Shown piece after piece: positions 1 through 64,000 of a DNA stretch of 64,000 nt. Every line of letters starts with the position of its first letter. Within the stretch, counting starts at the first letter, position 1. The DNA is taken from assembly GCF_900107455.1 (NCBI RefSeq), contig NZ_FNQB01000003.1:1054001-1118000 (forward strand), read 5' to 3'. Source of the DNA: Asanoa ishikariensis (lineage in GTDB: Bacteria > Actinomycetota > Actinomycetes > Mycobacteriales > Micromonosporaceae). The notes under the pieces were generated by a model. It was not told the DNA's origin, did no database searches, and worked only from the letters and a program-made list of their open reading frames with translations. Made by a program: the position numbers and the translations under genes.

Positions 1-115
1 GGCCGGGTGCGGCGCCAGGGCAGGCGCGCCGCACCTCCGTTCCGCTCCGTCCGCGCATGTCGGGTGGCGGCGGCCTCATGCCCTCCGGAGTGCGCACACA
101 CCCCGAGAGGCAGAC

Positions 116-2779
116 ATGCGCTCATTTCGCACGTGGTGGCCGGCCTTACTTGCGGCCGTGCTCGCCGCCGCGGCCACCCTCGTCTTCGCGCCGGTGCGGT
201 CCACCGCGGCCGCCGCCGACTCGTACACCTGGAAGAACGTCCGGATCGATGGCGGTGGCTTCATCTCCGGCATCGTGTTCAACCCGGGCCAGCGCGACCT
301 GATCTACGCGCGCACCGACATCGGCGGCGCGTACCGCTGGAACGCCAGCGCGGGCTCCTGGGTGCCGCTGCTGGACTGGGTCGGCTGGGACCGCTGGGGC
401 TGGAACGGCGTCCTCAGCATGGCCGCCGATCCGGTGCAGACCAACAGGGTGTACGCCGCGGTCGGCATGTACACCAACAGTTGGGACCCGAACAACGGCG
501 CGATCCTGCGCTCCACCGACCGGGGTGCCACCTGGCAGGCGTACCCGCTGCCGTTCAAGGTCGGTGGCAACATGCCCGGCCGTGGTCAGGGCGAACGGCT
601 CGCGGTCGACCCCAACGACGGCCGGATCCTCTACTACGGCGCCGAGGGCGGCAACGGCCTGTGGCGCAGCACCGACTACGGCGCCTCGTGGGCACGGGTG
701 ACCGCGTTCCCCAACGCGGGCAACTACGCGCAGGACCCGTCGGACCCCAACGGCTACCTGACCGGCAACCAGGGTGTGACGTGGGTCGACTTCGACTCGT
801 CCACCGGCACGTCCGGTTCGGCGACCCGGACCATCTACGTCGGCGTCGCCGACAAGCAGAACCCGGTCTACCGCTCGACGGACGCCGGCGCCACGTGGCA
901 GCGGATCCCGGACCAGCCGACCGGATATCTCGCGCACAAGGCGGTCGTCGACCCGGCCGGCGGCTTCCTCTACATCGCGACCAGCGACACCGGCGGCCCG
1001 TACGACGGCGCCAAGGGTGATGTCTGGAAGCTGTCCCGGTCGACCGGCGCCTGGACCCGGATCAGCCCGGTCCCGTCGACCAGTGCGGACGACTACTTCG
1101 GCTACAGTGGACTGACCATCGACAAGCAGAGCCCCGGCACGCTGGTGGTCGCCACGCAGATCTCCTGGTGGCCCGACGTCATCTTCTTCCGGACTCGCGA
1201 CGGTGGCGCTACATGGTCCCGCGTGTGGGACTTCAACGGCTATCCCAACCGGGCCAACCGCTACACGATGGACATCTCCGCCAACCCGTGGCTCGACTTC
1301 AACACCGCGCCCTCCGCGCCGGAACAGACGCCGAAGCTCGGTTGGATGACGGAGTCCCTGGAGATCGACCCGTTCAACTCGGACCGGCTGCTCTACGGCA
1401 CCGGCGCCACGCTTTATGCCACCACCAACCTGACCGCGTGGGACAGCGCGAGCGGCACGTTCACGGTCCGGCCGATGGCCCGTGGCATCGAGGAGACGGC
1501 GGTGCTCGACCTGGCCAGCCCACCCTCGGGTGCGCCGCTGGTGAGCGCCCTCGGCGACATCGGCGGTTTCCGGCACGACGACCTGACCGCGGTGCCGGCC
1601 AACTTCCACGACACACCCAACCTGGGCAGCAACACCAGCCTGGACTTCGCCGAGGCGAACCCGGCGGTGATGGTCCGCGTCGGCAACGGCGACCGGGCGG
1701 CCAACCCCAACCTCAACCGGATCGGCGTCTCCACGGACGGCGGCCGCACCTGGTACCAGGGCCAGGAGCCCGGAGGCGTGACCGGTGGCGGGACGGTGGC
1801 TTTGTCGACTGACGCCAGCGCCGTGGTGTGGAGCCCGCAAGGCGCGGGCGTGCACTACTCGACGAGCCGGGGAAGCTCGTGGACCGCGTCGTCGGGCATC
1901 CCGGCGGGCGCCGCCGTGGAGGCGAGCCGGGCCAACGCTTCCCGCTTCTTCGGGTACGCGGCGGGACGGGTCTACGCGAGCGCGGACGGCGGGCGGACCT
2001 TCACCGGGGCGGCCTCGGGCCTGCCGGACGGCGGCAAGCTGAGGACCGTCGGCGGTGACGTCTGGGTGGCAGGCTCCGGTGGGCTCTACCGGTCGACCGA
2101 CAACGGCGCGACGTTCGGCCGGCTCAGCACGGTGTCGGCCGCGGTCAACGTGGGCTTCGGCAAGGCGGCACCCGGGCGTTCGTACCCGGCGGTCTTCCTG
2201 GTCGGCACCGTAGACGGCGTCACGGGCGTGTTCCGCTCGGACGACACGGGCGCGTCATGGGTGCGGATCAACGACGACCAGCACCAGTACGGGAACGCGG
2301 GCGAGGCGATCACCGGCGACCCGAGGGTCTTCGGCCGGGTCTACCTGGGCACCAACGGCCGAGGCATCCTGGTCGCGGACCGTCAGGGCCCGGACCCGAC
2401 CGCCTCGCCGACAACCTCACCCACGGCCACCCCGACGGCGACGCCCACGACCGGACCGACGCCTACGCCTACTGCTGGCCCTGGTGGCTGCAGCGCCACG
2501 TACCGGGTGACCGGCTCGTGGCAGGGCGGCTTCCAGAGTGAGGTGACGGTCCGCAACACGGGCAGCACGCCGACCACGGCGTGGACGGTGACCTACACCT
2601 ATCCGAGCGGCACGCAGGTCACCCAGGTCTGGGGCGGCACGTACAGCCAGTCAGGCACCACGGTGACGGTCCGCAACGCGACCTGGAACGGTGCGCTGGC
2701 ACCGAACGGGATCACCACGTTCGGCCTGCTCGGCAGCGGTTCCGGGACACCATCCGCAGTGACCTGTCAACGGAGCTGA
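116..2779 (+). CDS. Secreted GH74 xyloglucanase with C-terminal CBM2
   Basis: Predicted exported endo-xyloglucanase or related GH74 beta-glucanase of 887 residues. Residues 1-34 form a Sec signal peptide (Arg-rich start, Ala/Leu core, Ala-rich cleavage region). Residues about 36-760 are the two seven-bladed GH74 propellers with repeated STD.GATW-type motifs. The two Asp residues expected for catalysis are visible: D68 in RTDIGGAYRW and D481 in ALGDIGGF, spaced as in characterised GH74 enzymes. A Pro/Thr linker (about 763-787) leads to a C-terminal family 2 cellulose-binding module (about 790-887) that starts with Cys and contains conserved Trp residues. The ATG follows a GAGAGGCAG ribosome site. 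It stands alone, and a strong hairpin follows the stop. The family assignment is firm; endo versus reducing-end action cannot be told from sequence alone. Confidence 0.93.
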   Translation: MRSFRTWWPALLAAVLAAAATLVFAPVRSTAAAADSYTWKNVRIDGGGFISGIVFNPGQRDLIYARTDIGGAYRWNASAGSWVPLLDWVGWDRWGWNGVLSMAADPVQTNRVYAAVGMYTNSWDPNNGAILRSTDRGATWQAYPLPFKVGGNMPGRGQGERLAVDPNDGRILYYGAEGGNGLWRSTDYGASWARVTAFPNAGNYAQDPSDPNGYLTGNQGVTWVDFDSSTGTSGSATRTIYVGVADKQNPVYRSTDAGATWQRIPDQPTGYLAHKAVVDPAGGFLYIATSDTGGPYDGAKGDVWKLSRSTGAWTRISPVPSTSADDYFGYSGLTIDKQSPGTLVVATQISWWPDVIFFRTRDGGATWSRVWDFNGYPNRANRYTMDISANPWLDFNTAPSAPEQTPKLGWMTESLEIDPFNSDRLLYGTGATLYATTNLTAWDSASGTFTVRPMARGIEETAVLDLASPPSGAPLVSALGDIGGFRHDDLTAVPANFHDTPNLGSNTSLDFAEANPAVMVRVGNGDRAANPNLNRIGVSTDGGRTWYQGQEPGGVTGGGTVALSTDASAVVWSPQGAGVHYSTSRGSSWTASSGIPAGAAVEASRANASRFFGYAAGRVYASADGGRTFTGAASGLPDGGKLRTVGGDVWVAGSGGLYRSTDNGATFGRLSTVSAAVNVGFGKAAPGRSYPAVFLVGTVDGVTGVFRSDDTGASWVRINDDQHQYGNAGEAITGDPRVFGRVYLGTNGRGILVADRQGPDPTASPTTSPTATPTATPTTGPTPTPTAGPGGCSATYRVTGSWQGGFQSEVTVRNTGSTPTTAWTVTYTYPSGTQVTQVWGGTYSQSGTTVTVRNATWNGALAPNGITTFGLLGSGSGTPSAVTCQRS

Positions 2780-2785
2780 TTCCAC

Positions 2786-2824
2786 GAACGGAGCGCTACC
2801 GCGCCCGGCGGTAGCGCTCCGTTC
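2786..2824. terminator. Perfect 16-bp stem hairpin terminator
   Basis: Arms 2786-2801 and 2809-2824 are perfect reverse complements with a 7-nt loop. The hairpin lies 7 nt after the GH74 stop and just before the end of the converging remnant at 2832, so it can serve both strands. There is no clear U tract, which is common for actinobacterial terminators. Confidence 0.85.
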
Positions 2825-2831
2825 GGATCGT

Positions 2832-3118
2832 TCACGGACCCGAACGTTCCCAGCACACCTCGCCGGTCAGGGGGTCGACCAGGACCAGGTTCCCGCGCCA
2901 GCAGAGTGGCCGGTGGTCGTGGTTGATTCCGCAGGTCTCCCGGATCAGCAGGTGCCGCCCGTCCGGAGTGAACACGACGGCCGGGAGAAGGTGACGCACG
3001 CGGTGCGCTCGCCCGCCTCGGCCTCGCCGATGATCCGCCTGTTGGCAACGTCGACCAGGACCACCCGCTCGTCCCGGAGCGCGACGGCGACCCGGCTGCC
3101 GTCGGCCGACAGTGATTA
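2832..3118 (-). pseudogene. C-terminal fragment of a WD40/YVTN-like beta-propeller protein, frameshifted
   Basis: On the minus strand two frames together encode propeller-type repeats. One reads about SADGSRVAVALRDERVVLVD (3118 down to roughly 2975); the other continues as VVFTPDGRHLLIRETCG and ends LVDPLTGEVCWERSGP, stop at 2832. The frame changes near 2975-2985. No start codon or upstream blades exist; the 5' side runs straight into the hydrolase remnant. I infer the tail of a propeller protein fused by deletion to the neighbouring gene and then frameshifted. It is not expected to be functional. Confidence 0.6.
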
Positions 3119-3545
3119 GGCGCTTCGCGGTCGCTTCGTAGGGGAGGATTCGGTCTTCCGTGCCGTGGACGACCAGTACCGGCACGTCGATTTTCGGCAG
3201 GTCGGGGCGGAAGTCGGTGAGCCAGGTGTCGACGCACGCGTACGTCGCGAACGGGGAGCTGCCCGCGGCGACCTGGAAGCTCGCCTCCCAGGCTTGCTCG
3301 CTGATCCTCTCGGGCATCAGCTTGTCGACGTTGTAGAGGTTGTCCAGGAACCCCTTGAAGTAGGCGTAGCGGTCCTGCACGATCGCCGACTTGATGCCTT
3401 CGAACACCTCACCGTCGACGCCCTCGGGGTTGTCGTCGGTCTTGAGCAGGAACGGCGGGATCGCGCCGAGCAGCGCTGCCTTCTTCACCCGGCCCGAACC
3501 ATAGGTCCCGAGGTAGCGCGTCACCTCGCCCGAACCCATCGAGAA
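3119..3545 (-). pseudogene. Central fragment of a chloroperoxidase-type alpha/beta hydrolase
   Basis: The minus strand encodes the middle of a non-haem chloroperoxidase-like alpha/beta hydrolase. It starts at the nucleophile elbow FSMGSGEVTRYLG and continues through the family-typical AALLGAIPPFLLKTDDNPEG to VLVVHGTEDRILPYEATAKRL. The N-terminal strand region with the oxyanion hole (about 90 residues) and the C-terminal catalytic His segment are absent. The 5' break lies beside the PhoD terminator. The 3' break at about 3113-3119 joins the reading frame directly to beta-propeller sequence. Family recognition is confident, and loss of function is almost certain. Confidence 0.75.
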
Positions 3546-3550
3546 GCGGC

Positions 3551-3587
3551 GCGGGGTGCGCCGTCCCGCACCGGCGACGCACCCCGC
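3551..3587 (-). terminator. Hairpin terminator of the phoD locus
   Basis: Perfect 10-bp arms at 3551-3560 and 3578-3587 with a 17-nt loop, starting 7 nt beyond the PhoD stop on the minus strand. Position and stem strength fit a rho-independent-like terminator. Confidence 0.65.
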
Positions 3588-3594
3588 ACGTTCC

Positions 3595-5155
3595 TTACGC
3601 GGTCTCGGCATGTACGCCGGGACGACCCTCCTCGACCACGAAGCTGGCGATCGTCGATACAGCGGCGTCCGGAGTGGACACCTGCGGCACGGCGCGGTAA
3701 TCGCTGCGCCAGGTGCGGTTGTCCACCGTGCACCGGACGTAGCCGCGGCGGCCGTCGTAGAACTTCATGTGCGGGTTCGAGGCCAGCCACTCGGTGCCGC
3801 GGGTGTCCATCGGGGCGCCGTCGCCGCCCGAGGTCACCGAGGTGCCGAGGAACTCGACGCCGACCGTACGCGATGCCGGGTCGTCGAAGTTGTGTTTGAG
3901 GTCCGCGACCATGCTGCAGTGCGCGTCGCCGGTGATCACGACCAGGTTCTCCACGCGGCGCTTGACCACGCCGTCGAAGAGGCGCTGGCGGGCCGGCTCG
4001 TAGCCGTTCCAGTTGTCGTTCGGCAGCAGCTCGCCCGGGCCCGGGCGAGCTGCTGCCGGCCTTGGCCATCACGGTCTGCTGGGCCACGATGTTCCAGGTG
4101 CCGGCCGAGTGGCTGAGACCGTCGATCAACCAGCGTTCCTGGTCGGCGCCGAGCATCGAGCGGGCCGGGTCGTCGAGCTCGACCGGGTCGGTGGTCTGGT
4201 CGTCGCGGTACTGGCGGCCGTCGAGCAGGTTGAACTCGGCCAACCGGTCGTAGCGCAGCCGCCGGTAGATGCGCATGTCCGGCCCGTGCGGCACGGCGGA
4301 GCGGCGCAGCGGCATGTGCTCGTAGTACGCCTGGTAGGCGGCGGCCCGCCGGCGCAGGAACGACTCCGGGTCCTGCGCCGCGTCCTCCGACCGCTCGTCG
4401 GCGTAGTTGTTCTCCACCTCGTGGTCGTCCCAGGTGACCGCCCACGGGAATCGGGCGTGCGCGAGTTGGAGGTCCGTGTCGGTCTTGTACTGCGCGTGCC
4501 GCACCCGGTAGTCCGCCAGCGAGAAGATCTCCGTCGCCGGCAGGTGCGCCCGGCCGAGCGTGCCGGCGGCCGGGCCTTCGTAGATGTAGTCGCCGAGGTG
4601 CACGACCAGGTCCAGGCTCTCGGCGGCGAGGTGGCGGTACGGGGTGAAGTAGCCGGTCGGGTAGTTCGAGCAGGACACGAACGCGAACGCGAGCTCGCGG
4701 GGCCGGGCCGACGCCGCGGGCGCGGTCCGGGTGCGGCCGACCGGGCTCGTGGAGTTGCCGGTGCGGAACCGGTAGAAGTACTCGCGATCGGGCCGCAGCC
4801 CGTGCACCTCGGCGTGCACCGCGTGGCCGAGCGCCGGGGTGGCGCGCTCGACGCCCTGCTTGACGACGTGGCGGAAGCGCTCGTCCTGCGCGACCTCCCA
4901 GCGGACGGGGACGACGTGCCGGCTCATGCCGCCGAGGCCGTCGGGGACCAGTGGCTCGGGCGCGAGGCGGGTCCAGAGCACGACACCGTCGGGCAGCGGG
5001 TCACCGGAGGCGACACCGAGGGTGAACGGGTCGAGGTGGTGCTTGGGGTCGGCCATGACCGGGGCGGCGCTGACGCCGGCGATGGTCGCGGCCAGTCCGA
5101 CGCCACCGGCGCCGGCAAGAGTGAGGAGTTGGCGTCGGTCGATACGGTGCGACAT
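3595..5155 (-). pseudogene. phoD: Tat-exported alkaline phosphatase D (PhoD), frameshifted
   Basis: PhoD-type Ca2+/Fe3+-dependent phosphodiesterase/phosphatase that would act outside the membrane. The first frame starts at ATG 5155 with a twin-arginine signal (IDRRQLLTLAGAGGVGLA). It then carries the PhoD N-terminal domain and metal-site segments (FVSCSNY, HLGDYIYEG, TWDDHEVENNYA) as far as AQQTVMAKAG. The second frame resumes with NDNWNGY, includes VITGDAHCSMVADL and the GVEFLGTSVTS block, and ends at 3595. The switch falls inside a perfect 38-bp palindrome at 4021-4058; one frame offset breaks the gene. All domains are otherwise present and conserved, so this is either a very recent mutation or a hairpin-induced sequence error. 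Transcription diverges from the permease at 5321. Confidence 0.85.
4021..4058. repeat. Perfect 38-bp palindrome inside phoD
   Basis: Two 19-nt arms (4021-4039 and 4040-4058) are exact reverse complements with no loop. The palindrome lies at the phoD frameshift and encodes an atypical Gly/Ser/Pro stretch. See the findings for interpretation. Confidence 0.9.
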
Positions 5156-5306
5156 GGGTGGGGGTTCGCCCTTCCGATTGACAACGCGTGCGCCATCGAT
5201 GATCAAGAGTTCAGGTGAGTGCCGGGTTGCGTCCGGCTGAGCATCCGGGGGCGACCGCCTGTCCGTTCCGGCGCGCCGCCGCCGGGCGGACGGGGTGCAC
5301 CGGCCG

Positions 5307-5312
5307 TACCCT
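5307..5312 (+). promoter_or_regulatory. Leaderless -10 box TACCCT for the permease gene
   Basis: TACCCT matches the actinobacterial TANNNT -10 consensus and ends 8 nt before the GTG at 5321. This supports both that start and a leaderless transcript. No Shine-Dalgarno sequence is visible. Confidence 0.5.
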
Positions 5313-5320
5313 GGCGCTCT

Positions 5321-6571
5321 GTGTCGACCGTGTGGGCCGTGCTGCTGCTGGCCGTAGTGCTGGCGTTCGCCGTGGTCCGGCCGCGCGGCCTGCCGGAGGC
5401 GGCTGCCGCCGTGCCGGCCGCCGCCATCGCCGTCGGCGGCGGACTGGTGTCGTGGGCCGCGGCCCGCGACGAGATGATCATGCTCGGCCCGACCGTCGGC
5501 TTTCTGGCCGCGATCCTCGCCCTGGCCCACCTGGCCGACGCGTGGGGCGTGTTCGGTTTCGCCGGTGCGCTCGCGGCGCGCGCCGCCCGGGGCAGCCCGA
5601 CCCGGCTGTTGACCGTCGTGTTCGGGATCGCCGCGGCGGTCACCGCGGTGCTCAGCCTGGACGCCACGGTCGTGCTGCTGACGCCGGTGGTGTTCGCGAC
5701 CGCGGCGGCCGCCGGGGTGCGGGCGCGGCCGCAGGTCTACGCGTGCACGCACCTGGCCAACGCGGGGTCGCTGCTGCTGCCGGTGGCCAACCTGACGAAC
5801 CTGCTGGCGTTCAGTGCGACGGGGCTCACGTTCCTCGGCTTCGCCGGGACGATGGCGCTGCCGTGGCTCGCGGTGCTCGCCGTCGAGTACGCCGTGTTCC
5901 GTTGGTTCTTCGCCGGCGACCTAGCCACCCCTGCGCGGCCGCAGCCGGTCGCGCCCTCCCCCGCACCCCGGTTCGCGCTGGTCGTGCTCGCGCTGACCCT
6001 GGCCGGCTTCGCCGCCGCCGAGCCGATGGGTGTGGCGCCGGCCTGGGTCGCCGCCGGCGGCGCCGTCGTGCTGGCGGTGCCGTTGGTGGCACGGGCTTCC
6101 GCGAAAGGCCGCACCGCCCGGGACATCGCCCTGTCGACGAACCCGCTGTTCTGCTTCTTCGTCTTCGGGCTCGGCGTGGTGGTGCTGGCGCTGCGCCGCA
6201 ACGGCCTCGACGACCTCATCGCGGCGCTGACACCGAGCAGCGCGGACCTGCTGGGCCTGCTCACGGTGGCCGCGCTGGCCGCGCTGCTGGCCAACATCGT
6301 CAACAACGTGCCAGCGACGTTGGTGCTGGTGCCGGTGGTGGCGCACACCCCGGGGCTGGTGCTGGCCGCGCTCATCGGGGTCAACATCGGGCCCAACCTG
6401 ACGTACGTCGGCTCGCTGGCCACCCTGCTCTGGCGGCGCATCCTGCACGCCCGCGACGAGCCACCGTCGACCTCCGCTTTTCTCCGCCTCGGCGCGATCT
6501 CCGTACCGGCGTGTCTGCTCGCGGCGGTTGTGGCGCTATGGGTGGCTCTGAAACTATCCACAGTGTTATGA
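5321..6571 (+). CDS. SLC13/ArsB-like membrane permease
   Basis: Integral membrane protein of 416 residues with about 11 hydrophobic segments. It resembles the ion transporter superfamily that contains ArsB arsenite pumps and SLC13 anion carriers. Paired hairpin-like motifs support this: SLDATVVLLTPVVFA plus ANAGSLLLPVANLTNLL in the first half, and ANIVNNVPATLVLVPV plus NIGPNLTYVGSLATLLW in the second. The substrate cannot be read from sequence, and no arsenic genes are adjacent. I chose GTG 5321 over upstream in-frame starts because the added residues would be low-complexity Arg/Pro and because a -10 box sits at the right distance. The stop overlaps the next start by 4 nt (ATGA), so the two genes are translationally coupled. 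Confidence 0.8.
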   Translation: MSTVWAVLLLAVVLAFAVVRPRGLPEAAAAVPAAAIAVGGGLVSWAAARDEMIMLGPTVGFLAAILALAHLADAWGVFGFAGALAARAARGSPTRLLTVVFGIAAAVTAVLSLDATVVLLTPVVFATAAAAGVRARPQVYACTHLANAGSLLLPVANLTNLLAFSATGLTFLGFAGTMALPWLAVLAVEYAVFRWFFAGDLATPARPQPVAPSPAPRFALVVLALTLAGFAAAEPMGVAPAWVAAGGAVVLAVPLVARASAKGRTARDIALSTNPLFCFFVFGLGVVVLALRRNGLDDLIAALTPSSADLLGLLTVAALAALLANIVNNVPATLVLVPVVAHTPGLVLAALIGVNIGPNLTYVGSLATLLWRRILHARDEPPSTSAFLRLGAISVPACLLAAVVALWVALKLSTVL

Positions 6572-7104
6572 AGGTCGTCGTCTGGTTGGCCGAGGGCACC
6601 TGGCAGGCGTGCGTCGATGCCGCCGCCGAGGTGGCCCCGCCGTCCGCGTCGATCACCCTGCTGCACGTCACCGACCCGGCTCTGGCCTCGGACGTGTCCG
6701 ACGCGTACGCCGGGCTGGTCGGTCGGGGGTCCGGCACGCGCGACCCCGGTCGTGCCCTCGACGCGGAGGCCGCGCACGCCGCGGAGGCCATGCTCGCCGC
6801 CGCGGCCGCGCGGCTGGACCGGGCGTCGTCGCCCCAGCAGCGGCGTGGGCGACTGGAACGCGAGGTCGTCTCGGCGGCCGAGGGCGCCGACCTGCTGGTG
6901 GTGGCCCGCGACGGGCCGGTCACTCGGCTCGGGCCGCGCAGCCTCAACCCTCCGACCCGGTTCGTTGTCGATCACGCCCCGTGCGCCGTCCTGCTGGTCT
7001 GGCCGACGGCCCCGCCGCCGGTCGACACGATCCCGCCACCGCCACCGCACAAGGCGGCACCACCTCACAAGGCAGCCCCGCCACCCCCGCCGCACCATCG
7101 TTGA
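6568..7104 (+). CDS. UspA-like protein with Pro/His-rich tail
   Basis: 178 residues. The first about 145 fit the universal stress protein fold: an N-terminal strand KVVVWLAEGTW, ITLLHVTDP as second strand, EVVSAAEGADLLVVARDG as third, then RFVVDHAPCAVLLVW. The usual ATP-binding G-2X-G-9X-G(S/T) loop is not clearly present, so nucleotide binding is doubtful. The C-terminus is an unusual low-complexity tail rich in Pro, His, Lys and Ala (about residues 150-178). The ATG overlaps the permease stop, so it probably works with the permease, perhaps as a cytosolic regulatory partner (inference). Confidence 0.75.
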   Translation: MKVVVWLAEGTWQACVDAAAEVAPPSASITLLHVTDPALASDVSDAYAGLVGRGSGTRDPGRALDAEAAHAAEAMLAAAAARLDRASSPQQRRGRLEREVVSAAEGADLLVVARDGPVTRLGPRSLNPPTRFVVDHAPCAVLLVWPTAPPPVDTIPPPPPHKAAPPHKAAPPPPPHHR

Positions 7105-7105
7105 T

Positions 7106-10051
7106 CTAGCGAGGTCTTTCGAGCTCGTCCGACAGCGGGCGTAGTCCTGCGCGCATGGCGTCTTCGTCGCGGCCGTGCTGGGAGTACGCCGCTTGGAGTT
7201 GCGCTACCGCGCGCCGGTACGAGCTCTCGTAGAGCTCCGTGTCCACGGCGGCCAGGCCCTGGTAGAGCGCGACTGCCTCGTGCCGCGCGGCGAACTCACC
7301 GGTGTGGTCACTCAACGCGCAGGACTGGATCGCCAGGTTGGTCAGGGCGCTGGCGAGAGTGGGTTGGTGCGCGCGGTTGTCGGCGGCGAGAACGCGGCAG
7401 AGGGTGACGGCCTCGGCGGTGGCGGCATGGGCCTGCCGGTGTTCGCCCAGGTTCCACAGGCGCACGCCGAAGTTGTCCAGTGCCATCGCGAGGTTGGGTT
7501 CGTGGGCCGGGTTGTCGGCGGCGAGGGCGCGATAGAGCGTGATGGCTTCGGCGGTGACGGTGTGAGCTTGCTCGTGTTCGCCCAACGCCGCGAGACGGAC
7601 GCCGAGGTTGGTCAACGCCATGGCGAGGTTGGGTTCATAGGCGGCGTTGTCCGCAGCGAGGAGACGCCGGAGCGCGACGGCCTCATCGGTAGCCAGGTGG
7701 GCCTGCCGGTGTTCGCCCAGCTCCCCCAGGCGGATGCCGAGGTTGTCCAGGGCCATGGCGAGGTCGCGTTGGTGGGCCGGGTTGTCGGCGGCGAGGGCGC
7801 GCCACAGGGTCACGGCCTCGTCGGTGGCGGCGTGGGCCTGCCGGTGTTCGCCCAGCTCCCACAGGCGAACGCCGAGGTTGTTCAGGCCGCCGGCGAGGTC
7901 GGCTTGCTTAGCGGGGTTGTCGGCGGCGAGGGCGCGCCACAGGGTCACGGCCTCGTCGGTGACGGCGTGGGCGTGCCGGTGCTCGCCCAACGCCCACAGG
8001 CGCACGCCAAGGCTGTTCAGGGCCGAAGCGAGACGGGGCTGGTGTTCGGGGTTGTCGGCGGCAAGGGCACGCCACATGGTCACGGCCTCGTCGGTGACCG
8101 CGTGGGCCTGCCGGTGCTCGCCCAGCTCCCACCGCCGGACGCCGGAGCTGGTCAGCGCCGTCGCGAGGCGGAACTGGTGCTCAGGTTCGTCAGCGGCGAG
8201 AGTGCGCCAGAGGGTCACGGCCTCGTCGGTGACGGCGAGGGCCCGCCGGTGTTCGCCCAACTCCCCCAGCCGGATGCCGAAGCTGGTCAGCACCGACGCG
8301 AGGCGAGCTTGGTGTGCGGGGTTGTCAGCGGCGAGAGTGCGCCAGAGGGTCACGGCCTCGTCGGTGACGGCGAGTGCCTGCCGGTGTTCGCCCAACTCCC
8401 CCAGCCGGATACCGAGGGCGTTCAGAGCCGCGGCGAGGGCGGGCCGGCCGGTGGGGTCGTCGGTGGGCCGGGCGCGCCGACAGCTCACGATGCGCCGCGC
8501 CGAAGCGACCGCGGTGCGGGGCAACTGGCAGTCGATGATCTGTTGGTCGAGCGCTTCGAGGGTTGCCTCGTCGGTGTCCACGTCGGTGATGAACGCGGCG
8601 AGATGATGGTCGAGCGCGGCGGTGTGCTGCACGGCCACGAGCCGGATCGCCAGGAAGACCACGTCGGCGCCGCCGTCTCGCCAGAGCTGCACGAGCGCCG
8701 GAAGCGCGGCCGGGAAGACGCTCGCCGCCCGCGTCAACACCGCGGCGGCCCACCGGCGCTCCCGCTGGTCCAGATCGGCGAGCAGTTTCGCGGCCAGGTC
8801 GGGCTGCCGGGCCAGTCGATCGACGATGAACCAGTCGCCGAACAGATCCGGCTTGATCCGTACGCGGGTGTCGTCCGGCTCTGAGTAGAGGTGCGCGACC
8901 CACCGGGCGACATTGCGCAGCTTCTCCTCGGCCGCGTCGGACAGATCGGGGACGCGACGCAGCGCGCGCACCGCGGAGTCTTCGTCGGCGGCGCCCCGCA
9001 GGGCCATCGCCAGAATGCAGCGCTGCCGGGTCAGCGAGCTGAGCGAGGACACCCCCCACGTCGAGGGCGTCGCGGCCGACTCCCACCACGCCTCCTCGTG
9101 GGTGAACAGCGCCCCGATCACGTCGTCGACCGGCAGCCGCCGCACCGAGCCGGCGCTGGTGGGGTGCCCGTCGACGGCCAGCGCGGTCAGGAGCGCCCTG
9201 GCGAGGATCATCAGCATCGTTTCGTGGTCGTCGCCGACCCGCCCGGCCAGCACGGTCGCGGGCGGCGCCAGGACCTGGAGGTCCCGGGCGAACCGGCCGA
9301 CGGCCTGGACGTACCAGCGCTCCCGGTCCCCGGGGCCGCCGTGTGCGCCGATCTCCAGGATCGGACCCCGGGTCAGCGAACGGGTCGTATCCGGCACCAG
9401 GGGCCGCAGCCCCGCCAGCAGCCCGGCGCCGTCGCGGGCGATCAGCAACACCCGCACCGGTGGGGCGCCGCGCTGCCCGGCCAGTGTCGAGAGGAATCCG
9501 GGCAGGTCGGTGCGGGTGTCGGCGTCGTCGACGAGGATCAGGACCGGATCGCCACACGCGACGATCGCCGGCAGCGCCTGCTCGGCCAGACCCGCGACCA
9601 GCGACCCCGCGAACCACGGCTCCGCCAACTCATCGGCGAGCTCGATGCCGAGTCTGGTCTTGCCGACCCCCGCCGGCCCACACACCACCAGCACCGAGAC
9701 CGCGGCGTCACCGCCACACCACGCGAGCAGCTCGTCGAGCTCCCCGCGCCGACCCTGAAACGGCAGCGCCCGCCGCGCCGCCACCAGCAGCCCGAAGACA
9801 TCACCGTCCGCGGCTTCGACCTGATCGATCGGAGCCAGCACCCGCGACCGTGCCTCGACGGCGGCCGTACGCTGGTCCCGCTGCCGCAGCCGTACCTCCC
9901 AGACCACCCAGCACCCGGCCGCCACCACGACGCTGAGGATCAACGCCCACGACAGTTTCGAGGTCGCGAGGTTCGTCAACGCGCCGACCACGACGGCCAG
10001 CAGCGTCGACACACCTGCTGGCATACCGTGCCGCGCCCATTTCGGATTCAT
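7106..10051 (-). CDS. Membrane-anchored STAND-type P-loop ATPase with TPR repeats
   Basis: Large predicted signalling ATPase of 981 residues. Two hydrophobic segments at about 11-30 and 36-52 anchor it in the membrane. An AAA/NACHT-like P-loop module follows, with Walker A GPAGVGKT (125-132) and Walker B VLILVDDAD (170-178). A long helical linker runs to about residue 540, followed by eight 44-residue TPR units sharing LGEHRQA..TDEAVTLWR.LAADNP and one degenerate ninth. The layout matches STAND proteins, in which TPRs sense a partner and ATP drives a switch. No effector domain is attached, so the output is unknown; roles from regulation to defence are possible. It converges on the UspA-like gene with 1 nt between stops. 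The 229-bp upstream gap shows no other gene. Confidence 0.82.
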   Translation of the reverse strand: MNPKWARHGMPAGVSTLLAVVVGALTNLATSKLSWALILSVVVAAGCWVVWEVRLRQRDQRTAAVEARSRVLAPIDQVEAADGDVFGLLVAARRALPFQGRRGELDELLAWCGGDAAVSVLVVCGPAGVGKTRLGIELADELAEPWFAGSLVAGLAEQALPAIVACGDPVLILVDDADTRTDLPGFLSTLAGQRGAPPVRVLLIARDGAGLLAGLRPLVPDTTRSLTRGPILEIGAHGGPGDRERWYVQAVGRFARDLQVLAPPATVLAGRVGDDHETMLMILARALLTALAVDGHPTSAGSVRRLPVDDVIGALFTHEEAWWESAATPSTWGVSSLSSLTRQRCILAMALRGAADEDSAVRALRRVPDLSDAAEEKLRNVARWVAHLYSEPDDTRVRIKPDLFGDWFIVDRLARQPDLAAKLLADLDQRERRWAAAVLTRAASVFPAALPALVQLWRDGGADVVFLAIRLVAVQHTAALDHHLAAFITDVDTDEATLEALDQQIIDCQLPRTAVASARRIVSCRRARPTDDPTGRPALAAALNALGIRLGELGEHRQALAVTDEAVTLWRTLAADNPAHQARLASVLTSFGIRLGELGEHRRALAVTDEAVTLWRTLAADEPEHQFRLATALTSSGVRRWELGEHRQAHAVTDEAVTMWRALAADNPEHQPRLASALNSLGVRLWALGEHRHAHAVTDEAVTLWRALAADNPAKQADLAGGLNNLGVRLWELGEHRQAHAATDEAVTLWRALAADNPAHQRDLAMALDNLGIRLGELGEHRQAHLATDEAVALRRLLAADNAAYEPNLAMALTNLGVRLAALGEHEQAHTVTAEAITLYRALAADNPAHEPNLAMALDNFGVRLWNLGEHRQAHAATAEAVTLCRVLAADNRAHQPTLASALTNLAIQSCALSDHTGEFAARHEAVALYQGLAAVDTELYESSYRRAVAQLQAAYSQHGRDEDAMRAGLRPLSDELERPR
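7374..8430 (-). repeat. Eight tandem 132-bp TPR-coding repeats
   Basis: The segment coding the TPR array repeats with a 132-bp period. Blocks such as cctcgtcggtgacggcg and ccggtgttcgcccag recur in most units with few changes. The high nucleotide identity points to recent expansion or gene conversion. Confidence 0.8.
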
Positions 10052-10280
10052 CCGCGACTCCTCGACCGACTCCCAGCCGCCTTCCAGACTTCACTCCCCG
10101 TTGCCGTGCCGGGATCACCCAGTAGGTCAGAAATCGGCCCGGAACCGACATCCCATTCGCGAGACAGCAGGTGAGGCAATGCGGAGCCGACGCGAAATTC
10201 GGTCTCGCGGAAACCGAACTTTCCGGCCGCGGGCCGCATCCCTAGTTCGGACCTGCCGTCGGAACGTGAGATAGGACGAC

Positions 10281-11144
10281 ATGAAGAACCTCAGCCCTGG
10301 TACGCACAGCTTCACCGTGGACGGGACCCGTCAGGTCTACCACGTGGCCGGACACGGGCCGGTGATGATCGCCCACCCCGGTGGACCCGGTGTCGAGTAC
10401 TCCTACCTGCGTTCAACGCGGCTCGAGGAGCACTTCACCATGGTGTACGTCGAGCCGGTGGGCACCGGGGAGTCAGGCCCGCTCCCGGCCGGAGCGACCT
10501 ATGTGGACACTTACGTTGACTTCCTGCACGCCCTGGTCGAAAACCTCGATGTGCCAAAGGTTTTCCTGCTGGGCCACTCCCACGGTGGCATCGTGGCCGT
10601 GCGCTTCGCGCTCCTGCACCCCGATCGGACCGCCGGTCTGGCCCTCTACAGCGCGACCCCGTGCACCACGGACGAGTTCTGGGCGGCCGAGGAGGCCAAT
10701 GCCGCCGTGTACGGGGAGCGCCACCCGGACGTTCCCGAGGCGGCCGCGATCGTGGCGGCCGCGACCCAATGGGACGAGGTGAAGACCGATGAGCAGCAGA
10801 CCGCCATCCTCCGGACCTTCCTGCCGGTCTACTTCGCCGACTTCTGGGGCCGCCGCGCCGAGTTCGACGTGCTGCGGGAGAACGTCCGGGCGTGGTACAC
10901 GACGTTCGAGTCGAAGAACGTCGACTACCGCCCGGATCTCTGGGCGATCACCGCTCCCACCGTGGTGCTGACCGGTCGGCACGACTTCATCTGCGGGCCG
11001 GTATGGGCGCGACTGTTGCACGAGGGCATTCCCGGCTCCGAGTTGGTGATCCTCGAGAACAGCGGCCACTTCGCGCAGGTCGAGGAGCCGGACGGTTTCC
11101 TCGATGCGATGAGCCGACTCCTGGGCCTCAACGCCCGGGCCTAG
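10281..11144 (+). CDS. Proline iminopeptidase-like alpha/beta hydrolase
   Basis: Soluble serine hydrolase of 287 residues. The oxyanion-hole motif appears as HPGGPG near residue 33. The nucleophile is S100 in LGHSHGG, the acid D235 in TGRHDFICG and the base H263 in NSGHFAQVEEP, so the triad is complete and correctly ordered. The HGGPG-type motif and length fit the S33 proline iminopeptidase/epoxide hydrolase-like group. The actual substrate is unknown. ATG 10281 follows a purine-rich GAGATAGGACG site. An oxidoreductase fragment lies 21 nt downstream. Confidence 0.85.
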   Translation: MKNLSPGTHSFTVDGTRQVYHVAGHGPVMIAHPGGPGVEYSYLRSTRLEEHFTMVYVEPVGTGESGPLPAGATYVDTYVDFLHALVENLDVPKVFLLGHSHGGIVAVRFALLHPDRTAGLALYSATPCTTDEFWAAEEANAAVYGERHPDVPEAAAIVAAATQWDEVKTDEQQTAILRTFLPVYFADFWGRRAEFDVLRENVRAWYTTFESKNVDYRPDLWAITAPTVVLTGRHDFICGPVWARLLHEGIPGSELVILENSGHFAQVEEPDGFLDAMSRLLGLNARA

Positions 11145-11165
11145 CGTCTGGATCGCAGTACTGCG

Positions 11166-11687
11166 ATGCGGGCGGCGTGGGGTCCGGACCCGGTCCGGCA
11201 CGAGGGCGAGTTCTACCGGATCACCCCGGTCGCAGGTGAACCCCAACCGGTCCAGGCCCACATCCCGATGCTGCTGGCCGCCACGTCACCGGCCGCCGTG
11301 AAACGCGCCGGCCGGATCGCGGACGGCCTGCTTCCCCTGACGTCCTCGGCGCAGGAACTGCGTGGCGTCGTGTCCGCGTTCCACGATGCCGCCCGGGAGG
11401 CGGGCCGCGACCCGCGCGACCTCACGGTGGTCAATCAGGCGCCCTGGCCGACCCCGGTCACCCGCGAGCCGATCGGGGACGGTCGCCCCTTCCTCGGCGG
11501 GTCGCCCCGGCAGATCGCCGAGGACCTCATGGCCGCCCGCGAGAGCGGCGCGACCCCGGTGTACCTCGCCGCCGGCCAGGGTCTGGGCCTCGACGTGGGC
11601 GTACAGGCCGCGGACGTGGACGAGTGGCTCGGACTGCTCGGCGAGGTGATGGAGGCAGCCGACCGCCTCGGCGTCCTCGCCCCGTGA
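11166..11687 (+). pseudogene. C-terminal half of an F420-dependent LLM-class oxidoreductase
   Basis: The 173 residues correspond to the C-terminal part of a luciferase-like monooxygenase or F420-dependent reductase. They contain the helix AAWGPDPVRHEGEFYRI, the strand IPMLLAATSPAAVKRAGRIADG and a final DEWLGLLGEVMEAAD helix. Family members are about 280-350 residues. The N-terminal half, with most of the flavin/F420 site, is missing, and the sequence begins only 21 nt after the hydrolase stop. An ATG and open frame remain, so a short protein could still be made, but activity is unlikely. Confidence 0.7.
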
Positions 11688-11728
11688 AAGTTGACCTCAA
11701 GGCGGGTTCAGGTGCTTCGCTGTCGGAC

Positions 11729-12409
11729 GTGAATCTTGAGGGACTGCGGGTCGCGATCACCGGTGGGGCACGGGACACGGGACGCCTGCTGGCCGAAGCG
11801 TTCGCCGAACGCGGCGCGTCGGTCTTCCTGTCGGCCCGGGATCGGGCGGCGGCCGATCGGGTCGCCGGCGCGATCGGCGGCGAGGGGTTTCACTGTGACC
11901 TCGCCCAGCCGGACTCGGTGCGCGCGTTCGCCGCTGCCCTGGCGGCCCGGACGGACCGGATCGACGTGCTGGTCCACAACGGTGCCGCCTACATCGAGGG
12001 TGCCGACCTGGGCGACGTCGCGGACGACCGGATCGAGGACGTGTTGGCCGGCAGCACGGGGACCGTGCTGCTCACCAAACATCTGTTACCGCTGCTGCGG
12101 GCCTCGCGTCGGCCCGACATCGTCAACATGATCTCGGCGTGCGGCGAGGTCGGGCACCACCGTTCCGGGGCGCATCCGGCGTTCTACGCGGCGAAGCACG
12201 CGCACGCCGGGCTCGCGGACATCTTGTCGCACCGGCTGCGGGCCGAAGGGATCCGGGTGATCTCGTTGTTCCCGCCGGACTTCGTGCAGGACGGACCGCG
12301 TCAGGCGGGCAGTGACCTCACCGCGTCGTCGGTCGTCGACTGCGTACTGTTCGCGGTCGGCCAACCGCGAGACTGCTTCATCCGGGAGTTCCACTTCGAG
12401 CAGGTCTAG
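11729..12409 (+). CDS. Short-chain dehydrogenase/reductase (SDR)
   Basis: Rossmann-fold NAD(P)-dependent oxidoreductase of 226 residues. It has the TGGARDTG cofactor loop near the start, VLVHNGAA in place of NNAG, and the MISA serine. The active-site region reads AFYAAKHAHAG. Counting back from the Lys, the position that normally holds the catalytic Tyr of YxxxK is Phe, with Tyr one residue later, so catalysis may be altered. GTG 11729 puts the TGG loop at the usual distance. GTG 11684, overlapping the previous stop as GTGA, is an alternative that would add 15 residues. The stop overlaps that of the converging gene. Confidence 0.75.
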   Translation: MNLEGLRVAITGGARDTGRLLAEAFAERGASVFLSARDRAAADRVAGAIGGEGFHCDLAQPDSVRAFAAALAARTDRIDVLVHNGAAYIEGADLGDVADDRIEDVLAGSTGTVLLTKHLLPLLRASRRPDIVNMISACGEVGHHRSGAHPAFYAAKHAHAGLADILSHRLRAEGIRVISLFPPDFVQDGPRQAGSDLTASSVVDCVLFAVGQPRDCFIREFHFEQV

Positions 12410-12972
12410 GAGTCGCAGGCGGCGGCGAAGTCGGCCTCGCCGGCCCGGTGGAGCTCGAAGCGTACGGTCGGGGTGTCGCCCGTCCCTGTGTCGCCCGCGA
12501 AGCCGGCGGCGCCGTCCTGGTCGATCTGGAGCAGCGAGGTGGAGATGGTGAGGCCGTCGTGGCCGTCCCAGGCACCTTCGAGCCGGCCCAGATAGAGGCC
12601 GGCCGCGTCACCGGCGAACTGGGCGTTCAGAAAGAAGCTGGTGCCCTGGTAGTCCCGCGCATCGCCGGAGATCTCATAGGTCTCTGTCTGCGCGGCGCCA
12701 CATACCTTGGCGCTCCCGCCGATCTCCGAGCCTTCGTCGCCGCCACCGACCCCGTCCCGCAGGCGCAGGACCATCGTGCGGCTGTCCCCCGAACCGAAGG
12801 CGACCTCACCCTGCCAGTAGCCGACCAGGCCGGGCTTCCACGGCGCGGCCCAGGGATGCATCAGCCACTTCGCCGGGTAGATGAGCGCGAGCCCGACCAC
12901 GAACACACTGCCCGCCAGAACGAGACGCGATCGCCCATTTCGCGATCCCCGCGAACGCTGCCCGATGCCCAT
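12406..12972 (-). CDS. Membrane-anchored hypothetical protein
   Basis: 188 residues with a short basic N-terminus, one transmembrane helix (about 17-38, LVLAGSVFVVGLALIYPAKW) and an extracytoplasmic beta-rich domain (YWQGEVAFGSGD, AQFAGDAAGLYLGRLEGAWDG) with two Cys that could form a disulfide. I recognise no family. The start at 12972 is chosen because GGAAGGGG lies 4 nt upstream. It converges on the SDR, sharing three stop-codon bases. Confidence 0.6.
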   Translation of the reverse strand: MGIGQRSRGSRNGRSRLVLAGSVFVVGLALIYPAKWLMHPWAAPWKPGLVGYWQGEVAFGSGDSRTMVLRLRDGVGGGDEGSEIGGSAKVCGAAQTETYEISGDARDYQGTSFFLNAQFAGDAAGLYLGRLEGAWDGHDGLTISTSLLQIDQDGAAGFAGDTGTGDTPTVRFELHRAGEADFAAACDS

Positions 12973-13232
12973 CGGCCCCCTTCCAGGTCGCCTCACGCTA
13001 CGTGCGCGCCGGAAACGAGAAGATGAACGCCTGGTCGGGATTGCCGAAAGAGCCGATGTCGATCTTGTACGCCGTCGGGCCCTACTCGCCCTCGCCGGGC
13101 GTCCAAGCAGCCCGGCACGCCGGGTCGGTGATCTGACATGGGCCGCGGTTCTCCAGCCGGGCCGTGTCAGGATGTGCCCGCCTGGTCCTCGTGATCATGA
13201 GGCCAGGCCTAGCCGTTATGAAGGGATGCCCA

Positions 13233-13619
13233 GTGGTCCGGACCAGAGTCCTCGCGCTTGTTTGTCTGTCCGCGTTGGCGCTGAGCGGTTGTTCGAGCAC
13301 GACGGATGACAGCCCGGCGTCTACCGGGACGTCGGCTCCGGCGAGTGCCGCGCCCGCGAGTGATGCGCCGGCCGATTCGGGGACGGTGTCCGCGGCGGCG
13401 CTCTGTGACTATCTGCGCGGCGAACTGCCGAAGGTGAAGGCGGTCGGGAGCGAGGTCGGCGCAATGGCTCAACTGACCGTCGGCTTGGCCAACTTCTTCT
13501 CCGAGAACGGCAAGGTGGCCAACGGGTCGGTGATGGACGAGTTGACCACGAAGGAATGCCCGGACGTCCGGACCGAGACGCTCAAGGCCATCGGCATGGC
13601 CAGCTTCGCCGAGCTGTAG
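13233..13619 (+). CDS. Small secreted lipoprotein
   Basis: 128 residues starting with a lipoprotein signal: basic n-region, hydrophobic core, and lipobox LSGC with the lipidated Cys at position 20. A Ser/Ala/Pro spacer and a mainly helical domain with two Cys follow. This resembles the small Ala/Ser-rich lipoproteins common in actinobacteria, of unknown role. GTG 13233 is preferred because AAGGGA sits 6 nt upstream; ATG 13218 is the alternative. The 260 bp upstream contain no convincing gene. Confidence 0.7.
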   Translation: MVRTRVLALVCLSALALSGCSSTTDDSPASTGTSAPASAAPASDAPADSGTVSAAALCDYLRGELPKVKAVGSEVGAMAQLTVGLANFFSENGKVANGSVMDELTTKECPDVRTETLKAIGMASFAEL

Positions 13620-13743
13620 ACCTCGGTCAGTTTCGGCCGCACCTGGATCACCCTCGACACAGAGGAGGACCGCTGACGGCCGCACCGACCAGCCGATATC
13701 TCGCCACGGCTGATCTGGTCGTCGTGACGGCGCCTCGGCACAG

Positions 13744-15372
13744 TCATCTGTCGTCCGCGGAAGAGCGGAGCTGAGGTCGCAGTGGCAGCTCGCGTCCTGG
13801 CCAGCGGGCACGGAGCCACCGGTCGTGACTGGCGACCACGATCGCGCCCGGTCCGGTGCCCAGCGCCTCCTCCAGCTCGTCGCAGAGTCGCGGTGAAAGG
13901 TGGTTGGTCGGCTCGTCCAGCAACAGCAACTCCGGCGGGTCGGCCACCAGCAGCGCCAGGGCGAGACGGCGGCGCTGGCCTACCGACAGCTCGCCGACCG
14001 GGCGGTTCAGGTCCGCCGAGCCGAGCAGCCCCAGCGAGCGCAGCGGTACGGACTGGGCGCGCTCGGCATCCAGCGCCGCCTCGTAAATCTCCCGCGCCGT
14101 GCGGTCCGGTCGGTTGAAGGTGGTGTCCTGGACGAGCAGGCCGACCCGCAGGTCACGCCGCCGGTGCAGCTCACCGGTGGCTTCGAGACGGCCGGCCAGC
14201 ACCGCGAGCAGGGTCGACTTTCCCGCCCCGTTCGGTCCGGTGATCAGCAGCCGGTCGGTGGCCGGGACGTCCAGTTCGTCGAGCGCGAGCCGCCCGGGCA
14301 CGCGGATGTTCCGCAGGGACACCAGGAGCCCGTCGGCGGCGGTGCCGGCCAACGCGCTGACCCGCAGCCGGAGCGGTTCCGGTGGCCGACCGACCTGCTC
14401 GCGTTCCAGCTCTGCGAGGCGGCGGGCCGCGTTGCGTACCCGGCGCGAGATCTGGTTCTGCACTCGCCCTGCGGTGTGTCCGTAGCCCATCTTCTCGTTG
14501 TCGCGTCGGGCGCGGCCCGGTGCCACGTCGTGCACCGTCACCGCGACCGAGCCGCGCAGTTCGGCGAGCTCCTCCTGCTCCTCGGCGAAGCGACGTTGCC
14601 ACCGTTCACGCTCCGCCCGCTTGGCGGCCTGGTAATCCGTGTAGTTGCCGCCGTAGCGGGTCGGGCCGTCCACGGCCGGGTCGAGGTCGATCAGGTCCGT
14701 GCAGACCGCGTCGAGGAACGCCCGGTCGTGGCTCGCCACCACCACGACACCGGGCAGTTCCCGCAACTGTCCCTCGAGGAAGGCCGCGGCATCGTCGTCC
14801 AGGTGGTTGGTGGGCTCGTCCAGCAGCAGCGCCGTTGGTCGCCGCACCAGGAGGGCGGCCAACGCCACCCGCCCGCGTTGCCCGCCGGACAGGGATGCGA
14901 GCGTGCGGTCGGGTGGCAGCGTCCCGAGGCCGAGGCCGGCGAGCATCAGCTTGGCGCGCCGGTCGGCGTCCCAGGCATCGGTCGCCTGCGCGTGGTCGAG
15001 CCGAGCCCCGTACGCGGCGAGCAGGTCCTTGTCCTCTGGGGTGTCGGCCAGCGCCTCGCTGAGCCGGTCCAGCTCGGCGAGCTCCGCCCGGGCCTCGCGC
15101 AGCGCGTCGTCGAGCACGGCGGCGATCGTCGCGGATGGGTCGAAGGGCATCTCCTGGTGCAGAAAACCCAGCTCTGGCGGGCGTACGACGGTGCCGGCGT
15201 CGGGCTCGTCCGCCCCGGCGAGCAGTCGGAGCAATGTGGACTTACCCGTGCCGTTCTCGCCGATCAGCCCGATCCGCTGGCCCGGCGCGGCGGTCAGGGA
15301 GACACCGTCGAGCACCCGGCGCGCGCCGAGCGTGCGCACCAGGTCGTGGGCGAGCAGGGCAGATGTGGACAT
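13744..15372 (-). CDS. ABC-F family ATPase (ribosome protection type)
   Basis: 542 residues with two ABC cassettes and no membrane segments, which defines ABC-F. Cassette 1 has Walker A GENGTGKST (38-46), LSGGQ and LLLDEPTNHLD. A charged linker follows (about 240-330), then cassette 2 with GPNGAGKST, the variant LSVGQ, and LLLLDEPTNHLS. ABC-F proteins bind the ribosomal E site and can displace antibiotics (macrolide, lincosamide, streptogramin or pleuromutilin types). Specificity depends on the linker and cannot be predicted here. It lies 8 nt downstream of a second ABC-F gene in the same operon. Confidence 0.87.
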   Translation of the reverse strand: MSTSALLAHDLVRTLGARRVLDGVSLTAAPGQRIGLIGENGTGKSTLLRLLAGADEPDAGTVVRPPELGFLHQEMPFDPSATIAAVLDDALREARAELAELDRLSEALADTPEDKDLLAAYGARLDHAQATDAWDADRRAKLMLAGLGLGTLPPDRTLASLSGGQRGRVALAALLVRRPTALLLDEPTNHLDDDAAAFLEGQLRELPGVVVVASHDRAFLDAVCTDLIDLDPAVDGPTRYGGNYTDYQAAKRAERERWQRRFAEEQEELAELRGSVAVTVHDVAPGRARRDNEKMGYGHTAGRVQNQISRRVRNAARRLAELEREQVGRPPEPLRLRVSALAGTAADGLLVSLRNIRVPGRLALDELDVPATDRLLITGPNGAGKSTLLAVLAGRLEATGELHRRRDLRVGLLVQDTTFNRPDRTAREIYEAALDAERAQSVPLRSLGLLGSADLNRPVGELSVGQRRRLALALLVADPPELLLLDEPTNHLSPRLCDELEEALGTGPGAIVVASHDRWLRARWPGRELPLRPQLRSSADDR

Positions 15373-15380
15373 GTGGGCGG

Positions 15381-17000
15381 TCAGGAGACGTCCGGCGCGC
15401 TGGTCTCCAACAGGCGGCCCTCGGTCAGCCGCAGCCAGCGGTCGACCTTGATTTCCCGCAGGAACCGCTCGTCGTGGCTGACCACCACCAACGCTCCCTC
15501 GTACGCGTTGAGCGCGCTCTCCAACTGAGCGACGCTGACCAGGTCGAGGTTGTTGGTCGGCTCGTCGAGGAGCAGGAGTTGCGGCGCCGGCTCCGCGCCA
15601 AGGACGCAGGCCAGGGTGGCGCGCAGCCGCTCGCCGCCGGAGAGCACTCCGACCGGCAGGTGTGCCCGGGGGCCGCGGAACAGGAAGCGGGCGAGCAGGT
15701 TCATCCGCTGCGCGTCCGGGGTCTGCGGCGCGAACGCGGCCAGGTTCTCCGCCACGGTGCGGTCCAGATCCAACAGATCCAACCGTTGCGACAGGTACGC
15801 GATGCGTCCGTCGGCGCGCTTGATCTGGCCACCGTCTGACTCCAGGTCGCCGTTGACCAACCGCAGCAGGGTGGACTTGCCGGCGCCGTTGGGGCCGAGC
15901 AGGGCGATCCGCTCCGGCCCCCGGATCGTCAGGTCGACGCCGTCGCCGGCGAACAGGGACCGGGCCTGCATCCGTTCACCGGCAAGGAGAGTGCGTCCGG
16001 TGGGTACGTTCGTGCCGGGCAGCTCCAACGAGATCTTCTGGTCGTTGCGCAGCGCGCGACCGGCCTCGTCGAGCCGGGCCTTGGCATCGGTCACCCGTGA
16101 CGAGTGCACCTCGTTGGCCTTGCCCGCGGACTCCTGCGCGTCCCGCTTCATGGTGCCGGCGAAGATCTTCGGTAGGCCGGCGTTCTTGAGGTTGCGGGAG
16201 GCGTTGCTGGCGCGGCGGGCCGCCCGCTCGCGGGCCTCCTGCATCTCCCGCTTCTCGCGTTTGAGCTCCTGTTCGGCGTTGCGGACGTTCTTCTCCGCCA
16301 CATCCTGCGCGGCGCTCACGGCCGCCTCGTACTCGGTGAAGTTCCCGCCGTAGAACCGCATCTCGCCGCGGTCGAGCTCGGCGATGCGGTCCATCCGGTC
16401 GAGCAGGGCGCGGTCGTGGCTGACCAGCAGCAGGCAGCCGTTCCACTGCTCCAGCACGTCGTACAACTTGTGCCGGGCCTCGAGGTCGAGATTGTTGGTC
16501 GGCTCGTCCAGGAGCAGCAGGTCGGGGCGCTTCAGCAACTGCGCCGCCAGGCCGAGGGAGACGACCTGGCCGCCGCTGAGGGTGTCCAGGCGCCGGTCGA
16601 AGGCGAGGTCGCGCAGGCCCAGCCGGTCGAGTTCGGCGCGGGTGCGCTCCTCGATGTCCCAGTCGTTGCCGATGGTGGTGAAGTGCTCCTCGCTGGCATC
16701 ACCGGATTCGATGGCATGCAGTGCGGCGATCAGCGGAGCGATCTCCAGCACCTCGGCCACGGTCAGGTTGCCGACCAGCGGGAGGCTCTGCGGCAGGTAG
16801 CCCAGCACGCCCTCGACCGAGACGGACCCGGCGTTGGGGCGGTACTCGCCGGCGATCAGCTTGAGCAGCGTGCTCTTGCCGGCGCCGTTGGGCGCGACCA
16901 GGCCAGTGCGACCGGCACCGATCGAGAAGGACAGGGTGTCGAAGACCGGGGTGTCGTCCGGCCAGGAGAAGGACAGGTTCGAACAGACGATAAAAGACAT
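15381..17000 (-). CDS. ABC-F family ATPase (ribosome protection type), operon leader gene
   Basis: 539 residues with two ABC domains: APNGAGKST (36-44), LSGGQ and LLLLDEPTNNLD in the first, GPNGAGKST, LSGGE and LLLLDEPTNNLD in the second. They are joined by a long basic, probably coiled-coil linker (about 215-300). This is typical of actinobacterial antibiotic-resistance ABC-F proteins. GAGG lies 11 nt before ATG 17000. Upstream is a leader with a -10 box, a 9-residue ORF and a strong hairpin, an arrangement known for ribosome-mediated attenuation of ABC-F genes; here that is inferred. The tandem ABC-F gene follows after 8 nt. Confidence 0.87.
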   Translation of the reverse strand: MSFIVCSNLSFSWPDDTPVFDTLSFSIGAGRTGLVAPNGAGKSTLLKLIAGEYRPNAGSVSVEGVLGYLPQSLPLVGNLTVAEVLEIAPLIAALHAIESGDASEEHFTTIGNDWDIEERTRAELDRLGLRDLAFDRRLDTLSGGQVVSLGLAAQLLKRPDLLLLDEPTNNLDLEARHKLYDVLEQWNGCLLLVSHDRALLDRMDRIAELDRGEMRFYGGNFTEYEAAVSAAQDVAEKNVRNAEQELKREKREMQEARERAARRASNASRNLKNAGLPKIFAGTMKRDAQESAGKANEVHSSRVTDAKARLDEAGRALRNDQKISLELPGTNVPTGRTLLAGERMQARSLFAGDGVDLTIRGPERIALLGPNGAGKSTLLRLVNGDLESDGGQIKRADGRIAYLSQRLDLLDLDRTVAENLAAFAPQTPDAQRMNLLARFLFRGPRAHLPVGVLSGGERLRATLACVLGAEPAPQLLLLDEPTNNLDLVSVAQLESALNAYEGALVVVSHDERFLREIKVDRWLRLTEGRLLETSAPDVS

Positions 17001-17080
17001 TGGGAAAACAACCTCAAATACGAGGGCAGGCGGACCCTAGCCGCCCGACAGGGGGACATGGCCGAAAGGAACGACGAAAG

Positions 17081-17120
17081 GACCACGGCCACACGCGCTC
17101 GTAGGCGCGGGCCGGTGGTC
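17081..17120 (-). terminator. Candidate attenuator hairpin in the ABC-F leader
   Basis: On the minus strand the arms gaccaccggcc and ggccgtggtc pair with one bulge, and cgcgc/gcgcg pairs inside around a ctacga loop. A T-rich stretch (ctttcgtcgttcctttc) follows. The hairpin lies 17 nt after the leader peptide stop and about 80 nt before the ABC-F start. Confidence 0.5.
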
Positions 17121-17136
17121 GGTCACATGTCCGGTC

Positions 17137-17166
17137 TTACCCGGAGATGTCGTCGTCACCCACCAT
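17137..17166 (-). CDS. Candidate 9-residue leader peptide MVGDDDISG
   Basis: A tiny ORF with a good ribosome site (GGGAG, 7 nt before ATG 17166) ends at TAA 17137, just upstream of the hairpin. Translation or stalling here could control formation of the hairpin and hence ABC-F expression. A longer in-frame-free alternative starting at ATG 17180 would read through the hairpin but lacks a ribosome site. Function is inferred only. Confidence 0.4.
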   Translation of the reverse strand: MVGDDDISG

Positions 17167-17185
17167 GTCTCGTCTCCCATGCTTG

Positions 17186-17216
17186 TCTGATTTCAGATCA
17201 GTCGCGATCTACCGTA
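17186..17216 (-). promoter_or_regulatory. Promoter -10 box and palindrome upstream of ABC-F operon
   Basis: TACGGT (17216-17211 on the minus strand) fits the -10 consensus. About 14 nt downstream lies the perfect 12-bp palindrome TCTGAAATCAGA (17186-17197), positioned to act as an operator or 5' transcript element. No -35 or WhiB7-type AT-rich box is obvious. Confidence 0.4.
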
Positions 17217-17345
17217 GCACCGGCTGCGGCGGCCACCCCATCGGCCGGCGCCGTTCCACAAAGGACCGTCCTGGCGTCTGGATCGTGGGGTTTGTGGGCC
17301 GGATTCGCGTGGCTGGCCAGGTCAGACGGTGCCAGCCTGGAGAAC

Positions 17346-18312
17346 ATGACTGTCAGTGATTCGTCCCTCCCGCCGGTATCGCGGGAGGACGCCGCGCAGC
17401 TCCTGGCCGCGGTGGTAGGTGAGGTTCTCCTGCCGGGCGACGACGGGTACGACGAGGAACGCGCTGTCTTCAACGTCAAAGCTGGTGCCCGCGGTGATCG
17501 TGGTGCCGGAGAACGCGGTTGATGTCCAGGCCGCCGTCCGGTTCGCCGCGGGGCAGCAACGACCGCGGCCAAGGCCGGGCTGGCACCGCTGAACGGGTCG
17601 AATCCCACGGTGGGCGTGTCCGGGTACACCCTGGGCGGCGGCCTCAGCCCGACCCTTGGCCGCTCGCACGGCTACGCCGCCGACCATGTGCGCTCCCTCG
17701 ACGTGGTGACCGCGGACGGCGAGCTGCGGCACGTCGACGCGGGTCCGAACCCTACCTGTTCTGGGCGCTGCGCGGCGCGGGGTGGCGCCGCTGCGGGCGC
17801 TGGGTCCGGCGGTCCTGGACACCGTGCGGGACATGCCTTACACGGAGGTCGCGTCGATTCACAGCGAGCCGACCGAACCGCTGCCCTACTACGAACGAAG
17901 CATCACGCTGCGCGAGTTCCCGGCGGCGGCGCAGGACAAGCTGGTCGAGCTCGTCGGCCCGGATTCAGGGACCACGTTGGTGATCGCCGAACTGCGTGCC
18001 CTGGGCGGAGCGTGGGACCGGGAGCCTGCGGTGCCGAACGCGGTGGCGACCAGAGGCCTGCCGTACGTCCTGCTGGGCGTCGCGTCCGGTGAGGTCTCGC
18101 AGGAGCAGCGGCTCAAGAGGTCGGTCGCCGAGCTCCTCGACGGGCTGGCGCCGTGGCAGGGCGACCGGCGCGTGGTGAACAACCTCGCGCCGGAAGAGGC
18201 GACCGACGGGGCGGCGATCTACGGCCCGGAACGCTTCGCGCGCCTGGTGTCGGTCAAGAAGAAGTACGACCCGGCCAACCTGTTCCGCATCAACCACATC
18301 GGGCTGAACTGA
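17346..18312 (+). pseudogene. Berberine bridge enzyme-like FAD oxidoreductase, shattered
   Basis: Fragments of a FAD-linked (PCMH-type) oxidoreductase appear in order but in different frames. The N-terminus MTVSDSSLPPVSREDAAQL...FNVK is in frame 1 from 17346. [22 protein letters not shown] follows in a second frame, then [42 protein letters not shown], then [12 protein letters not shown]. The last segment (17782-18312) reaches the BBE-type end, with KKKYDPANLFRINHIGLN. The span codes about 320 residues against about 450 in intact homologues. Segments of roughly 70 and 130 residues, including the FAD-attachment part, are deleted. It is clearly non-functional. Confidence 0.85.
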
Positions 18313-18341
18313 ATCGCCTTGGTCGCATAGGATCCGTCGAC

Positions 18342-19040
18342 ATGAACGAGCCGCGCGGAACAGAAATCCTTCGGCATCAGTCGTCGCACGACGGGTGGGT
18401 GGCGCCGCAGGGGCCGCAGGAGGACTTCGTCGAGGCCATCGGCCGGCATATCGAGCAATACTTCGGGCCTGTCGAGTTCGTCTATCACGAGGTCGCGTCG
18501 CACCTGGTCCGCATGCACGTCATGGTCGTGGAACCGACCGAGCAGCGCCCGCACCGGACACTGATCACGTCCGGGATGAGTGACCTGCCGATGACGGTCC
18601 CGGAGGGTCAGGACATCAGCCCGTACGCCGAGCTGATGATCAGCTTGCCGGCGGATTATCCGCTGACGAGGTCGGCCGGGATGGACGACGATCCGGCCGG
18701 CTGGCCGCTGCACGTCCTCAAGCAGGTGGCCATGCTGCCGCACGAATACTCGACCTGGATCGGCGAGTTCCATACCGTGCCCAACGGCGATCCATGCCAG
18801 CCGTACGAGGCGGAAACCCCGTTCGCCGGAGTCGTCGTCGCACCGATGCGGCGGGTCCCGCCCGAGGCCCGCACCATCGTGGTTCGCGACGGCGTCGAGA
18901 TCGCGTTGCTCGCCCTGATCCCATTGCACCCCGACGAGATGGCGGTCAAGCTCGAACGCGGCACGGACGCGCTGATCGAACTGCTCGACCGCGGTCGGGT
19001 CAGCGAATTGCTGAAGCCGGACCGGCCTTCGTACGCCTGA
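18342..19040 (+). CDS. Suppressor of fused (SUFU) domain protein
   Basis: 232 residues matching the bacterial SUFU-like domain, with the features VYHEVASHLVRMHVMVVEPT, LITSGMSDLPMTVPEG, YAELMISLPADYPL and the C-terminal FAGVVVAPMRR...ALLALIPLHPDEM block. Bacterial SUFU proteins are often immunity proteins of polymorphic toxin systems, but no toxin is adjacent, so the role is open. ATG 18342 is used; upstream in-frame sequence belongs to the neighbouring pseudogene. A second, broken gene starts at its stop codon (ATG overlapping TGA), suggesting it was once an operon. Confidence 0.78.
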   Translation: MNEPRGTEILRHQSSHDGWVAPQGPQEDFVEAIGRHIEQYFGPVEFVYHEVASHLVRMHVMVVEPTEQRPHRTLITSGMSDLPMTVPEGQDISPYAELMISLPADYPLTRSAGMDDDPAGWPLHVLKQVAMLPHEYSTWIGEFHTVPNGDPCQPYEAETPFAGVVVAPMRRVPPEARTIVVRDGVEIALLALIPLHPDEMAVKLERGTDALIELLDRGRVSELLKPDRPSYA

Positions 19041-19320
19041 TGCCGATCGCCAGCAGTCTCCTGGAGCGTTTCGACGACGCGGCGTTCTGGCAGGAGTATC
19101 GGTTGGGATGACCTGGTCCACTGGCACCCGTACGCGTTCAGGTGGTCCGAGCTGGATCTGGTGTGCCGTGCGGCGGCCGTCCTCGACCCGTCGCTGCCCC
19201 ATCCTGGTCCCGCGCTGCTCCTGCTGAGCCGGTTCGTCGGTGTCCATGGTGGCGACGACGTCGAGCTGACCGGACGCTGTGCAGCTGACGCAGTTGCGGA
19301 TCAGACGTGTCCCGCCTGGT
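19040..19320 (+). pseudogene. Frameshifted hypothetical gene coupled to the SUFU gene
   Basis: ATG 19040 overlaps the SUFU stop and encodes IASSLLERFDDAAFWQEYRLG before a stop at 19111. In another frame, from 19107, the protein continues naturally as DDLVHWHPYAFRWSELDLVC and LVGVHGG-like sequence to about 19300. Joining the frames at 19107 gives one plausible polypeptide, so a single indel has broken it. The 3' end may be truncated where the PAP2 gene begins on the other strand. I recognise no family. Confidence 0.5.
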
Positions 19321-20350
19321 TACCGACTTCTACGGGTGACAACTCCGGCCTGACGTCGGCCGCCGCCGCGACCCTGCGGCAGGACCAGCGACCGGACCGC
19401 CTGGCCCGCGGGCGCGTCTGGTCGCGAGACCTGCGGTACCGCTGCGACGAGGGAGCCGGCGCGGGGGTCGCACGGTTCCCGCGGTGCCGGAGCACGAGGG
19501 CGGCCGTGGCGGCGAGCATGGCCACGGCGACGATCGCGTCCAGCCAGTAGTGGTTGCCGGTCGACACCACCACGAGCAGGGTGATCAGCGGGTGTGCGAG
19601 CCACAGCCACCGCCATCTCCCCCGGCCGGCCGCGACAAGGGCCACCGCGACGGCGAGCGCCCAACCGACATGCAGCGAGGGCATCGCGGCGTACTGGTTC
19701 GTCAACGTGTCCGTGTCCGGCGGCCCGTAGACGCTCGGACCGAACAGCGCTCCGGTGTCGAGGAGGCCGGTCGCCGGGACCAACCGCCCCGGGGCGAGCG
19801 GGAACCAGACGTGCACGACCAGCGCGGCCGCCGTCAGCCAGGCAAGGACCCGGCGCGTGCGCAGATACAGCGGCGCGCGGAAGAGATAGAGCCAGATGAG
19901 CACGGCGGCGGTTGCCGGGAAGTGGACGTAGGCGTAGTAGCTGTCGGCCGCGGTGACCAGCCAGCCGTGGCCGAGCAACGTGTGCTGGACGGTGAGCTCG
20001 CTCGGCAGGTGCAGCCACCGTTCGAGGCGCCAGACCGATGCCGCGTTCGCCGTAGCCTCGCCGGCATGACCCGAGATGATTTGACGGCCGGGTTTGTACG
20101 CGAGAAAGAGCGCGACGACCAGCATCAGTTCCCGAATAGCGGGGCGTAGCTTGCCGCGGCGTGCCTCGGGCTGTGCGACGGGCCGAAGCTGCCGCCTGGC
20201 TCCCGCGGCACCGGCTCGACGAGCCCGCATACCGGTCCGGCACGGAACGGTCCGGACGACGGGATTCTCCTGCGGTTCGGAGATGGTCGCCTGGGTGTGC
20301 GTCAGCCCGTCTGCGCCCTGGTCGGCTGCGGCAGCGGTCGGGCTGGTCAT
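19301..20350 (-). CDS. PAP2-family membrane phosphatase/phosphotransferase
   Basis: 349 residues with about six transmembrane helices between 75 and 300. It carries PAP2 catalytic motifs: PSLHVGWA (motif 2) and STGNHYWLDA (motif 3 with the catalytic His and Asp), with a weak motif 1 around YKPGRQ. It resembles the Aur1/Ipt1-like PAP2 branch that acts on lipid phosphates or inositol phosphoryl transfer at the membrane. The N-terminal 70 residues and the C-terminal about 50 are basic and disordered. GAGGTGAG precedes ATG 20350. Confidence 0.82.
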   Translation of the reverse strand: MTSPTAAAADQGADGLTHTQATISEPQENPVVRTVPCRTGMRARRAGAAGARRQLRPVAQPEARRGKLRPAIRELMLVVALFLAYKPGRQIISGHAGEATANAASVWRLERWLHLPSELTVQHTLLGHGWLVTAADSYYAYVHFPATAAVLIWLYLFRAPLYLRTRRVLAWLTAAALVVHVWFPLAPGRLVPATGLLDTGALFGPSVYGPPDTDTLTNQYAAMPSLHVGWALAVAVALVAAGRGRWRWLWLAHPLITLLVVVSTGNHYWLDAIVAVAMLAATAALVLRHRGNRATPAPAPSSQRYRRSRDQTRPRARRSGRWSCRRVAAAADVRPELSPVEVGNQAGHV

Positions 20351-20453
20351 CTCACCTCGGAAAATGGATCTTCGACCTTGACCATGGCAGCTCCGCGTTC
20401 GCCGATCAAGGAGGAACGTTCACGTTTGTCCTTCGTCACATGCCGTAGGTGCG

Positions 20454-20849
20454 TTAGATCTCGATATCGATCGGCTCGTTGCCGTTGAGGTAGAGCACGT
20501 AGCCCGCCTCCTCGTCACCGAGCAGATCCACGGGCACCACCTCGATGACAAGCTCCGGCCGCGGCAGAAATCCGCAGTCGGCGGGTGGCTCGCGGGCGTC
20601 GAACGCCTCGGTAGAGATCAAAAGCCGGTCACCGACGGCGTAGCGTCGAACGAATCAGGTGCATTGCTCCGCCAGCCAATCACCGGGCAGCGCCTGCCGC
20701 ACCGACACGATGGCGTCGGCCGATGTCGCCCTGGCCCACAGCCACGTCTCAGCGTCCTGCCGCAAGATCGCCCCGACTCCTTCGAACCACCGCATCGGGC
20801 AGCGGCGGCCGAGACGGCGGCCAGGTGCGTCGCGCAGCTGAGCATTCAC
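20454..20849 (-). pseudogene. Hypothetical gene interrupted by an in-frame TGA
   Basis: One minus-strand frame from ATG 20849 encodes a coherent protein (RWFEGVGAILRQDAETWLWA, SVRQALPGDWLAEQ). A TGA at 20655-20657 interrupts it, and it continues in the same frame as RRYAVGDRLLISTEAFDARE, then PELVIEVVPVDLLGDEE, ending NGNEPIDIEI at 20454. The second half has no start codon or ribosome site, so a nonsense mutation is the simplest reading. The full product would be about 131 residues, acidic at the C-terminus; no family recognised. Between 20351 and 20453, and between 20850 and 20923, I see nothing else. Confidence 0.5.
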
Positions 20850-20923
20850 TTATCAGTCGTGGCGATCTCGTCTGCTCGTTTCGGTTCTTGCCCGACCCGC
20901 TGGCCACGGCGTTCGCTGGCGGC

Positions 20924-21913
20924 ATGTCGAGCCCTGGGCCCGTGGCGCCGACCGCCGCCGCGGCCTGTCGGCTGCGTCCGCTGCCGCTTGGTGCCGCCCG
21001 GATCACCGGTGGTGTCTGGGCCGTGCGGCAGCGGGCCAACCGCGCCGCAATTCGCAAAGGGTCGGCCGCGGACGTCTACGAGTGGCTGGAGACCGCCGCC
21101 TGGGAGTACGGCCGGGAGCCGGACGCGGACCTGCTGCGCGCCCTGCGCGCGGTGACCCCGCCGGTGCGGGTCGGCCAGGCCGGTCACCTCCTGCGGGCCG
21201 CCATCGCGCAGGTGCGCGCCACCGGCGACCGTCGCCCGCTCCAGGTCGCCACCGAGGTCGCGGACGTGCTCGACGGCAGCGACGACAGTCACCCCGCTCT
21301 GGCGATGGCGCTCGTGGAGCTGTTCCGCGAGACAGACAACCACCGCTACCTGGACCTGGCCCGGCACATCGTCGACACCCACCGACCGACCAGGCCTGGT
21401 TACCTTGCCGCCGGTGCGGCCGACGTCGCCATCGAGCAGGACGACGGGGACCTGCTCGATGCGCTCGCCCGGGACGAGCCCGCCGACAGCGGTCCGGGTG
21501 GCCTGCACTGGGCCTGGCGGATGTTGCTCGCGACCGGCGAGCCGCACTACGCCGACCTGGCCGAGCGCCTGCTGGACACCAGTGACCCGCGCACCCTCGC
21601 GAGCCTGGACAACTACCTGGCGACCAGCGACGCTGACGGCGTCCAGCTGCACCTCTATGCCCCGTGCCTGGTGACCGCACGGTTGGGCGAAGGACAGATT
21701 CAGGTGGCGGTCGAGGTCGAGGGCAACCGGATCCGGGCGCGCATCCTCGACGCACCGCGCCGCGAGTGGACGCTGTCCATCCGCGTGCCCGCCTGGGCCG
21801 GCGCCGCACAGCTCCGCGTCGACGGGGGCGCGCAGCGGGCGTGGGCCGGCACGTACGCCGAGGTCGTGCGCGCCCATCGCCCCGGGGACACGATCGACCT
21901 CGTCCTGCGCTGA
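20924..21913 (+). CDS. Shortened GH127-like (beta-L-arabinofuranosidase family) protein
   Basis: 329 residues with the start and end of GH127 proteins. The N-terminal block ITGGVWAVRQRANR..AADVYEWLETAAWEYGRE is typical of the alpha/alpha barrel. The C-terminus VQLHLYAP...RRRWTLSIRVPAWAG-type beta domain is also present (here ILDAPRREWTLSIRVPAWAG). Intact homologues have about 600 or more residues. The central part, including the zinc-binding and nucleophile Cys cluster (SCCPPN-type motif), is absent, so hydrolase activity is doubtful. No frameshift is visible. ATG 20924 is chosen because upstream residues do not fit the family. It lies immediately before the arabinoside transporter genes, consistent with arabinose-polymer use. 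Confidence 0.65.
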   Translation: MSSPGPVAPTAAAACRLRPLPLGAARITGGVWAVRQRANRAAIRKGSAADVYEWLETAAWEYGREPDADLLRALRAVTPPVRVGQAGHLLRAAIAQVRATGDRRPLQVATEVADVLDGSDDSHPALAMALVELFRETDNHRYLDLARHIVDTHRPTRPGYLAAGAADVAIEQDDGDLLDALARDEPADSGPGGLHWAWRMLLATGEPHYADLAERLLDTSDPRTLASLDNYLATSDADGVQLHLYAPCLVTARLGEGQIQVAVEVEGNRIRARILDAPRREWTLSIRVPAWAGAAQLRVDGGAQRAWAGTYAEVVRAHRPGDTIDLVLR

Positions 21914-22030
21914 GCGATCTTTCTCGTTTCGTACCCGGCCGATCTGTAATTGCGAACATCAATTCGTGGACGTCCTGTCCGTGGGGCGGCGAGGCTCAGT
22001 CGACGCGCCGGCGTGGAAAGGACGGGAGCC

Positions 22031-23368
22031 ATGACGAACCATCCCGATCCGCGAGGGATCACCCGCCGCCGACTGCTGGGAGTCACCGCCGCGGCGGTCG
22101 GGCTCGGCGCGACCGGTGCGTGCTCCTCGGTGGCCAGCGGCCTGAGCACCTCCCGCGACACGGGCACGCTCGACTTCTGGAACCTGTTCGGCGGCGGCGA
22201 CGGCGTACGCATGCAGCAGATGCTCGACGCCTTCCGCGCGGAGCACCCGGAGATCGAGCTCGCCGCGGTCACGCTGGCCTGGGGCAACCCGTACTACACC
22301 AAGCTGTCCCTGGCCACGCTCGGCGACCGCCCGCCCGAGGTCGCGATCGCGCACCTGACCCGGATGAAGAACCTGGTGCGCGCGGACCTGCTGGAGGAAC
22401 TGCTGCCCGAGGACCTGGCCCGGCACGGCATGACGCCGGACAAGTTCAACTCGCGGGCCTGGGAGGCCGGGCTGGTCGATGGCAAGGCGTACGCGCTCCC
22501 GATCGACACGCACCCGTTCGTGATGTTCTACAACACCGACATCTGCAAGGAAGCGGGCCTGCTCGACGAGGCCGGCAAGCTCAAGCCGTTCGACAGCGAG
22601 GCCGGGTTCGTCGACGCGATGACCAAGGCCAAGCAGGTCACCGGCACGTACGGCGGCGCGGTGGCGTTCACCTCCGAGACCTCGACGCCGTGGCGGATGT
22701 TCCAGTCGTTCTACTCGCAGCTCGGTGGCCAGATGCTCGCGGACGACGGCACCCGGGTGGTGATCGACGACGCGAAGGCGACGCGGGCGCTCGAGTTCAT
22801 GGCGGGCCTGACCCGTGACGGGCTGTTCCCGAACCCGATCGACTACCAGGGCTCGATCGCGATGATGGCCAACGGCGACATCGGCTTCTTCTTCCAGGGC
22901 GAGTGGGAGATCACCACGTTCCAGACGGCGAAGCTGCCGTTCAGCATGACGCTGTTCCCCAACGTCTTCGGCGGCGGCACCTACGCCGTGCAGGGCGACT
23001 CGCACACCTTCGTGCTGCCCCGCCAGCCGCACCGCGACCAGGCCCGGCTCGACCGCTCGCTGACTTTCGTGCGGTCCATGTTGGACCAGAGCAAGACGTG
23101 GACGGAGGGCGGCCACGTGCCGCTGTGGCGGCCGTTCGCGGACAGCCCCGAGTACGCGCAGATGAGCCCGCAGTCCAACTACGCGTCGGCGGCGGACGGC
23201 ACCGCCTACGACGCGGAGGGCTGGTACTCGGGTTCCGGTTCCAACTTCGAGATCATCACCGGCTCCGCCATCGGCGACGTCCTGGCCGGCGCCTCGACAC
23301 CACAGCAGGCCATCGCCCAGATGCGCGGAAGCCTCGAGCAGCTCGCCGGCACCGCGTCACCGTTGTAG
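22031..23368 (+). CDS. Sugar ABC transporter solute-binding lipoprotein
   Basis: 445 residues, family 1 extracellular solute-binding protein. The N-terminus has a twin-arginine-like RRRLLG followed by a hydrophobic stretch and a lipobox ending at Cys31 (GATGAC), so it is a membrane-anchored lipoprotein. The mature part has the usual fold signatures: TLDFWNLFGGGDG, an AHLTRMKNLV ligand-loop region, IDTHPFVMFYNTDICKEAG and ANGDIGFFFQGEWE. GGGAG precedes ATG 22031. With the two permeases and the GH51 enzyme downstream it probably binds arabino-oligosaccharides (inference). Confidence 0.9.
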   Translation: MTNHPDPRGITRRRLLGVTAAAVGLGATGACSSVASGLSTSRDTGTLDFWNLFGGGDGVRMQQMLDAFRAEHPEIELAAVTLAWGNPYYTKLSLATLGDRPPEVAIAHLTRMKNLVRADLLEELLPEDLARHGMTPDKFNSRAWEAGLVDGKAYALPIDTHPFVMFYNTDICKEAGLLDEAGKLKPFDSEAGFVDAMTKAKQVTGTYGGAVAFTSETSTPWRMFQSFYSQLGGQMLADDGTRVVIDDAKATRALEFMAGLTRDGLFPNPIDYQGSIAMMANGDIGFFFQGEWEITTFQTAKLPFSMTLFPNVFGGGTYAVQGDSHTFVLPRQPHRDQARLDRSLTFVRSMLDQSKTWTEGGHVPLWRPFADSPEYAQMSPQSNYASAADGTAYDAEGWYSGSGSNFEIITGSAIGDVLAGASTPQQAIAQMRGSLEQLAGTASPL

Positions 23369-23401
23369 ACCGCACGGCCCCGTGCGTACCGGGAGGCACC
23401 C

Positions 23402-24352
23402 GTGTCCACGCAGACACCTGTTCAGACCGACAGCGACGCCGGCCGCGGCATCGCACCGACCGCACCACGCCCCAGCGCGGCTCGGGGGCAGGGCCGGCCC
23501 GCGGCGGCGTTCCTCACCCCGTTCGTCGTCCTCTATCTGTTGTTCATCATCGGCCCGGCGTTGTACGGCCTGGTGCTCAGCTTCACGGATGCCAGCCTGG
23601 TCAAGCCGGGGCTCAACGGCGGGGCCGGATTCGGCAACTACGCCGAGGCGCTGGGCAGCTCCGACTTCTGGTCGTCGTTGTGGCACACGCTGTGGTTCAC
23701 GATCCTGACCACGCCGCCGCTGGTGATCCTGGGCTTCCTGCTGGCGCTGCTGGCCAACCGGGTGGCGCGGGGCCGTTGGTTCTTCCGGCTGGCCTTCTTC
23801 GCCCCGTACATCCTGCCCTCCGCGGTCGTCGCGTTGATCTGGATGTGGCTCTACACCCCGGCGCTCGGCCTGCTGGACACGACGCTGGCCAAGGTGGGCA
23901 TGACCGCGCCGAGCTGGCTCGGTGACGCCGCCTGGGCGATGCCCTCGCTGGCCATCACCACCGTGTGGTGGACGCTCGGCTTCAACTTCATTCTCTACCT
24001 GGCCGGCCTGCAGGAGATCCCGCGCGACCTCTACGAGGCGGCGGCGATGGACGGCGCCGGGCCGTGGCAGCAGATCCGCAGCATCACCATCCCGATGCTG
24101 GGCCGCACCACCACGCTGGTCGCGGTGCTGCAGGTGATCGCGTCGCTGAAGGTCTTCGACCAGATGTACCTGATGACCAGCGGTGGTCCGAACTTCGCCA
24201 CCCGCTCGATCCTCCAACTCGTCTACGACGAGGGCTTCACCAACTATCGCGTCGGGTACGCCGCGGCCGTGTCGATGCTGTTCTTCCTCGTGGTCCTCGC
24301 GGTGTCGGCCGTGTGGTTCACGCTGGTGCGCAGGCAGGAGAAGGTGGTCTGA
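23402..24352 (+). CDS. Sugar ABC transporter permease (MalF-type)
   Basis: 316 residues with six transmembrane helices and the EAA loop EAAAMDGAGPWQQIRSITIP (about residues 210-230), which contacts the ATPase. The N-terminal about 35 residues are cytosolic and disordered. The GTG start lies 33 nt after the binding-protein stop. No ATPase gene exists in the cluster, so a shared MsiK-type ATPase encoded elsewhere probably powers it. Confidence 0.9.
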   Translation: MSTQTPVQTDSDAGRGIAPTAPRPSAARGQGRPAAAFLTPFVVLYLLFIIGPALYGLVLSFTDASLVKPGLNGGAGFGNYAEALGSSDFWSSLWHTLWFTILTTPPLVILGFLLALLANRVARGRWFFRLAFFAPYILPSAVVALIWMWLYTPALGLLDTTLAKVGMTAPSWLGDAAWAMPSLAITTVWWTLGFNFILYLAGLQEIPRDLYEAAAMDGAGPWQQIRSITIPMLGRTTTLVAVLQVIASLKVFDQMYLMTSGGPNFATRSILQLVYDEGFTNYRVGYAAAVSMLFFLVVLAVSAVWFTLVRRQEKVV

Positions 24353-24353
24353 C

Positions 24354-25217
24354 ATGGCGAACACCACATTGGACGCCGGCGTCACGATGGAGCGCATCAA
24401 CCAGCGTGAGAAGCTGTTCAACCGCATCTGCGCCGGCGTGCTGATCGCCTTCGCGTTGCTCTGGCTGATCCCGCTGCTGTGGGCGGTGGACACGGCCATC
24501 AAGCCGAACGCGGAGACGACGCGTACGACGTGGCTCATCGACAACCCCACGTTGGACGCGTTCACCCGCACGCTGCGGGACACGGACATGTGGAGCTGGT
24601 ACGGCGCCTCGTTCATCATCTCGTCCCTGGCGGCGCTCGGCACCGTGCTCGTGGCCAGCATGGCCGCGTTCGCCCTGTCCCGCATGCGGTTCCGCTACAA
24701 GAACGTCGTCTTCTGGGCGATCCTGGCCGGCATCATGATCCCCGGCCAGGTGCTGATCGTGCCGTGGTTCCGCGAGTTCGACGCCCTGCGACTGCTCAAC
24801 ACGTACTGGGCGGTGATCCTGCCCCAGCTTCCGGCCGCGATCGCGGTGTTCATCTTCAAGCAGTTCTTCGACGGGCTCCCCCGCGACCTGGAGGAGGCGG
24901 CCCGGATGGACGGCGCCAGCTTCTTCCGGGTCTACCGCCGGATCGTGCTGCCGCTGGCCCGGCCCGCGGTGGCCGCCGTGGCCATCTTCACCTTCGTGAC
25001 GACCTGGAACGACCTGCTCTGGCCACTGCTGGTGTTGAGCAACCCCGACCTGATGACCGTGCCCGTCGGCCTCGCGACGGTGCAGGGCGCCTTCGGCATC
25101 CGGTACGCGGACACCATGGCGTCAGCGATCCTCGGCGCGATCCCGCTGGTGGCCGTGTTCCTGCTCTTCCAACGCCAGATCGTCCAGGGCATCGCCGGTT
25201 CCGGACTCAAGGGCTAA
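24354..25217 (+). CDS. Sugar ABC transporter permease (MalG-type)
   Basis: 287 residues, six transmembrane helices and a conserved EAA loop (EEAARMDGASFFRVYRRIVLP). It starts 1 nt after the previous stop, so the permeases are co-translated. The C-terminus IVQGIAGSGLKG is typical of the MalG group. It forms the heterodimeric channel with the gene before it. Confidence 0.9.
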   Translation: MANTTLDAGVTMERINQREKLFNRICAGVLIAFALLWLIPLLWAVDTAIKPNAETTRTTWLIDNPTLDAFTRTLRDTDMWSWYGASFIISSLAALGTVLVASMAAFALSRMRFRYKNVVFWAILAGIMIPGQVLIVPWFREFDALRLLNTYWAVILPQLPAAIAVFIFKQFFDGLPRDLEEAARMDGASFFRVYRRIVLPLARPAVAAVAIFTFVTTWNDLLWPLLVLSNPDLMTVPVGLATVQGAFGIRYADTMASAILGAIPLVAVFLLFQRQIVQGIAGSGLKG

Positions 25218-25230
25218 CTTTGGAGGTCTT

Positions 25231-26733
25231 GTGCACTTCGCCTCGCTCACCGTCGATCCCGCGTTCCGGGTCGGGCCGGTCGATCCCCGCCTGTACGGCA
25301 GCTTCGTCGAGCACCTCGGCCGCTGTGTCTACGAGGGAATCCACGAGCCCGGCCATCCGACCGCGGACGAGCACGGTTTCCGGGGTGACGTCGCCTCGTT
25401 GACGCGTGAGCTCGGTGTCCCGATCGTGCGCTACCCCGGCGGCAACTTCGTGTCCGGCTACAACTGGGAGGACGGCGTCGGGCCGGTCGCCGAGCGGCCG
25501 ACGCGGATCGACCTGGCCTGGCGGACCGTCGAGCCCAACCACGTGGGTGTCGACGAGTTCCAGCGGTGGGCCGACTCCGTCGGCGTCGAGACGATGATGG
25601 CGGTCAACCTGGGTACGCGCGGGATCGACGCCGCCCGCGACCTCGTCGAGTACTGCAACCATCCGTCGGGCACCTACTGGTCGGACCGGCGACGGGCGCA
25701 TGGGGCTGCCGACCCGTACAACATCAAGGTCTGGTGTCTGGGCAACGAGATGGACGGGCCGTGGCAGATCGGGCACAAGACGGCTGTGGAATATGGACGG
25801 TTGGCGGCGGAGACCGGAAAGGCGATGCGGCTGGTCGACCCGTCGATCGAGCTGGTGGCGTGCGGCAGTTCGTCGCGGGCGATGCCGACGTTCGGCTCGT
25901 GGGAGGCGACGGTCCTGCGCGAGACGTACGACGTGGCCGACTACGTCTCGATGCACGCCTACTACCAGGAGAGTGACGGCGACCGGGGCAGCTTCCTCGC
26001 CTCGGCGGTCGACATGGACGCGTTCATCGACGCGGTGATCGCCACAGCCGACCACGTGCGGGCGGTGGGCCGGCACCGCAAGCGGATCAACATCTCGTTC
26101 GACGAGTGGAACGTCTGGTACCAGAGCCGGTTCGCGGGCGAGAAGAACCTCTCGATCGAGCGCACACCTCGACTGATCGAGGACGTCTACTCGGTGACAG
26201 ACGCGGTGGTCGTCGGCAACCTGCTGATCAGCCTGCTGCGGCACGCCGACCGGGTCAAGATCGGCTGCCAGGCGCAACTCGTCAACGTGATCGGCCTGAT
26301 CATGACCGAGCCCGGCGGTCCGGCGTGGCGGCAGAGCAGCTACCACCCCTTCGCGCTGACCTCCCGGTACGGACGCGGCACGGTGCTGAGGGTGGAACCG
26401 ACGGGGCCGCTGTATTCCACCGCCGTGCACGGTGAGGTCCCGGTGCTGGACGCCGTGGCGGTGCTGGCCGACGAACGGGAGGGTGGCGTGGTGCTGTTCG
26501 CGGTCAACCGCGACCAGCACCAGGAGCTGACGCTGGACGTCGACGCGCGCGCGTTGCCGGCACTGACCGTCGCCGAACACGTCACCCTGGCCGACGACGA
26601 CCCGGACGCGGTCAACGACGCGACCCAGCCGGACCGGGTCGTCCCACGCACACTCGATGCCCCGAAGCTGGACGGCGGCCGCCTCCAGGCGGTCCTTCCA
26701 CCCCTGTCCTGGAACATGATCCGTCTCAGTTAG
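25231..26733 (+). CDS. abfA: GH51 alpha-L-arabinofuranosidase
   Basis: 500-residue cytosolic exo-enzyme that releases terminal alpha-L-arabinofuranose from imported arabino-oligosaccharides. The (beta/alpha)8 barrel contains the acid/base E173 in CLGNEMDGPW and the nucleophile E292 in ISFDEWNVWY, at the positions expected for GH51. A C-terminal beta domain (about 390-500) completes the family length. There is no signal peptide, which agrees with intracellular hydrolysis after uptake by the adjacent transporter. GGAGG lies 6 nt before GTG 25231. The stop overlaps the converging LysR gene by 4 nt. Confidence 0.93.
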   Translation: MHFASLTVDPAFRVGPVDPRLYGSFVEHLGRCVYEGIHEPGHPTADEHGFRGDVASLTRELGVPIVRYPGGNFVSGYNWEDGVGPVAERPTRIDLAWRTVEPNHVGVDEFQRWADSVGVETMMAVNLGTRGIDAARDLVEYCNHPSGTYWSDRRRAHGAADPYNIKVWCLGNEMDGPWQIGHKTAVEYGRLAAETGKAMRLVDPSIELVACGSSSRAMPTFGSWEATVLRETYDVADYVSMHAYYQESDGDRGSFLASAVDMDAFIDAVIATADHVRAVGRHRKRINISFDEWNVWYQSRFAGEKNLSIERTPRLIEDVYSVTDAVVVGNLLISLLRHADRVKIGCQAQLVNVIGLIMTEPGGPAWRQSSYHPFALTSRYGRGTVLRVEPTGPLYSTAVHGEVPVLDAVAVLADEREGGVVLFAVNRDQHQELTLDVDARALPALTVAEHVTLADDDPDAVNDATQPDRVVPRTLDAPKLDGGRLQAVLPPLSWNMIRLS

Positions 26734-27734
26734 CTGGCCAGGTCGACGTCAGGGGCTCGGGGGTCACGCCAGCCCTGGCCCCGGGAGAGCTCGCGGGCGA
26801 TGGAGACGAAGGCCTTGACCTCGCGGGATGGCCGTTCCGCGCGCCACAGCACCGACCATGGGTAGCGCGGCACGGACGGCGCGAAGGGACGCCAGCGGGT
26901 CGGCGCGGCCAGCTCCGCGGTCGAGGCGGGCGTGCACATCAGGCAGCAGCCGCTGGCCACGAGGTCGACGGCGGCGCGCAGGTTCTGCACGGTGTCGCGG
27001 TGGGCGGCGGGCACGAAGCCCGCCGTGCGGCAGATCTCGCCGACGAACTCAGCCAACTCGGGGGCGCGGGACTCGTCGGGCAGCAGCAGCGGCTCGCCGG
27101 CGAGTGCGGTGACCGGGACGACGGGGAGCCGGGCCAGGCGGTGGTCGTCGGCGACGAGTACGCCGAGCGGGTCGAGCCGGAACAGCTCTGAGGCGATCTG
27201 CGCCGGGGCCGCGCAGCTACGGCCGATGCCGACGTCGAGCCGCCCGTCGGCGAGCATCCGGCACTGTTCGGGCACGCCGGCCTGCACCTGGTGGAGCTCC
27301 AGGTCGGGGTGGCGGGCTCGCAGCGCGCGCAGTATCGGCCGGGCGGCCTCGTAGCCCTCGTCGAGCAGGCCGACCCGCAGCGCGGGCGGTGTCGAGGTCA
27401 GACCCTGTGCGAGGCCGGCGGCGCGGTCGACGTGTTCGAGGATCTGCCGGGCCTCCAGCAGGAAACGCGCGCCTGCCGGGGTGAGCTCGATGTGCCGGGT
27501 GGTGCGGTGCACGAGCAGGACGCCGAGGGTGCGCTCGAGCCGTTGGACCTGCTGGCTGAGCGCCGACTGCACGATGTGCTCGCGGGCGGCGGCGCGCCCG
27601 AAGTGGAGTTCCTCGGCGAGTGAGACGAAGTAGCGCAGCTGACGCAGCTCGATGCGGGCCGCGGCGACGGCGTCCGGGAGCGGTGGGGTCACGAGTCGAC
27701 GTTGCAAGGCAGGGGATGCGCCCAACTCGGCCAT
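26730..27734 (-). CDS. LysR-family transcriptional regulator
   Basis: 334 residues: an N-terminal winged HTH (LRQLRYFVSLAEELHFGRAA..QSALSQQVQRLER) and a periplasmic-binding-like effector domain (LRVGLLDEGYEA, DGRLDVGIGRS). The HTH starts about 30 residues into the protein, so the true start may be later, but no better start codon is near. A LacI-type operator lies about 30-50 nt upstream of the ATG, suggesting that the neighbouring LacI protein controls it. The target is unknown; the convergent arabinofuranosidase is not obviously regulated by it. Confidence 0.82.
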   Translation of the reverse strand: MAELGASPALQRRLVTPPLPDAVAAARIELRQLRYFVSLAEELHFGRAAAREHIVQSALSQQVQRLERTLGVLLVHRTTRHIELTPAGARFLLEARQILEHVDRAAGLAQGLTSTPPALRVGLLDEGYEAARPILRALRARHPDLELHQVQAGVPEQCRMLADGRLDVGIGRSCAAPAQIASELFRLDPLGVLVADDHRLARLPVVPVTALAGEPLLLPDESRAPELAEFVGEICRTAGFVPAAHRDTVQNLRAAVDLVASGCCLMCTPASTAELAAPTRWRPFAPSVPRYPWSVLWRAERPSREVKAFVSIARELSRGQGWRDPRAPDVDLAS

Positions 27735-27764
27735 GTCGGCGCGCCTCTCTTCAATATGAACGTG

Positions 27765-27782
27765 AATGTTAACGCTAACATT
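27765..27782. promoter_or_regulatory. LacI-family operator AATGTTAACGCTAACATT
   Basis: Seven-bp inverted arms (AATGTTA/TAACATT) around a central ACGC place a CG step at the centre, the signature of LacI/GalR operators. It lies between the LacI gene (stop 27831) and the LysR start (27734). Confidence 0.65.
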
Positions 27783-27830
27783 GCGTACGCGAGAGATGTC
27801 AAGCGTGTGACGTGCCGAATATGAAACGGT

Positions 27831-28838
27831 TCAGCGGGTCGAGCTCTGCCGGACCACCAGTTCGACCGGCACGACCGCCCGCCGTTCGAGGGGCCGACCG
27901 GCCGCGACCTGCTCGACCAGCAACTCGATGCTGCGCCGACCCACCGCCGTGAAGTCCTGTCGGACGGTGGTCAGCGGCGGTGTGAAGTAGGCGGCCTCCG
28001 GCACGTCGTCGAACCCGGCGACCAGGACGTCGCCGGGCACCCGCACGCCGGCCTCGTGGAACGCCCGCAGCAGCCCCAACGCCATCTGGTCGTTGGCGAC
28101 GAACACGGCCTCCACGTCACCGCGGTCGGCGAGCCGCCGCCCCGCCTGGTAGCCCGACGACGGGCTCCACGTGCCCCGCAGCGGCCGGTGCACGGCCGCT
28201 CCGGCCTCGCGCAGGACGCGGCGCCAGCCGAGGACCCGGCCTTCCGCCTCGACCCAGTCCCCCGGGCCGGCGACGTGCCAGACCGTGGCGGCGCCCTGGT
28301 CGAGCAGATGGCGGGTGACCCGCCGTGCGCCCGCCTCCTGGTCGACGCTGACCGCCCCGAGGCCCGGCACCGCGCCGCCCTCCACGACCACCGCCGGCAA
28401 CTGACCGGCCAGCGCGCTGAGCACCTCCGCCGTGCCGGACAGCGGCGCGATCACGATGATGCCCTCCACCGCCTGCTTGGCCAGCCGGTCGAGGGCGGCC
28501 CGCACCGAGGTGGCGGTCAGCGCGGTCAGGCTGTCGATGCTGACCACGAACCCGGCGTCGCGGGCCGCCTGCTCGATGCCGAACAGGGTGCTCGCCGGGC
28601 CGTACAACGTGCTGTTGAAGGTGATCACGCCGAGCGTCTGTGAACGCCGGGTGACCAGCGCACGCGCTGCGGAGTTGGGCCGGTAGCCGAGGTCCTCGAT
28701 CGCCTTGCGCACGCGCTCACGGGTCTCCGGGCGCACGAGCGGGTGGTCGTTGAGCACGCGGGAGACGGTCTGGTGGGACAGGCCGACCTCGCGGGCCACA
28801 TCAGCCATCGTGGCGGGTCGGCGACGTCCTTCTGGCAC
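27831..28838 (-). CDS. LacI-family transcriptional repressor
   Basis: 335 residues. The HTH plus hinge is canonical (TMADVAREVGLSHQTVSRVLN...RPNSAARALVTRRSQTLGVI), followed by a sugar-binding core (SVDQEAGARRVTRHLLDQG, AVFVANDQMALGLLRAF, VLVAGFDDVPEAAYFTPPLTTVRQD). Such regulators release DNA on binding a sugar. Position beside the arabinoside transporter and GH51 genes points to control of arabinose use, and the operator at 27765 is a likely autoregulatory or LysR-directed site. I found no clear copy ahead of the transporter operon (21914-22030). Confidence 0.88.
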   Translation of the reverse strand: MPEGRRRPATMADVAREVGLSHQTVSRVLNDHPLVRPETRERVRKAIEDLGYRPNSAARALVTRRSQTLGVITFNSTLYGPASTLFGIEQAARDAGFVVSIDSLTALTATSVRAALDRLAKQAVEGIIVIAPLSGTAEVLSALAGQLPAVVVEGGAVPGLGAVSVDQEAGARRVTRHLLDQGAATVWHVAGPGDWVEAEGRVLGWRRVLREAGAAVHRPLRGTWSPSSGYQAGRRLADRGDVEAVFVANDQMALGLLRAFHEAGVRVPGDVLVAGFDDVPEAAYFTPPLTTVRQDFTAVGRRSIELLVEQVAAGRPLERRAVVPVELVVRQSSTR

Positions 28839-28875
28839 TCATCCGATGGTACGCGGGCGGCCACATAGGACGGAA

Positions 28876-29682
28876 TCACCTGTGCCGGGGGTCGACGCCG
28901 ATCGGTGCCAGCAGTTCCGCGGTGCGGTCGAGCAGGCCGTCCTGGACGGCCGGGTCCTCGGCCTCGGGGTTGGGGCGTGAGGGCGTGCGTTCCTCGAAGT
29001 AGCGGCCGTTGATCTCGCTCGGCAGGGTGGCGACGTGCAGGAGGTTGTCCGCACCGCGTTCGGGTGGCTGGCCCTCGATCGCGAACATGCTGGCCAGCAG
29101 GCTGGAGGCGATGACGCCGGGGTGCATGGCGGCCGCCTCTGTCGGGGGGTCCAGACGGGCGGCGAGCCAACAGGTGTACGTGACGATGGCCAGTTTCGAC
29201 CGGGCGTACGCGGTGACGGCGGCATAGCCACCGTGGGCCAGTTCGAGATCGTTGAGGTCGAGGTGCTCCGTCGCGTGGGTCGCGGAGGCCATGTTGATGA
29301 TCCGGCCGACCCGATCGCGCAGGCTCGTGCTCAGCACCACCGTGGACAGGTAGTTGATCTGCAGCGTCGCCTCGATGCCGTCGACGCTGAGCTCGCGCCG
29401 CGGGGCGCCGGGCCGGGCGGCGTTGTTGACCAGCAGGTCGACCCGCTCGGTGGCCTCGCGGATGTCGGCGGCGAGCTGGGCGATCTGGCCGAGGTGCCCG
29501 AAGTCCGCGGGCAGGTAGGTGACGTGGCCGGGCAGGGACTCGACGAAGCCGGCCAGCTCGGCACGCGGTTGCGGACCGTGCAGGACGAGGTGGCCGACCC
29601 GGCCCGCGAGGCGCACCGCCGTGGCGCGGCCGATGCCGTCGGTGGCCCCGGTCAGCACCACCGTGCGATCGGACAGGTCCAT
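28876..29682 (-). CDS. Short-chain dehydrogenase/reductase
   Basis: 268 residues with TGATDGIG cofactor loop, LLVNNAA, active-site Ser in NMASATHATEH and the YARSK catalytic pair. It belongs to the longer SDR group resembling retinol dehydrogenase/protochlorophyllide reductase-like proteins. Substrate unknown. ATG 29682 has no ribosome site but is preceded by a TAGCTT box, consistent with leaderless transcription independent of the upstream small-gene operon. Confidence 0.82.
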   Translation of the reverse strand: MDLSDRTVVLTGATDGIGRATAVRLAGRVGHLVLHGPQPRAELAGFVESLPGHVTYLPADFGHLGQIAQLAADIREATERVDLLVNNAARPGAPRRELSVDGIEATLQINYLSTVVLSTSLRDRVGRIINMASATHATEHLDLNDLELAHGGYAAVTAYARSKLAIVTYTCWLAARLDPPTEAAAMHPGVIASSLLASMFAIEGQPPERGADNLLHVATLPSEINGRYFEERTPSRPNPEAEDPAVQDGLLDRTAELLAPIGVDPRHR

Positions 29683-29690
29683 CAACGATC

Positions 29691-29696
29691 AAGCTA
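29691..29696 (-). promoter_or_regulatory. Leaderless -10 box TAGCTT for the SDR gene
   Basis: TAGCTT on the minus strand ends 8 nt before ATG 29682 and lies in the 19-nt gap after the small membrane protein gene. Confidence 0.4.
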
Positions 29697-29701
29697 GCGG
29701 G

Positions 29702-29848
29702 TCAGGGCCGCCAGGGTCGGCGTTTGGACGGGGGCTTCTCGTCGAACTTCTTGCGGCGGTAGCTGAAGAACGTGGCGATTGCCAGCCAGAGGCAGACGAG
29801 GATCACCAGCACGAGGACGGGATAGAGGTAGAAGGCCCAGGAGTCCAT
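29702..29848 (-). CDS. Small single-pass membrane protein (48 residues)
   Basis: The ORF is MDSWAFYLYPVLVLVILVCL onward: an N-terminal transmembrane helix (about 6-28) followed by a strongly basic cytosolic tail (SYRRKKFDEKPPSKRRP). It starts 3 nt after the YbaB-like gene stop and shares its codon bias. The layout of helix then Lys/Arg-rich tail suggests a membrane anchor or small partner protein. No family recognised. Confidence 0.65.
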   Translation of the reverse strand: MDSWAFYLYPVLVLVILVCLWLAIATFFSYRRKKFDEKPPSKRRPWRP

Positions 29849-29851
29849 CGG

Positions 29852-30280
29852 CTAGCCCCGGGACTGCAGGCGGCTCACCGCGACGATCGCGTCGTTCATG
29901 GAGCGGGTCAGCTCGCTGAGCGTGTCGGTCATCGTGTGCTCGAGGGCGGCGGCGTCCTTGAGGACGTCCTCGGGGGACTCGGTGCCGAGCACGCCGGCCA
30001 TCGCCTGGTTGAGGGCCTCGGCGAGCTCCGCCTGCGCGCCGGCGAAGGCCGCCACGATCTCGCCGGCGAGATCCTCGGGCGCGAGCCGCATGCCCGCGGG
30101 GTGGATCTCGATGCCGTGCACCCTTTGGTCTGCGCCGAGCACCAGGGTGACCAGGCCGGAGTCGGTGACATAGGTTGCCCGCGTCTGCTCCAGCGTGCGT
30201 TGCAGGTCGCCGAGGCCCGCCATGCGCTGCTCGGTCTCACGGATCGAACGGTCGAGATCTTCCAGTCGCTGGTTGTCCAC
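29852..30280 (-). CDS. YbaB/EbfC family protein
   Basis: 142 residues, mostly helical, with the YbaB pattern. An N-terminal coiled helix (RLEDLDRSIRETEQRMAGL) leads to a central beta segment (ATYVTDSGLVTLVLGADQRVHGIEIHP) and a second amphipathic helix region. Canonical YbaB binds nucleoid DNA. In actinobacteria the related EspL-like proteins sit in type VII secretion loci and act as chaperones, and the neighbours here favour the second role (inference). It lies 13 nt after the preceding gene. Confidence 0.75.
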   Translation of the reverse strand: MDNQRLEDLDRSIRETEQRMAGLGDLQRTLEQTRATYVTDSGLVTLVLGADQRVHGIEIHPAGMRLAPEDLAGEIVAAFAGAQAELAEALNQAMAGVLGTESPEDVLKDAAALEHTMTDTLSELTRSMNDAIVAVSRLQSRG

Positions 30281-30293
30281 GTGGCTCCTCCGC

Positions 30294-30968
30294 TCAGACG
30301 CTCTTCGCCTCGAACACGGCCGGCTTCTTGTAGTCGATGCGCAACTGCTCCAGCCGCGCCGGCTCGGGCAGCGTGTCGCCGGCCGAGTCGGTCTCCAGCC
30401 AGCCGACCAGGGTCGCGGCGAGCGCGGCGGCGCCCGCGGTGGCCAACCCGACGAACATGATCGCCGCCTTGCTGATGAAGAAATTGATCATCACGCCGAG
30501 GTGCATCGTGAGCGCCGTGGCGGGCGCGGCGGTGAACGGGTTGAGCCGCATCACCGCCAGGGCGATCAGCGAGATCAGGATCGCGCCGACGAAGGTCGCG
30601 ATCGCGATGTACGTGGTGACGAACGCGGTGCCGGTGAGGGCCAGCATGGAACCGGCGTCGTCGGCCGCCTTCTTCAGCGCCTCGACCTCGGTCTTGAAGT
30701 TGACGATCGAGGTCTCGAACGCGTCCTTGTCGTCAGCGATCCAGTCGTCGCCGCGCGCCATCGCCTGGTCGATCTGGGCGAGCATGCCGCCGAGCCGCTT
30801 GGAGACCTGGTCCCAGCCCTCGCTCTTGGCGTCGTACATGCCGAGCGGGTTCGAGGCCAGCAACGCGGCCAGCCCGACACCTAACGCGGCGGTCGGCGCC
30901 AGGCCCGCGCTGATCCGGAGCTTGGTCATGATCACGGTGTACAGCAGTGCGCCCTCGACACCCGGCAC
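30294..30968 (-). CDS. WXG100-like membrane protein
   Basis: 224 residues. Residues about 45-110 form a helical hairpin reminiscent of WXG100/ESX proteins (EGWDQVSKRLGGMLAQIDQA, then WIADDKDAFETSIVNFKTEV). Two or three hydrophobic helices follow (about 112-135, 155-195) and a soluble C-terminus. A hydrophobic N-terminus (about 13-40) may be an additional helix. GTG 30968 with GAGAGGA upstream is preferred; ATG 30929 is possible. The gene sits between two small helical proteins in one operon. Confidence 0.6.
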   Translation of the reverse strand: MPGVEGALLYTVIMTKLRISAGLAPTAALGVGLAALLASNPLGMYDAKSEGWDQVSKRLGGMLAQIDQAMARGDDWIADDKDAFETSIVNFKTEVEALKKAADDAGSMLALTGTAFVTTYIAIATFVGAILISLIALAVMRLNPFTAAPATALTMHLGVMINFFISKAAIMFVGLATAGAAALAATLVGWLETDSAGDTLPEPARLEQLRIDYKKPAVFEAKSV

Positions 30969-30986
30969 GGCCTCGTGTCCTCTCGG

Positions 30987-31292
30987 TCAGTCCCGCACCA
31001 CGACGGTGCTGGCGTTCTCAGCCTCGATCCACGCGTCACGCGCCCGCCCAAGCTCGGCGATGTAGTCGTCGACCGACTCTTTGACCGCGTCGAGCGAGGC
31101 GGCGAACCGGTCACGAAATCCGGAGTAGGCGACGTCCAGCGCGGTGCCGACGACGCTGAAGCCGGGGAAGCCGACCTCGGTTTCCGGCAGCCGGGCCGTG
31201 ATGTCGGGCAGCCCGTTAGGGCCGGCGGCGACCTGTTGACGCAGGTGGTCGGCGATGGCATTGATCGCGTCCGACGAGATGTGCTTCGTCAT
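30987..31292 (-). CDS. ESX secretion-associated-like small helical protein
   Basis: 101 residues that look like the EspC/WXG100-size helical proteins encoded beside type VII substrates: an N-terminal helix (SDAINAIADHLRQQVA), a central Gly/Pro hinge and a long C-terminal helix (FRDRFAASLDAVKESVDDYI). No signal peptide. ATG 31292 follows a GGGAGGGG site. It is the first gene of a four-gene operon. The assignment rests on size, helices and neighbours, not on a firm motif. Confidence 0.55.
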   Translation of the reverse strand: MTKHISSDAINAIADHLRQQVAAGPNGLPDITARLPETEVGFPGFSVVGTALDVAYSGFRDRFAASLDAVKESVDDYIAELGRARDAWIEAENASTVVVRD

Positions 31293-31388
31293 CGACGGGA
31301 CGCCCCTCCCCTTGGCGGCGATGTCGCCACTCACCGTACCGGTGTCCCGCGCTACAGGGGGTACCCGCGAGAGTGCTGACGTCACGGC

Positions 31389-31877
31389 TCAGTACGGCGG
31401 CAGGTCGTCGACTGTCGCCCGGGCGGCCTGGATCGCCGCGAGGAGCTCGGACAATGGCTGGACGACCTTCGCGCCGGGGATGGGATCGAAATCGGCGATA
31501 CGCCGGTCGGCACGGACGAGGTCTTGGGGAGTCAGGGAGTACTGGCCGACCAGGCTCCACCCTGCCTCCAACTCCACCAGCCCCTCGCCAGCCAGTGTGA
31601 CCCGGAGCCACGCCGTGCACTGGTCGCAGAAATCGAGGGGCAGCAGCACCGGGCCGTCGCCCTGGGACAGACGGTCGAGTTCGGAGATCCAGCAGTCGAG
31701 GATGAAGTGCGGCCCGAGGAACCCGCCGCCGATGGCGTCATCGGGATAGTCGAGTGCGAGGTTGCATTCGAGACGACTGGTGCCGAGCTTCAGAATGAGA
31801 CCCCGCCAGTGTTGGTGGTCAGGCTCGATGGACAGCCCGACCGGCCGCCGCGACTCAGGTGCCTTCTCCTCCGTCAC
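31389..31877 (-). CDS. Conserved-looking hypothetical protein
   Basis: 162 residues, cytosolic, acidic, with mixed alpha/beta character (LILKLGTSRLECNLALDY, GGGFLGPHFILDCWISELDR, VLLPLDFCDQCTAWLRVTL). The coding bias is typical of the organism. Size and composition resemble immunity-type or SMI1-like proteins, but no defining motif is visible. GTG 31877 is used, with no strong ribosome site. Confidence 0.55.
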   Translation of the reverse strand: MTEEKAPESRRPVGLSIEPDHQHWRGLILKLGTSRLECNLALDYPDDAIGGGFLGPHFILDCWISELDRLSQGDGPVLLPLDFCDQCTAWLRVTLAGEGLVELEAGWSLVGQYSLTPQDLVRADRRIADFDPIPGAKVVQPLSELLAAIQAARATVDDLPPY

Positions 31878-31976
31878 GGGGCTCAGTGTGCCTCGCGTCG
31901 GCAGGTCGACGCTCCGCTATTTCTCGACCGTCGCCGTACCGGGCCGGTCGCGATCGCGGCGTCCTGCGTGGAGCGT

Positions 31977-32459
31977 CTACAGGTCGTACCGGCGGCTCAG
32001 CCTGGCGCTCTTGAACTGGCCCGGGGTCACGCACGCCGGACACGGGCAGGGGCGCCGGCCGTGCGCGCCGGGCAGGTAGCGCCACCCCACGCCCTGCGGC
32101 ACGTCACGGATCCGGCGCACCTCGGCGACGGTGATAGAGCGGGGGACGAACACCTCCCAGCCGCGCGGATCGTCAAGCCCGCGTATGGCGGCCACCGCCT
32201 GGGCCGCGGTGAGCTGGCGTGGCTCGGCGTTGTAGTGCCCGACGGTCACGGGCTCGTCGTCCGGCAACCGCAGATGCACGGCGACGAGCACACCCGGATG
32301 CCACCGCCTTAGTTCGCGCACCCACTGGTAGGTGAAGGTGAACGACGGCAGCACCGGCATGCAATAGACGCCGCGCCGCGCGTGGCCGCGGGCCGCGATG
32401 CCCGAGCGCCGCACCCGCCGCGCCACGGCCGCGGTGGTGACGTGCACGAACTCGGCCAT
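31977..32459 (-). CDS. Hypothetical protein with possible ADP-ribosyltransferase-like N-terminus and Cys cluster
   Basis: 160 residues. The N-terminus reads FVHVTTAAVARRVRRSGIAARG..GVYCMPV, reminiscent of the H-T/S strand and GI/GVY segments of ART-fold proteins (KptA, DarT). The C-terminus has CPCPACVTPGQFKSARLSRR, a Cys cluster that could bind a metal. Both readings are tentative. It starts 3 nt after the lipoprotein gene stop, so the two are co-transcribed. Confidence 0.5.
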   Translation of the reverse strand: MAEFVHVTTAAVARRVRRSGIAARGHARRGVYCMPVLPSFTFTYQWVRELRRWHPGVLVAVHLRLPDDEPVTVGHYNAEPRQLTAAQAVAAIRGLDDPRGWEVFVPRSITVAEVRRIRDVPQGVGWRYLPGAHGRRPCPCPACVTPGQFKSARLSRRYDL

Positions 32460-32462
32460 GAC

Positions 32463-33188
32463 TCAGGTCTTCGGCCGAGTAGGTGCGGGCACGTCGTCGA
32501 AGTCGCTGAACGCCACGACCATCGGGTGCTCCGGGACGTCGAAGACGATCCCGGTGATCCGGCCGGCCGCGTCGAGGCTCACGGTGAGCGGGACCGTCTT
32601 GGCCCGCTCACCGAGCTTGCCGGTGAGCCGGGGATCCATCAGGCCGACGCCCGGGAACCCGGTGATGTCGATGATCCCCGTGTAAGTGCCGGGCGCGGTC
32701 TCCCGCACGTCCCGTACGCCGGCGAAGAGCTTCTCGCCGACGAGGAAGGCGCCGCCGGACACGTTACGCAGCAACGGTTCGGCCAGGGTGGCCGCAGGCA
32801 ATTCGTTCCACGGCGGTACAGGCATCTCCATGTTGTCGAACTCCGTGTACACCCGTCCCCAGCCCGCGACGCCGATCCGGACGTGGTCGGTGACCGAGGT
32901 GCCGGCGTCCTCCACGGTGAGCGACATCTTCATCGTCGTGCCCTGCGACGGCCGGTGCACCACGCCCTCAATGAACGACCGGTCGTCGCTGCCGAAGGTC
33001 TCCCGGTACGCGAAGCTGGTCCGCATCATCGTGGCGGCCGCACCGCGCACCTTGTCGAGCGCTTCCACCGAAGACTCGGCACCGGATCCAGCCTCCTGCC
33101 GCGGTGTCGGGCCGGGACCGTCCGCGCAGCCGCCCACGAATGCCACGGCGGCCGCCATAGTCACGATGAAACGCGCACGATGCCGCAC
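32463..33188 (-). CDS. LppX/LolA-like lipoprotein
   Basis: 241 residues with a lipoprotein signal peptide (lipobox VGGC, Cys21). A domain follows resembling the actinobacterial LppX/LprAFG or LolA-like half-barrel: long antiparallel strands (TTMKMSLTVEDAGTSVTDHV), a Pro/Trp-containing turn and a closing segment where the sequence gives RITGIVFDVPEHPMVVAFSDFDD. Such proteins carry or sense lipids at the cell surface. GTG 33188 follows a G-rich ribosome site. The 273 bp between this start and 33462 show no convincing gene. Confidence 0.7.
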   Translation of the reverse strand: MRHRARFIVTMAAAVAFVGGCADGPGPTPRQEAGSGAESSVEALDKVRGAAATMMRTSFAYRETFGSDDRSFIEGVVHRPSQGTTMKMSLTVEDAGTSVTDHVRIGVAGWGRVYTEFDNMEMPVPPWNELPAATLAEPLLRNVSGGAFLVGEKLFAGVRDVRETAPGTYTGIIDITGFPGVGLMDPRLTGKLGERAKTVPLTVSLDAAGRITGIVFDVPEHPMVVAFSDFDDVPAPTRPKT

Positions 33189-33461
33189 GAGACCCCCGTC
33201 GATCCAGGAAATTTGAAGATCACCTTAGCGGGAGCGTCCGTTGGCGGGACATCGAAAACCAGGTGGGAGGCGAGTCGCGCCGCGGCGTGGCGATCTCCAA
33301 TGGAGGCAGGGCAGCACCGCTGTCCGGCTGCGTGCGGAGCCACAACTCGCGCTCCTCGACGCGTACACGGTCGCGACACGCGATCGGACTGGCAGGTCGA
33401 CGAGCGCTGCACCTACCTGGCGCGGTTGCGAAAGGATCTGCGGCGGCGCGCCTGAAACACG

Positions 33462-34352
33462 TCAGGGGGTCAGGACCCACCGGCCGCGTTGACCACCGTC
33501 GCGTAGGGACTGGAAGGCCGGCGCGGCGTTCTCGAGCGACGTGGTGCCGGCTCGGCGGGCTTCCAGCGTTCCGTTCGCGGTGAGGGCGAGCAGGTCGCGC
33601 AGCCGGCGTCCGTCCGGGGCCACCACCCCTGACATGACCGTGATGCCGCGTTCGGGCTGCGGCTCCAGCCCGGGGACGACCCCTTCGTAATGGCCGTGGT
33701 GCCGGACCGTCCGCATGGCCGCGGCGCCCAGGAGTGCGGCGTCCAGCACCGCGTCGAAGTCGGCGGCGTCCGCCAGGCTCGTGATTGTCTCGGCGGCTCC
33801 GGCCCGGGTCAGGAAGGCGGCGTCCGAGGCGCGCGCCAGGCCCGTGACCTTCCAGCCGGCGAGGGCCGCGAGGGCCACCGCGTATCCGCCCAGTCCCCCG
33901 GCCGCGCCCGTGACCAGCAGGCTCCGGCCGCGCGGCGGTCCCAGGTGCGCGAGGAGTTGGTCGGCGGTCAGCGAGTTGAGCGGCACGGTGGCCGCGTCCA
34001 GCAGATCGATCCCCTCCGGTACGGGCGCCGCGTCAGCGGCGGGCACGATCACGTACTCGGCGGCTGTCCCGGCTACGGCGTGCGCGGCGAACGGGAAGGT
34101 CAGTGCCGCCACCGGCGTGCCCACGACGAGGTCGCCCACGTCCGGGGCCGCCAGGTCGACGATGCCGGCCACGTCCAGGCCCAGGCCGAGCGGTCCCTGG
34201 CCCGGGTCGTCGATGATGCGCAGGTCGGCCGCGTTGACCGCCGCTCCCACCATCCTGATGCGGATCTGCCCCGCGGCCGGTGAAGGGTCGGGCAGGTGCC
34301 CGATTCTGGTCTCGTTGCCGTCTTCGCGTCGGGTGACGGTTATCGCGCGCAT
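33462..34352 (-). CDS. Zinc-free MDR-type quinone/enone oxidoreductase
   Basis: 296 residues of the medium-chain dehydrogenase/reductase superfamily, quinone oxidoreductase-like. It has the N-terminal GroES-like domain (VGAAVNAADLRIIDD, LGLDVAGIV), then a Rossmann domain with SLLVTGAAGGLGGYAVALAALAGW for NADPH. The structural and catalytic zinc Cys residues of alcohol dehydrogenases are absent. ATG 34352, with AAGGCGAGG upstream, begins MRAITVTRR, typical for the family. It is divergent from a TetR gene with three operator copies between, so it is very likely induced by a reactive or electrophilic ligand of that repressor (inference). Confidence 0.85.
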   Translation of the reverse strand: MRAITVTRREDGNETRIGHLPDPSPAAGQIRIRMVGAAVNAADLRIIDDPGQGPLGLGLDVAGIVDLAAPDVGDLVVGTPVAALTFPFAAHAVAGTAAEYVIVPAADAAPVPEGIDLLDAATVPLNSLTADQLLAHLGPPRGRSLLVTGAAGGLGGYAVALAALAGWKVTGLARASDAAFLTRAGAAETITSLADAADFDAVLDAALLGAAAMRTVRHHGHYEGVVPGLEPQPERGITVMSGVVAPDGRRLRDLLALTANGTLEARRAGTTSLENAAPAFQSLRDGGQRGRWVLTP

Positions 34353-34385
34353 GGTCCTCGCCTTGCTTTCACTGGGGGTGGCTGG

Positions 34386-34454
34386 CGGAGCGGTGCTCCG
34401 GTAGTGTTCCAACGTACGGAGCAGTGCTCCGGACGACAACGGAGCAGTGCTCCG
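34386..34454. promoter_or_regulatory. Three tandem TetR-type operators (CGGAGCAGTGCTCCG)
   Basis: Fifteen-bp palindromes with GGAGCA/TGCTCC half-sites occur at 34386-34400 (centre variant CGG), 34417-34431 and 34440-34454, filling the promoter region between the oxidoreductase and tetR genes. The half-site GGAGCA is a common TetR-family recognition element in actinobacteria. Confidence 0.8.
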
Positions 34455-34489
34455 CATCTCTGTATCCGTCGCCACATGAAGGACCGAAC

Positions 34490-35011
34490 GTGCCTGACGC
34501 CGCCGCGACCCGCGGCCTGCTGCTGGACGCCGCGCGCGAGCTCGTCGCCGAACACGGCACGGCGACCTCGTTGCGCGAGATCGCTCGCCGGGCCGGCGTC
34601 GGGATCGGCACGCTGTACCGCCACTTCCCGAACCGTGAGGCGCTGCTCGACGCTCTGCTCCACGCCAACTTCGAGCGCCTGCAAGGGCGAGCAGCCACCC
34701 TGCTCGGCTCCCCCGACCCGGCCGACGCGCTGCTGACCTGGCTGGCGGAGCTGGCCAGTGGAGCGGCCACCTACGACGGCCTGCCAGAGTCGATCATGAG
34801 CGCCCTGGCGGACGAGAGCTCGCCGCTGTACGCGTCGTGCTCCCAGATGAAGACGGCGGCCGGCCTGCTCCTGCGACGCGCGCAGGAAGTCGGCCTCGTC
34901 CGGGCCGACGTGACCGTCGGCGACGCCGTCGCACTCGTGCTCGGGCTGGCCTGGTCGGGCGGACGAGCGGGCGAAGCTTCGGACCTGGCCGCCCGGCTAC
35001 TGACCCGCTGA
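34490..35011 (+). CDS. TetR-family transcriptional repressor
   Basis: 173 residues: an N-terminal HTH (LLLDAARELVAEHGTATSLREIARRAGVGIGTLYRHFPNREALLDALL) and a helical ligand-binding domain with WLAELASGAATYDGLPES and AVALVLGLAWSG. GTG 34490 has GAAGGA 6 nt upstream. It should repress itself and the divergent oxidoreductase through the three palindromes. After its stop, 35012-35245 contains no clear gene. Confidence 0.9.
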   Translation: MPDAAATRGLLLDAARELVAEHGTATSLREIARRAGVGIGTLYRHFPNREALLDALLHANFERLQGRAATLLGSPDPADALLTWLAELASGAATYDGLPESIMSALADESSPLYASCSQMKTAAGLLLRRAQEVGLVRADVTVGDAVALVLGLAWSGGRAGEASDLAARLLTR

Positions 35012-35245
35012 GCGGGCAGCCCGCACGGAGACGACCTCCCCCCGCAGGGGGTCAGCACGACCGTCGGCTCGGCGGGCCCGCGGCGACCGCGACGTCCAGC
35101 GGTTCCAGGTAGTCGAGGTGAACCGCGCGGGCGGCGCGAAATCGGCTCGCGCGCAGGTTCGGGGGCTCGGTATGGTCCGACCGCTGCGGCCGTGATGGCG
35201 GGGAGGTCGCAGCCGCAAGGCCCACAGTGGCTGGAGACCTAGGCA

Positions 35246-36511
35246 GTGGACCCGGTCAAGACGGCTAGTTCCAGCAACGGACCGGGAACGGGAAAGCAAC
35301 GCGGTGCCGGCCCGTTGAGTTACCCGCAGTTCAGGTGGGTGTGGGCCGGGGAATCGGTCGCGATCCTTGGTGACGTCAGCTTTCTGGTCGCGTTCTCGTG
35401 GCTGATCCTGGGCATCTCGGATGCCGCGACGCTCGGCGCTGTGCTGCTGACAGTGGGGATTCCGCGGGGCGTCCTCATGCTCGTCGGCGGTGTCTTCACC
35501 GACCGGTTCTCGCCTCGCACGGTGATGTTGGTTTCGCACCTCGCCCGCGGCCTGGCGGTGGCAGCCCTCACCGGGTTGTTCCTCACCGGAACCCTCGCCA
35601 TCTGGCACCTGTTCGCGATCGGGCTGGTCTTCGGCGTCGCGGACGCGTTCTTCTGGCCAGCCAGCGTGAGCATCATTCCCACCCTGGTGCCGCGCGAGCA
35701 GCTAGCCAGGGCCAACGCACTTGCCGCTTCTGCGGAGCAGGCCGCCCGGCTCGTCGGGCCGTTGCTCGGCGGCGCGCTGGTCTCGCTCGGCGGCTTGGGG
35801 TGGGTGTTCGGGCTCAACGTCTTCGCGATGTTCTTCGCCGCGGCGTCGCTGCTGGGCGTACGCGGGGCCAAGGCGCAAGACCAGGAGCAGCTGTCGGTGC
35901 GGGGCGTGCTGCGACAGATGCGGTCCGGCCTCGGTTTCGCCGCGCGCAGTGTGGAGACCCGGATCGTGGTCGCTCTGATCGCCGCCGCGACGCTTTCCTA
36001 CAGTGGGCTGTTCGCCGTCGGTCTGCCCGCGCTGGCAAAGAGTTTCGACTCCGGCGGCGCGTTCGTGCTCGGCATGATGTTGTCCGCATGGGGCCTGGGC
36101 CAGCTCGCGGGGACGCTTTCCGCGTCGTTCACCGGACTGCCGCGGCGATGGGGTGTGCTCATCATCGCCATGGCGTTCCTCGAGGGTGTCTCCTTCGCGG
36201 CGCTGGGCGTCGTGCCGAACTATCTGCTGGCGGACGCGCTGCTGGCACTGTTGGGCTTCGGCGTGGCCTACTCGACCGACGTCGCTCTTCCGACGTTCGT
36301 GCAGAGCACGACGCCACCGGAGATGCTGGGTCGGGTCAGCAGTATTCTCGAATTGCCCCGGGTGCTGCTGGAACCGGTGTCGGTGGCGATGATGGGCATC
36401 CTCGCAACGGGTGATGTCCGCTGGGCCTTCGTGGCCGCGGCGGTGCCGATGCTGTTGGTGTCGCTGACGTTGGCGTCCAGCCGGCGGGCTCGCGCCCTGC
36501 GCACCACCTGA
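35246..36511 (+). CDS. MFS transporter (drug/siderophore exporter type)
   Basis: 421 residues with 12 predicted helices. The MFS_3-type signature is visible: loop motif GGVFTDRFSPRTVMLVSHLARG between helices 2 and 3, and FWPASVSIIPTLVPREQLARANAL after helix 4, a block typical of enterobactin-exporter-like MFS proteins. The substrate is unknown. GTG 35246 follows GGAGA. It converges on recQ with 13 nt between stops. Confidence 0.85.
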   Translation: MDPVKTASSSNGPGTGKQRGAGPLSYPQFRWVWAGESVAILGDVSFLVAFSWLILGISDAATLGAVLLTVGIPRGVLMLVGGVFTDRFSPRTVMLVSHLARGLAVAALTGLFLTGTLAIWHLFAIGLVFGVADAFFWPASVSIIPTLVPREQLARANALAASAEQAARLVGPLLGGALVSLGGLGWVFGLNVFAMFFAAASLLGVRGAKAQDQEQLSVRGVLRQMRSGLGFAARSVETRIVVALIAAATLSYSGLFAVGLPALAKSFDSGGAFVLGMMLSAWGLGQLAGTLSASFTGLPRRWGVLIIAMAFLEGVSFAALGVVPNYLLADALLALLGFGVAYSTDVALPTFVQSTTPPEMLGRVSSILELPRVLLEPVSVAMMGILATGDVRWAFVAAAVPMLLVSLTLASSRRARALRTT

Positions 36512-36524
36512 CCGGGTTTCGGCC

Positions 36525-38174
36525 CTACTTTTCGACCGTCAGGATGCCGTTCTCCAGGACCGCCGGGGTCAGATGCCGATAGCCGACCGTGTCGAAGGCG
36601 ACCGTCAGCTCATGCTCGTCGCGCGACAGCAGCGTCCCCTCGCCCCACAGCTTGTGCCGGACCCGGGGCGCCGCCGGGTCGGGCTGGTGGCGGCGGCCGA
36701 CCTGTGCCTTGGAGGGTTGAGGCTTGACCGCCGCGGCCGCCTCGTCGTTGTCGCACGTACCGCACGGCGGGTCGTAGTGCTCGCCGAAGTAGCCCAGCAG
36801 CTCCGCGCGGCGGCAGCGGACCGTTTCCGCGAACTCGCGGGCCGCCTCGATCCGGGAGCGCAGGATCGACTGTTGGCGACCGCCCTCCTTGGACACCAGC
36901 GCGAACGTATCCGGTGGCAGGCGGTCCGGACGGACGACGCCGTCGCTGCCGTCCGGTTCCAGGAAGCCGAGGTCCTCGAGCTCCTGGATCACCCGCAGCA
37001 CCTGCTGACGGCTCACACCGCTGGCGTCGACCACCGCTTTGACCGCCACCCGGCCCGGTGCCGCCTCGATCGCGTCGATGACCGCGTGCACGGTGTCCGG
37101 CGAGATCCGGGACCGGGCCGCCAGCAGCCGCGGGATGCGGATGGTGCGCGGGTCGTAGACGACCACCGCGCGGGCCGGTTGGCCGTCGCGACCGGCCCGG
37201 CCGATCTCCTGGTAGTACTCGTCCAGGCTGCCGGGCACACCGGCGTGCACGACCGTGCGTACATCCGGCTTGTCGATGCCCATTCCGAACGCGCTCGTCG
37301 CCACCACGACGTCGAGCCGGCCGGCCAGGAAGTCGTCCTGCACCTGCGAGCGCCGGGCCGCCGGCAGACCGGCGTGGTACGGCGCGGCCCTATACGCGTC
37401 CAGATTCAGGCGGTCGGCGAGCGACTCGCAGCGCGCGTGGGTCAACGCGTACACCAGCGCCGGCGCGTCGTGGGCCAGCACCACCTCGACGGTGCGGTCG
37501 TCGATCGCGCGGTCCTCGGGCAGGTCGTGTCGCGTACGCCGGACCGCGAGGTGAATGTTGGGGCGGTCGAAGTCGGTGACCACGATCCGCGGCTCGCGCA
37601 TGTTCAGCTCACGGGTGATGTCGGCCTGCACCGGCGGCGCCGCGGTCGCGGTCAGTGCCAGCATCGGTGGGCTGCCGAGCGACTCGCACACCGACGGGAG
37701 CCGCAGGTACTCGGGCCGGAAGTCGCGTCCCCATTGGCTGATCAGGTGCGCCTCGTCCAGCGCGAACAGGGTGACCCCCGACAGCGCGGCGATCGCCTCC
37801 TCGTTGGCCAGTTGCTCGGGGCCGAGCATCACGAAGTCGATCTGCCCGGCGTGCAGACCCTCCAGGGCAGCGGTGCGGTCGGCCTTGTGAAGCGAGGAGT
37901 TCAGCACCACGGCCCGCACCGGCTCGCCGGAGGGCTTCTTGCGACGCGAGAGCGAGGCGACCTGGTCACGTTGCAGGGCGATCAGGGGCGACACCACCAC
38001 CGTGAGCCCGCCGAGCACCAAACCGCCCACCTGGTAGATGGCGCTCTTGCCGCTGCCCGTCGGCAGCACAGCCAGCGTGTCGCGCCCCGAGGTGATCGAC
38101 TCGGCGGCCGCGCGCTGGCCGGGCCGCAGGTCGAAGCCGAACACCGCGCGGGTGACTTGGTCGACTGCCTCCAT
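36525..38174 (-). CDS. recQ: RecQ-family ATP-dependent DNA helicase
   Basis: 549-residue 3'-5' helicase for DNA repair and recombination. It has motif I PTGSGKS, motif II as FALDEAHLISQWG, the aromatic-rich loop FRPEYLRL, motif V TSAFGMGIDKPDVR and motif VI QEIGRAGRDGQ. The RecQ-Ct zinc module is short (RRAELLGYFGEHY..PCGTCDN), and no HRDC domain is present; the C-terminus instead has a WGEGTLLS...VGYRHLTPAVL module seen in actinobacterial RecQ proteins. ATG 38174 is supported by a TAGCCT leaderless -10 box 7 nt upstream, which overlaps the end of the ramB gene. Confidence 0.9.
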   Translation of the reverse strand: MEAVDQVTRAVFGFDLRPGQRAAAESITSGRDTLAVLPTGSGKSAIYQVGGLVLGGLTVVVSPLIALQRDQVASLSRRKKPSGEPVRAVVLNSSLHKADRTAALEGLHAGQIDFVMLGPEQLANEEAIAALSGVTLFALDEAHLISQWGRDFRPEYLRLPSVCESLGSPPMLALTATAAPPVQADITRELNMREPRIVVTDFDRPNIHLAVRRTRHDLPEDRAIDDRTVEVVLAHDAPALVYALTHARCESLADRLNLDAYRAAPYHAGLPAARRSQVQDDFLAGRLDVVVATSAFGMGIDKPDVRTVVHAGVPGSLDEYYQEIGRAGRDGQPARAVVVYDPRTIRIPRLLAARSRISPDTVHAVIDAIEAAPGRVAVKAVVDASGVSRQQVLRVIQELEDLGFLEPDGSDGVVRPDRLPPDTFALVSKEGGRQQSILRSRIEAAREFAETVRCRRAELLGYFGEHYDPPCGTCDNDEAAAAVKPQPSKAQVGRRHQPDPAAPRVRHKLWGEGTLLSRDEHELTVAFDTVGYRHLTPAVLENGILTVEK

Positions 38175-38181
38175 CAAACCG

Positions 38182-38187
38182 AGGCTA
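38182..38187 (-). promoter_or_regulatory. Leaderless -10 box TAGCCT for recQ
   Basis: TAGCCT ends 7 nt before ATG 38174 and lies just past the ramB stop; it gives recQ its own start despite the 15-nt gap to ramB. Confidence 0.45.
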
Positions 38188-38189
38188 AC

Positions 38190-39578
38190 TCAGCCCATCA
38201 GGGGGTACGGGATGAACGTGCTGCGATTCTCGTCGAGATCGAGGCGCCGGCCGATCGGGGCCGCGGCCCGCTGCGGGCAGGTGAGCCGCTCGCAGGTCTT
38301 GCAGCCGGGGCCGATCGGGGTGGCGCCGTCGACGGCGTCGAGGTCCATGCCCGCGGAGTAGACCAGCCGGCCCGCGTGCCGGATCTCGCAGCCGAGCCCG
38401 ATCGCGAACGCCTTGCCCGGCTGCCCGTAGCCGGAGTGCTGGTGGATCACCGTGCGGGCGATCCACAGATAGCGCTGGCCGTCGGGCATCGCGGCGATCT
38501 GGGTGATCACGCGGCCGGGCGCGTTGAACGCCTCGTAGACGTTCCAGAGTGGACAGGTGCCGCCGGAGCGGGAGAACGGGAAGCCGGTCGCCGACTGGCG
38601 CTTGGACATGTTGCCGGCCCGGTCGACGCGGACGAACGAGAACGGCACCCCGCGCGCCTTGGGGCGCTGGAGCGTGGAGAGCCGGTGGCAGACGGTCTCC
38701 CAGCCCATCCCGAAGTGCTCGGTCAGCAGGCCGATGTCGTAGCGCATCCGCTCGGCCGTCGCGAGGAACACCTGATAGGGCAGGATCAGCGCGGCCGCGA
38801 AATAGTTGGCCAAACCGACCCGGGTCAGAATCTGCGTCTGTACGTCGTCGAACTTCTCTTCCTCGATGATTTCGTCGATGATATCGGCGCATTCCAGCAT
38901 GCCGATCTGGGCGCCCATCCGAATCGCCTGTTGACCTGGTCGCAATGACAGTGACAAATGCAACGTGCGGGTCTGGGGATGATAGCGGTGCAGGTCGCCA
39001 CCGAGCCGGTCGTGGTCGTCGCGGACGATCCGCACCCCGTGGCGGGTGGAGAGCCGGTCGCGCAACGCCTCGATGACCTCGCCGCGCCGGGCGCCGAGCC
39101 GGCCGGCCAGCTCTTCGGCCGCCTCGTCCAGCGCGGGCACGTAGTTCTGGCGGCGGTAGAAGAAGTCGCTGACCTGGTCGTGCGGGCTGCGCCCGGCGAC
39201 CAGGTCGCGGTCGCCGACCACCTCGGCGAGCTGTTCGTCGGTCTGTCGGTAGCGGCGGTAGAGGTCGATCACCGCCTCGGCCACGTCGGGCAGCTTGGTC
39301 GCTAGCTCGGTCAGGTCGTGCAGGCTGGCCCGGGTCGGCAGCGCCTCGCGCAGGTCGGCGACCAGCCGCGGCGTGTCGTGCGGCGCGAAGAAGGCCGGGT
39401 CGACGCCGAACACCTCGGTGATCCGCATCAGCACCGGCACGGTCAACGGCCGGGTGTCGTGCTCGATCTGGTTGAGGTAGCTCGGCGAGATGCCGAGCTG
39501 GCGGGCGAGATCGATCTGTGAGACGCCACGATCTTCCCGCAGCCGGCGCAGCCGTGCGCCCGCAAAAGTCTTAGCCAC
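38190..39578 (-). CDS. ramB: RamB-type regulator of acetate/glyoxylate metabolism
   Basis: 462-residue XRE-family regulator. The N-terminal HTH reads GVSQIDLARQLGISPSYLNQIEHDTRPL. A long helical middle follows, then the C-terminal short-chain fatty-acyl sensor-type domain ending in a Cys cluster (GCKTCERLTCPQR). This is the architecture of RamB, which controls aceA and aceB in corynebacteria and mycobacteria. GTG 39578 (VAKTFAGARLRRLRE) is chosen because GGAGG lies 8 nt upstream and homologues start this way; ATG 39596 is the longer option. It is divergent from aceA, sharing a repeat-rich 171-bp promoter region. Confidence 0.88.
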   Translation of the reverse strand: MAKTFAGARLRRLREDRGVSQIDLARQLGISPSYLNQIEHDTRPLTVPVLMRITEVFGVDPAFFAPHDTPRLVADLREALPTRASLHDLTELATKLPDVAEAVIDLYRRYRQTDEQLAEVVGDRDLVAGRSPHDQVSDFFYRRQNYVPALDEAAEELAGRLGARRGEVIEALRDRLSTRHGVRIVRDDHDRLGGDLHRYHPQTRTLHLSLSLRPGQQAIRMGAQIGMLECADIIDEIIEEEKFDDVQTQILTRVGLANYFAAALILPYQVFLATAERMRYDIGLLTEHFGMGWETVCHRLSTLQRPKARGVPFSFVRVDRAGNMSKRQSATGFPFSRSGGTCPLWNVYEAFNAPGRVITQIAAMPDGQRYLWIARTVIHQHSGYGQPGKAFAIGLGCEIRHAGRLVYSAGMDLDAVDGATPIGPGCKTCERLTCPQRAAAPIGRRLDLDENRSTFIPYPLMG

Positions 39579-39607
39579 GCGCCCCACCTCCACCATCTGT
39601 CGCGATG

Positions 39608-39643
39608 TTAGCACGCTGCTAAGTAGTCATTCGCAACTTAGCA
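39608..39643. promoter_or_regulatory. TTAGCA repeats, candidate RamB sites
   Basis: TTAGCACGCTGCTAA (39608-39622) is a perfect inverted repeat of TTAGCA. A further TTAGCA at 39638-39643 and a related TTCGCAA just before it complete the cluster between ramB and aceA. RamB boxes in corynebacteria resemble (A)AAGTTTGCAAA-type sequences, so these are plausible but not identical. Confidence 0.5.
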
Positions 39644-39749
39644 AAAAGGCCCTGAGGACTTTTCAACAATTGGCTCGTTGCGTATGTCGCGCGCTCATTT
39701 CACTCGTGCGACCGTGACCGCAGAGCCTTTTCGACTTAAGGAGTCGGCG

Positions 39750-41015
39750 ATGACCATTTCGGCGGAGCAGTTGCGGCAGGAGTGGGCGACCGCGCCGCGG
39801 TGGCGTGGCGTGGAGCGCACCTACAGCGCGGACGACGTGGTCCGGCTGCGCGGGGCGATCCAGGAAGAGCACACGCTGGCCCGCCGGGGCGCCGAACGAC
39901 TCTGGAGCCTGCTGCACGACGAGGACTACGTGCACGCGCTCGGCGCGCTGACCGGCAACCAGGCGGTGCAGATGGTGCGGGCGGGACTCAAGGCCATCTA
40001 CCTGTCCGGTTGGCAGGTCGCGGCCGACGCCAACCTGGCCGGCCAGACGTACCCGGACCAGAGCCTGTACCCCGCCAACTCGGTGCCCGCCGTGGTCCGC
40101 CGGATCAACAACGCGCTGCTGCGGGCCGCGCAGATCACGACGGCGGAAGGTAACACGGACGTCGAGTGGCTGGCGCCGATCGTGGCTGATGCCGAGGCCG
40201 GCTTCGGCGGCGTGCTGAACGCCTATGAGCTGATGTCCGCGATGATCACCGCGGGCGCGGCCGGCGTGCACTGGGAGGACCAGCTCGCGTCCGAGAAGAA
40301 GTGCGGCCACCTCGGCGGCAAGGTGCTCATCCCGACCGGCCACCACATCCGCACGCTGGAGGCGGCCCGACTCGCGGCCGACGTGGCCGGGGTGCCGAGC
40401 CTGATCGTGGCGCGCACCGACGCGCACGCCGCGAACCTGCTCACCACCGACATCGACGAGCGCGACCAGCGGTTCCTGACCGGTGAGCGCACCGCCGAGG
40501 GCTTCTACCGGGTGCACGCGGGCATCGAGCCGTGCATCGCGCGCGGCCTGGCGTACGCGCCGCACAGCGATCTGATCTGGATGGAGACCAGCACACCGGA
40601 CCTCGAGGAGGCGCGCTCGTTCGCGGAGGCGATCAAGCAGCGCTATCCCGACCAGTTGCTGGCCTACAACTGCTCGCCGTCGTTCAACTGGCGCAAGCAC
40701 CTCGACGACGCCACGATCGCCAAGTTCCAGCGGGAGCTGGGCCACATGGGGTACGCGTTCCAGTTCATCACCCTGGCCGGCTTCCACGCGCTCAACTACT
40801 CGATGTTCGACCTGGCCCGCGGCTACGCGGCCGACGGCATGCCGGCCTATGTGGAGCTTCAGGAGAAGGAGTTCGCCGCCGAGGAGCACGGCTACACCGC
40901 CGTCAAGCACCAGCGTGAGGTCGGCACCGGCTACTTCGACCTGATCAGCACGGTGCTCAACCCGACCGGCGAGACCACCGCCCTGCGCGGTTCGACCGAA
41001 GAGGAGCAGTTCTGA
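39750..41015 (+). CDS. aceA: Isocitrate lyase
   Basis: 421 residues. It cleaves isocitrate to glyoxylate and succinate in the glyoxylate shunt, allowing growth on acetate and fatty acids. The catalytic loop KKCGHLGGK contains Cys185. Substrate and Mg2+ motifs include [36 protein letters not shown] and [11 protein letters not shown], and YNCSPSFNW is conserved. AAGGAG precedes ATG 39750. It is co-translated with aceB (TGATG overlap). Control by divergently encoded RamB is likely. Confidence 0.97.
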
Positions 41016-42556
41016 TGAGGATCGAGGTCCTGGGCAACGGGTACGACGAGATCCTTGACCCGAAGGTGCTCGATTTCCTGGTCGCGCTGGACAGCGAGTT
41101 CGCCGGCCGCCGGGTGGCGCTCCTGGACACCCGGCGGGCCAGGCGGGCCCGATACGCGGCCGGCCAGCTACCGAGCTTCCTGCCCGAGACGGCCCACATC
41201 CGCGACGACCCGACCTGGGCGGTGGCACCGCCGGCGCCGGGCCTGGTCGACCGGCGGGTGGAGATCACCGGGCCGCCCGACATGAAGATGACCGTCAACG
41301 CGCTCAACTCCGGCGCGCGGGTCTGGCTGGCCGACTTCGAGGACGCGCTGGCACCGACCTGGGACAACCTGATGGGCGGCCAGGCCAACCTGATCGCGGC
41401 CCTGGACGGTGAGCTCGACTTCACCGATGAGGCGTCCGGCAAGCGATACGCGGTCGGGCCTGACCCCGCCACCATCGTGGTCCGGCCGCGTGGCTGGCAC
41501 CTGGCGGAGAAGCACATCGTGGTCGACGGCCGGCCGATCTCGGCGAGCCTGGTCGACTTCGGGCTGCACTTCTTCCACTGCGCGCAGCGGCAGATCGACG
41601 CGGGCAAGGGCCCGTACTTCTACCTGCCGAAGCTGGAGAGCCACCGCGAGGCCCGGCTGTGGAACGACGTGTTCGTCTTCGCGCAGAACTATCTCGGCAT
41701 CCCGCGGGGCACCATCCGGGCCACCGTGCTGATCGAGACGATCACCGCGGCGTTCGAGATGGACGAGATCCTCTGGGAGCTGCGCGAGCACGCCGCCGGG
41801 CTCAACGCGGGCCGCTGGGACTACATCTTCAGCATCATCAAGCAGTTCGGGCACCGCGCCGACTTCGTGCTGCCGGACCGCGCGGACGTGACGATGACCG
41901 TGCCGTTCCTGCGGTCGTACACGGAGCTGCTGGTGAAGACCTGTCACAAGCGCGGCGCGCACGCGATCGGCGGCATGGCGGCGTTCATCCCGAGCCGCGA
42001 CCCGGCGGTCAACGAGGTGGCGTTCGGCAAGGTCCGCGCCGACAAGGAGCGCGAGGCCGGCGACGGCTTCGACGGCTCGTGGGTCGCGCACCCGGGCCTG
42101 GTCGACACGTGTGAGACGGCGTTCACCGCGGTGCTCGGCAGCCGGCCGCACCAGCTCGACCGGCGGCGCGGCGAGGTCGCGGTCAGCGCGGACGACCTGC
42201 TCGCGGTCGACCTGACCCCGGGCGCGGTCACGGCCGAGGGGCTGCGGTCCAATGTGGCCGTCGCGCTGCGCTACTTCGACAGTTGGCTGCGCGGCACAGG
42301 TGCGGCGGCCATCTTCGACCTCATGGAGGACGCCGCCACTGCGGAGATCGCGCGGTGCCAGGTGTGGCAGTGGGTGCACCACCGGACCCCGCTGGCCGGC
42401 GGCGACGTGGTCACCGAGGATCTGGTGCGCTCCATCGTGGACGATGAGGAGGCCGGGCTGCGGCCGGCGGCCGCACGGATCTTCCTGGAGACCGCGCTGG
42501 CCGAGGAGCTACCGGCGTTCTTCACACCGGAGGCGTACGCCCGCTATCTCGTCTAG
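41015..42556 (+). CDS. aceB: Malate synthase A
   Basis: 513 residues, isoform A length. It condenses glyoxylate with acetyl-CoA to malate, the second step of the shunt. Family motifs are present: NALNSGARVWLADFEDALAPTWDN, VVRPRGWHL, FYLPKLESHREARLWNDVF, GTIRATVLIETI, FSIIKQF and GGMAAFIPSRDP, with the catalytic Asp/Glu in the expected blocks. The start overlaps the aceA stop by one base. A strong hairpin terminator follows. Confidence 0.97.
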   Translation: MRIEVLGNGYDEILDPKVLDFLVALDSEFAGRRVALLDTRRARRARYAAGQLPSFLPETAHIRDDPTWAVAPPAPGLVDRRVEITGPPDMKMTVNALNSGARVWLADFEDALAPTWDNLMGGQANLIAALDGELDFTDEASGKRYAVGPDPATIVVRPRGWHLAEKHIVVDGRPISASLVDFGLHFFHCAQRQIDAGKGPYFYLPKLESHREARLWNDVFVFAQNYLGIPRGTIRATVLIETITAAFEMDEILWELREHAAGLNAGRWDYIFSIIKQFGHRADFVLPDRADVTMTVPFLRSYTELLVKTCHKRGAHAIGGMAAFIPSRDPAVNEVAFGKVRADKEREAGDGFDGSWVAHPGLVDTCETAFTAVLGSRPHQLDRRRGEVAVSADDLLAVDLTPGAVTAEGLRSNVAVALRYFDSWLRGTGAAAIFDLMEDAATAEIARCQVWQWVHHRTPLAGGDVVTEDLVRSIVDDEEAGLRPAAARIFLETALAEELPAFFTPEAYARYLV

Positions 42557-42572
42557 AAGCCGGCAACACCGG

Positions 42573-42618
42573 CGACAGCGCCCTCTGCGGAACACGGCAG
42601 CCGCAGGGGGCGCTGTCG
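42573..42618 (+). terminator. Hairpin terminator of aceAB
   Basis: Eighteen-bp arms (42573-42590 and 42601-42618, one G-T wobble) with a 10-nt loop begin 16 nt after the aceB stop. Confidence 0.8.
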
Positions 42619-42639
42619 CGGGTTGATAGCGTGCCGGCC

Positions 42640-43200
42640 ATGGAGCCGATGCTGGATCTCGACGTGCCGCCTGACGCGGAGAGCGGTCTCGTCGACCGGT
42701 TTCGGCGGCGGCGGTTCGGCGTGTTGCCCATGGCGGTGGCGGTGCTCCTCGCCATGGCCTCGGCAGCCGCGGCGACGCATGTCGTAGAGGATCGTCAGCG
42801 CCGGGCGAGCGAGCAGGCCGAGGTCTCGTTGACCACCTTGGTGGGGCGATCCGGGTCCGTCAGCGGCGACAGTCGCACGATGACGATCGAGGGCAGCCTC
42901 GCGGTCGCCAACAGTGGTCCGCTGCCCGTCGTCGTCGAAGAGGTGCGCGGCAGCGCCGGAGGGCTGACCTTCCTGTCGACTGCCTCGGCGACCATTCGGC
43001 CAGGAGTCGACTGGATCCTCGTGACGGTCACGGCCTCGTGCGCCGAAGGCATCTCGGGCCAGCCGTTGCCGGCCGTCCTCAAGGTACGGACCGCCGACGG
43101 CCAGGCCCGCGTCACGTCGTCCTTGATGATCGTCCAAGGAACCCCTTGGGCGACCACCCACGAGCAGATCTGCCGCCCCGTCACCCAGGCAGGGCGGTGA
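42640..43200 (+). CDS. Hypothetical single-pass membrane protein
   Basis: 186 residues: a cytosolic basic N-terminus (VDRFRRRRFG), one transmembrane helix at about 29-47 and an extracytoplasmic Ig-like beta domain (TMTIEGSLAVANSGPLPVVVEEVRG and a final CRPVTQ). ATG 42640 is preceded by TAGCGT ending 7 nt upstream (42627-42632), supporting a leaderless start. Its 3' end overlaps the converging gene by 20 nt. Function unknown. Confidence 0.6.
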   Translation: MEPMLDLDVPPDAESGLVDRFRRRRFGVLPMAVAVLLAMASAAAATHVVEDRQRRASEQAEVSLTTLVGRSGSVSGDSRTMTIEGSLAVANSGPLPVVVEEVRGSAGGLTFLSTASATIRPGVDWILVTVTASCAEGISGQPLPAVLKVRTADGQARVTSSLMIVQGTPWATTHEQICRPVTQAGR

Positions 43201-43543
43201 GGACCGCCTCGTCGAGCTCGGTCGGGTCCAACCAGCGCTGGTAGCTCGCGACCGCGGCGCCGTGGTCGGCCACCCGCACGTACACGGTGGTGGTCGCGCC
43301 CTTGCCTGCCGACCAGACGACCGCGATCTCGTGCTGCTCGTGCCGGCCGTCGACGACCGCGATCGGCAGCGCGACCGCCGGCAGCCAGCCGATGTCGGCC
43401 GCGGACGGACGAAGTTGCCAGCCGGCGCCGTCGGCCCAGGCGCGCAGCAGGTGCCAGCGCCGGGCGGCGGCGCCCTTGCGCCAGGCCGCCACCGCGACAC
43501 TCACCGCGACGGCCGCCACCAGCGCGAGCAGGGCAAAGGCCAC
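43181..43543 (-). CDS. Small hypothetical membrane protein
   Basis: 120 residues with an N-terminal transmembrane helix (VAFALLALVAAVAVSVAVAAW), then a compact domain (LRPSAADIGWLPAVALPIAV, EIAVVWSAGKGATTTVYVRV). GTG 43543 is chosen because the box TACTCT ends 7 nt upstream and further residues upstream would be Arg-rich. No family recognised. It is divergent from the CadD-type gene with only 40 bp between starts. Confidence 0.6.
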   Translation of the reverse strand: MAFALLALVAAVAVSVAVAAWRKGAAARRWHLLRAWADGAGWQLRPSAADIGWLPAVALPIAVVDGRHEQHEIAVVWSAGKGATTTVYVRVADHGAAVASYQRWLDPTELDEAVLTALPG

Positions 43544-43550
43544 CCGTCTG

Positions 43551-43576
43551 AGAGTACGCGCCGCGTGGCGTAGGGT
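43551..43576. promoter_or_regulatory. Two facing leaderless -10 boxes in a 40-bp divergent promoter
   Basis: TACTCT on the minus strand (43556-43551) and TAGGGT on the plus strand (43571-43576) each end 7 nt before a GTG start (43543 and 43584). Each promoter's -35 region would lie on the other's -10 box. Confidence 0.6.
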
Positions 43577-43583
43577 CCGTCGG

Positions 43584-44162
43584 GTGACGGATCTAGCGGG
43601 GACCGTGGCGGCGGCCGCCGGCGTGTTCGCGGGCACGAACATCGACGACCTGATCGTGCTCACCGTGCTGTTCCTCGCGGCCAGCACCGCCGGAAAGCCG
43701 CGACCGTGGCAGATCTGGGTCGGCCAGTACGCCGGCATCGGAGCGCTAGTCGCGATCGCCGGCGCGGCGGCCCTCGGGCTGACCCTGCTGCCGGACCGTT
43801 GGGTGGGGCTGCTCGGGCTGATCCCGCTGGCGCTGGGCGTACGCGGGCTGATCGCCGCCGTCCGCTCCCCCGGCGATGCCGCACCGCCGGTCGCCAGCGG
43901 CCTGGTGTCGGTGGCCGCGGTGACGATGGCCAACGGCGCAGACAACATCGCCGTCTATACGCCGGTGTTCCGCACCATCGGGGTGGTCGACACCCTGATC
44001 ACGATCGCGGTGTTCGCCGTGCTGGTCGCGGTGTGGTGCCTGGCGGCCTCGTGGCTGGGCGGTCACCGGCGCGTGATCGTGTTGCTCGGCCGGTTCGGGC
44101 ACTGGTTGGTGCCGCTGGTCTTCGTGGCGATCGGCCTCGTGATCTTGTCGGGGCTGTTCTAG
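43584..44162 (+). CDS. CadD-family cation transporter
   Basis: 192 residues, about five or six transmembrane helices, resembling the cadmium resistance transporter family. It starts with FAGTNIDDLIVLTVLF (the conserved N/D-rich first helix) and has a second, related half with TMANGADNIAVYTPVF. Family members export or sequester Cd2+ or other divalent cations. There is no regulator of the CadC/CmtR type adjacent. The GTG start is leaderless. Confidence 0.8.
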   Translation: MTDLAGTVAAAAGVFAGTNIDDLIVLTVLFLAASTAGKPRPWQIWVGQYAGIGALVAIAGAAALGLTLLPDRWVGLLGLIPLALGVRGLIAAVRSPGDAAPPVASGLVSVAAVTMANGADNIAVYTPVFRTIGVVDTLITIAVFAVLVAVWCLAASWLGGHRRVIVLLGRFGHWLVPLVFVAIGLVILSGLF

Positions 44163-44187
44163 GCGTGTTCTAGTCGTGTTCTAGGAC
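44155..44187. repeat. Three tandem 11-bp repeats (TGTTCTAGNNN)
   Basis: TGTTCTAG occurs at 44155-44162, 44166-44173 and 44177-44184. The first carries the TAG of the CadD gene, and the CTA of the third is the stop of the converging aldo/keto reductase. Confidence 0.85.
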
Positions 44188-45074
44188 CAGGGCAGTGCGG
44201 CCCGGTGCCGCCAGTACTCGTCAGGTGTCTCGGCGGCTGGCAGCGGTCCGGGGTCGGTGATCTCCAACGCCCGCAGGTTGCTGGCGAGTTGCCCGGTGGT
44301 GGCGGCGCCGGAGAGGACCACGTCGATCCACGGCTGGGCGAGCGCGTGGGCGAGCACGTCGGCGTCGCGGTCGGCGAGCCGGCCGTTGGCCACCGCTTCC
44401 TTGATGATCACGTGCCGCCCGGCGTCGTGGGCGTCCTTCAGGGCCGGGCCGGCAGATGGGTCGAGCGGGTTCCAGGTCGCCTGGAAGCTGTGGAACAAGG
44501 GCACGCCGTCGACCTCGAGCGCCAGAGCGGTGCGGATCGCGTCGGCCTGCCGCGGGCCGCTGGTGGACACGCCGATGGTCACGCCGCGGGCGCCCAGGTC
44601 GGCGAGGTGACGGTGCAGCACGGGGTCGGTCAGCGCGGTGCTCTCCGGCGTGAGCGAGTGGATCTGGTAGAGGTCGAGCCGCGTGCCGAGCAGCGCGAGC
44701 GTCTCGGCCACCTGACGGTCGAAGGTCTTGACGCTGTGGTCCTTGGTCTCGTGCACCTTGGCGTCCACGCGCCAGCCGGCCACATAGGTGTAGCCCCACT
44801 TCGACCCGACCACGACGTCGTCGCGGTCATCGAGCCAACTCGCCAGGAACTCCTCGGCCCGGCCGTACGAGCGCGCGGCGTCGAAGTAGCGGATCCCGGC
44901 GGCGTACGCGGCGTCGAGCACCTCGTGTGTCCGCCGCCGCATCGCGTCGACGGTGCGCTCCGCGGGTAGGTCCCGGTCACGCCCGAGGTTGATGTAGCCG
45001 GGACGGCCAAGGGCCGCGAGCCCAAGCCCGAGCCGGTGCACCGGCACCGTCAGATCCAGTCGGTCAAAACCCAC
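44181..45074 (-). CDS. Aldo/keto reductase
   Basis: 297 residues with the (beta/alpha)8 AKR catalytic tetrad visible: Asp and Tyr in YFDAARSYGRAE, Lys in VVGSKWGY and His in YQIHSLTPES. An NADPH-binding C-terminal block (VVLSGAATTGQLASNLRAL) is present. It most resembles the AKR group with broad aldehyde activity. GTG 45074 is preferred over the longer ORF start, whose extra residues are Arg/Cys-rich and unlike the family. Confidence 0.85.
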   Translation of the reverse strand: MGFDRLDLTVPVHRLGLGLAALGRPGYINLGRDRDLPAERTVDAMRRRTHEVLDAAYAAGIRYFDAARSYGRAEEFLASWLDDRDDVVVGSKWGYTYVAGWRVDAKVHETKDHSVKTFDRQVAETLALLGTRLDLYQIHSLTPESTALTDPVLHRHLADLGARGVTIGVSTSGPRQADAIRTALALEVDGVPLFHSFQATWNPLDPSAGPALKDAHDAGRHVIIKEAVANGRLADRDADVLAHALAQPWIDVVLSGAATTGQLASNLRALEITDPGPLPAAETPDEYWRHRAALPWS

Positions 45075-45153
45075 CCAGACAGCATGCACCCTGACCAGCC
45101 GGCATCGGCCGAAAGCGACCCGCCACACACCGCGTAAGGCATCCTAGGATGAG

Positions 45154-46896
45154 TCAGGTGAGCCCGGCGTGGAAGCGCAGCACGCCAGCGGTCCGGAGGG
45201 TGGGTGAGGCGCGGTCGAGCAGGACGGTGAGCTCGGCGCGCTGCTGGCCGGTCGGCATCCGGTAGAGCGTTGCCGCCCTGGACAACCATCCGTCGATGTC
45301 GACCCGGGCGACGTGGCTCAGCTGCTCGTCGCTGTCGTCGAGCAGGCGGAGGTCCACGATCAGCCGCGCCCACGGGCCGCGCGCGACGGCGAGCCGATAG
45401 CCGGCGAACCGCGTGTGCCGAGGCTGACCCGGCTCCAGCAGCCGGTCCGGCAAATCGGCGTCGAGTGTCGCCGCGTCCGGGCGCAAGGCCGCGACCGCGT
45501 TCTTGACGACGGCGCTCGACGGGTCCGTCAACAGTGCGACGGCGTCTTCCGTCGTCAGGCAACCAAGACGACGAAGGCCGCGCAGGGCCGCCACACGGCC
45601 ACGTGCGCTCGGGTGGGACAGGTGTACGCGCAGCGCGGGCGCGTCGGCGCGATCGCCGGTCTCACCGAGACCGGCCAGCACACCGGCCGGCGGCGCCGTG
45701 GCCATCTCCGCGGACCCGCCGGCCGCACCAAACCCGGCCACCACGCCCGCCGGCCGCTCCGTGTCCATCTGCGCGGACCCGCCCGCCACACCGAACCCGG
45801 CCACCACGCCCGCCGTATCCATCTCCGTGGAGCCACCGGCCACCCCCAGTCCGGCCACCGCGCTGGACGGTCGCGCCGTATCCATCTGGGCGGACCCGCC
45901 GGCCGCACCGAACCCGGCCACCGGTGGCGCTGTACCCACCTCCACGAACCCGCCGGCCTCGCTGCTGCCGGCCTGCGCGGTCACCGGCGGCGCCGTGCTG
46001 GTTACCAGGCGCCGGTAGTGCTCGGCGGGATCGCCGCCTACGGCGCGGACCGCGGCCTGGGCGACCTCCCGGACCACCGGGTGCCGGTCGGCCAGCGCGC
46101 CGACGATGGCTGCGCTCTCGCCCCAGGCCGCGAGCGCGGTCAGTGCTTCCGCCCGGACCAGGGCCGTGCGGCTGCCCGCCAGCCGGTGCAGCGTGGCGAG
46201 GCTTCGGGCGCCGGCTACGGCGGCTCGGGCCGCCATGACGCGGATCCGCTGGTCCTGGTCCTTGGTGGCGGCCACGACGAGGTGGTCGGCGTCGAGCCGG
46301 TGGCGCTCGATCGCGGTGCGGTAGGCGATCCGTCGGGTGCGGGAGTCGCCGATGCGCAGCAACGGCTCGAGCCGCTCGGCGGTCAGACCCATGACGTGTT
46401 CGTCGATCCGCTCGGCCAGCCAGCTACCGTTGACTCGCTTGCGGGTCGCGATCGCGGCGGCCGCCAGCGGCGACAGTGCCGGCTCCCCGGCCTTCGACAG
46501 CAGCGCGTCGACCTCGCGTCGGGCCCGGATGCGCACCTGCGGAACCCAGTCGCCGGTGCGGATCGCCAGCACGGTCATGGCGGCCGGACCGCCCAGCGCG
46601 GCCAACCGCGCCAGCACCGCCTCCCGGATTCGCCCGTCCGCGTGGCATCCGGCCAGCAGCACGTCCAGTGCGTCAACGTCACCACCCCGAGCGACCCGCG
46701 CGACGACCGGCCAGTGCGAGTACAACGCCCAGGACCAGTGCGACCGCAGCGACTCGTCGAACCCCAACCACCAACGCGCGTCGGCCTCGTTCAGAGTGCG
46801 CAGGGCCTCGGCCCGTTCCGCTTCGTGATGTGACGGCAGGAGCAGCAGGCGCTGCGCCAGCTCATCCATCTCCGTCGTCCTGCCCGGACCCGACAT
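45154..46896 (-). CDS. HEAT-repeat protein with low-complexity insert
   Basis: 580 residues. Two blocks of HEAT-like helical repeats (about 55-300 and 410-580, for example VRAEALTALAAWGESAAIVGAL and RGRVAALRGLRRLGCLTTED) suggest a protein-binding solenoid. Between them lies a repetitive Gly/Ala/Val-rich insert (about 310-410) built from units like VAGFGVAGGSAQMDTERPAG. No enzyme motif. ATG 46896 is preceded by GGGGGAGGG. It lies 89 nt downstream of a LysR gene on the same strand. Confidence 0.68.
   Translation of the reverse strand: MSGPGRTTEMDELAQRLLLLPSHHEAERAEALRTLNEADARWWLGFDESLRSHWSWALYSHWPVVARVARGGDVDALDVLLAGCHADGRIREAVLARLAALGGPAAMTVLAIRTGDWVPQVRIRARREVDALLSKAGEPALSPLAAAAIATRKRVNGSWLAERIDEHVMGLTAERLEPLLRIGDSRTRRIAYRTAIERHRLDADHLVVAATKDQDQRIRVMAARAAVAGARSLATLHRLAGSRTALVRAEALTALAAWGESAAIVGALADRHPVVREVAQAAVRAVGGDPAEHYRRLVTSTAPPVTAQAGSSEAGGFVEVGTAPPVAGFGAAGGSAQMDTARPSSAVAGLGVAGGSTEMDTAGVVAGFGVAGGSAQMDTERPAGVVAGFGAAGGSAEMATAPPAGVLAGLGETGDRADAPALRVHLSHPSARGRVAALRGLRRLGCLTTEDAVALLTDPSSAVVKNAVAALRPDAATLDADLPDRLLEPGQPRHTRFAGYRLAVARGPWARLIVDLRLLDDSDEQLSHVARVDIDGWLSRAATLYRMPTGQQRAELTVLLDRASPTLRTAGVLRFHAGLT
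45650..45980 (-). repeat. Five degenerate 51-60-bp coding repeats
   Basis: The insert of the HEAT protein is coded by tandem units containing aacccggccaccacgcccgcc and ggcggacccgccggcc-type blocks, each giving AGFG.AGGSA.MDT-like peptides. Unit length varies in steps of three, so the frame is kept. Confidence 0.75.
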
Positions 46897-46985
46897 ACGC
46901 CCTCCCCCGTCTCGGACCGCCCGCCATTCTGCGCCGCGGCATGCGACGGCAGCGAACGAGATATGCGCCGGGGACGGTGGCGGGC

Positions 46986-47897
46986 CTAGGACGGCCACGA
47001 GCGCGATACAGCCGTCGCTTCGTGGCAGCAGCGCACGAAGTCGCGGACGACCGGGTCGTGGTCGGCGGCGCGTGGCCAGGCGATGGCGATGCTGCTGGGT
47101 GCTACGCCGGTCACCGGGCGGTAGGTGACGCCCGGCCGGGCGTAGAAGCGGGCCGCCGAGGCGGGCGCCAGGGCGACTCCGTACCCGCTGGCGATCGCCT
47201 GCAGCCACGCGTCCGGCTGGTCGGTGACGGCGCCGATCCGTGGTGGCCGGCCCGCGCGGGCGTCCGTCGCGAGCCAGTAGTCGCGGAACTGACCCGTCGA
47301 CGCCGGGCCGGCCACGAAGGGCTCGTCCCACAGCTCCTCGAAGGCGATCGAAGCGCGCCGGGCCAGCGGGTGGTTCGCGGCGAGCGCGGCCCAGCGTGGT
47401 TCGGTGAGCAGCACCTCGACCTCGTACGCGTCCTGGTCGGGGAACGGCAGCCGAAGCAGGGCGACGTCGACGTCCCCGTCGGCCAGGCCGGCTGACGGGT
47501 TCGACCAGCTCGCCTGTCGCAGTTCCACCCGCCATCCGGGGCGCAGCCGGCCGAAGCCGGCGATGATCGCGGTGGTCGCCTCGTTGGCGGCGCTGGCGAT
47601 GAAGCCGACCCGCAGCACCCGTACCGCCCGGCTGGCCGCGGCCTTGGTCTGTCGCACCATCGCGTCGTGGGCCGCGAGCACATCGGGCGCCAGAGCGGCC
47701 AACGCCTGGCCCGCCGCGGTGAGCGCCATCCCTGAGCGCGACCGGACGAACAACGGCACGCCCAGCCGGTCCTCCAACTGCCGGACCTGCTTGGTCAGCG
47801 CCGGTTGGGAGACAAAGAGCCCGGCGGCGGCGCGGGTGAGGTTGCCTTCCTCGGCCACTGCCACGAAATAGCGGAGCAGCCGGGTGTCGACATCCAT
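46986..47897 (-). CDS. LysR-family transcriptional regulator
   Basis: 303 residues with LysR HTH ([37 protein letters not shown]) and a substrate-binding domain ([34 protein letters not shown]). It is divergent from the DoxX gene at 47959 with 61 bp between, so DoxX is the likely target. Ligand unknown. Confidence 0.87.
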
Positions 47898-47958
47898 GCC
47901 GAAAGGTTATCGACGCGGGTATTGGACGGGTCAGACCGCCCGCGGCGAGGGTGACTCG

Positions 47959-48264
47959 GTGAACAACGCCTACATCTCCGTGGCCGGCGTGACAGCCGCC
48001 CTCAACCTCGCCGCCGCGGTCGCCGACTTCCGCCGCACCGGCTGGATCATGACCAACATGACGCGGTACGGAATTCCGCCGCGCTGGATCGTCCCTTTGG
48101 GCGTGGCCAAAGCGGCGGGTGCGGCCGGCCTCCTGCTCGGCATCGCGGTGCCGTCGATCGGCGTGCTTGCCGCGGCGGGCCTGGCCCTCTACTTCGTCGG
48201 CGCCGTGGTGGCCGTGGCCCGCGCGAAATGGTGGTCCCACCTGCCGGCCCGCTGGTGTTGCTGA
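47959..48264 (+). CDS. DoxX-like membrane protein, C-terminus probably frameshifted
   Basis: 101 residues as read, with DoxX-like features: four-helix small membrane protein, VAGVTAALNLAAAVADFRRTGW, YGIPPRWIVPLGVAKAAGAAGLLLG and YFVGAVVAVARA. The frame ends abnormally in RWCC. One base added near 48248 would restore LVLLLILAAVSLALR and a stop at 48296, the typical last helix, so a single-base deletion or sequence error is likely. GTG 47959 has GAGGGTGA upstream. Confidence 0.72.
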   Translation: MNNAYISVAGVTAALNLAAAVADFRRTGWIMTNMTRYGIPPRWIVPLGVAKAAGAAGLLLGIAVPSIGVLAAAGLALYFVGAVVAVARAKWWSHLPARWCC

Positions 48265-48345
48265 TCCTTGCCGCCGTGTCGCTGGCCCTACGGTGACGCC
48301 CTGGAGATCAACCGGCCCGCGTGTCCACCATGGATGTGAGTCCGC

Positions 48346-48864
48346 CTAGCCTGGCAAGGGGTGGGCGATGTCGTTGGCGTGGTCGGTGACCGACGCGCCG
48401 GTGACGGTGGCTCGCAGGGGAAGGATCTCCAGGCAGCGCCGCACCGCCGCACCCATCAACGGGTTCGGCACTCGCAGCGAGACCGTGCAGTGCGGCACCC
48501 AGAGACCTGGCCGGTAGTGGTCCCAGACGGAAACCCCGCCGGCCGCCAGCCGGTCGTGCACGGCCCGGTGCCGCTCCAACAGAGCCTCCGTCGGTGTCAC
48601 GCCCAGCCACAGCACCCGGCCGACGAACTGCCCGACGAAGTCGAGGTCCAGCACCAGATCCCGCCCGACCGGCGCATCGCCGAGGGCCGAAGCCACCGCG
48701 GACGGGGAAAGCTGTGACGCCGCCGCGAGCGACACGTGCGGGCGGTGCTTGGAGTCCTGCAACGACGCCAGCGTCGGGATGCCCTCGGCCTCCAGCGCCT
48801 TCCACAGCGCGCGCAGGCGCCGCGTCGCGTCGGTGTCCAGGTAGAGCTCGAGCGCGGCGACCAT
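48346..48864 (-). CDS. 2H phosphoesterase (2'-5' RNA ligase-like)
   Basis: 172 residues carrying the two H-x-[ST] motifs of the 2H superfamily, RPHVSLA (about residue 42) and VPHCTVSL (about residue 127), at the usual spacing. Members hydrolyse or ligate 2',5'/2',3'-cyclic phosphates on RNA or nucleotides. ATG 48864 directly abuts the stop of the phosphatase gene, so they form an operon. Confidence 0.8.
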   Translation of the reverse strand: MVAALELYLDTDATRRLRALWKALEAEGIPTLASLQDSKHRPHVSLAAASQLSPSAVASALGDAPVGRDLVLDLDFVGQFVGRVLWLGVTPTEALLERHRAVHDRLAAGGVSVWDHYRPGLWVPHCTVSLRVPNPLMGAAVRRCLEILPLRATVTGASVTDHANDIAHPLPG

Positions 48865-50475
48865 TCAGCCGGCCGTGGTGATCCGCACCAGGGTGCCCGT
48901 CGGGCCGCTCTCGATGTGCATCCGGCTCGTCTGCTGGGCGATCCAGAGGCCCATGCCGCCGGTCGACGACGGGGTCGGCCGTTCCTGGCGGCTCAGGAAG
49001 GTGGCTGCTGGGAAGCCGGCGCCGCGGTCGCGGATCTCGCTGACCAGGCCGGGGCCTTCGGCGAGCAGGCGCAGCGTGCCCGCGCCGCCGCCGTGCCGGA
49101 TCGCGTTGGTCATGACCTCGTTGACGGCGGCCACGAAGTCGTCGGCCGCGTCGTCGGGCATGCCGTGCCGCGAAGCCTCGTCGGCGACCCGCCGGCGCAG
49201 GGCCGCCACGCCGGCGCGGTCGAACGGCTCGTCGAGCAGGACCCGAGGCTCCGGCCGGGCCGGCGGGCCGGATCGGCGGATCGCGAGCAACGCGGTGTCG
49301 TCGGTGGGGCGCTCCTCGCCCACGACGAGCATCAGCGCGGTGCACACCTCGTCGGGCTCGCCGGGCCAGACGGTCGCGCACAGCCGGTCCAGGCCCACGT
49401 CGATCGACTCGCGGCGCCGCTCGACCAGGCCGTCGGTGTAGCAGACCAGCAGCGCGCCCGGCGGGAAGTCGACGACCGTGGTGCGCCGGCCGGTGGCCGG
49501 GTGGCCCATGCCGAGCGGGACGTCGGTGGGTGCGGCCGTCAGCAGCCCGACGTGGTCGTCCGCGTCGACCAGCACCGGCGGTGGGTGGCCGGCAAGCGAG
49601 ATGTGGATGCTGTCCCGCGAAGGCGGGATCATCGCGTAGAGCACGGTGGCCAGGTTGCCGGTCTCGAAGTGGTGGACCTTCGCGTCGAGGAGCGTCAGGG
49701 CGTCGGCCGGGTCGGAGCAGATCAGCGCGTACGCCCGCAGTGCGCTGCGCAGCCGGCCCATCACCACGGCGGCCGCGAGGCCGTGGCCGGACACATCGCC
49801 GACCACCACGCCGAGCCAGCCTGACGGGAGGGTGAACACGTCGTACCAGTCGCCGCCGACGCCGGAGTCGTGGCCGGGCAGGTAGCGCGCGGCCATCTCG
49901 ACGCCGGGCACCTCCGCCAGGGCCGTCGGCAGTAGGCTGCGTTGCAGGGCGAGGGCGGTGTCGCGGTCGACGGAGCCGGCGCGGGTGTGGGTCGCGACGC
50001 TGGCCCGGTCGGCGACCATCTCCAGCAGGCGGACCTCGGTGACGGAGAACGCGCGGGGCCGCACGCTGCCGACGTGCAGCACTCCGGCCAGTTGGCCGCC
50101 GCCGAAGATCGGCACGCCGAGCAGCGATCGGACTCCCCCGCCGCGTACCAGGGCGCTGGTGTCGGATTCCTCGGCGATGTCGTCGACGATCAGCGGTCGC
50201 CGGTCGCGGGCGATCCGCCCGGCGAAGCCCCGGCCGACCGGGACCCGTACCCCTGGCCGGAACTCCTGGTCGAGGCCCTTGGCGGCGGTGGCGACGAGCT
50301 GGCGGGCGTGCGGGTCGAGCAGCAGGAACACCGCGGTGTCGACCTGGAGCAGTTCGAAGACCCGGTCGAGCAGTTCGGTGAGGAGCTCGTCGACGCCCAG
50401 GCGGGAAAGGGCGGCGTCGGTGACGGCTTCGAGGCCCCGCAGGCGCTCGTCGCTGTCAGTGGCCCCTTCGATCAC
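48865..50475 (-). CDS. GAF-SpoIIE phosphatase-HATPase signalling protein
   Basis: 536 residues. A GAF sensor domain (about 15-165) precedes a PP2C-type SpoIIE phosphatase (about 175-385) with metal-binding segments GGDWYDVF, VVGDVSGHGLAAA and LVCYTDGLVERR. A C-terminal HATPase_c of the anti-sigma kinase type follows (about 400-535: NEVMTNAIRHGG, RGAGFP). Such proteins switch anti-sigma factor antagonists by dephosphorylation and kinase activity. The start at 50475 is favoured by a TAGGCT box 6 nt upstream; GTG 50481 is in frame but would sit against the box. Confidence 0.9.
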   Translation of the reverse strand: MIEGATDSDERLRGLEAVTDAALSRLGVDELLTELLDRVFELLQVDTAVFLLLDPHARQLVATAAKGLDQEFRPGVRVPVGRGFAGRIARDRRPLIVDDIAEESDTSALVRGGGVRSLLGVPIFGGGQLAGVLHVGSVRPRAFSVTEVRLLEMVADRASVATHTRAGSVDRDTALALQRSLLPTALAEVPGVEMAARYLPGHDSGVGGDWYDVFTLPSGWLGVVVGDVSGHGLAAAVVMGRLRSALRAYALICSDPADALTLLDAKVHHFETGNLATVLYAMIPPSRDSIHISLAGHPPPVLVDADDHVGLLTAAPTDVPLGMGHPATGRRTTVVDFPPGALLVCYTDGLVERRRESIDVGLDRLCATVWPGEPDEVCTALMLVVGEERPTDDTALLAIRRSGPPARPEPRVLLDEPFDRAGVAALRRRVADEASRHGMPDDAADDFVAAVNEVMTNAIRHGGGAGTLRLLAEGPGLVSEIRDRGAGFPAATFLSRQERPTPSSTGGMGLWIAQQTSRMHIESGPTGTLVRITTAG

Positions 50476-50481
50476 GCGCAC

Positions 50482-50487
50482 AGCCTA
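50482..50487 (-). promoter_or_regulatory. Leaderless -10 box TAGGCT
   Basis: TAGGCT on the minus strand ends 6 nt before GTG 50475 and supports that start of the SpoIIE gene. Confidence 0.45.
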
Positions 50488-50498
50488 ACTCCGACCGT

Positions 50499-50528
50499 GG
50501 TGGGGGGCGCGTTACCGCACCCCCCACC
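50499..50528 (-). terminator. G/C hairpin terminator
   Basis: Nine-bp arms ggtgggggg (50499-50507) and ccccccacc (50520-50528), extended inside by gcg/cgc after one mismatch, lie just past the stop of the large secreted protein gene (50535). Confidence 0.7.
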
Positions 50529-50534
50529 GACTGG

Positions 50535-53500
50535 TCAGCTTCCGAACACCTCCAGGTTGAAGAGGGAGTAGCCGTACGCCGTACCCCGGGCGGTGCCGTA
50601 GATCCGCAGGTACCGGCCACTGGCCGACAGGCCGGTGTTGTCGTCCTCGCCGCCGTTACCGCCCGTCACCGTCCGTGCGACGGTCCAGGTGGTGCCGTTG
50701 GTCGAGGTCTCTATCCGGTATGCGGAGCCGTACGCGGCCTCCCAGAGCAACCGCACCCGGCTGATCGAGTACGTCGCGCCGAGGTCGACCTGGATCCACT
50801 GCGGGTCGGCGAACGCGCTCGACCACCGGGTGGTGGTGGACGCGTCGACGGCCAGCGAGGCCGGGAAGGCAGCGTTCTCGACGCTGGAGGCCGTCGCCGG
50901 CTTGTTGAGCGCCACGTTGGTCGCCGTCGGTGGCTGGCCGCCACCGCCGTAGACCTCGAACGAGAACAGCGAGTAGCCCCACGCCGTGCCGCGGGCCGTG
51001 CCGTAGATCCGGACGTAGCGGCCGCTGGCGCCCAGAGCGGTGTTGTCGTCCTCGCCGCCGTTACCGCCCGTCACCGTCCGTGCGACGGTCCAGGTGGTGC
51101 CGTTGGTCGAGGTCTCTATCCGGTACGCGGAGCCGTACGCGGCCTCCCAGAGCAACCGCACCCGGTCGATCGAGTACGTCGCGCCGAGGTCGACCTGGAT
51201 CCACTGCGGGTCGGCGAACGCGCTGGCCCACCGGGTGGTGGCCGAGGCGTCCACCGCGGCCGACGCCGGGTACACGTCCGCTTCGACGCTGGAGGCCGTT
51301 GCCGGCTTGTTCAGCGCCAGGTTGGTGCCTGTCGGTGGGGTGCCGCCGCTCGTGAACGCGAACGAGTCGACGTTGAACAGCGCCGCGCCCGTGCCGCCGG
51401 TGAACACCAGGAACAGCGGTCCGGAGGTGGTCGGTGCGGTGATCGTGCCGGTCACGTCCGCGAACGTGTCGAACGACCCGGTTGCGGCAACGGTGGCCGT
51501 GCCGACGACCGTGCCCGTCGCGGAGCCCGACCTGATCGTGATCGTGCCGCCGCCACCGGCCGGTGCCGACACCCGGGCGGTGAACCCGGTGGCCAGTCCG
51601 GACAGGTAGTACGGGTTGAACGAGATCCAGTCGCCGTTGCTGACGTTGCCGACCGCGCTGCCACCCTGCGCCGCGGTCGAGGTCACGATCGCGACGCCCT
51701 GCTGGTTGCCGAAGTGCTCGGCCTGCCGCGCTCGCGGCTGCAGGACCACCGGGGTCGCGTTGATCGCGGTGGTCGAGCCCGGCGGGGTGTACGCGGCGTT
51801 GATGATGCCGAAGATGTTGGCCGAGACGTCGTGCTCGCCGTCCACCGTCGTCTGGATGTTGCCCGAGCACCCGGCCACGTTGGTGATCGGGTGGCCGTGC
51901 GAGTCGTGCCCGAGCACGTAGGTCACGTTGACCCGGGAACAGTCGATGGTCGGGTTGGCGGGGTCGGTGACGTTGACCGTGAACGGCACCTGGTCACCGA
52001 AGTTGAACAACCGGCCGGGTTGCGGCAACGACACACTGATCGTCGGACCGCCGACCCCGATCACCACGCTGGCCGTCGCGGAGGCGCCGGACGGGTCGCG
52101 GACCGTCAACGTGGCCGTGTACTGCCCGTTGGCGGTGTAGGTGAAGGACGGGTTCGCCGCCGTCGAGTCGACGGAGCCGTTCGTCTGGAAGTCCCAGGCG
52201 TACGTCAGCGGGTTGCCGTCCGGATCGGTGGAGCCGGCCGAGGAGAACTGCACGGTCAAGGGTGCCGTGCCGCCGGTCGGGTTGCCCGACGCGACCGCGA
52301 CCGGTGGCCGGTTGCCGCCGGTCACCTGGTACTCGATGCGGTAGACGGCCGAGTTGGCGTCGCCGCCGAACCAGCCGGTGCCGTAGTCGAGCACGTAGAG
52401 CGCGCCGTCGGGGCCGAACTCGTAGTCCATCACCTGGGTGCCGGTCCACGGGAAGTTCGTGATCGTACCCGGCGTGCCGTTGGCGTTGATGTTGATCGTC
52501 TTGATGAACCGGCGGCCGAACTCGGTGGCGAAGAACTTCCCGTCGTACGACGGCGGGAACTTCACGCTCGAGTTGAGCCCGGCGTTGTAGCGGTAGACCG
52601 CGCCGCCCATCGGCGAGAGGCTGCCGCAGCAGATCCCCGGCGGGTCCTGGCCGCCGCCGTAGGGCAGCCACGCCGCCCGGGACGCCGGCAGGGTGGTCAG
52701 ACCGGTGTTGTTGCGGGAGTTGTTGGTCGGACCGCCCGCGCAGTTGTATTGGCCCAGCGACGGTCCACTGGGGAACGTGTACTCGTGGTACGGGGTGTTG
52801 TAGTTGGAGCAGTACGGCCAGCCGTAGTTGCCGGGCTGGGTGATCCGCTCGTAGGAGACCGTGCCGGCCGGGCCACGGCTCGGGTCCGCGGTGCCCGCGT
52901 CCGGCCCGTAGTCGCCGAGGTAGACGATGCCGGTCGCCTTGTCGACGCTCATCCGGAACGGGTTGCGGAAGCCCATGGCGTACACCTCGGGCTTGGTGTT
53001 GGCCGTGCCCGGCGCAAACATGTTGCCGGACGGCACGGTGTAGCCACCGCCCGCCGACGGCTTGATCCGCAGGACCTTGCCGCGCAGGTCGTTGGTGTTG
53101 CCGGAGGAACGCTGCGCGTCGAAGGCCGGGTTGCGGTCGGTCCGCTCGTCCAGCGGCGCGTAGCCGCCGGAGTCGAACGGGTTGGTGTCGTCACCGGTCG
53201 ACAGATAGAGGTTGCCGGCCGCGTCGAAGTCGATGTCGCCACCGACGTGGCAGCACTGGCCGCGGCTGGCGGGCACGTCGATGACGGTCACCGCCGACGC
53301 CGGGTCGATCGTGTTGTCGGCCCGCACCGTGAACCGGGACAACCGGTTGACGCCGTCGAACGGCGCGAACTGGGCCGCCGTGCCGGTCGTCGGCGAGTCA
53401 CCGCCCGGTGTGGACAATGGTGGCGCGTAATAGAGGTAGACCCAGCGGTTGGTGGCGAAGCCCGGGTCGGCCTTGATGCTCTGCAGGCCCTCCTCGTCGT

Positions 53501-54443
53501 GTGAGTAGACCGGCAGGGTCAGCGCTACCTTGGTGTTGCCGGCGGCGTCGGTGTACCGCACGGTGCCGTCGCGCGAGGTGTGCAGCACACCACGGTCGGG
53601 CAGCACGGTCAGGCCCATCGGCTCGCCGGTCTCGGCGACGCCCTTGGCCAGTGTCACCTGGGCGAAGGCGCCGGGTGGGTCGACCGGTCCGGAGCCTACC
53701 GAGCAGTTGCCGGTGCCCTGCGCGGCGTACCGGATGCCGCCCAGCAGGTGGTTGCGGAAGTTGGTGTCCGCGTAGCTCTCCTGGGTGTGGCCCATGCCCG
53801 TGTACCAGGAACGGCCGCCGTCGTAGGCGCGACACCAGGCGATCGGGTGGTCACCCATGCCACCGCCGGTGTACGTCGACTCGTCCAAATTGGCCAGTAC
53901 CCGCACGTTGGCCCGAGGGTTGGTGCGGTAGCTGTACCACTCGTCGGTGCGGACCCAGTTGGCCGGCAGCCCCGCGGTCGACGGGTGGCTGCCGTCCTCG
54001 ACACGCACGGTCGCCTGTTGGATCGCCGGGTGCTGGAGGAAGTAGGCACCGACCAGGCTGCCGTACCACGACCAGTCGTACTCGGTGTCGGCCGCGGCGT
54101 GGACGCCCGCGTAGCCGCCGCCGGCGCGGACGTAACCCTCGAACGTGGTCTGCTGGGCGGCGTTGAGCACGTCGCCGGTGGTGGACAGGAAGATGACGGC
54201 CTGGAAGCGGGCCAGGTTGGCGGCCGTGAAGGCGTTGGCGTCTTCGGTGGCCTCGACAGTGAAGTTGTTCTGCGCGCCCAGCGACTGGATCGCGGTGATG
54301 CCCACCGGGATCGAGTCATGCCGGAACCCCGCCGTTTTGCTGAAAACCAGCACGGTGAAGTCGGCCGCGAGAGCGGGTGTCGCCGGAATTCCGACGAGTG
54401 CCGCTGCCACGAGGGCGACGCAGAGCAGGGCTCTGCGCACCAT
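50535..54443 (-). CDS. Secreted multidomain ThuA / sugar dehydrogenase / carbohydrate-binding protein
   Basis: 1302 residues with a Sec signal peptide (1-27, ending ATPALA). Domains in order: ThuA-like glutamine-amidotransferase fold (about 28-245, LVFSKTAGFRHDSI, AGVHAAADTEYDW, GMGHTQESYAD); a PQQ-type glucose/sorbosone dehydrogenase propeller (about 260-695, HDEEGLQSIKADPGF, QCCHVGGDIDFD, GNLYLSTGDD); a PKD domain (about 705-790); a further beta domain; a CBM6-like module (about 930-1040, QAEHFGNQQGV); and two near-identical F5/8 type C modules (about 1045-1165 and 1180-1302). It probably binds and oxidises or modifies a polysaccharide outside the cell. A LacI-type operator lies upstream. 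Confidence 0.88.
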   Translation of the reverse strand: MVRRALLCVALVAAALVGIPATPALAADFTVLVFSKTAGFRHDSIPVGITAIQSLGAQNNFTVEATEDANAFTAANLARFQAVIFLSTTGDVLNAAQQTTFEGYVRAGGGYAGVHAAADTEYDWSWYGSLVGAYFLQHPAIQQATVRVEDGSHPSTAGLPANWVRTDEWYSYRTNPRANVRVLANLDESTYTGGGMGDHPIAWCRAYDGGRSWYTGMGHTQESYADTNFRNHLLGGIRYAAQGTGNCSVGSGPVDPPGAFAQVTLAKGVAETGEPMGLTVLPDRGVLHTSRDGTVRYTDAAGNTKVALTLPVYSHDEEGLQSIKADPGFATNRWVYLYYAPPLSTPGGDSPTTGTAAQFAPFDGVNRLSRFTVRADNTIDPASAVTVIDVPASRGQCCHVGGDIDFDAAGNLYLSTGDDTNPFDSGGYAPLDERTDRNPAFDAQRSSGNTNDLRGKVLRIKPSAGGGYTVPSGNMFAPGTANTKPEVYAMGFRNPFRMSVDKATGIVYLGDYGPDAGTADPSRGPAGTVSYERITQPGNYGWPYCSNYNTPYHEYTFPSGPSLGQYNCAGGPTNNSRNNTGLTTLPASRAAWLPYGGGQDPPGICCGSLSPMGGAVYRYNAGLNSSVKFPPSYDGKFFATEFGRRFIKTININANGTPGTITNFPWTGTQVMDYEFGPDGALYVLDYGTGWFGGDANSAVYRIEYQVTGGNRPPVAVASGNPTGGTAPLTVQFSSAGSTDPDGNPLTYAWDFQTNGSVDSTAANPSFTYTANGQYTATLTVRDPSGASATASVVIGVGGPTISVSLPQPGRLFNFGDQVPFTVNVTDPANPTIDCSRVNVTYVLGHDSHGHPITNVAGCSGNIQTTVDGEHDVSANIFGIINAAYTPPGSTTAINATPVVLQPRARQAEHFGNQQGVAIVTSTAAQGGSAVGNVSNGDWISFNPYYLSGLATGFTARVSAPAGGGGTITIRSGSATGTVVGTATVAATGSFDTFADVTGTITAPTTSGPLFLVFTGGTGAALFNVDSFAFTSGGTPPTGTNLALNKPATASSVEADVYPASAAVDASATTRWASAFADPQWIQVDLGATYSIDRVRLLWEAAYGSAYRIETSTNGTTWTVARTVTGGNGGEDDNTALGASGRYVRIYGTARGTAWGYSLFSFEVYGGGGQPPTATNVALNKPATASSVENAAFPASLAVDASTTTRWSSAFADPQWIQVDLGATYSISRVRLLWEAAYGSAYRIETSTNGTTWTVARTVTGGNGGEDDNTGLSASGRYLRIYGTARGTAYGYSLFNLEVFGS
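50560..51310 (-). repeat. Tandem duplicated discoidin-domain coding sequence (405-bp offset)
   Basis: The two F5/8C modules are nearly identical over long DNA stretches. For example, the block starting at 50634 recurs at 51039, a shift of exactly 405 bp (135 codons), pointing to a recent internal duplication. Confidence 0.85.
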
Positions 54444-54514
54444 GATCGGACCTTTCTCATGGGGACGGTCATGAAGCGTGCGCCGACCACGCCGTGCCCA
54501 AAACGATGGCCGAT

Positions 54515-54524
54515 AGAGCGCTCT
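54515..54524. promoter_or_regulatory. LacI-type operator core AGAGCGCTCT
   Basis: A perfect 10-bp palindrome with central CG, about 72-81 nt upstream of the secreted ThuA protein start. It matches the core of NNNAGCGCTNNN LacI-family operators. The rest of 54444-54687 shows no gene. Confidence 0.5.
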
Positions 54525-54687
54525 CCGTCAATCCCTCGAACAGTCCGCTACACGGCCGCGCCACGGGGTACGAGGCGTTTCGCTGTCGACATCGGCACAG
54601 GCTCGGCCATTCGCCGGGAACTGGCGGCCGTGCGGCGCCGACCAACACGGTGACGTGCCAGCGGCGCACGCCGAGCATGGAGGCCCC

Positions 54688-56094
54688 GTGTCGACTTCCA
54701 CGAACCTGTCCAGAGCCAGCGCCACGACGGCGACCGTCCCGCCCGAGCGGCAACACAGTCTGGCGCCGCTCGTACTCCGGCTGCATTTCTATGCCGGCGT
54801 ATTGGTCGCGCCGTTTCTCGTGGTGGCCGCGCTGACCGGGCTGGCGTTCGTGTTCAGCCCGCAGTTGGACCAGCTCGTCTACGCGCACGAGCTTCGCGTC
54901 TCGCCGGGTGGCGCGGCGCGACCGTTGGCCGAGCAGGTGACCGCGGCCGTGGCGGCCCACCCGGACGGAACCGTCGCAACGGTGATCCCGCCAGTGGCGG
55001 CCACCGACCCGACGAAGGTCGTCTTCACCGTGCCCGAGCTCGGCGAGAAGCAGCACACCGTCTACGTCGACCCCTACACCAACGAGGTACGCGGAACGCT
55101 GACCACCTGGTTCGGCTCGACGCCGTTGCAGACGTGGCTCGACGACCTGCACCGGAACCTGCACCTCGGAGTGGTCGGCCGGCATTACTCGGAGCTCGCG
55201 GCGAGCTGGTTGTGGGTGGTCGCGCTTGGCGGGTTGTTCCTATGGCTGCGGCGCCAGTGGACCGGTCGCGGCAAGCTGCGCCGCACGGTGCTGCCGGACC
55301 TGTCCGCGAAGGTCGGCGTCCGGCGTACCCGTGGCTGGCACGCCGCTCTCGGGGTGTGGTTGGTCGTCGGTCTGCTGGCGCTGTCCGCGACCGGCCTGAC
55401 CTGGTCCCGCTACGCCGGCGCCAACTTCGACGTCCTGCAGACCGGCTTGAACGCGGACCGCCCGGTGCTGGACACCGCCCTGTCCGGCACGCCGGCGGGC
55501 GGCGGCGGGCATCACGGCGTTGCCGCACCGTCCGGCGGGGAGGTCGACCTCGCCGCCGTGGACGGCGTAACGATCATCGCCCGCGACGCCGGGCTGTCCG
55601 GGCTGATCGAGGTGCGTCCGCCGGCCGAACCCGGCGCGGCATGGGTGGTGGCCGAGAACAACCTGCGCTGGCCGACCAGCCAGGACAGCGTTGCCGTCGA
55701 CCCGGCCGCCGGCACCGTCACCGCACGAACCGACTTCGCCGACTGGCCGCTGGTCGCGAAGCTGTCGAGCTGGGGCGTGGCCCTCCACATGGGATATCTG
55801 TTCGGGCTCGTCAACCAGCTCCTGCTGGCCGCGCTCGCGCTCGGCCTGCTGTGCGTGATCGTCTGGGGCTACCGGATGTGGTGGCAGCGCCGGCCCACCC
55901 GGGATGACCGGTCGCGTCCGCTCGGCGCGCCGCCCGCACGAGGAGCGTGGCGACAGGCGCATCCGGTCGCGGTCGTCGTGATCCTGGCGCTGGCCGTCGC
56001 GGTGGGCTGGGCGCTGCCGATGCTCGGCATCAGCCTCGCGGCGTTTGTCGTCCTGGACCTGCTGATCGGCAGGGTCCGGCGGTCGAACCCCTGA
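54688..56094 (+). CDS. PepSY-associated transmembrane protein
   Basis: 468 residues of the PepSY_TM type. The first helix is LRLHFYAGVLVAPFLVVAALTGLAFVF, followed by an extracellular PepSY region (YVDPYTNEVRGTLT), a second pair of helices (WLWVVALGGLFLWLRR, GVWLVVGLLALSATGLTW) and C-terminal helices. The LHRNLHLG His motif between helices is family typical. Such proteins are linked to iron/copper reduction or siderophore uptake. GTG 54688 follows GGAGG. It converges on the YcnI gene across a shared terminator. Confidence 0.87.
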   Translation: MSTSTNLSRASATTATVPPERQHSLAPLVLRLHFYAGVLVAPFLVVAALTGLAFVFSPQLDQLVYAHELRVSPGGAARPLAEQVTAAVAAHPDGTVATVIPPVAATDPTKVVFTVPELGEKQHTVYVDPYTNEVRGTLTTWFGSTPLQTWLDDLHRNLHLGVVGRHYSELAASWLWVVALGGLFLWLRRQWTGRGKLRRTVLPDLSAKVGVRRTRGWHAALGVWLVVGLLALSATGLTWSRYAGANFDVLQTGLNADRPVLDTALSGTPAGGGGHHGVAAPSGGEVDLAAVDGVTIIARDAGLSGLIEVRPPAEPGAAWVVAENNLRWPTSQDSVAVDPAAGTVTARTDFADWPLVAKLSSWGVALHMGYLFGLVNQLLLAALALGLLCVIVWGYRMWWQRRPTRDDRSRPLGAPPARGAWRQAHPVAVVVILALAVAVGWALPMLGISLAAFVVLDLLIGRVRRSNP

Positions 56095-56126
56095 GGTGCC
56101 GGCCGCCCGTTGCGGCGGCCGGCACC
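56095..56126. terminator. Bidirectional hairpin terminator
   Basis: Perfect 13-bp arms (56095-56107, 56114-56126) with a 6-nt loop lie directly between the convergent stops of the PepSY and YcnI genes. Confidence 0.85.
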
Positions 56127-56130
56127 CGGT

Positions 56131-56829
56131 TCAGCTCGACCGGCGCCAGGCCACCACCGCGAGCACGACGGCGACCAGACCGACGGCCAGAGCGGCAATG
56201 CCCACGGGGTTGCCAGAGTCATTGTCGTCTGTGGACGACGCGAGGTTCAGGTTGGCGTTGGCCACGGACGCGTCCGCGGCGCCGGTCTTGGCCAGCTTCA
56301 AGACCGGCGCCGGGTGCTCCGCTTCCGCGCCGCTCGTGGCCGGCTCGTCGATCCAGCGCACGACCTCGTTGTTCGAGTACGTCTGAAGCGCCTTGAACAC
56401 GATCTGGTCGACCTCGGGCAGTGGCCCGGCGGAGACCTCGAACTCCTGGAACTCCCCCGGCTTGACCGCGCTGCCCGCGGCGGCGGTCCAGGTGATCTTC
56501 GTGATCGCCTCGGTCACATCCGACCCGTGCACCCGCAGCGGTGTCGTGAGCTTCGACCGCTCCGCCGTCGCCGTCCAGCCGGGCGTCGGGCGCACCGACA
56601 CGGACGCGATCGCGGTCTCGACCGGAATGTTCACCTCGACCTTGGTGGTCGATGCGTTGTCGCGTTCGTTCGGCACCCGGAACGCGAGCTTGGCGTAGCC
56701 GCCCTGCGTCGCGCCCGGCGCGTTCACCGTCACGTGCGCCGACGCCGGCCCGATCCCGATCCCGACGCCACCGGCGAGCCCGACCACCGCCGCCACGCCA
56801 AGCCCTGCTGCCATCCGCCCAGCTCGCAT
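56131..56829 (-). CDS. YcnI-type copper-associated exported protein
   Basis: 232 residues: signal peptide (1 to about 29, ending PASA), the YcnI/DUF1775 domain starting with the mature N-terminal His (HVTVNAPGATQGG) that coordinates copper in characterised YcnI, and the family motif ELKITWTAA-like block (here ITKITWTAAAGSAVKPGEF). A C-terminal transmembrane anchor (about 208-228) ends RRSS. ATG 56829 with GGGAG upstream is chosen. It is divergent from the exported protein/NicO pair. Confidence 0.88.
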   Translation of the reverse strand: MRAGRMAAGLGVAAVVGLAGGVGIGIGPASAHVTVNAPGATQGGYAKLAFRVPNERDNASTTKVEVNIPVETAIASVSVRPTPGWTATAERSKLTTPLRVHGSDVTEAITKITWTAAAGSAVKPGEFQEFEVSAGPLPEVDQIVFKALQTYSNNEVVRWIDEPATSGAEAEHPAPVLKLAKTGAADASVANANLNLASSTDDNDSGNPVGIAALAVGLVAVVLAVVAWRRSS

Positions 56830-57013
56830 CGCCACTCCCGTCGAAAGCGCCACCATCTCGATGAGGTAGTCGGACGAACTCCGCGGCCAGTTCCCACCGC
56901 GGCAGTGTTCACGCGGCCGACCCCTGAAGATCACCTTCGAGGTCCTGCGGGGGTCACGGACGGTGGAGAGACTGGGCCGTTCGTAAGGTCCGCGCTAGCC
57001 GGAGCGTGTTTCC

Positions 57014-57712
57014 GTGATCTCCCTCAGTACCCGTGCGCTGATGACGTTGAGCGTCCTGTCAGCCGCCGCCGTCGGTGCGACGCTGGCCCCGGGCCGCGCG
57101 TCGGCGCACCCGTTCGGCGACCCGCAGACGGTGGCCATCAGCCTTGACGCTGACCGCGGCGACCTCGTCCATGTGACGTGGCGGGTCGGCGGACCGGATG
57201 ACCTCACGGTGCTCGGCGTCTCCCTAGGCGTGCTGCCCGAGGACCGCATCCTGACCGACGGTGCGGTGGACTACCGCTACACCGATCCGGGCGTTCTCGG
57301 CAAGTCCGAGCAGTTCCGGCGCTACCTGCTGGACCGGATCACCATCACCAACGACGGCCAGCCGTGCGTCGGCAGCGTGGAACCGATCCTCGCCCTCGGG
57401 CTCAAGGGCGCCACCGCCGATTACATCTGCGCCCAACCCGTCACCACGGCCACCGTCGCGGTCCGGATGCTGACCGACCTCAACCCCGCTTACCGCACCC
57501 TTGCCACCGGACCCAGCGGACAGAAGTCGGTGTACGACGGGTCCGCCGACACCCACGACTGGACCCTGGTCGGCGCACCACCGCTGGCCGAAGCCGACCG
57601 AGGCCGCAGCGCCGTCCTGCAGCTCGCCGCCGTGATCGGTCTGATCCTGGTCGTCGCGGCCGGCTACCTGTTGACGGTGCGCCGGCTGCGTCGCCGGAAG
57701 GTGGCGGCATGA
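57014..57712 (+). CDS. Exported membrane-anchored protein of the NicO locus
   Basis: 232 residues with a signal peptide (ending GRASA), a mature N-terminus HPFGDPQTVAI, an extracytoplasmic beta-rich domain with a Cys pair (GQPCVG, DYICAQ), and a C-terminal helix with basic tail (AVIGLILVVAAGYLL..RRLRRRK). It resembles the exported proteins that accompany nickel/cobalt-type permeases. The mature N-terminal His could bind metal (inference). Its stop overlaps the NicO start by 4 nt (ATGA). Confidence 0.65.
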   Translation: MISLSTRALMTLSVLSAAAVGATLAPGRASAHPFGDPQTVAISLDADRGDLVHVTWRVGGPDDLTVLGVSLGVLPEDRILTDGAVDYRYTDPGVLGKSEQFRRYLLDRITITNDGQPCVGSVEPILALGLKGATADYICAQPVTTATVAVRMLTDLNPAYRTLATGPSGQKSVYDGSADTHDWTLVGAPPLAEADRGRSAVLQLAAVIGLILVVAAGYLLTVRRLRRRKVAA

Positions 57713-58473
57713 GCACGGCCACCTCCGTCTCGGACCGCCTTCAGGACCTGATCCAGACTCCCGGCGTACCGGCGGTGGCGTTCCTGTTCGCCTTCCTCGC
57801 CGGCGCCTGGCACGCCGTGACCCCTGGGCACGGCAAGACGCTGGCCGCCGCCTACCTCGCCGGATCCAAGGGGCGCATCCGCGACGCCGCCTGGCTCGGC
57901 GGCTCCGTCGCGGTCATGCACACCCTCTCCGTCCTGGTCATCGGCGTCGCCTGGACCTTCCTGTCGCTGTCGGACGTGGTGCGGATGGAGCAGCTCACCA
58001 CCGGGCTGCAGATCGCCGCCGGGGTGCTGGTGGCGACCACCGGCATCTGGATGCTGCGCCGGCATCTGCGCGGCCACAGTCACGGGCACTCGCACGACCA
58101 TGGCCATGGGCACACCCACGAGCATCACCATCATGAGCCGTCCAAGCGCCCCGGCCTGTTGCTGCTGGGCATCTCCGGTGGCTTGACGCCGTCGCCGGCC
58201 GCGTTCCTGGTGCTGGCGACCGGTCTGTTCCTCGGCCGAGGCGCCTTCGCTCTGCTGCTGGTCATCGTCTTCGGCATCGGCATGGCGGTCGTGCTGTTCG
58301 CCGTCGGCGTTCTCGCCGTTGCCGGCAGCACCGTCGTCAGCCGCAGCGCCCGGTCCGTCAAGGCCCTGCGGCTCGCCAGCCGGATCACCCCGGTCCTGGC
58401 CGCCGGCGGTGTCACCCTCTTCGGTGCCGGCCTGGTCACGGTCGCCGCGGTCCACCTCGCGACCGTCAGCTAG
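57709..58473 (+). CDS. NicO-family nickel/cobalt-type permease with His-rich loop
   Basis: 254 residues with about six helices. Family motifs: FLAGAWHAVTPGHGKTLAAAYL (HxxxGH-like) in the second helix and ISGGLTPSPAAFLVLATGLFLGRG in the second half. The cytosolic loop between holds a dense His tract (about residues 122-142). This is the RcnA/NicO arrangement for export or uptake of Ni2+, Co2+ or similar ions. It is co-translated with the exported protein and lies beside the copper-linked YcnI gene. The stop overlaps the converging GNAT gene. Confidence 0.85.
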   Translation: MSTATSVSDRLQDLIQTPGVPAVAFLFAFLAGAWHAVTPGHGKTLAAAYLAGSKGRIRDAAWLGGSVAVMHTLSVLVIGVAWTFLSLSDVVRMEQLTTGLQIAAGVLVATTGIWMLRRHLRGHSHGHSHDHGHGHTHEHHHHEPSKRPGLLLLGISGGLTPSPAAFLVLATGLFLGRGAFALLLVIVFGIGMAVVLFAVGVLAVAGSTVVSRSARSVKALRLASRITPVLAAGGVTLFGAGLVTVAAVHLATVS

Positions 58474-58901
58474 CGCGACCGGTCGTCGAGGCTCAGGATC
58501 AGGCTGTAGTCGCGGAATCCCAACGCGCGCCAGAACGCGAGGCCGCGCTCGTTGTGGACCAGGGCGTCGAGCTTGACCGGCTTGTCGCCCCAGCGTTCGC
58601 GCAGGACGGCGAAGCCGGCGCGGCCGAGGCCTTCGCGCCGATGGTCGCGGCTGACGAAGAACTGCCGCACGTAGATGCCGTCCTCGTCGTCGCGCCAGAC
58701 CGCGTAAGCGACCGGCAGCCCGCCACGCTCGATGAACGCGACGGCGTACTGGCCACCGGAGATCCACCGCCGCATCCGCGCTTCGAGGTCGGCGTCGGTG
58801 GCCGTGCTGTGGTGGTGCTGATCCTCGATGAGGTGCCGGTTGAGCACCGCGAGCAGTGGTGCGTCGACCAGGGCGGCCGAGCGGGCGACAAGCTCCGTCA
58901 T
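58470..58901 (-). CDS. GNAT-family N-acetyltransferase
   Basis: 143 residues. It shows the GNAT core: FIERGGLPVAYAVWRDD, then IYVRQFFVSRDHRREGLGRAGF, the acetyl-CoA loop (Q/R-x-x-G-x-G/A appears as RREGLG), and NERGLAFWRALGFRDYS. Substrate unknown. ATG 58901 fits the domain start; GTG 58961 would add 20 poorly conserved residues. Inverted repeats at 58903-59023 flank its start. Confidence 0.78.
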   Translation of the reverse strand: MTELVARSAALVDAPLLAVLNRHLIEDQHHHSTATDADLEARMRRWISGGQYAVAFIERGGLPVAYAVWRDDEDGIYVRQFFVSRDHRREGLGRAGFAVLRERWGDKPVKLDALVHNERGLAFWRALGFRDYSLILSLDDRSR

Positions 58902-58902
58902 G

Positions 58903-58986
58903 GCGTGGAACGACCCAACCTTTCGCAGGTCCCCTGAGGAGGTGATCGGTGTGAGCGGCACGCCGGCCGATCGGGTCGTTCCACGC
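58903..58986. repeat. 14-bp inverted repeat around the GNAT start
   Basis: gcgtggaacgaccc (58903-58916) and gggtcgttccacgc (58973-58986) are exact reverse complements separated by 56 nt, immediately upstream of the GNAT ATG. Confidence 0.7.
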
Positions 58987-58998
58987 GTTCACTATGCC

Positions 58999-59023
58999 GT
59001 TGTTGCCAAGACTTTGCAACAAC
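58999..59023. promoter_or_regulatory. Inverted repeat GTTGTTGC-N9-GCAACAAC
   Basis: Eight-bp arms at 58999-59006 and 59016-59023 in the gap between the SecA-like gene end and the GNAT gene form a candidate dimeric repressor operator. No regulator gene is adjacent. Confidence 0.5.
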
Positions 59024-59067
59024 CAAGAGAATGCAGAAGCACCGCTGTCCGACCCGTACAGCCTCGG

Positions 59068-60619
59068 CTAGGGCTCGACGTTGAGGGCGTATCCGAGGGT
59101 GTGCTCGACCGTCACCAGCCGGCACCACGCGAAGAGCCTCTCCAGGACCGCAGCAGGTCTGAGCGACTCATCCGTGACGTTCCCGTGGCGTTGGACGAAC
59201 CGCACCCGGCCGAGATGCGCCGCCCACTGCTCGTCCATCACGAGCAGCGATGTCTGGCGCAGGAGCTCGTTCATCTGGTCGTCGCCCATACCCGCCGCCC
59301 GCGCGGCCAGCGCGTCCATCAGGAAACGTTCCGCGTCGTTCGGATCTGCGGCCCGGTACGCCTCCGCCCCGAGCACGTCATGCAGGCCGCGCTCGACCTC
59401 CCCGGCCCCCCACGCCGACCAGGCAGCGACCGCCGCCGCCGGAATTGACCGCAGCGCCAGCCGGCCGTCGAAGCGGTCCCTGACCTCGTGGCGGTCGCGA
59501 TAGAAGACGGACCGCTGCTCGTCGATGATCCTCTCGAACGCGAGATCGACCCGGGCGGGTACGGCCCCGCGCGACCGCGACAACCAGGGACGTCGGCCGC
59601 GAGGGGCATAATGCCCCAGCCCGAAGATCGCGCCCACCGCGTCGGCGCATCCCGACCGTCGGTCCACAACGCCCGCGAGCGTGCGGTAACCGCGAAGCAG
59701 GCCCTGCGTCGTGATATCCGCAAGGACCACGTGCACATCCTCGTCGGCAAGGCCTTCCCGCTGGAGGAGCAACCTTTCCACCTCCCGGGCCACGTCGAGG
59801 GCCCGCGCCAGATCCTCCGGTCCGCACGACACAGGCCGCAGTCGACCCACCGCCCCATCGCCGAAACGGATTCCGGCGTCGGGCCCCCCACACCTCGTAG
59901 TCCTCGCCCCGCCGAAGCTGCTCCGCCTTCGCCGCCACCCACTCCGCCCGGCCCGACGGCGAGTGCGATCCACGTCCCGAGAGATAGGTGATGACCGGTG
60001 CCGCGTCAACGAGGACGGCGCAGCCGTCGGCGACGACCGCCGCCGCGAGGCCCCGCTGCACCGCCTCCGCGGCCGAGTCCCGCAGGTTGTCGCGGAGATA
60101 GTCGGCGGCGAGTTGCTTGTACGCGCCGACGGTAACCGTCGCCGCGTACGCGCGCCGCCGCCGCGGCGCGTCCGTCTCGGCGAGCACGAGCCCGGCGTCA
60201 CCGGGCAGCAGGTCCATCACCGACGCCAGCAACGCGTGCACCTCGCGGCTGCGCCAGTCGTCGGCAGTCACGACGTGGACGCCGTCGCCGGCCAGCCCGA
60301 ACCAGTAGGCCGCGAGCGTGGTGGCCGCGGCGATGTCGCCCGTGGACCGCAGCTCCGCCACCGCACCCTGAGTCATGGCCGCCGCCGCCGCGACGGCACG
60401 GTTCGACACGCCGGCGCCGCTCGCGCGCGACAAGGCTTCCCGGCCGAGAGCCATGGCCCGCGCCGTCAACTCCCTCGAGATGCCCACGTCCGCCCGCTCG
60501 GCGGCGAGGCCTCGCGAGGCTCCCCGGAGCTCATCGGCGGACGAGCCGCGGACCGTCGACCCCAACGCGTTGGTCCGCCCGACGAGCCACGAGACGTCCT
60601 CGGTACCGACGGGCGTCAC
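59068..60619 (-). pseudogene. SecA-like protein lacking ATPase motifs and NBD2, with one frameshift
   Basis: Two frames together give about 516 residues that follow SecA collinearly. The N-terminal region is RTNALG...SADELRGASRGL. The SecA motif I region is AELRSTGDIAAATTLAAYWF, where TGDIA replaces GEGKT. DGVHVVTADDW matches GVHVVTVNDY, and YLRDNL is retained. The Walker B block reads ADGCAVLVDAA instead of DEVDSILIDEA. After the break come ADITTQGLLRGYRTLAGVV and FGLGHYAPRGRRPWL (SecA [35 protein letters not shown]). NBD2 is missing, and VFYRDRHEV and LLVMDEQWAAHLGRV match the helical scaffold. The frames join at a C6 run (59884-59889). GTG 60619 has GGAGG 5 nt upstream. Confidence 0.72.
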
Positions 60620-60777
60620 GACGACCTCCAGGTTCTGCTCGCCGACTTCGTCGTACGCGCTACTGACCACGGCGGCGGCGCCCGTGGTTCAAACATTGGT
60701 CCTAACAGATGAAGGTGTGGGCCGACTACCCTGACCTGAATCGGACCAGCGCTGGCATCTCACTCTCTGGAGACCAT

Positions 60778-61242
60778 ATGCGCGGCACCAGTATTGGCGC
60801 GTGCCCGCTCCGCGCCCATCTCGATCCGCGCCTCCTACGGTTCAGCGCCGGGGCCACGGCGGGCGTGCTTGCCGTCGTGCTGCTCATCGTTGACGTCGCT
60901 CGACCATTGGGTCTCGGCCTGCTCGCCTCCCAGGTCGCCATGTTCGCGTTCACCGCGTTCGTGAGTTTTCAGTGGTCGTTGTGGGCGCAGATCTTCGCCC
61001 GTGTCATCTGGCCGCGGATCGGAGCGCCAGCCGAGTTGGAGGATGCTCGGCCACCGAGATTCGCGCAGTTCATCGGCTTCGTGTTCACCGCCTTGGCGCT
61101 GACCACCTTTGCACTCGGCGCCGATGTCGCCGGCTACAGCCTCACCGCCCTCGCCTTCGGCATGGCAGCCCTCAACGCGTCCACTGGGCTGTGTTTGGGG
61201 TGCAGGGCCTACCACCTGATCCGCCGACTGAAACCGGCCTGA
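60778..61242 (+). CDS. DUF4395 membrane protein
   Basis: 154 residues with four transmembrane helices and the DUF4395 pattern: an N-terminal DPRLLRFSAG segment before helix 1, the middle loop ARVIWPRIGAPAELEDARPPRFAQFIGFVF, and the C-terminal LNASTGLCLGCRAYHL Cys motif. The CxxC-like pair suggests a redox or rhodanese/thioredoxin-linked role. ATG 60778 has GGAGA 6 nt upstream. A TACCCT box at 60727-60732 could be its promoter. Confidence 0.82.
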   Translation: MRGTSIGACPLRAHLDPRLLRFSAGATAGVLAVVLLIVDVARPLGLGLLASQVAMFAFTAFVSFQWSLWAQIFARVIWPRIGAPAELEDARPPRFAQFIGFVFTALALTTFALGADVAGYSLTALAFGMAALNASTGLCLGCRAYHLIRRLKPA

Positions 61243-61274
61243 GTCTGGTCGACCGCGAAGCCCACAAATCCAGT

Positions 61275-61658
61275 TCAGCCCCCGCTGCCGTACGGGCGGG
61301 TAATGATCTCGAGGAAGTGCCCGCTGGGTTCTTCCCAGTAGACGCCGCGCCCGCCGTCATTGGTGTTGATCTCGCTGGGGCGACGTCGCCCCGGGTCGGC
61401 CCAGTAGGCCAGACCCCGAGCGCGGATCCGGCCGAAGATCTCGTCGAACTCCGCCTCGCTCACCAGGAACGCGTAATGCTGCGGGTGGACCGGCCCATTG
61501 TCGTCGGCGAAGTCGAGTGAGACCTCGTTGTCGACCTGTACGACCAGGAACGGGCCGAACGGCTCGGGCGCAGCCAACCCCAGGATCTCGGCGACGAACG
61601 TGGCCGACTGTCGCTTGTCGCGGACCCGCACGATGGTGTGATTCAACTGGACAACCAT
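61275..61658 (-). CDS. VOC-family protein (glyoxalase/dioxygenase fold)
   Basis: 127 residues with the VOC paired beta-alpha-beta units: LNHTIVRVRDK (metal His7), FLVVQVDNEVSLDF, PVHPQHYAFLV (His) and GVYWEEPSGHFLEIITRPY (His/Glu). All metal-ligand positions of a small VOC dimer are plausible. Members cover glyoxalase, dioxygenase and antibiotic-binding roles; the substrate is unknown. Confidence 0.85.
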   Translation of the reverse strand: MVVQLNHTIVRVRDKRQSATFVAEILGLAAPEPFGPFLVVQVDNEVSLDFADDNGPVHPQHYAFLVSEAEFDEIFGRIRARGLAYWADPGRRRPSEINTNDGGRGVYWEEPSGHFLEIITRPYGSGG

Positions 61659-61817
61659 CCATCAAGTCTGCCGCGTGTGATCGCGGGAAGACCGCCCTTC
61701 CGGCGGGCGCCCACAGTGCTAGGTACTTGGGCTCATGTCTGCCGTCATCAGTGCCGGGATCCTGGGCGCATGTCTCGGGCGCCGCGCGGAGCGGATGGAT
61801 CGGTGAGGATCGACGTC

Positions 61818-63788
61818 ATGGCGGACAGGTCGTGGCGATGGTGGGGGTTTCTGGCTGGTCTTGGCGGGTGCCTGTTTCTCGTCGTGGCGACCTCGCCCGG
61901 GTACGCCCCGGTGCCGCCGTTCATCGCCACCCCAGGTCTGCCGGGCTATCACGGCCAGGGTTGGTTGCTCGCGCTCGCCCCCATCGTGGTGACGGTGGCC
62001 GGTCTGTGTCTGCTGCGCTGGTGGCCGTACCTGCTGCTGGTTGCCGGCCTGGTGGGGTTGCCGTATGTCCTTGGCCAGCTGACGACGATGACGCACCCGA
62101 CGTTGCTGTCTCTCGGGCACACCTGCGCGTACCCGCTTGCCGTGGTCGGCGTTCTTGCCTGTGCGCAGGGTCTGCTGAGCAACGCTTCGCCGGGTCTCGG
62201 CGCGGCCCTGGTCGGGTTGGCGTTCGGGTCGCGGCTGTTCGGTTCCGCGATGGTCGGATCGGGCTGGTTGCAGGGGGATCTGACCCGGCCGGCCTGGCAC
62301 GCGGGCATGATCGGGACCGGTTTCGCGTTGATCGCACCGGCGGTCTGGCTGGTCCGCCGTGGCGATCGCGCGGCGGTCGGGCCACCGGACGTCGGCCCGT
62401 GGCATTGGCGCCGGCTGCGGCTGGTCATCGCCGCAGGCCTGGCACTGTGCCTGGTGCTGTCGCTGTCGGGGTTGACCACGGAGCGGATGGCGTCGCTGCT
62501 GGACGTCAGTTTCTCGGCCGTGTACCGGCATCCGATGGTGGCGGTGGCGGTGGCCGGCGCGATCACACTGGTGATCGGGGTCTGCCTTGCGGCGGTCACG
62601 GGGCTGTGGTCGTTGTCGGCGGCGATCGCGGTCGCGACCGCTCAGGTGGCGGTCGCGGCGCCGCTGCTCCTCGCGTACACGGCGCTCGCCTGGGTGGGAC
62701 CGCTGCGATGGCTGGGCGCGCTGGCCGGGGCATTGATCGGCGCGGCGGCCGCGAGCAGCCGCTGGCGGATCCCGGCTGCGGCGACGCTGGCGGCCGGCGG
62801 GGCGACGGCGCTGTTCATCGCGTACGCGGCGACCACCGGTCACCCGGAGAAGCTGGCCGACCAACATCGCGTCGTGCCGGGCGTGCTGCTGCTCGTGCTG
62901 GTCACGGCGGCGGGGACCGCCGTCGCCGGCGCGACCGCCCCGGTGCTCGCGCCGCGTGGGGCCATCCCGGCCGTGCTCGGTCCACTGGTCGGCGTGCTGG
63001 CGGCCGGCGGGCTGCAGACGGTCCAGGTGACCTACGTGCAGGAGGACGGCCTGCCGGAGTCGTCGTACCTCAACCCGGTGTCTCACCTCACCACCTCGGC
63101 CATCCTGCTGCTGGCGGCGGGCGCGGCGATCGGTGGAATCGGTGTCGCGCACCATATCGCCGAGCGTTGGGCGGAACGAAAGCGCGCCGAGCTGATCCGG
63201 CAGGAGGCCGCCGCCGCCGAACGGGACCGGTTGGCCCGCCCGATCCACGACGGCGTCCTCCAGGTGTTGGCTTTGGTGCAGAGGCAGGGCCCGGAGCTGG
63301 GCGCGACCGGCACCCAGTTGGCGACGTTGGCCGGTGAGCAGGAGATCGCCCTGCGCACCCTGCTCACCGGAGGTGACGCCGTGGCCCGGCCCGGGATCGA
63401 GGCGGACCTGCGGACGGCGCTGTCCGCCCTGGCGTCCACCGTGGTCGAGGTCTCCGCGCCGGCTCAACCGATCGTGCTGCCCGCGCGCGTGGTCACCGAG
63501 CTCACCGCGGCCGTGCAGGCCGCTCTCGACAACGTCCGCCGGCACGCCGGCGGGACCGCCCGGGCCTGGCTGCTGGTGGAGAACGAACCAGATGGCGTAC
63601 GCGTGACCGTCCGCGACGACGGCGTCGGCTTCGAGCCGGAGCGGCTCTCCGACGCGGCCCGAGCCGGCCGGCTCGGAGTGGCACAGTCGATGCGCGGCCG
63701 GATCGCGGACCTGGGCGGCACCACCACCATCCACAGTAGTCCGACGGAAGGCACCGAGGTCGAGTTCTGGGTACCGCTACCCAAGTAG
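61818..63788 (+). CDS. NarL-type sensor histidine kinase with multi-helix membrane domain
   Basis: 656 residues. About 11 transmembrane helices (about 7-440) form the sensor, followed by a cytosolic coil. A HisKA_3-type dimerisation helix contains LARPIHDGVLQVLALVQ, with the phospho-acceptor His at 477. The C-terminal HATPase_c has NVRRHAGG (N box), VRDDGVGFEP (G1) and RLGVAQSMRGRIADLGG. The LHDG motif of typical NarL kinases reads PIHDG here. ATG 61818 has GAGG upstream. The matching LuxR-type response regulator is on the opposite strand, converging at the window edge. Confidence 0.88.
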   Translation: MADRSWRWWGFLAGLGGCLFLVVATSPGYAPVPPFIATPGLPGYHGQGWLLALAPIVVTVAGLCLLRWWPYLLLVAGLVGLPYVLGQLTTMTHPTLLSLGHTCAYPLAVVGVLACAQGLLSNASPGLGAALVGLAFGSRLFGSAMVGSGWLQGDLTRPAWHAGMIGTGFALIAPAVWLVRRGDRAAVGPPDVGPWHWRRLRLVIAAGLALCLVLSLSGLTTERMASLLDVSFSAVYRHPMVAVAVAGAITLVIGVCLAAVTGLWSLSAAIAVATAQVAVAAPLLLAYTALAWVGPLRWLGALAGALIGAAAASSRWRIPAAATLAAGGATALFIAYAATTGHPEKLADQHRVVPGVLLLVLVTAAGTAVAGATAPVLAPRGAIPAVLGPLVGVLAAGGLQTVQVTYVQEDGLPESSYLNPVSHLTTSAILLLAAGAAIGGIGVAHHIAERWAERKRAELIRQEAAAAERDRLARPIHDGVLQVLALVQRQGPELGATGTQLATLAGEQEIALRTLLTGGDAVARPGIEADLRTALSALASTVVEVSAPAQPIVLPARVVTELTAAVQAALDNVRRHAGGTARAWLLVENEPDGVRVTVRDDGVGFEPERLSDAARAGRLGVAQSMRGRIADLGGTTTIHSSPTEGTEVEFWVPLPK

Positions 63789-63806
63789 AACCGCGCCGCA
63801 GCGGCG

Positions 63807-64000
63807 TCAGCGGCCTAGGCGGGACTGCCACGACCAGGCGGCGATCCCGACTCGATTTCGGACACGGAGTTTGCGCTGGATGCTGGTCAGGTGGGTCTTG
63901 ACCGTGCCGGCCGTGATGTAGAGGCGAGCGCCGATCTCTCGGTTGGTCAGGCCGTCCGCGACGAGGGCCACGATGTCGAGCTCCCGGTCGCTCAGCGGGG
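63807..64000 (-). CDS. LuxR/NarL-type response regulator, C-terminal part (runs off the edge)
   Basis: The last 64 residues of a LuxR-type HTH protein read on the minus strand: LSDRELDIVALVADGLTNRE, then IGARLYITAGTVKTHLTSIQ and RKLRVRNRVGIAAWSW, ending QSRLGR and stop at 63807. The receiver domain would lie beyond 64000. It converges on the sensor kinase with 18 nt between stops and is the probable partner. Confidence 0.9.
   Translation of the reverse strand, partial: PLSDRELDIVALVADGLTNREIGARLYITAGTVKTHLTSIQRKLRVRNRVGIAAWSWQSRLGR

Follow-up and report, generated by a model that had tools for sequence, protein, structure and literature searches.

SecA is essential, and to our knowledge its known paralogues, SecA1 and SecA2, are ATP-driven motors. 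The genome analysed here holds two ordinary SecA genes, which by their sequences are SecA1- and SecA2-type, and besides these a third, SecA-like gene, located at 59068..60619 (minus strand) of the window, i.e. the whole 64-kb stretch of DNA that was analysed. This third gene descends from a SecA. With the resident SecA1-type translocase ATPase (969 aa, G000:C2) it has in common the NBD1 fold and, apparently, the order of NBD1, LAGMTG block, scaffold helix and finger helices. The resident SecA1 additionally possesses P-loop_SecA (NBD2), SecA_PP_bind and SEC-C domains, none of which was detected in the SecA-like gene, as well as the GEGKT and DEVD motifs, which the SecA-like gene has lost. Like the accessory SecA2 (TIGR04221; resident copy at G000:C3:1663k), it represents an extra SecA beside SecA1, yet the resident SecA2-type copy keeps TGEGKT, DEAD and the NBD2 motif LRGRAGRQGD and occurs in all six genomes of the genus, whereas the SecA-like gene occurs in one. 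A further comparison is offered by the SecA-N68 and isolated DEAD-motor constructs of Escherichia coli SecA (PDB 5k9t and 3bxz), which are laboratory fragments of SecA and in which NBD1 is likewise kept. As described in the entry titles and in PMC5603524, these constructs drop the C-terminal helices and keep the motor domains, while the SecA-like gene does the opposite. Among the open-access PMC papers screened by title and abstract opening, no report of a SecA paralogue without its ATPase was found.

Organisation of the SecA-like gene

The gene consists of two reading frames in series, starting with a GTG at 60619, which is preceded at a distance of five bases by the Shine-Dalgarno-like sequence GGAGG (60625..60629, minus strand), and terminating with a TAG at 59068-59070. 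SecA NBD1 is readable in the first frame from the GTG down to about 59890 (the 5' piece, 59884..60619, minus strand), and at or near a C6 run on the minus-strand gene (59884..59889; G6 in the mRNA) the SecA-like sequence moves to the second frame (the 3' piece), which is open until the TAG. The coordinates and frames agree with those of the initial annotation. The GC content by codon position tracks the frame switch, since the first frame loses its third-position maximum between the 150-base windows that begin at 59950 and 59890. Neither piece contains an internal stop codon.

The presence of a frame change is among the points in favour of a decaying relic, i.e. a SecA paralogue, perhaps from an unsampled lineage, which has been stripped of the motor and survives as a functionless pseudogene, the frame change being a real step of decay. 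Alternatively, the gene may encode a working non-motor protein and the frame change may represent an assembly or sequencing error, or slippage at the G6 of the mRNA. This explanation, which overlaps with the pseudoenzyme reading discussed below, is considered rather unlikely. It is consistent with the position of the change at or near a homopolymer and with both frames being otherwise open, and by eye the SecA alignment appears to cross the change without a change in length. Seven C6/G6 runs occur in the window, two of which are situated in the SecA-like gene (59406-59411 and 59884-59889) and three between predicted ORFs; as the remaining two sit within ORFs that stay open, general homopolymer errors are not indicated for the window, which argues against this explanation. 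In addition, we know of no slippage at a run as short as G6. It is also conceivable, although highly improbable, that this is a split SecA encoding two proteins, in which the 5' frame yields an NBD1 protein while translation of the 3' frame begins at an internal start such as the GTG at 59730. While GAGGA precedes this GTG in the second frame, that frame is already SecA-like upstream of it (in a block beginning at 59760), and the first frame continues past the switch as R/G-rich sequence that is open to 59378.

Relationship to SecA

Profile searches with the 5' piece returned Pfam SecA_DEAD with 102.1 bits (E 4.3e-29), which is above the cut-off of 24.6, and TIGR00963 secA with 87.8 bits (E 5.1e-25), while the match to TIGR04221 (actinobacterial accessory SecA2) scored 74.4 bits (E 5.8e-21) for the 5' piece alone and thus below the curated cut-off of 725. 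The 3' piece matched Pfam SecA_SW (scaffold and wing, PF07516) with 22.3 bits (E 1.5e-4) against a curated cut-off of 26.7. A SecA profile of our own, built from 70 fetched SecA sequences and with E-values from a search of only two sequences, identified three collinear segments: positions 26-255 in the 5' piece (117.1 bits), positions 343-374 at 59665..59760 in the 3' piece (minus strand; 5.8 bits, a weak match) and positions 644-775 at 59194..59544, likewise in the 3' piece (minus strand; 20.9 bits). The last of these corresponds to the scaffold, wing and finger helices, ahead of which NBD2 is missing.

When the pieces were compared with the PDB by phmmer, all 24 sequences matched by the 5' piece at E up to 1e-3 were SecA or SecA2. 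The best match (E 2.3e-21) placed residues 31-236 on residues 14-219 of E. coli SecA, a gapless alignment over 206 residues; the 3' piece matched no SecA in this search. AlphaFold2 predicted a RecA-like fold for the 5' piece (mean pLDDT 76.7, pTM 0.73) and returned a mean pLDDT of 60.5 and a pTM of 0.53 for the 3' piece. The top 36 Foldseek matches of the 5' model were all SecA, as were the top 15 of the 3' model, the best of these at E 2.4e-3 and none at E 0.001. Both models lean towards SecA because the input alignments contained SecA rows; even so, SecA ranks first among the structure matches and no unrelated helical protein matched better. The SecA derivation proposed in the initial annotation is thereby borne out, above all by the SecA_DEAD and secA matches and the three collinear segments. 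A chance resemblance, or an unrelated protein of the helical or RecA type, has a practically negligible probability: the 3' piece on its own is weak in the Pfam, phmmer and Foldseek comparisons, but the E-value of the 5' piece, the collinearity of the segments and the first rank of SecA among the structure matches stand against it, and for the 5' piece such an origin is already refuted.

That either resident gene, SecA1 or SecA2, was recently copied to give rise to the SecA-like gene was rejected in view of an NBD1 identity of 26.5% to the former, and the same to the latter, and by the position of the gene in a tree of 68 NBD1 sequences, where it sits on a saturated branch (8.9-10 changes per site) that allows no placement. 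Two further assignments were rejected, namely that of a defence gene (no PADLOC hit) and that of a phage gene, where the 5' piece matched phrog_32805, a family of 806 positions and unknown function that probably represents SecA itself, and the 3' piece had no phrog match.

Motifs and domains lost and retained

Residues 26-238 of the 5' piece (213 residues) align with the SecA majority sequence without a gap on either side, including across motif I and Walker B, as had been claimed. On the minus strand, the Walker A (motif I) position at 60329..60346 carries STGDIA instead of TGEGKT, the Walker B (motif II) position at 60020..60031 carries ADGC instead of DEVD, and VDAA is present instead of IDEA at 59999..60010; the motif Ia block GVHVVT (60266..60283) and the motif Ib block DYLRDN (60086..60103) are kept. 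Among the 97 columns with at least 80% conservation, only 4 of the 23 belonging to ATP motifs (Q motif, Walker A, Walker B/IDEA) are kept, as opposed to 36 of the 74 others (Fisher p 0.008, the test treating neighbouring columns as independent). Hydrophobic columns are still hydrophobic in 56 of 68 cases, and this kept hydrophobic core, together with the start signals, argues against a relic; the many conserved residues replaced by A, G or R, as judged by eye, argue for one.

Profile positions 256-342 (87 positions, constituting most of the preprotein domain) are reduced to about 46 unrecognisable residues, and positions 375-643, NBD2 included, to about 40 residues. At E up to 1, Pfam matches were detected neither for NBD2 (P-loop_SecA, PF21090) nor for the preprotein cross-linking domain (SecA_PP_bind, PF01043), for which the resident SecA1 scores 304.8 and 130.5 bits, respectively, nor for the SEC-C/C-terminal tail that is found in the resident SecA1. 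The loss of both domains as originally described therefore stands for NBD2, while the preprotein domain is shortened and unrecognisable and not simply absent. Retention of the LAGMTG-like block and of the scaffold helix, which had also been described, is suggested by the second and third profile segments, respectively. Beyond the LAGMTG-like block, the residues appear by eye to track SecA as far as the NBD1-NBD2 border (GAIFGLGHYAPRGRRPWLSR versus REIYGL...PTNRPMIR). An additional loss, beyond those first listed, affects the loop of the two-helix finger, which is nine columns short in a domain-wise alignment. The losses fall about at domain borders, when these are taken from a SecA2 described in PMC7503281; the finger loop of Clostridioides difficile SecA2 comprises nine residues within the SecY contact region, and both of its Walker motifs lie at the NBD1-NBD2 interface (PMC7503281).

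Distribution of related genes

SecA1- and SecA2-type genes are both present in six of the six genomes of the genus, and the third gene in one. No orthologue of it was found in the 353 other genomes of the family, including five congeners. Its occurrence in one of six genus genomes and one of 354 family genomes favours a relic. The initial annotation had pointed to full-length orthologues with a conserved frame in relatives as the evidence to look for, and the absence of these from all searches counts against its proposal.

Searches with the 3' piece, in genome sets that overlap in part, recovered the own genome only among 61 genomes of relatives and among 397 genomes of the order. Fifteen of the 354 family genomes matched at E up to 0.01, of which only the own genome did so strongly, the best other match scoring 21.5 bits; the weak matches lie at 15 non-self places in the 14 other genomes. 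Seven of these (L051, L055-L058, L061 and L062) are located at the finger helices in ORFs of SecA length (958-974 aa), while L054, a periplasmic-binding-protein-like gene, and L049, which has no Pfam hit, were dismissed. One of 375 genomes of a second family matched (L137), in a gene that is not SecA, and none of 341 genomes of a third, a set without a positive control.

In a sample of 394 genomes of the class, 385 contained a match to the 5' piece, as expected of SecA. The best non-self match among these 394 genomes (103.8 bits, 34% identity) lies in a 1062-residue frame with GEGKT, DEVD and the NBD2 motif. A motif check of 70 fetched loci revealed that 65 carry GEGKT and DE[VIA]D within a single ORF. 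The other five comprise the SecA-like gene itself, fetched twice (L005 and L006), a frame at a contig edge that has GEGKT (L014), and L118 and L120. The latter two are ORFs without a SecA motif that look like chance matches and were rejected as relatives. Scans with peptide patterns yielded one Clostridia SecA from genome contigs and nothing from viral contigs, such scans requiring short exact peptides, so that relatives at roughly 60% identity and below are estimated to escape them. In two genomes of family f33 (L110 and L111, in G522 and G672), a second SecA1-type protein, in one case in a 1604-residue open frame, forms its own clade beside the usual SecA1.

Matches to the 5' piece were also obtained in 79 plasmid and 16 phage records. 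Among the matches listed (40 of the 79 for plasmids), identity is 36% or less and many are annotated secA, while several plasmid and phage records have no annotation under the match; a Nonomuraea record among the matches is likewise without annotation. The 3' piece had no match in plasmid or phage records. A plasmid gene of Candidatus Chlorohelix was rejected as a relative, as it has all SecA domains, NBD2 included. This gene of Candidatus Chlorohelix allophototropha (L097, 4923-7583) is a complete-looking SecA annotated as hypothetical protein, and stands beside a gene for an A24 family peptidase.

Coding history and possible function

In a neutral simulation, the NBD1 segment of the resident SecA1 was taken to 34% identity, which required about 390 changes and introduced a mean of 3.8-7.0 stops depending on the base equilibrium. 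Only one of 240 neutral runs was free of stops, as compared with zero stops in the real NBD1 sequence, in a simulation that assumes a SecA1-like start (SecA1 need not be the ancestor) and counts substitutions only. A gene free of constraint would not be expected to diverge this far and acquire no stops, and the result therefore supports a coding history, in keeping with the earlier opinion that this is not simply a worn pseudogene. The difference between GC3 and GC2 is 0.34 in both pieces, and the neutral runs (n=200) gave a mean of 0.22 and a maximum of 0.34; because the real value about equals the highest neutral run, the codon-position contrast is no independent proof of constraint. The well-kept coding bias noted at the outset is thus present, but its weight is reduced, as the 3' piece has a GC3 of 0.84, lower than the 0.91 of the 5' piece, and the contrast alone is compatible with neutral drift. 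The lower GC3 of the 3' piece and the raised GC2 of the 5' piece (0.58; the SecA1 NBD1 segment has 0.39, the SecA2 frame 0.50) are in favour of a relic. Conversely, both pieces are devoid of stops and no indel has occurred across 213 NBD1 residues at this divergence, whereas a relic decaying after loss of its ATPase should carry more lesions.

The best explanation, which we advance tentatively and with slightly less than even confidence, is that of a pseudoenzyme which derives from SecA, has long been under coding constraint and was functional until recently or still is; a relic is almost as likely. Points against the pseudoenzyme are the lack of an orthologue, the interrupted frame and the saturated branch. 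The sequence shows that a SecA gave rise to the gene, that Walker A and Walker B, the larger part of the Q motif, NBD2, the recognisable preprotein domain and the finger loop are gone, and that the indel-free NBD1 core has been retained together with helices like those of the scaffold that packs on NBD1. Its history as a paralogue would most likely have taken place outside the sampled lineages, and the assembled copy would now be interrupted through either a recent real mutation or a sequence error. For most of its history, the gene would have been translated as a compact non-motor SecA fold of about 515 residues, with no SecA-like binding or hydrolysis of ATP expected. As a weak guess, it may bind the resident SecA proteins or their preproteins, either competing with them in an inactive form or taking part in a mixed dimer, and would not do so via entry into the SecY channel. 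Given the loss of the finger loop and of a recognisable preprotein domain, a role inside this channel is unlikely, and these losses also render the originally suggested binding partner or regulator of the Sec channel less likely.

The more specific proposition, that an unsampled actinomycete branch maintains a functional, compact pseudo-SecA without NBD2 or ATP site, which regulates the resident SecA1 or SecA2 or acts as their decoy and has been seen here in one strain, is unlikely. If true, a natural motor-less SecA fold would reveal which parts of the protein can serve without ATP, and it would provide a natural competitor of the export machine. As the copy is single and interrupted, the SecA-like gene is a lead rather than a system.

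Genomic surroundings

The left flank is formed by a copy of a nik-type promoter element (58902..59045), three further copies of which, about 91-92% identical, occur in the genome. The homology ends at 59045, 22 bases short of the stop of the SecA-like gene. At loci L122 and L123, the element precedes an operon for a solute-binding protein and a permease, with NicO-type and superoxide dismutase genes on the other side, and at locus L124 the sequence following the element is rearranged. At the SecA-like gene, the element stands alone and the operon is missing. A rearranged site of this kind, with the promoter severed from its operon, is a further point in favour of a relic.

Within the element, positions 59000-59022 contain the palindrome TTGTTGCCAAGACTTTGCAACAA, which resembles a Nur operator. 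In Streptomyces coelicolor, Nur represses sodF and nikABCDE (PMC7055735). Loci L122 (G000:C2, 2247500-2253500) and L123 (G000:C6, 385000-391500) carry duplicated genes for superoxide dismutase, a NicO-type nickel transporter and a peptide/nickel-type ABC transporter, and parts of these blocks are 80-92% alike in DNA to positions 56906-59045 of the window, so that a nickel-homeostasis cassette is present more than once in this genome.

On the right, homology to congeners restarts between 60673 and 60747, and the congener matches listed within 59046-60672 do not exceed about 55 bases; consequently, about 1.63 kb are private to this genome within the genus sample. The adjoining DUF4395 gene (60709..61242, plus strand) is found in four congeners with other left neighbours. 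The initial annotation had suggested looking for the same neighbours in relatives, but the left neighbour of the DUF4395 gene differs in all four congeners and the glyoxalase gene to its right is common to one, which provides no link to the SecA-like gene. The DUF4395 gene carries a CLGCRAYHL motif and shows 86-89% DNA likeness in the four congeners. Elsewhere in the window, a protein of 1302 residues encoded at 50535-54443 combines ThuA, glucose/sorbosone dehydrogenase, PKD and CBM6 stretches with two of the F5/8 type C kind.
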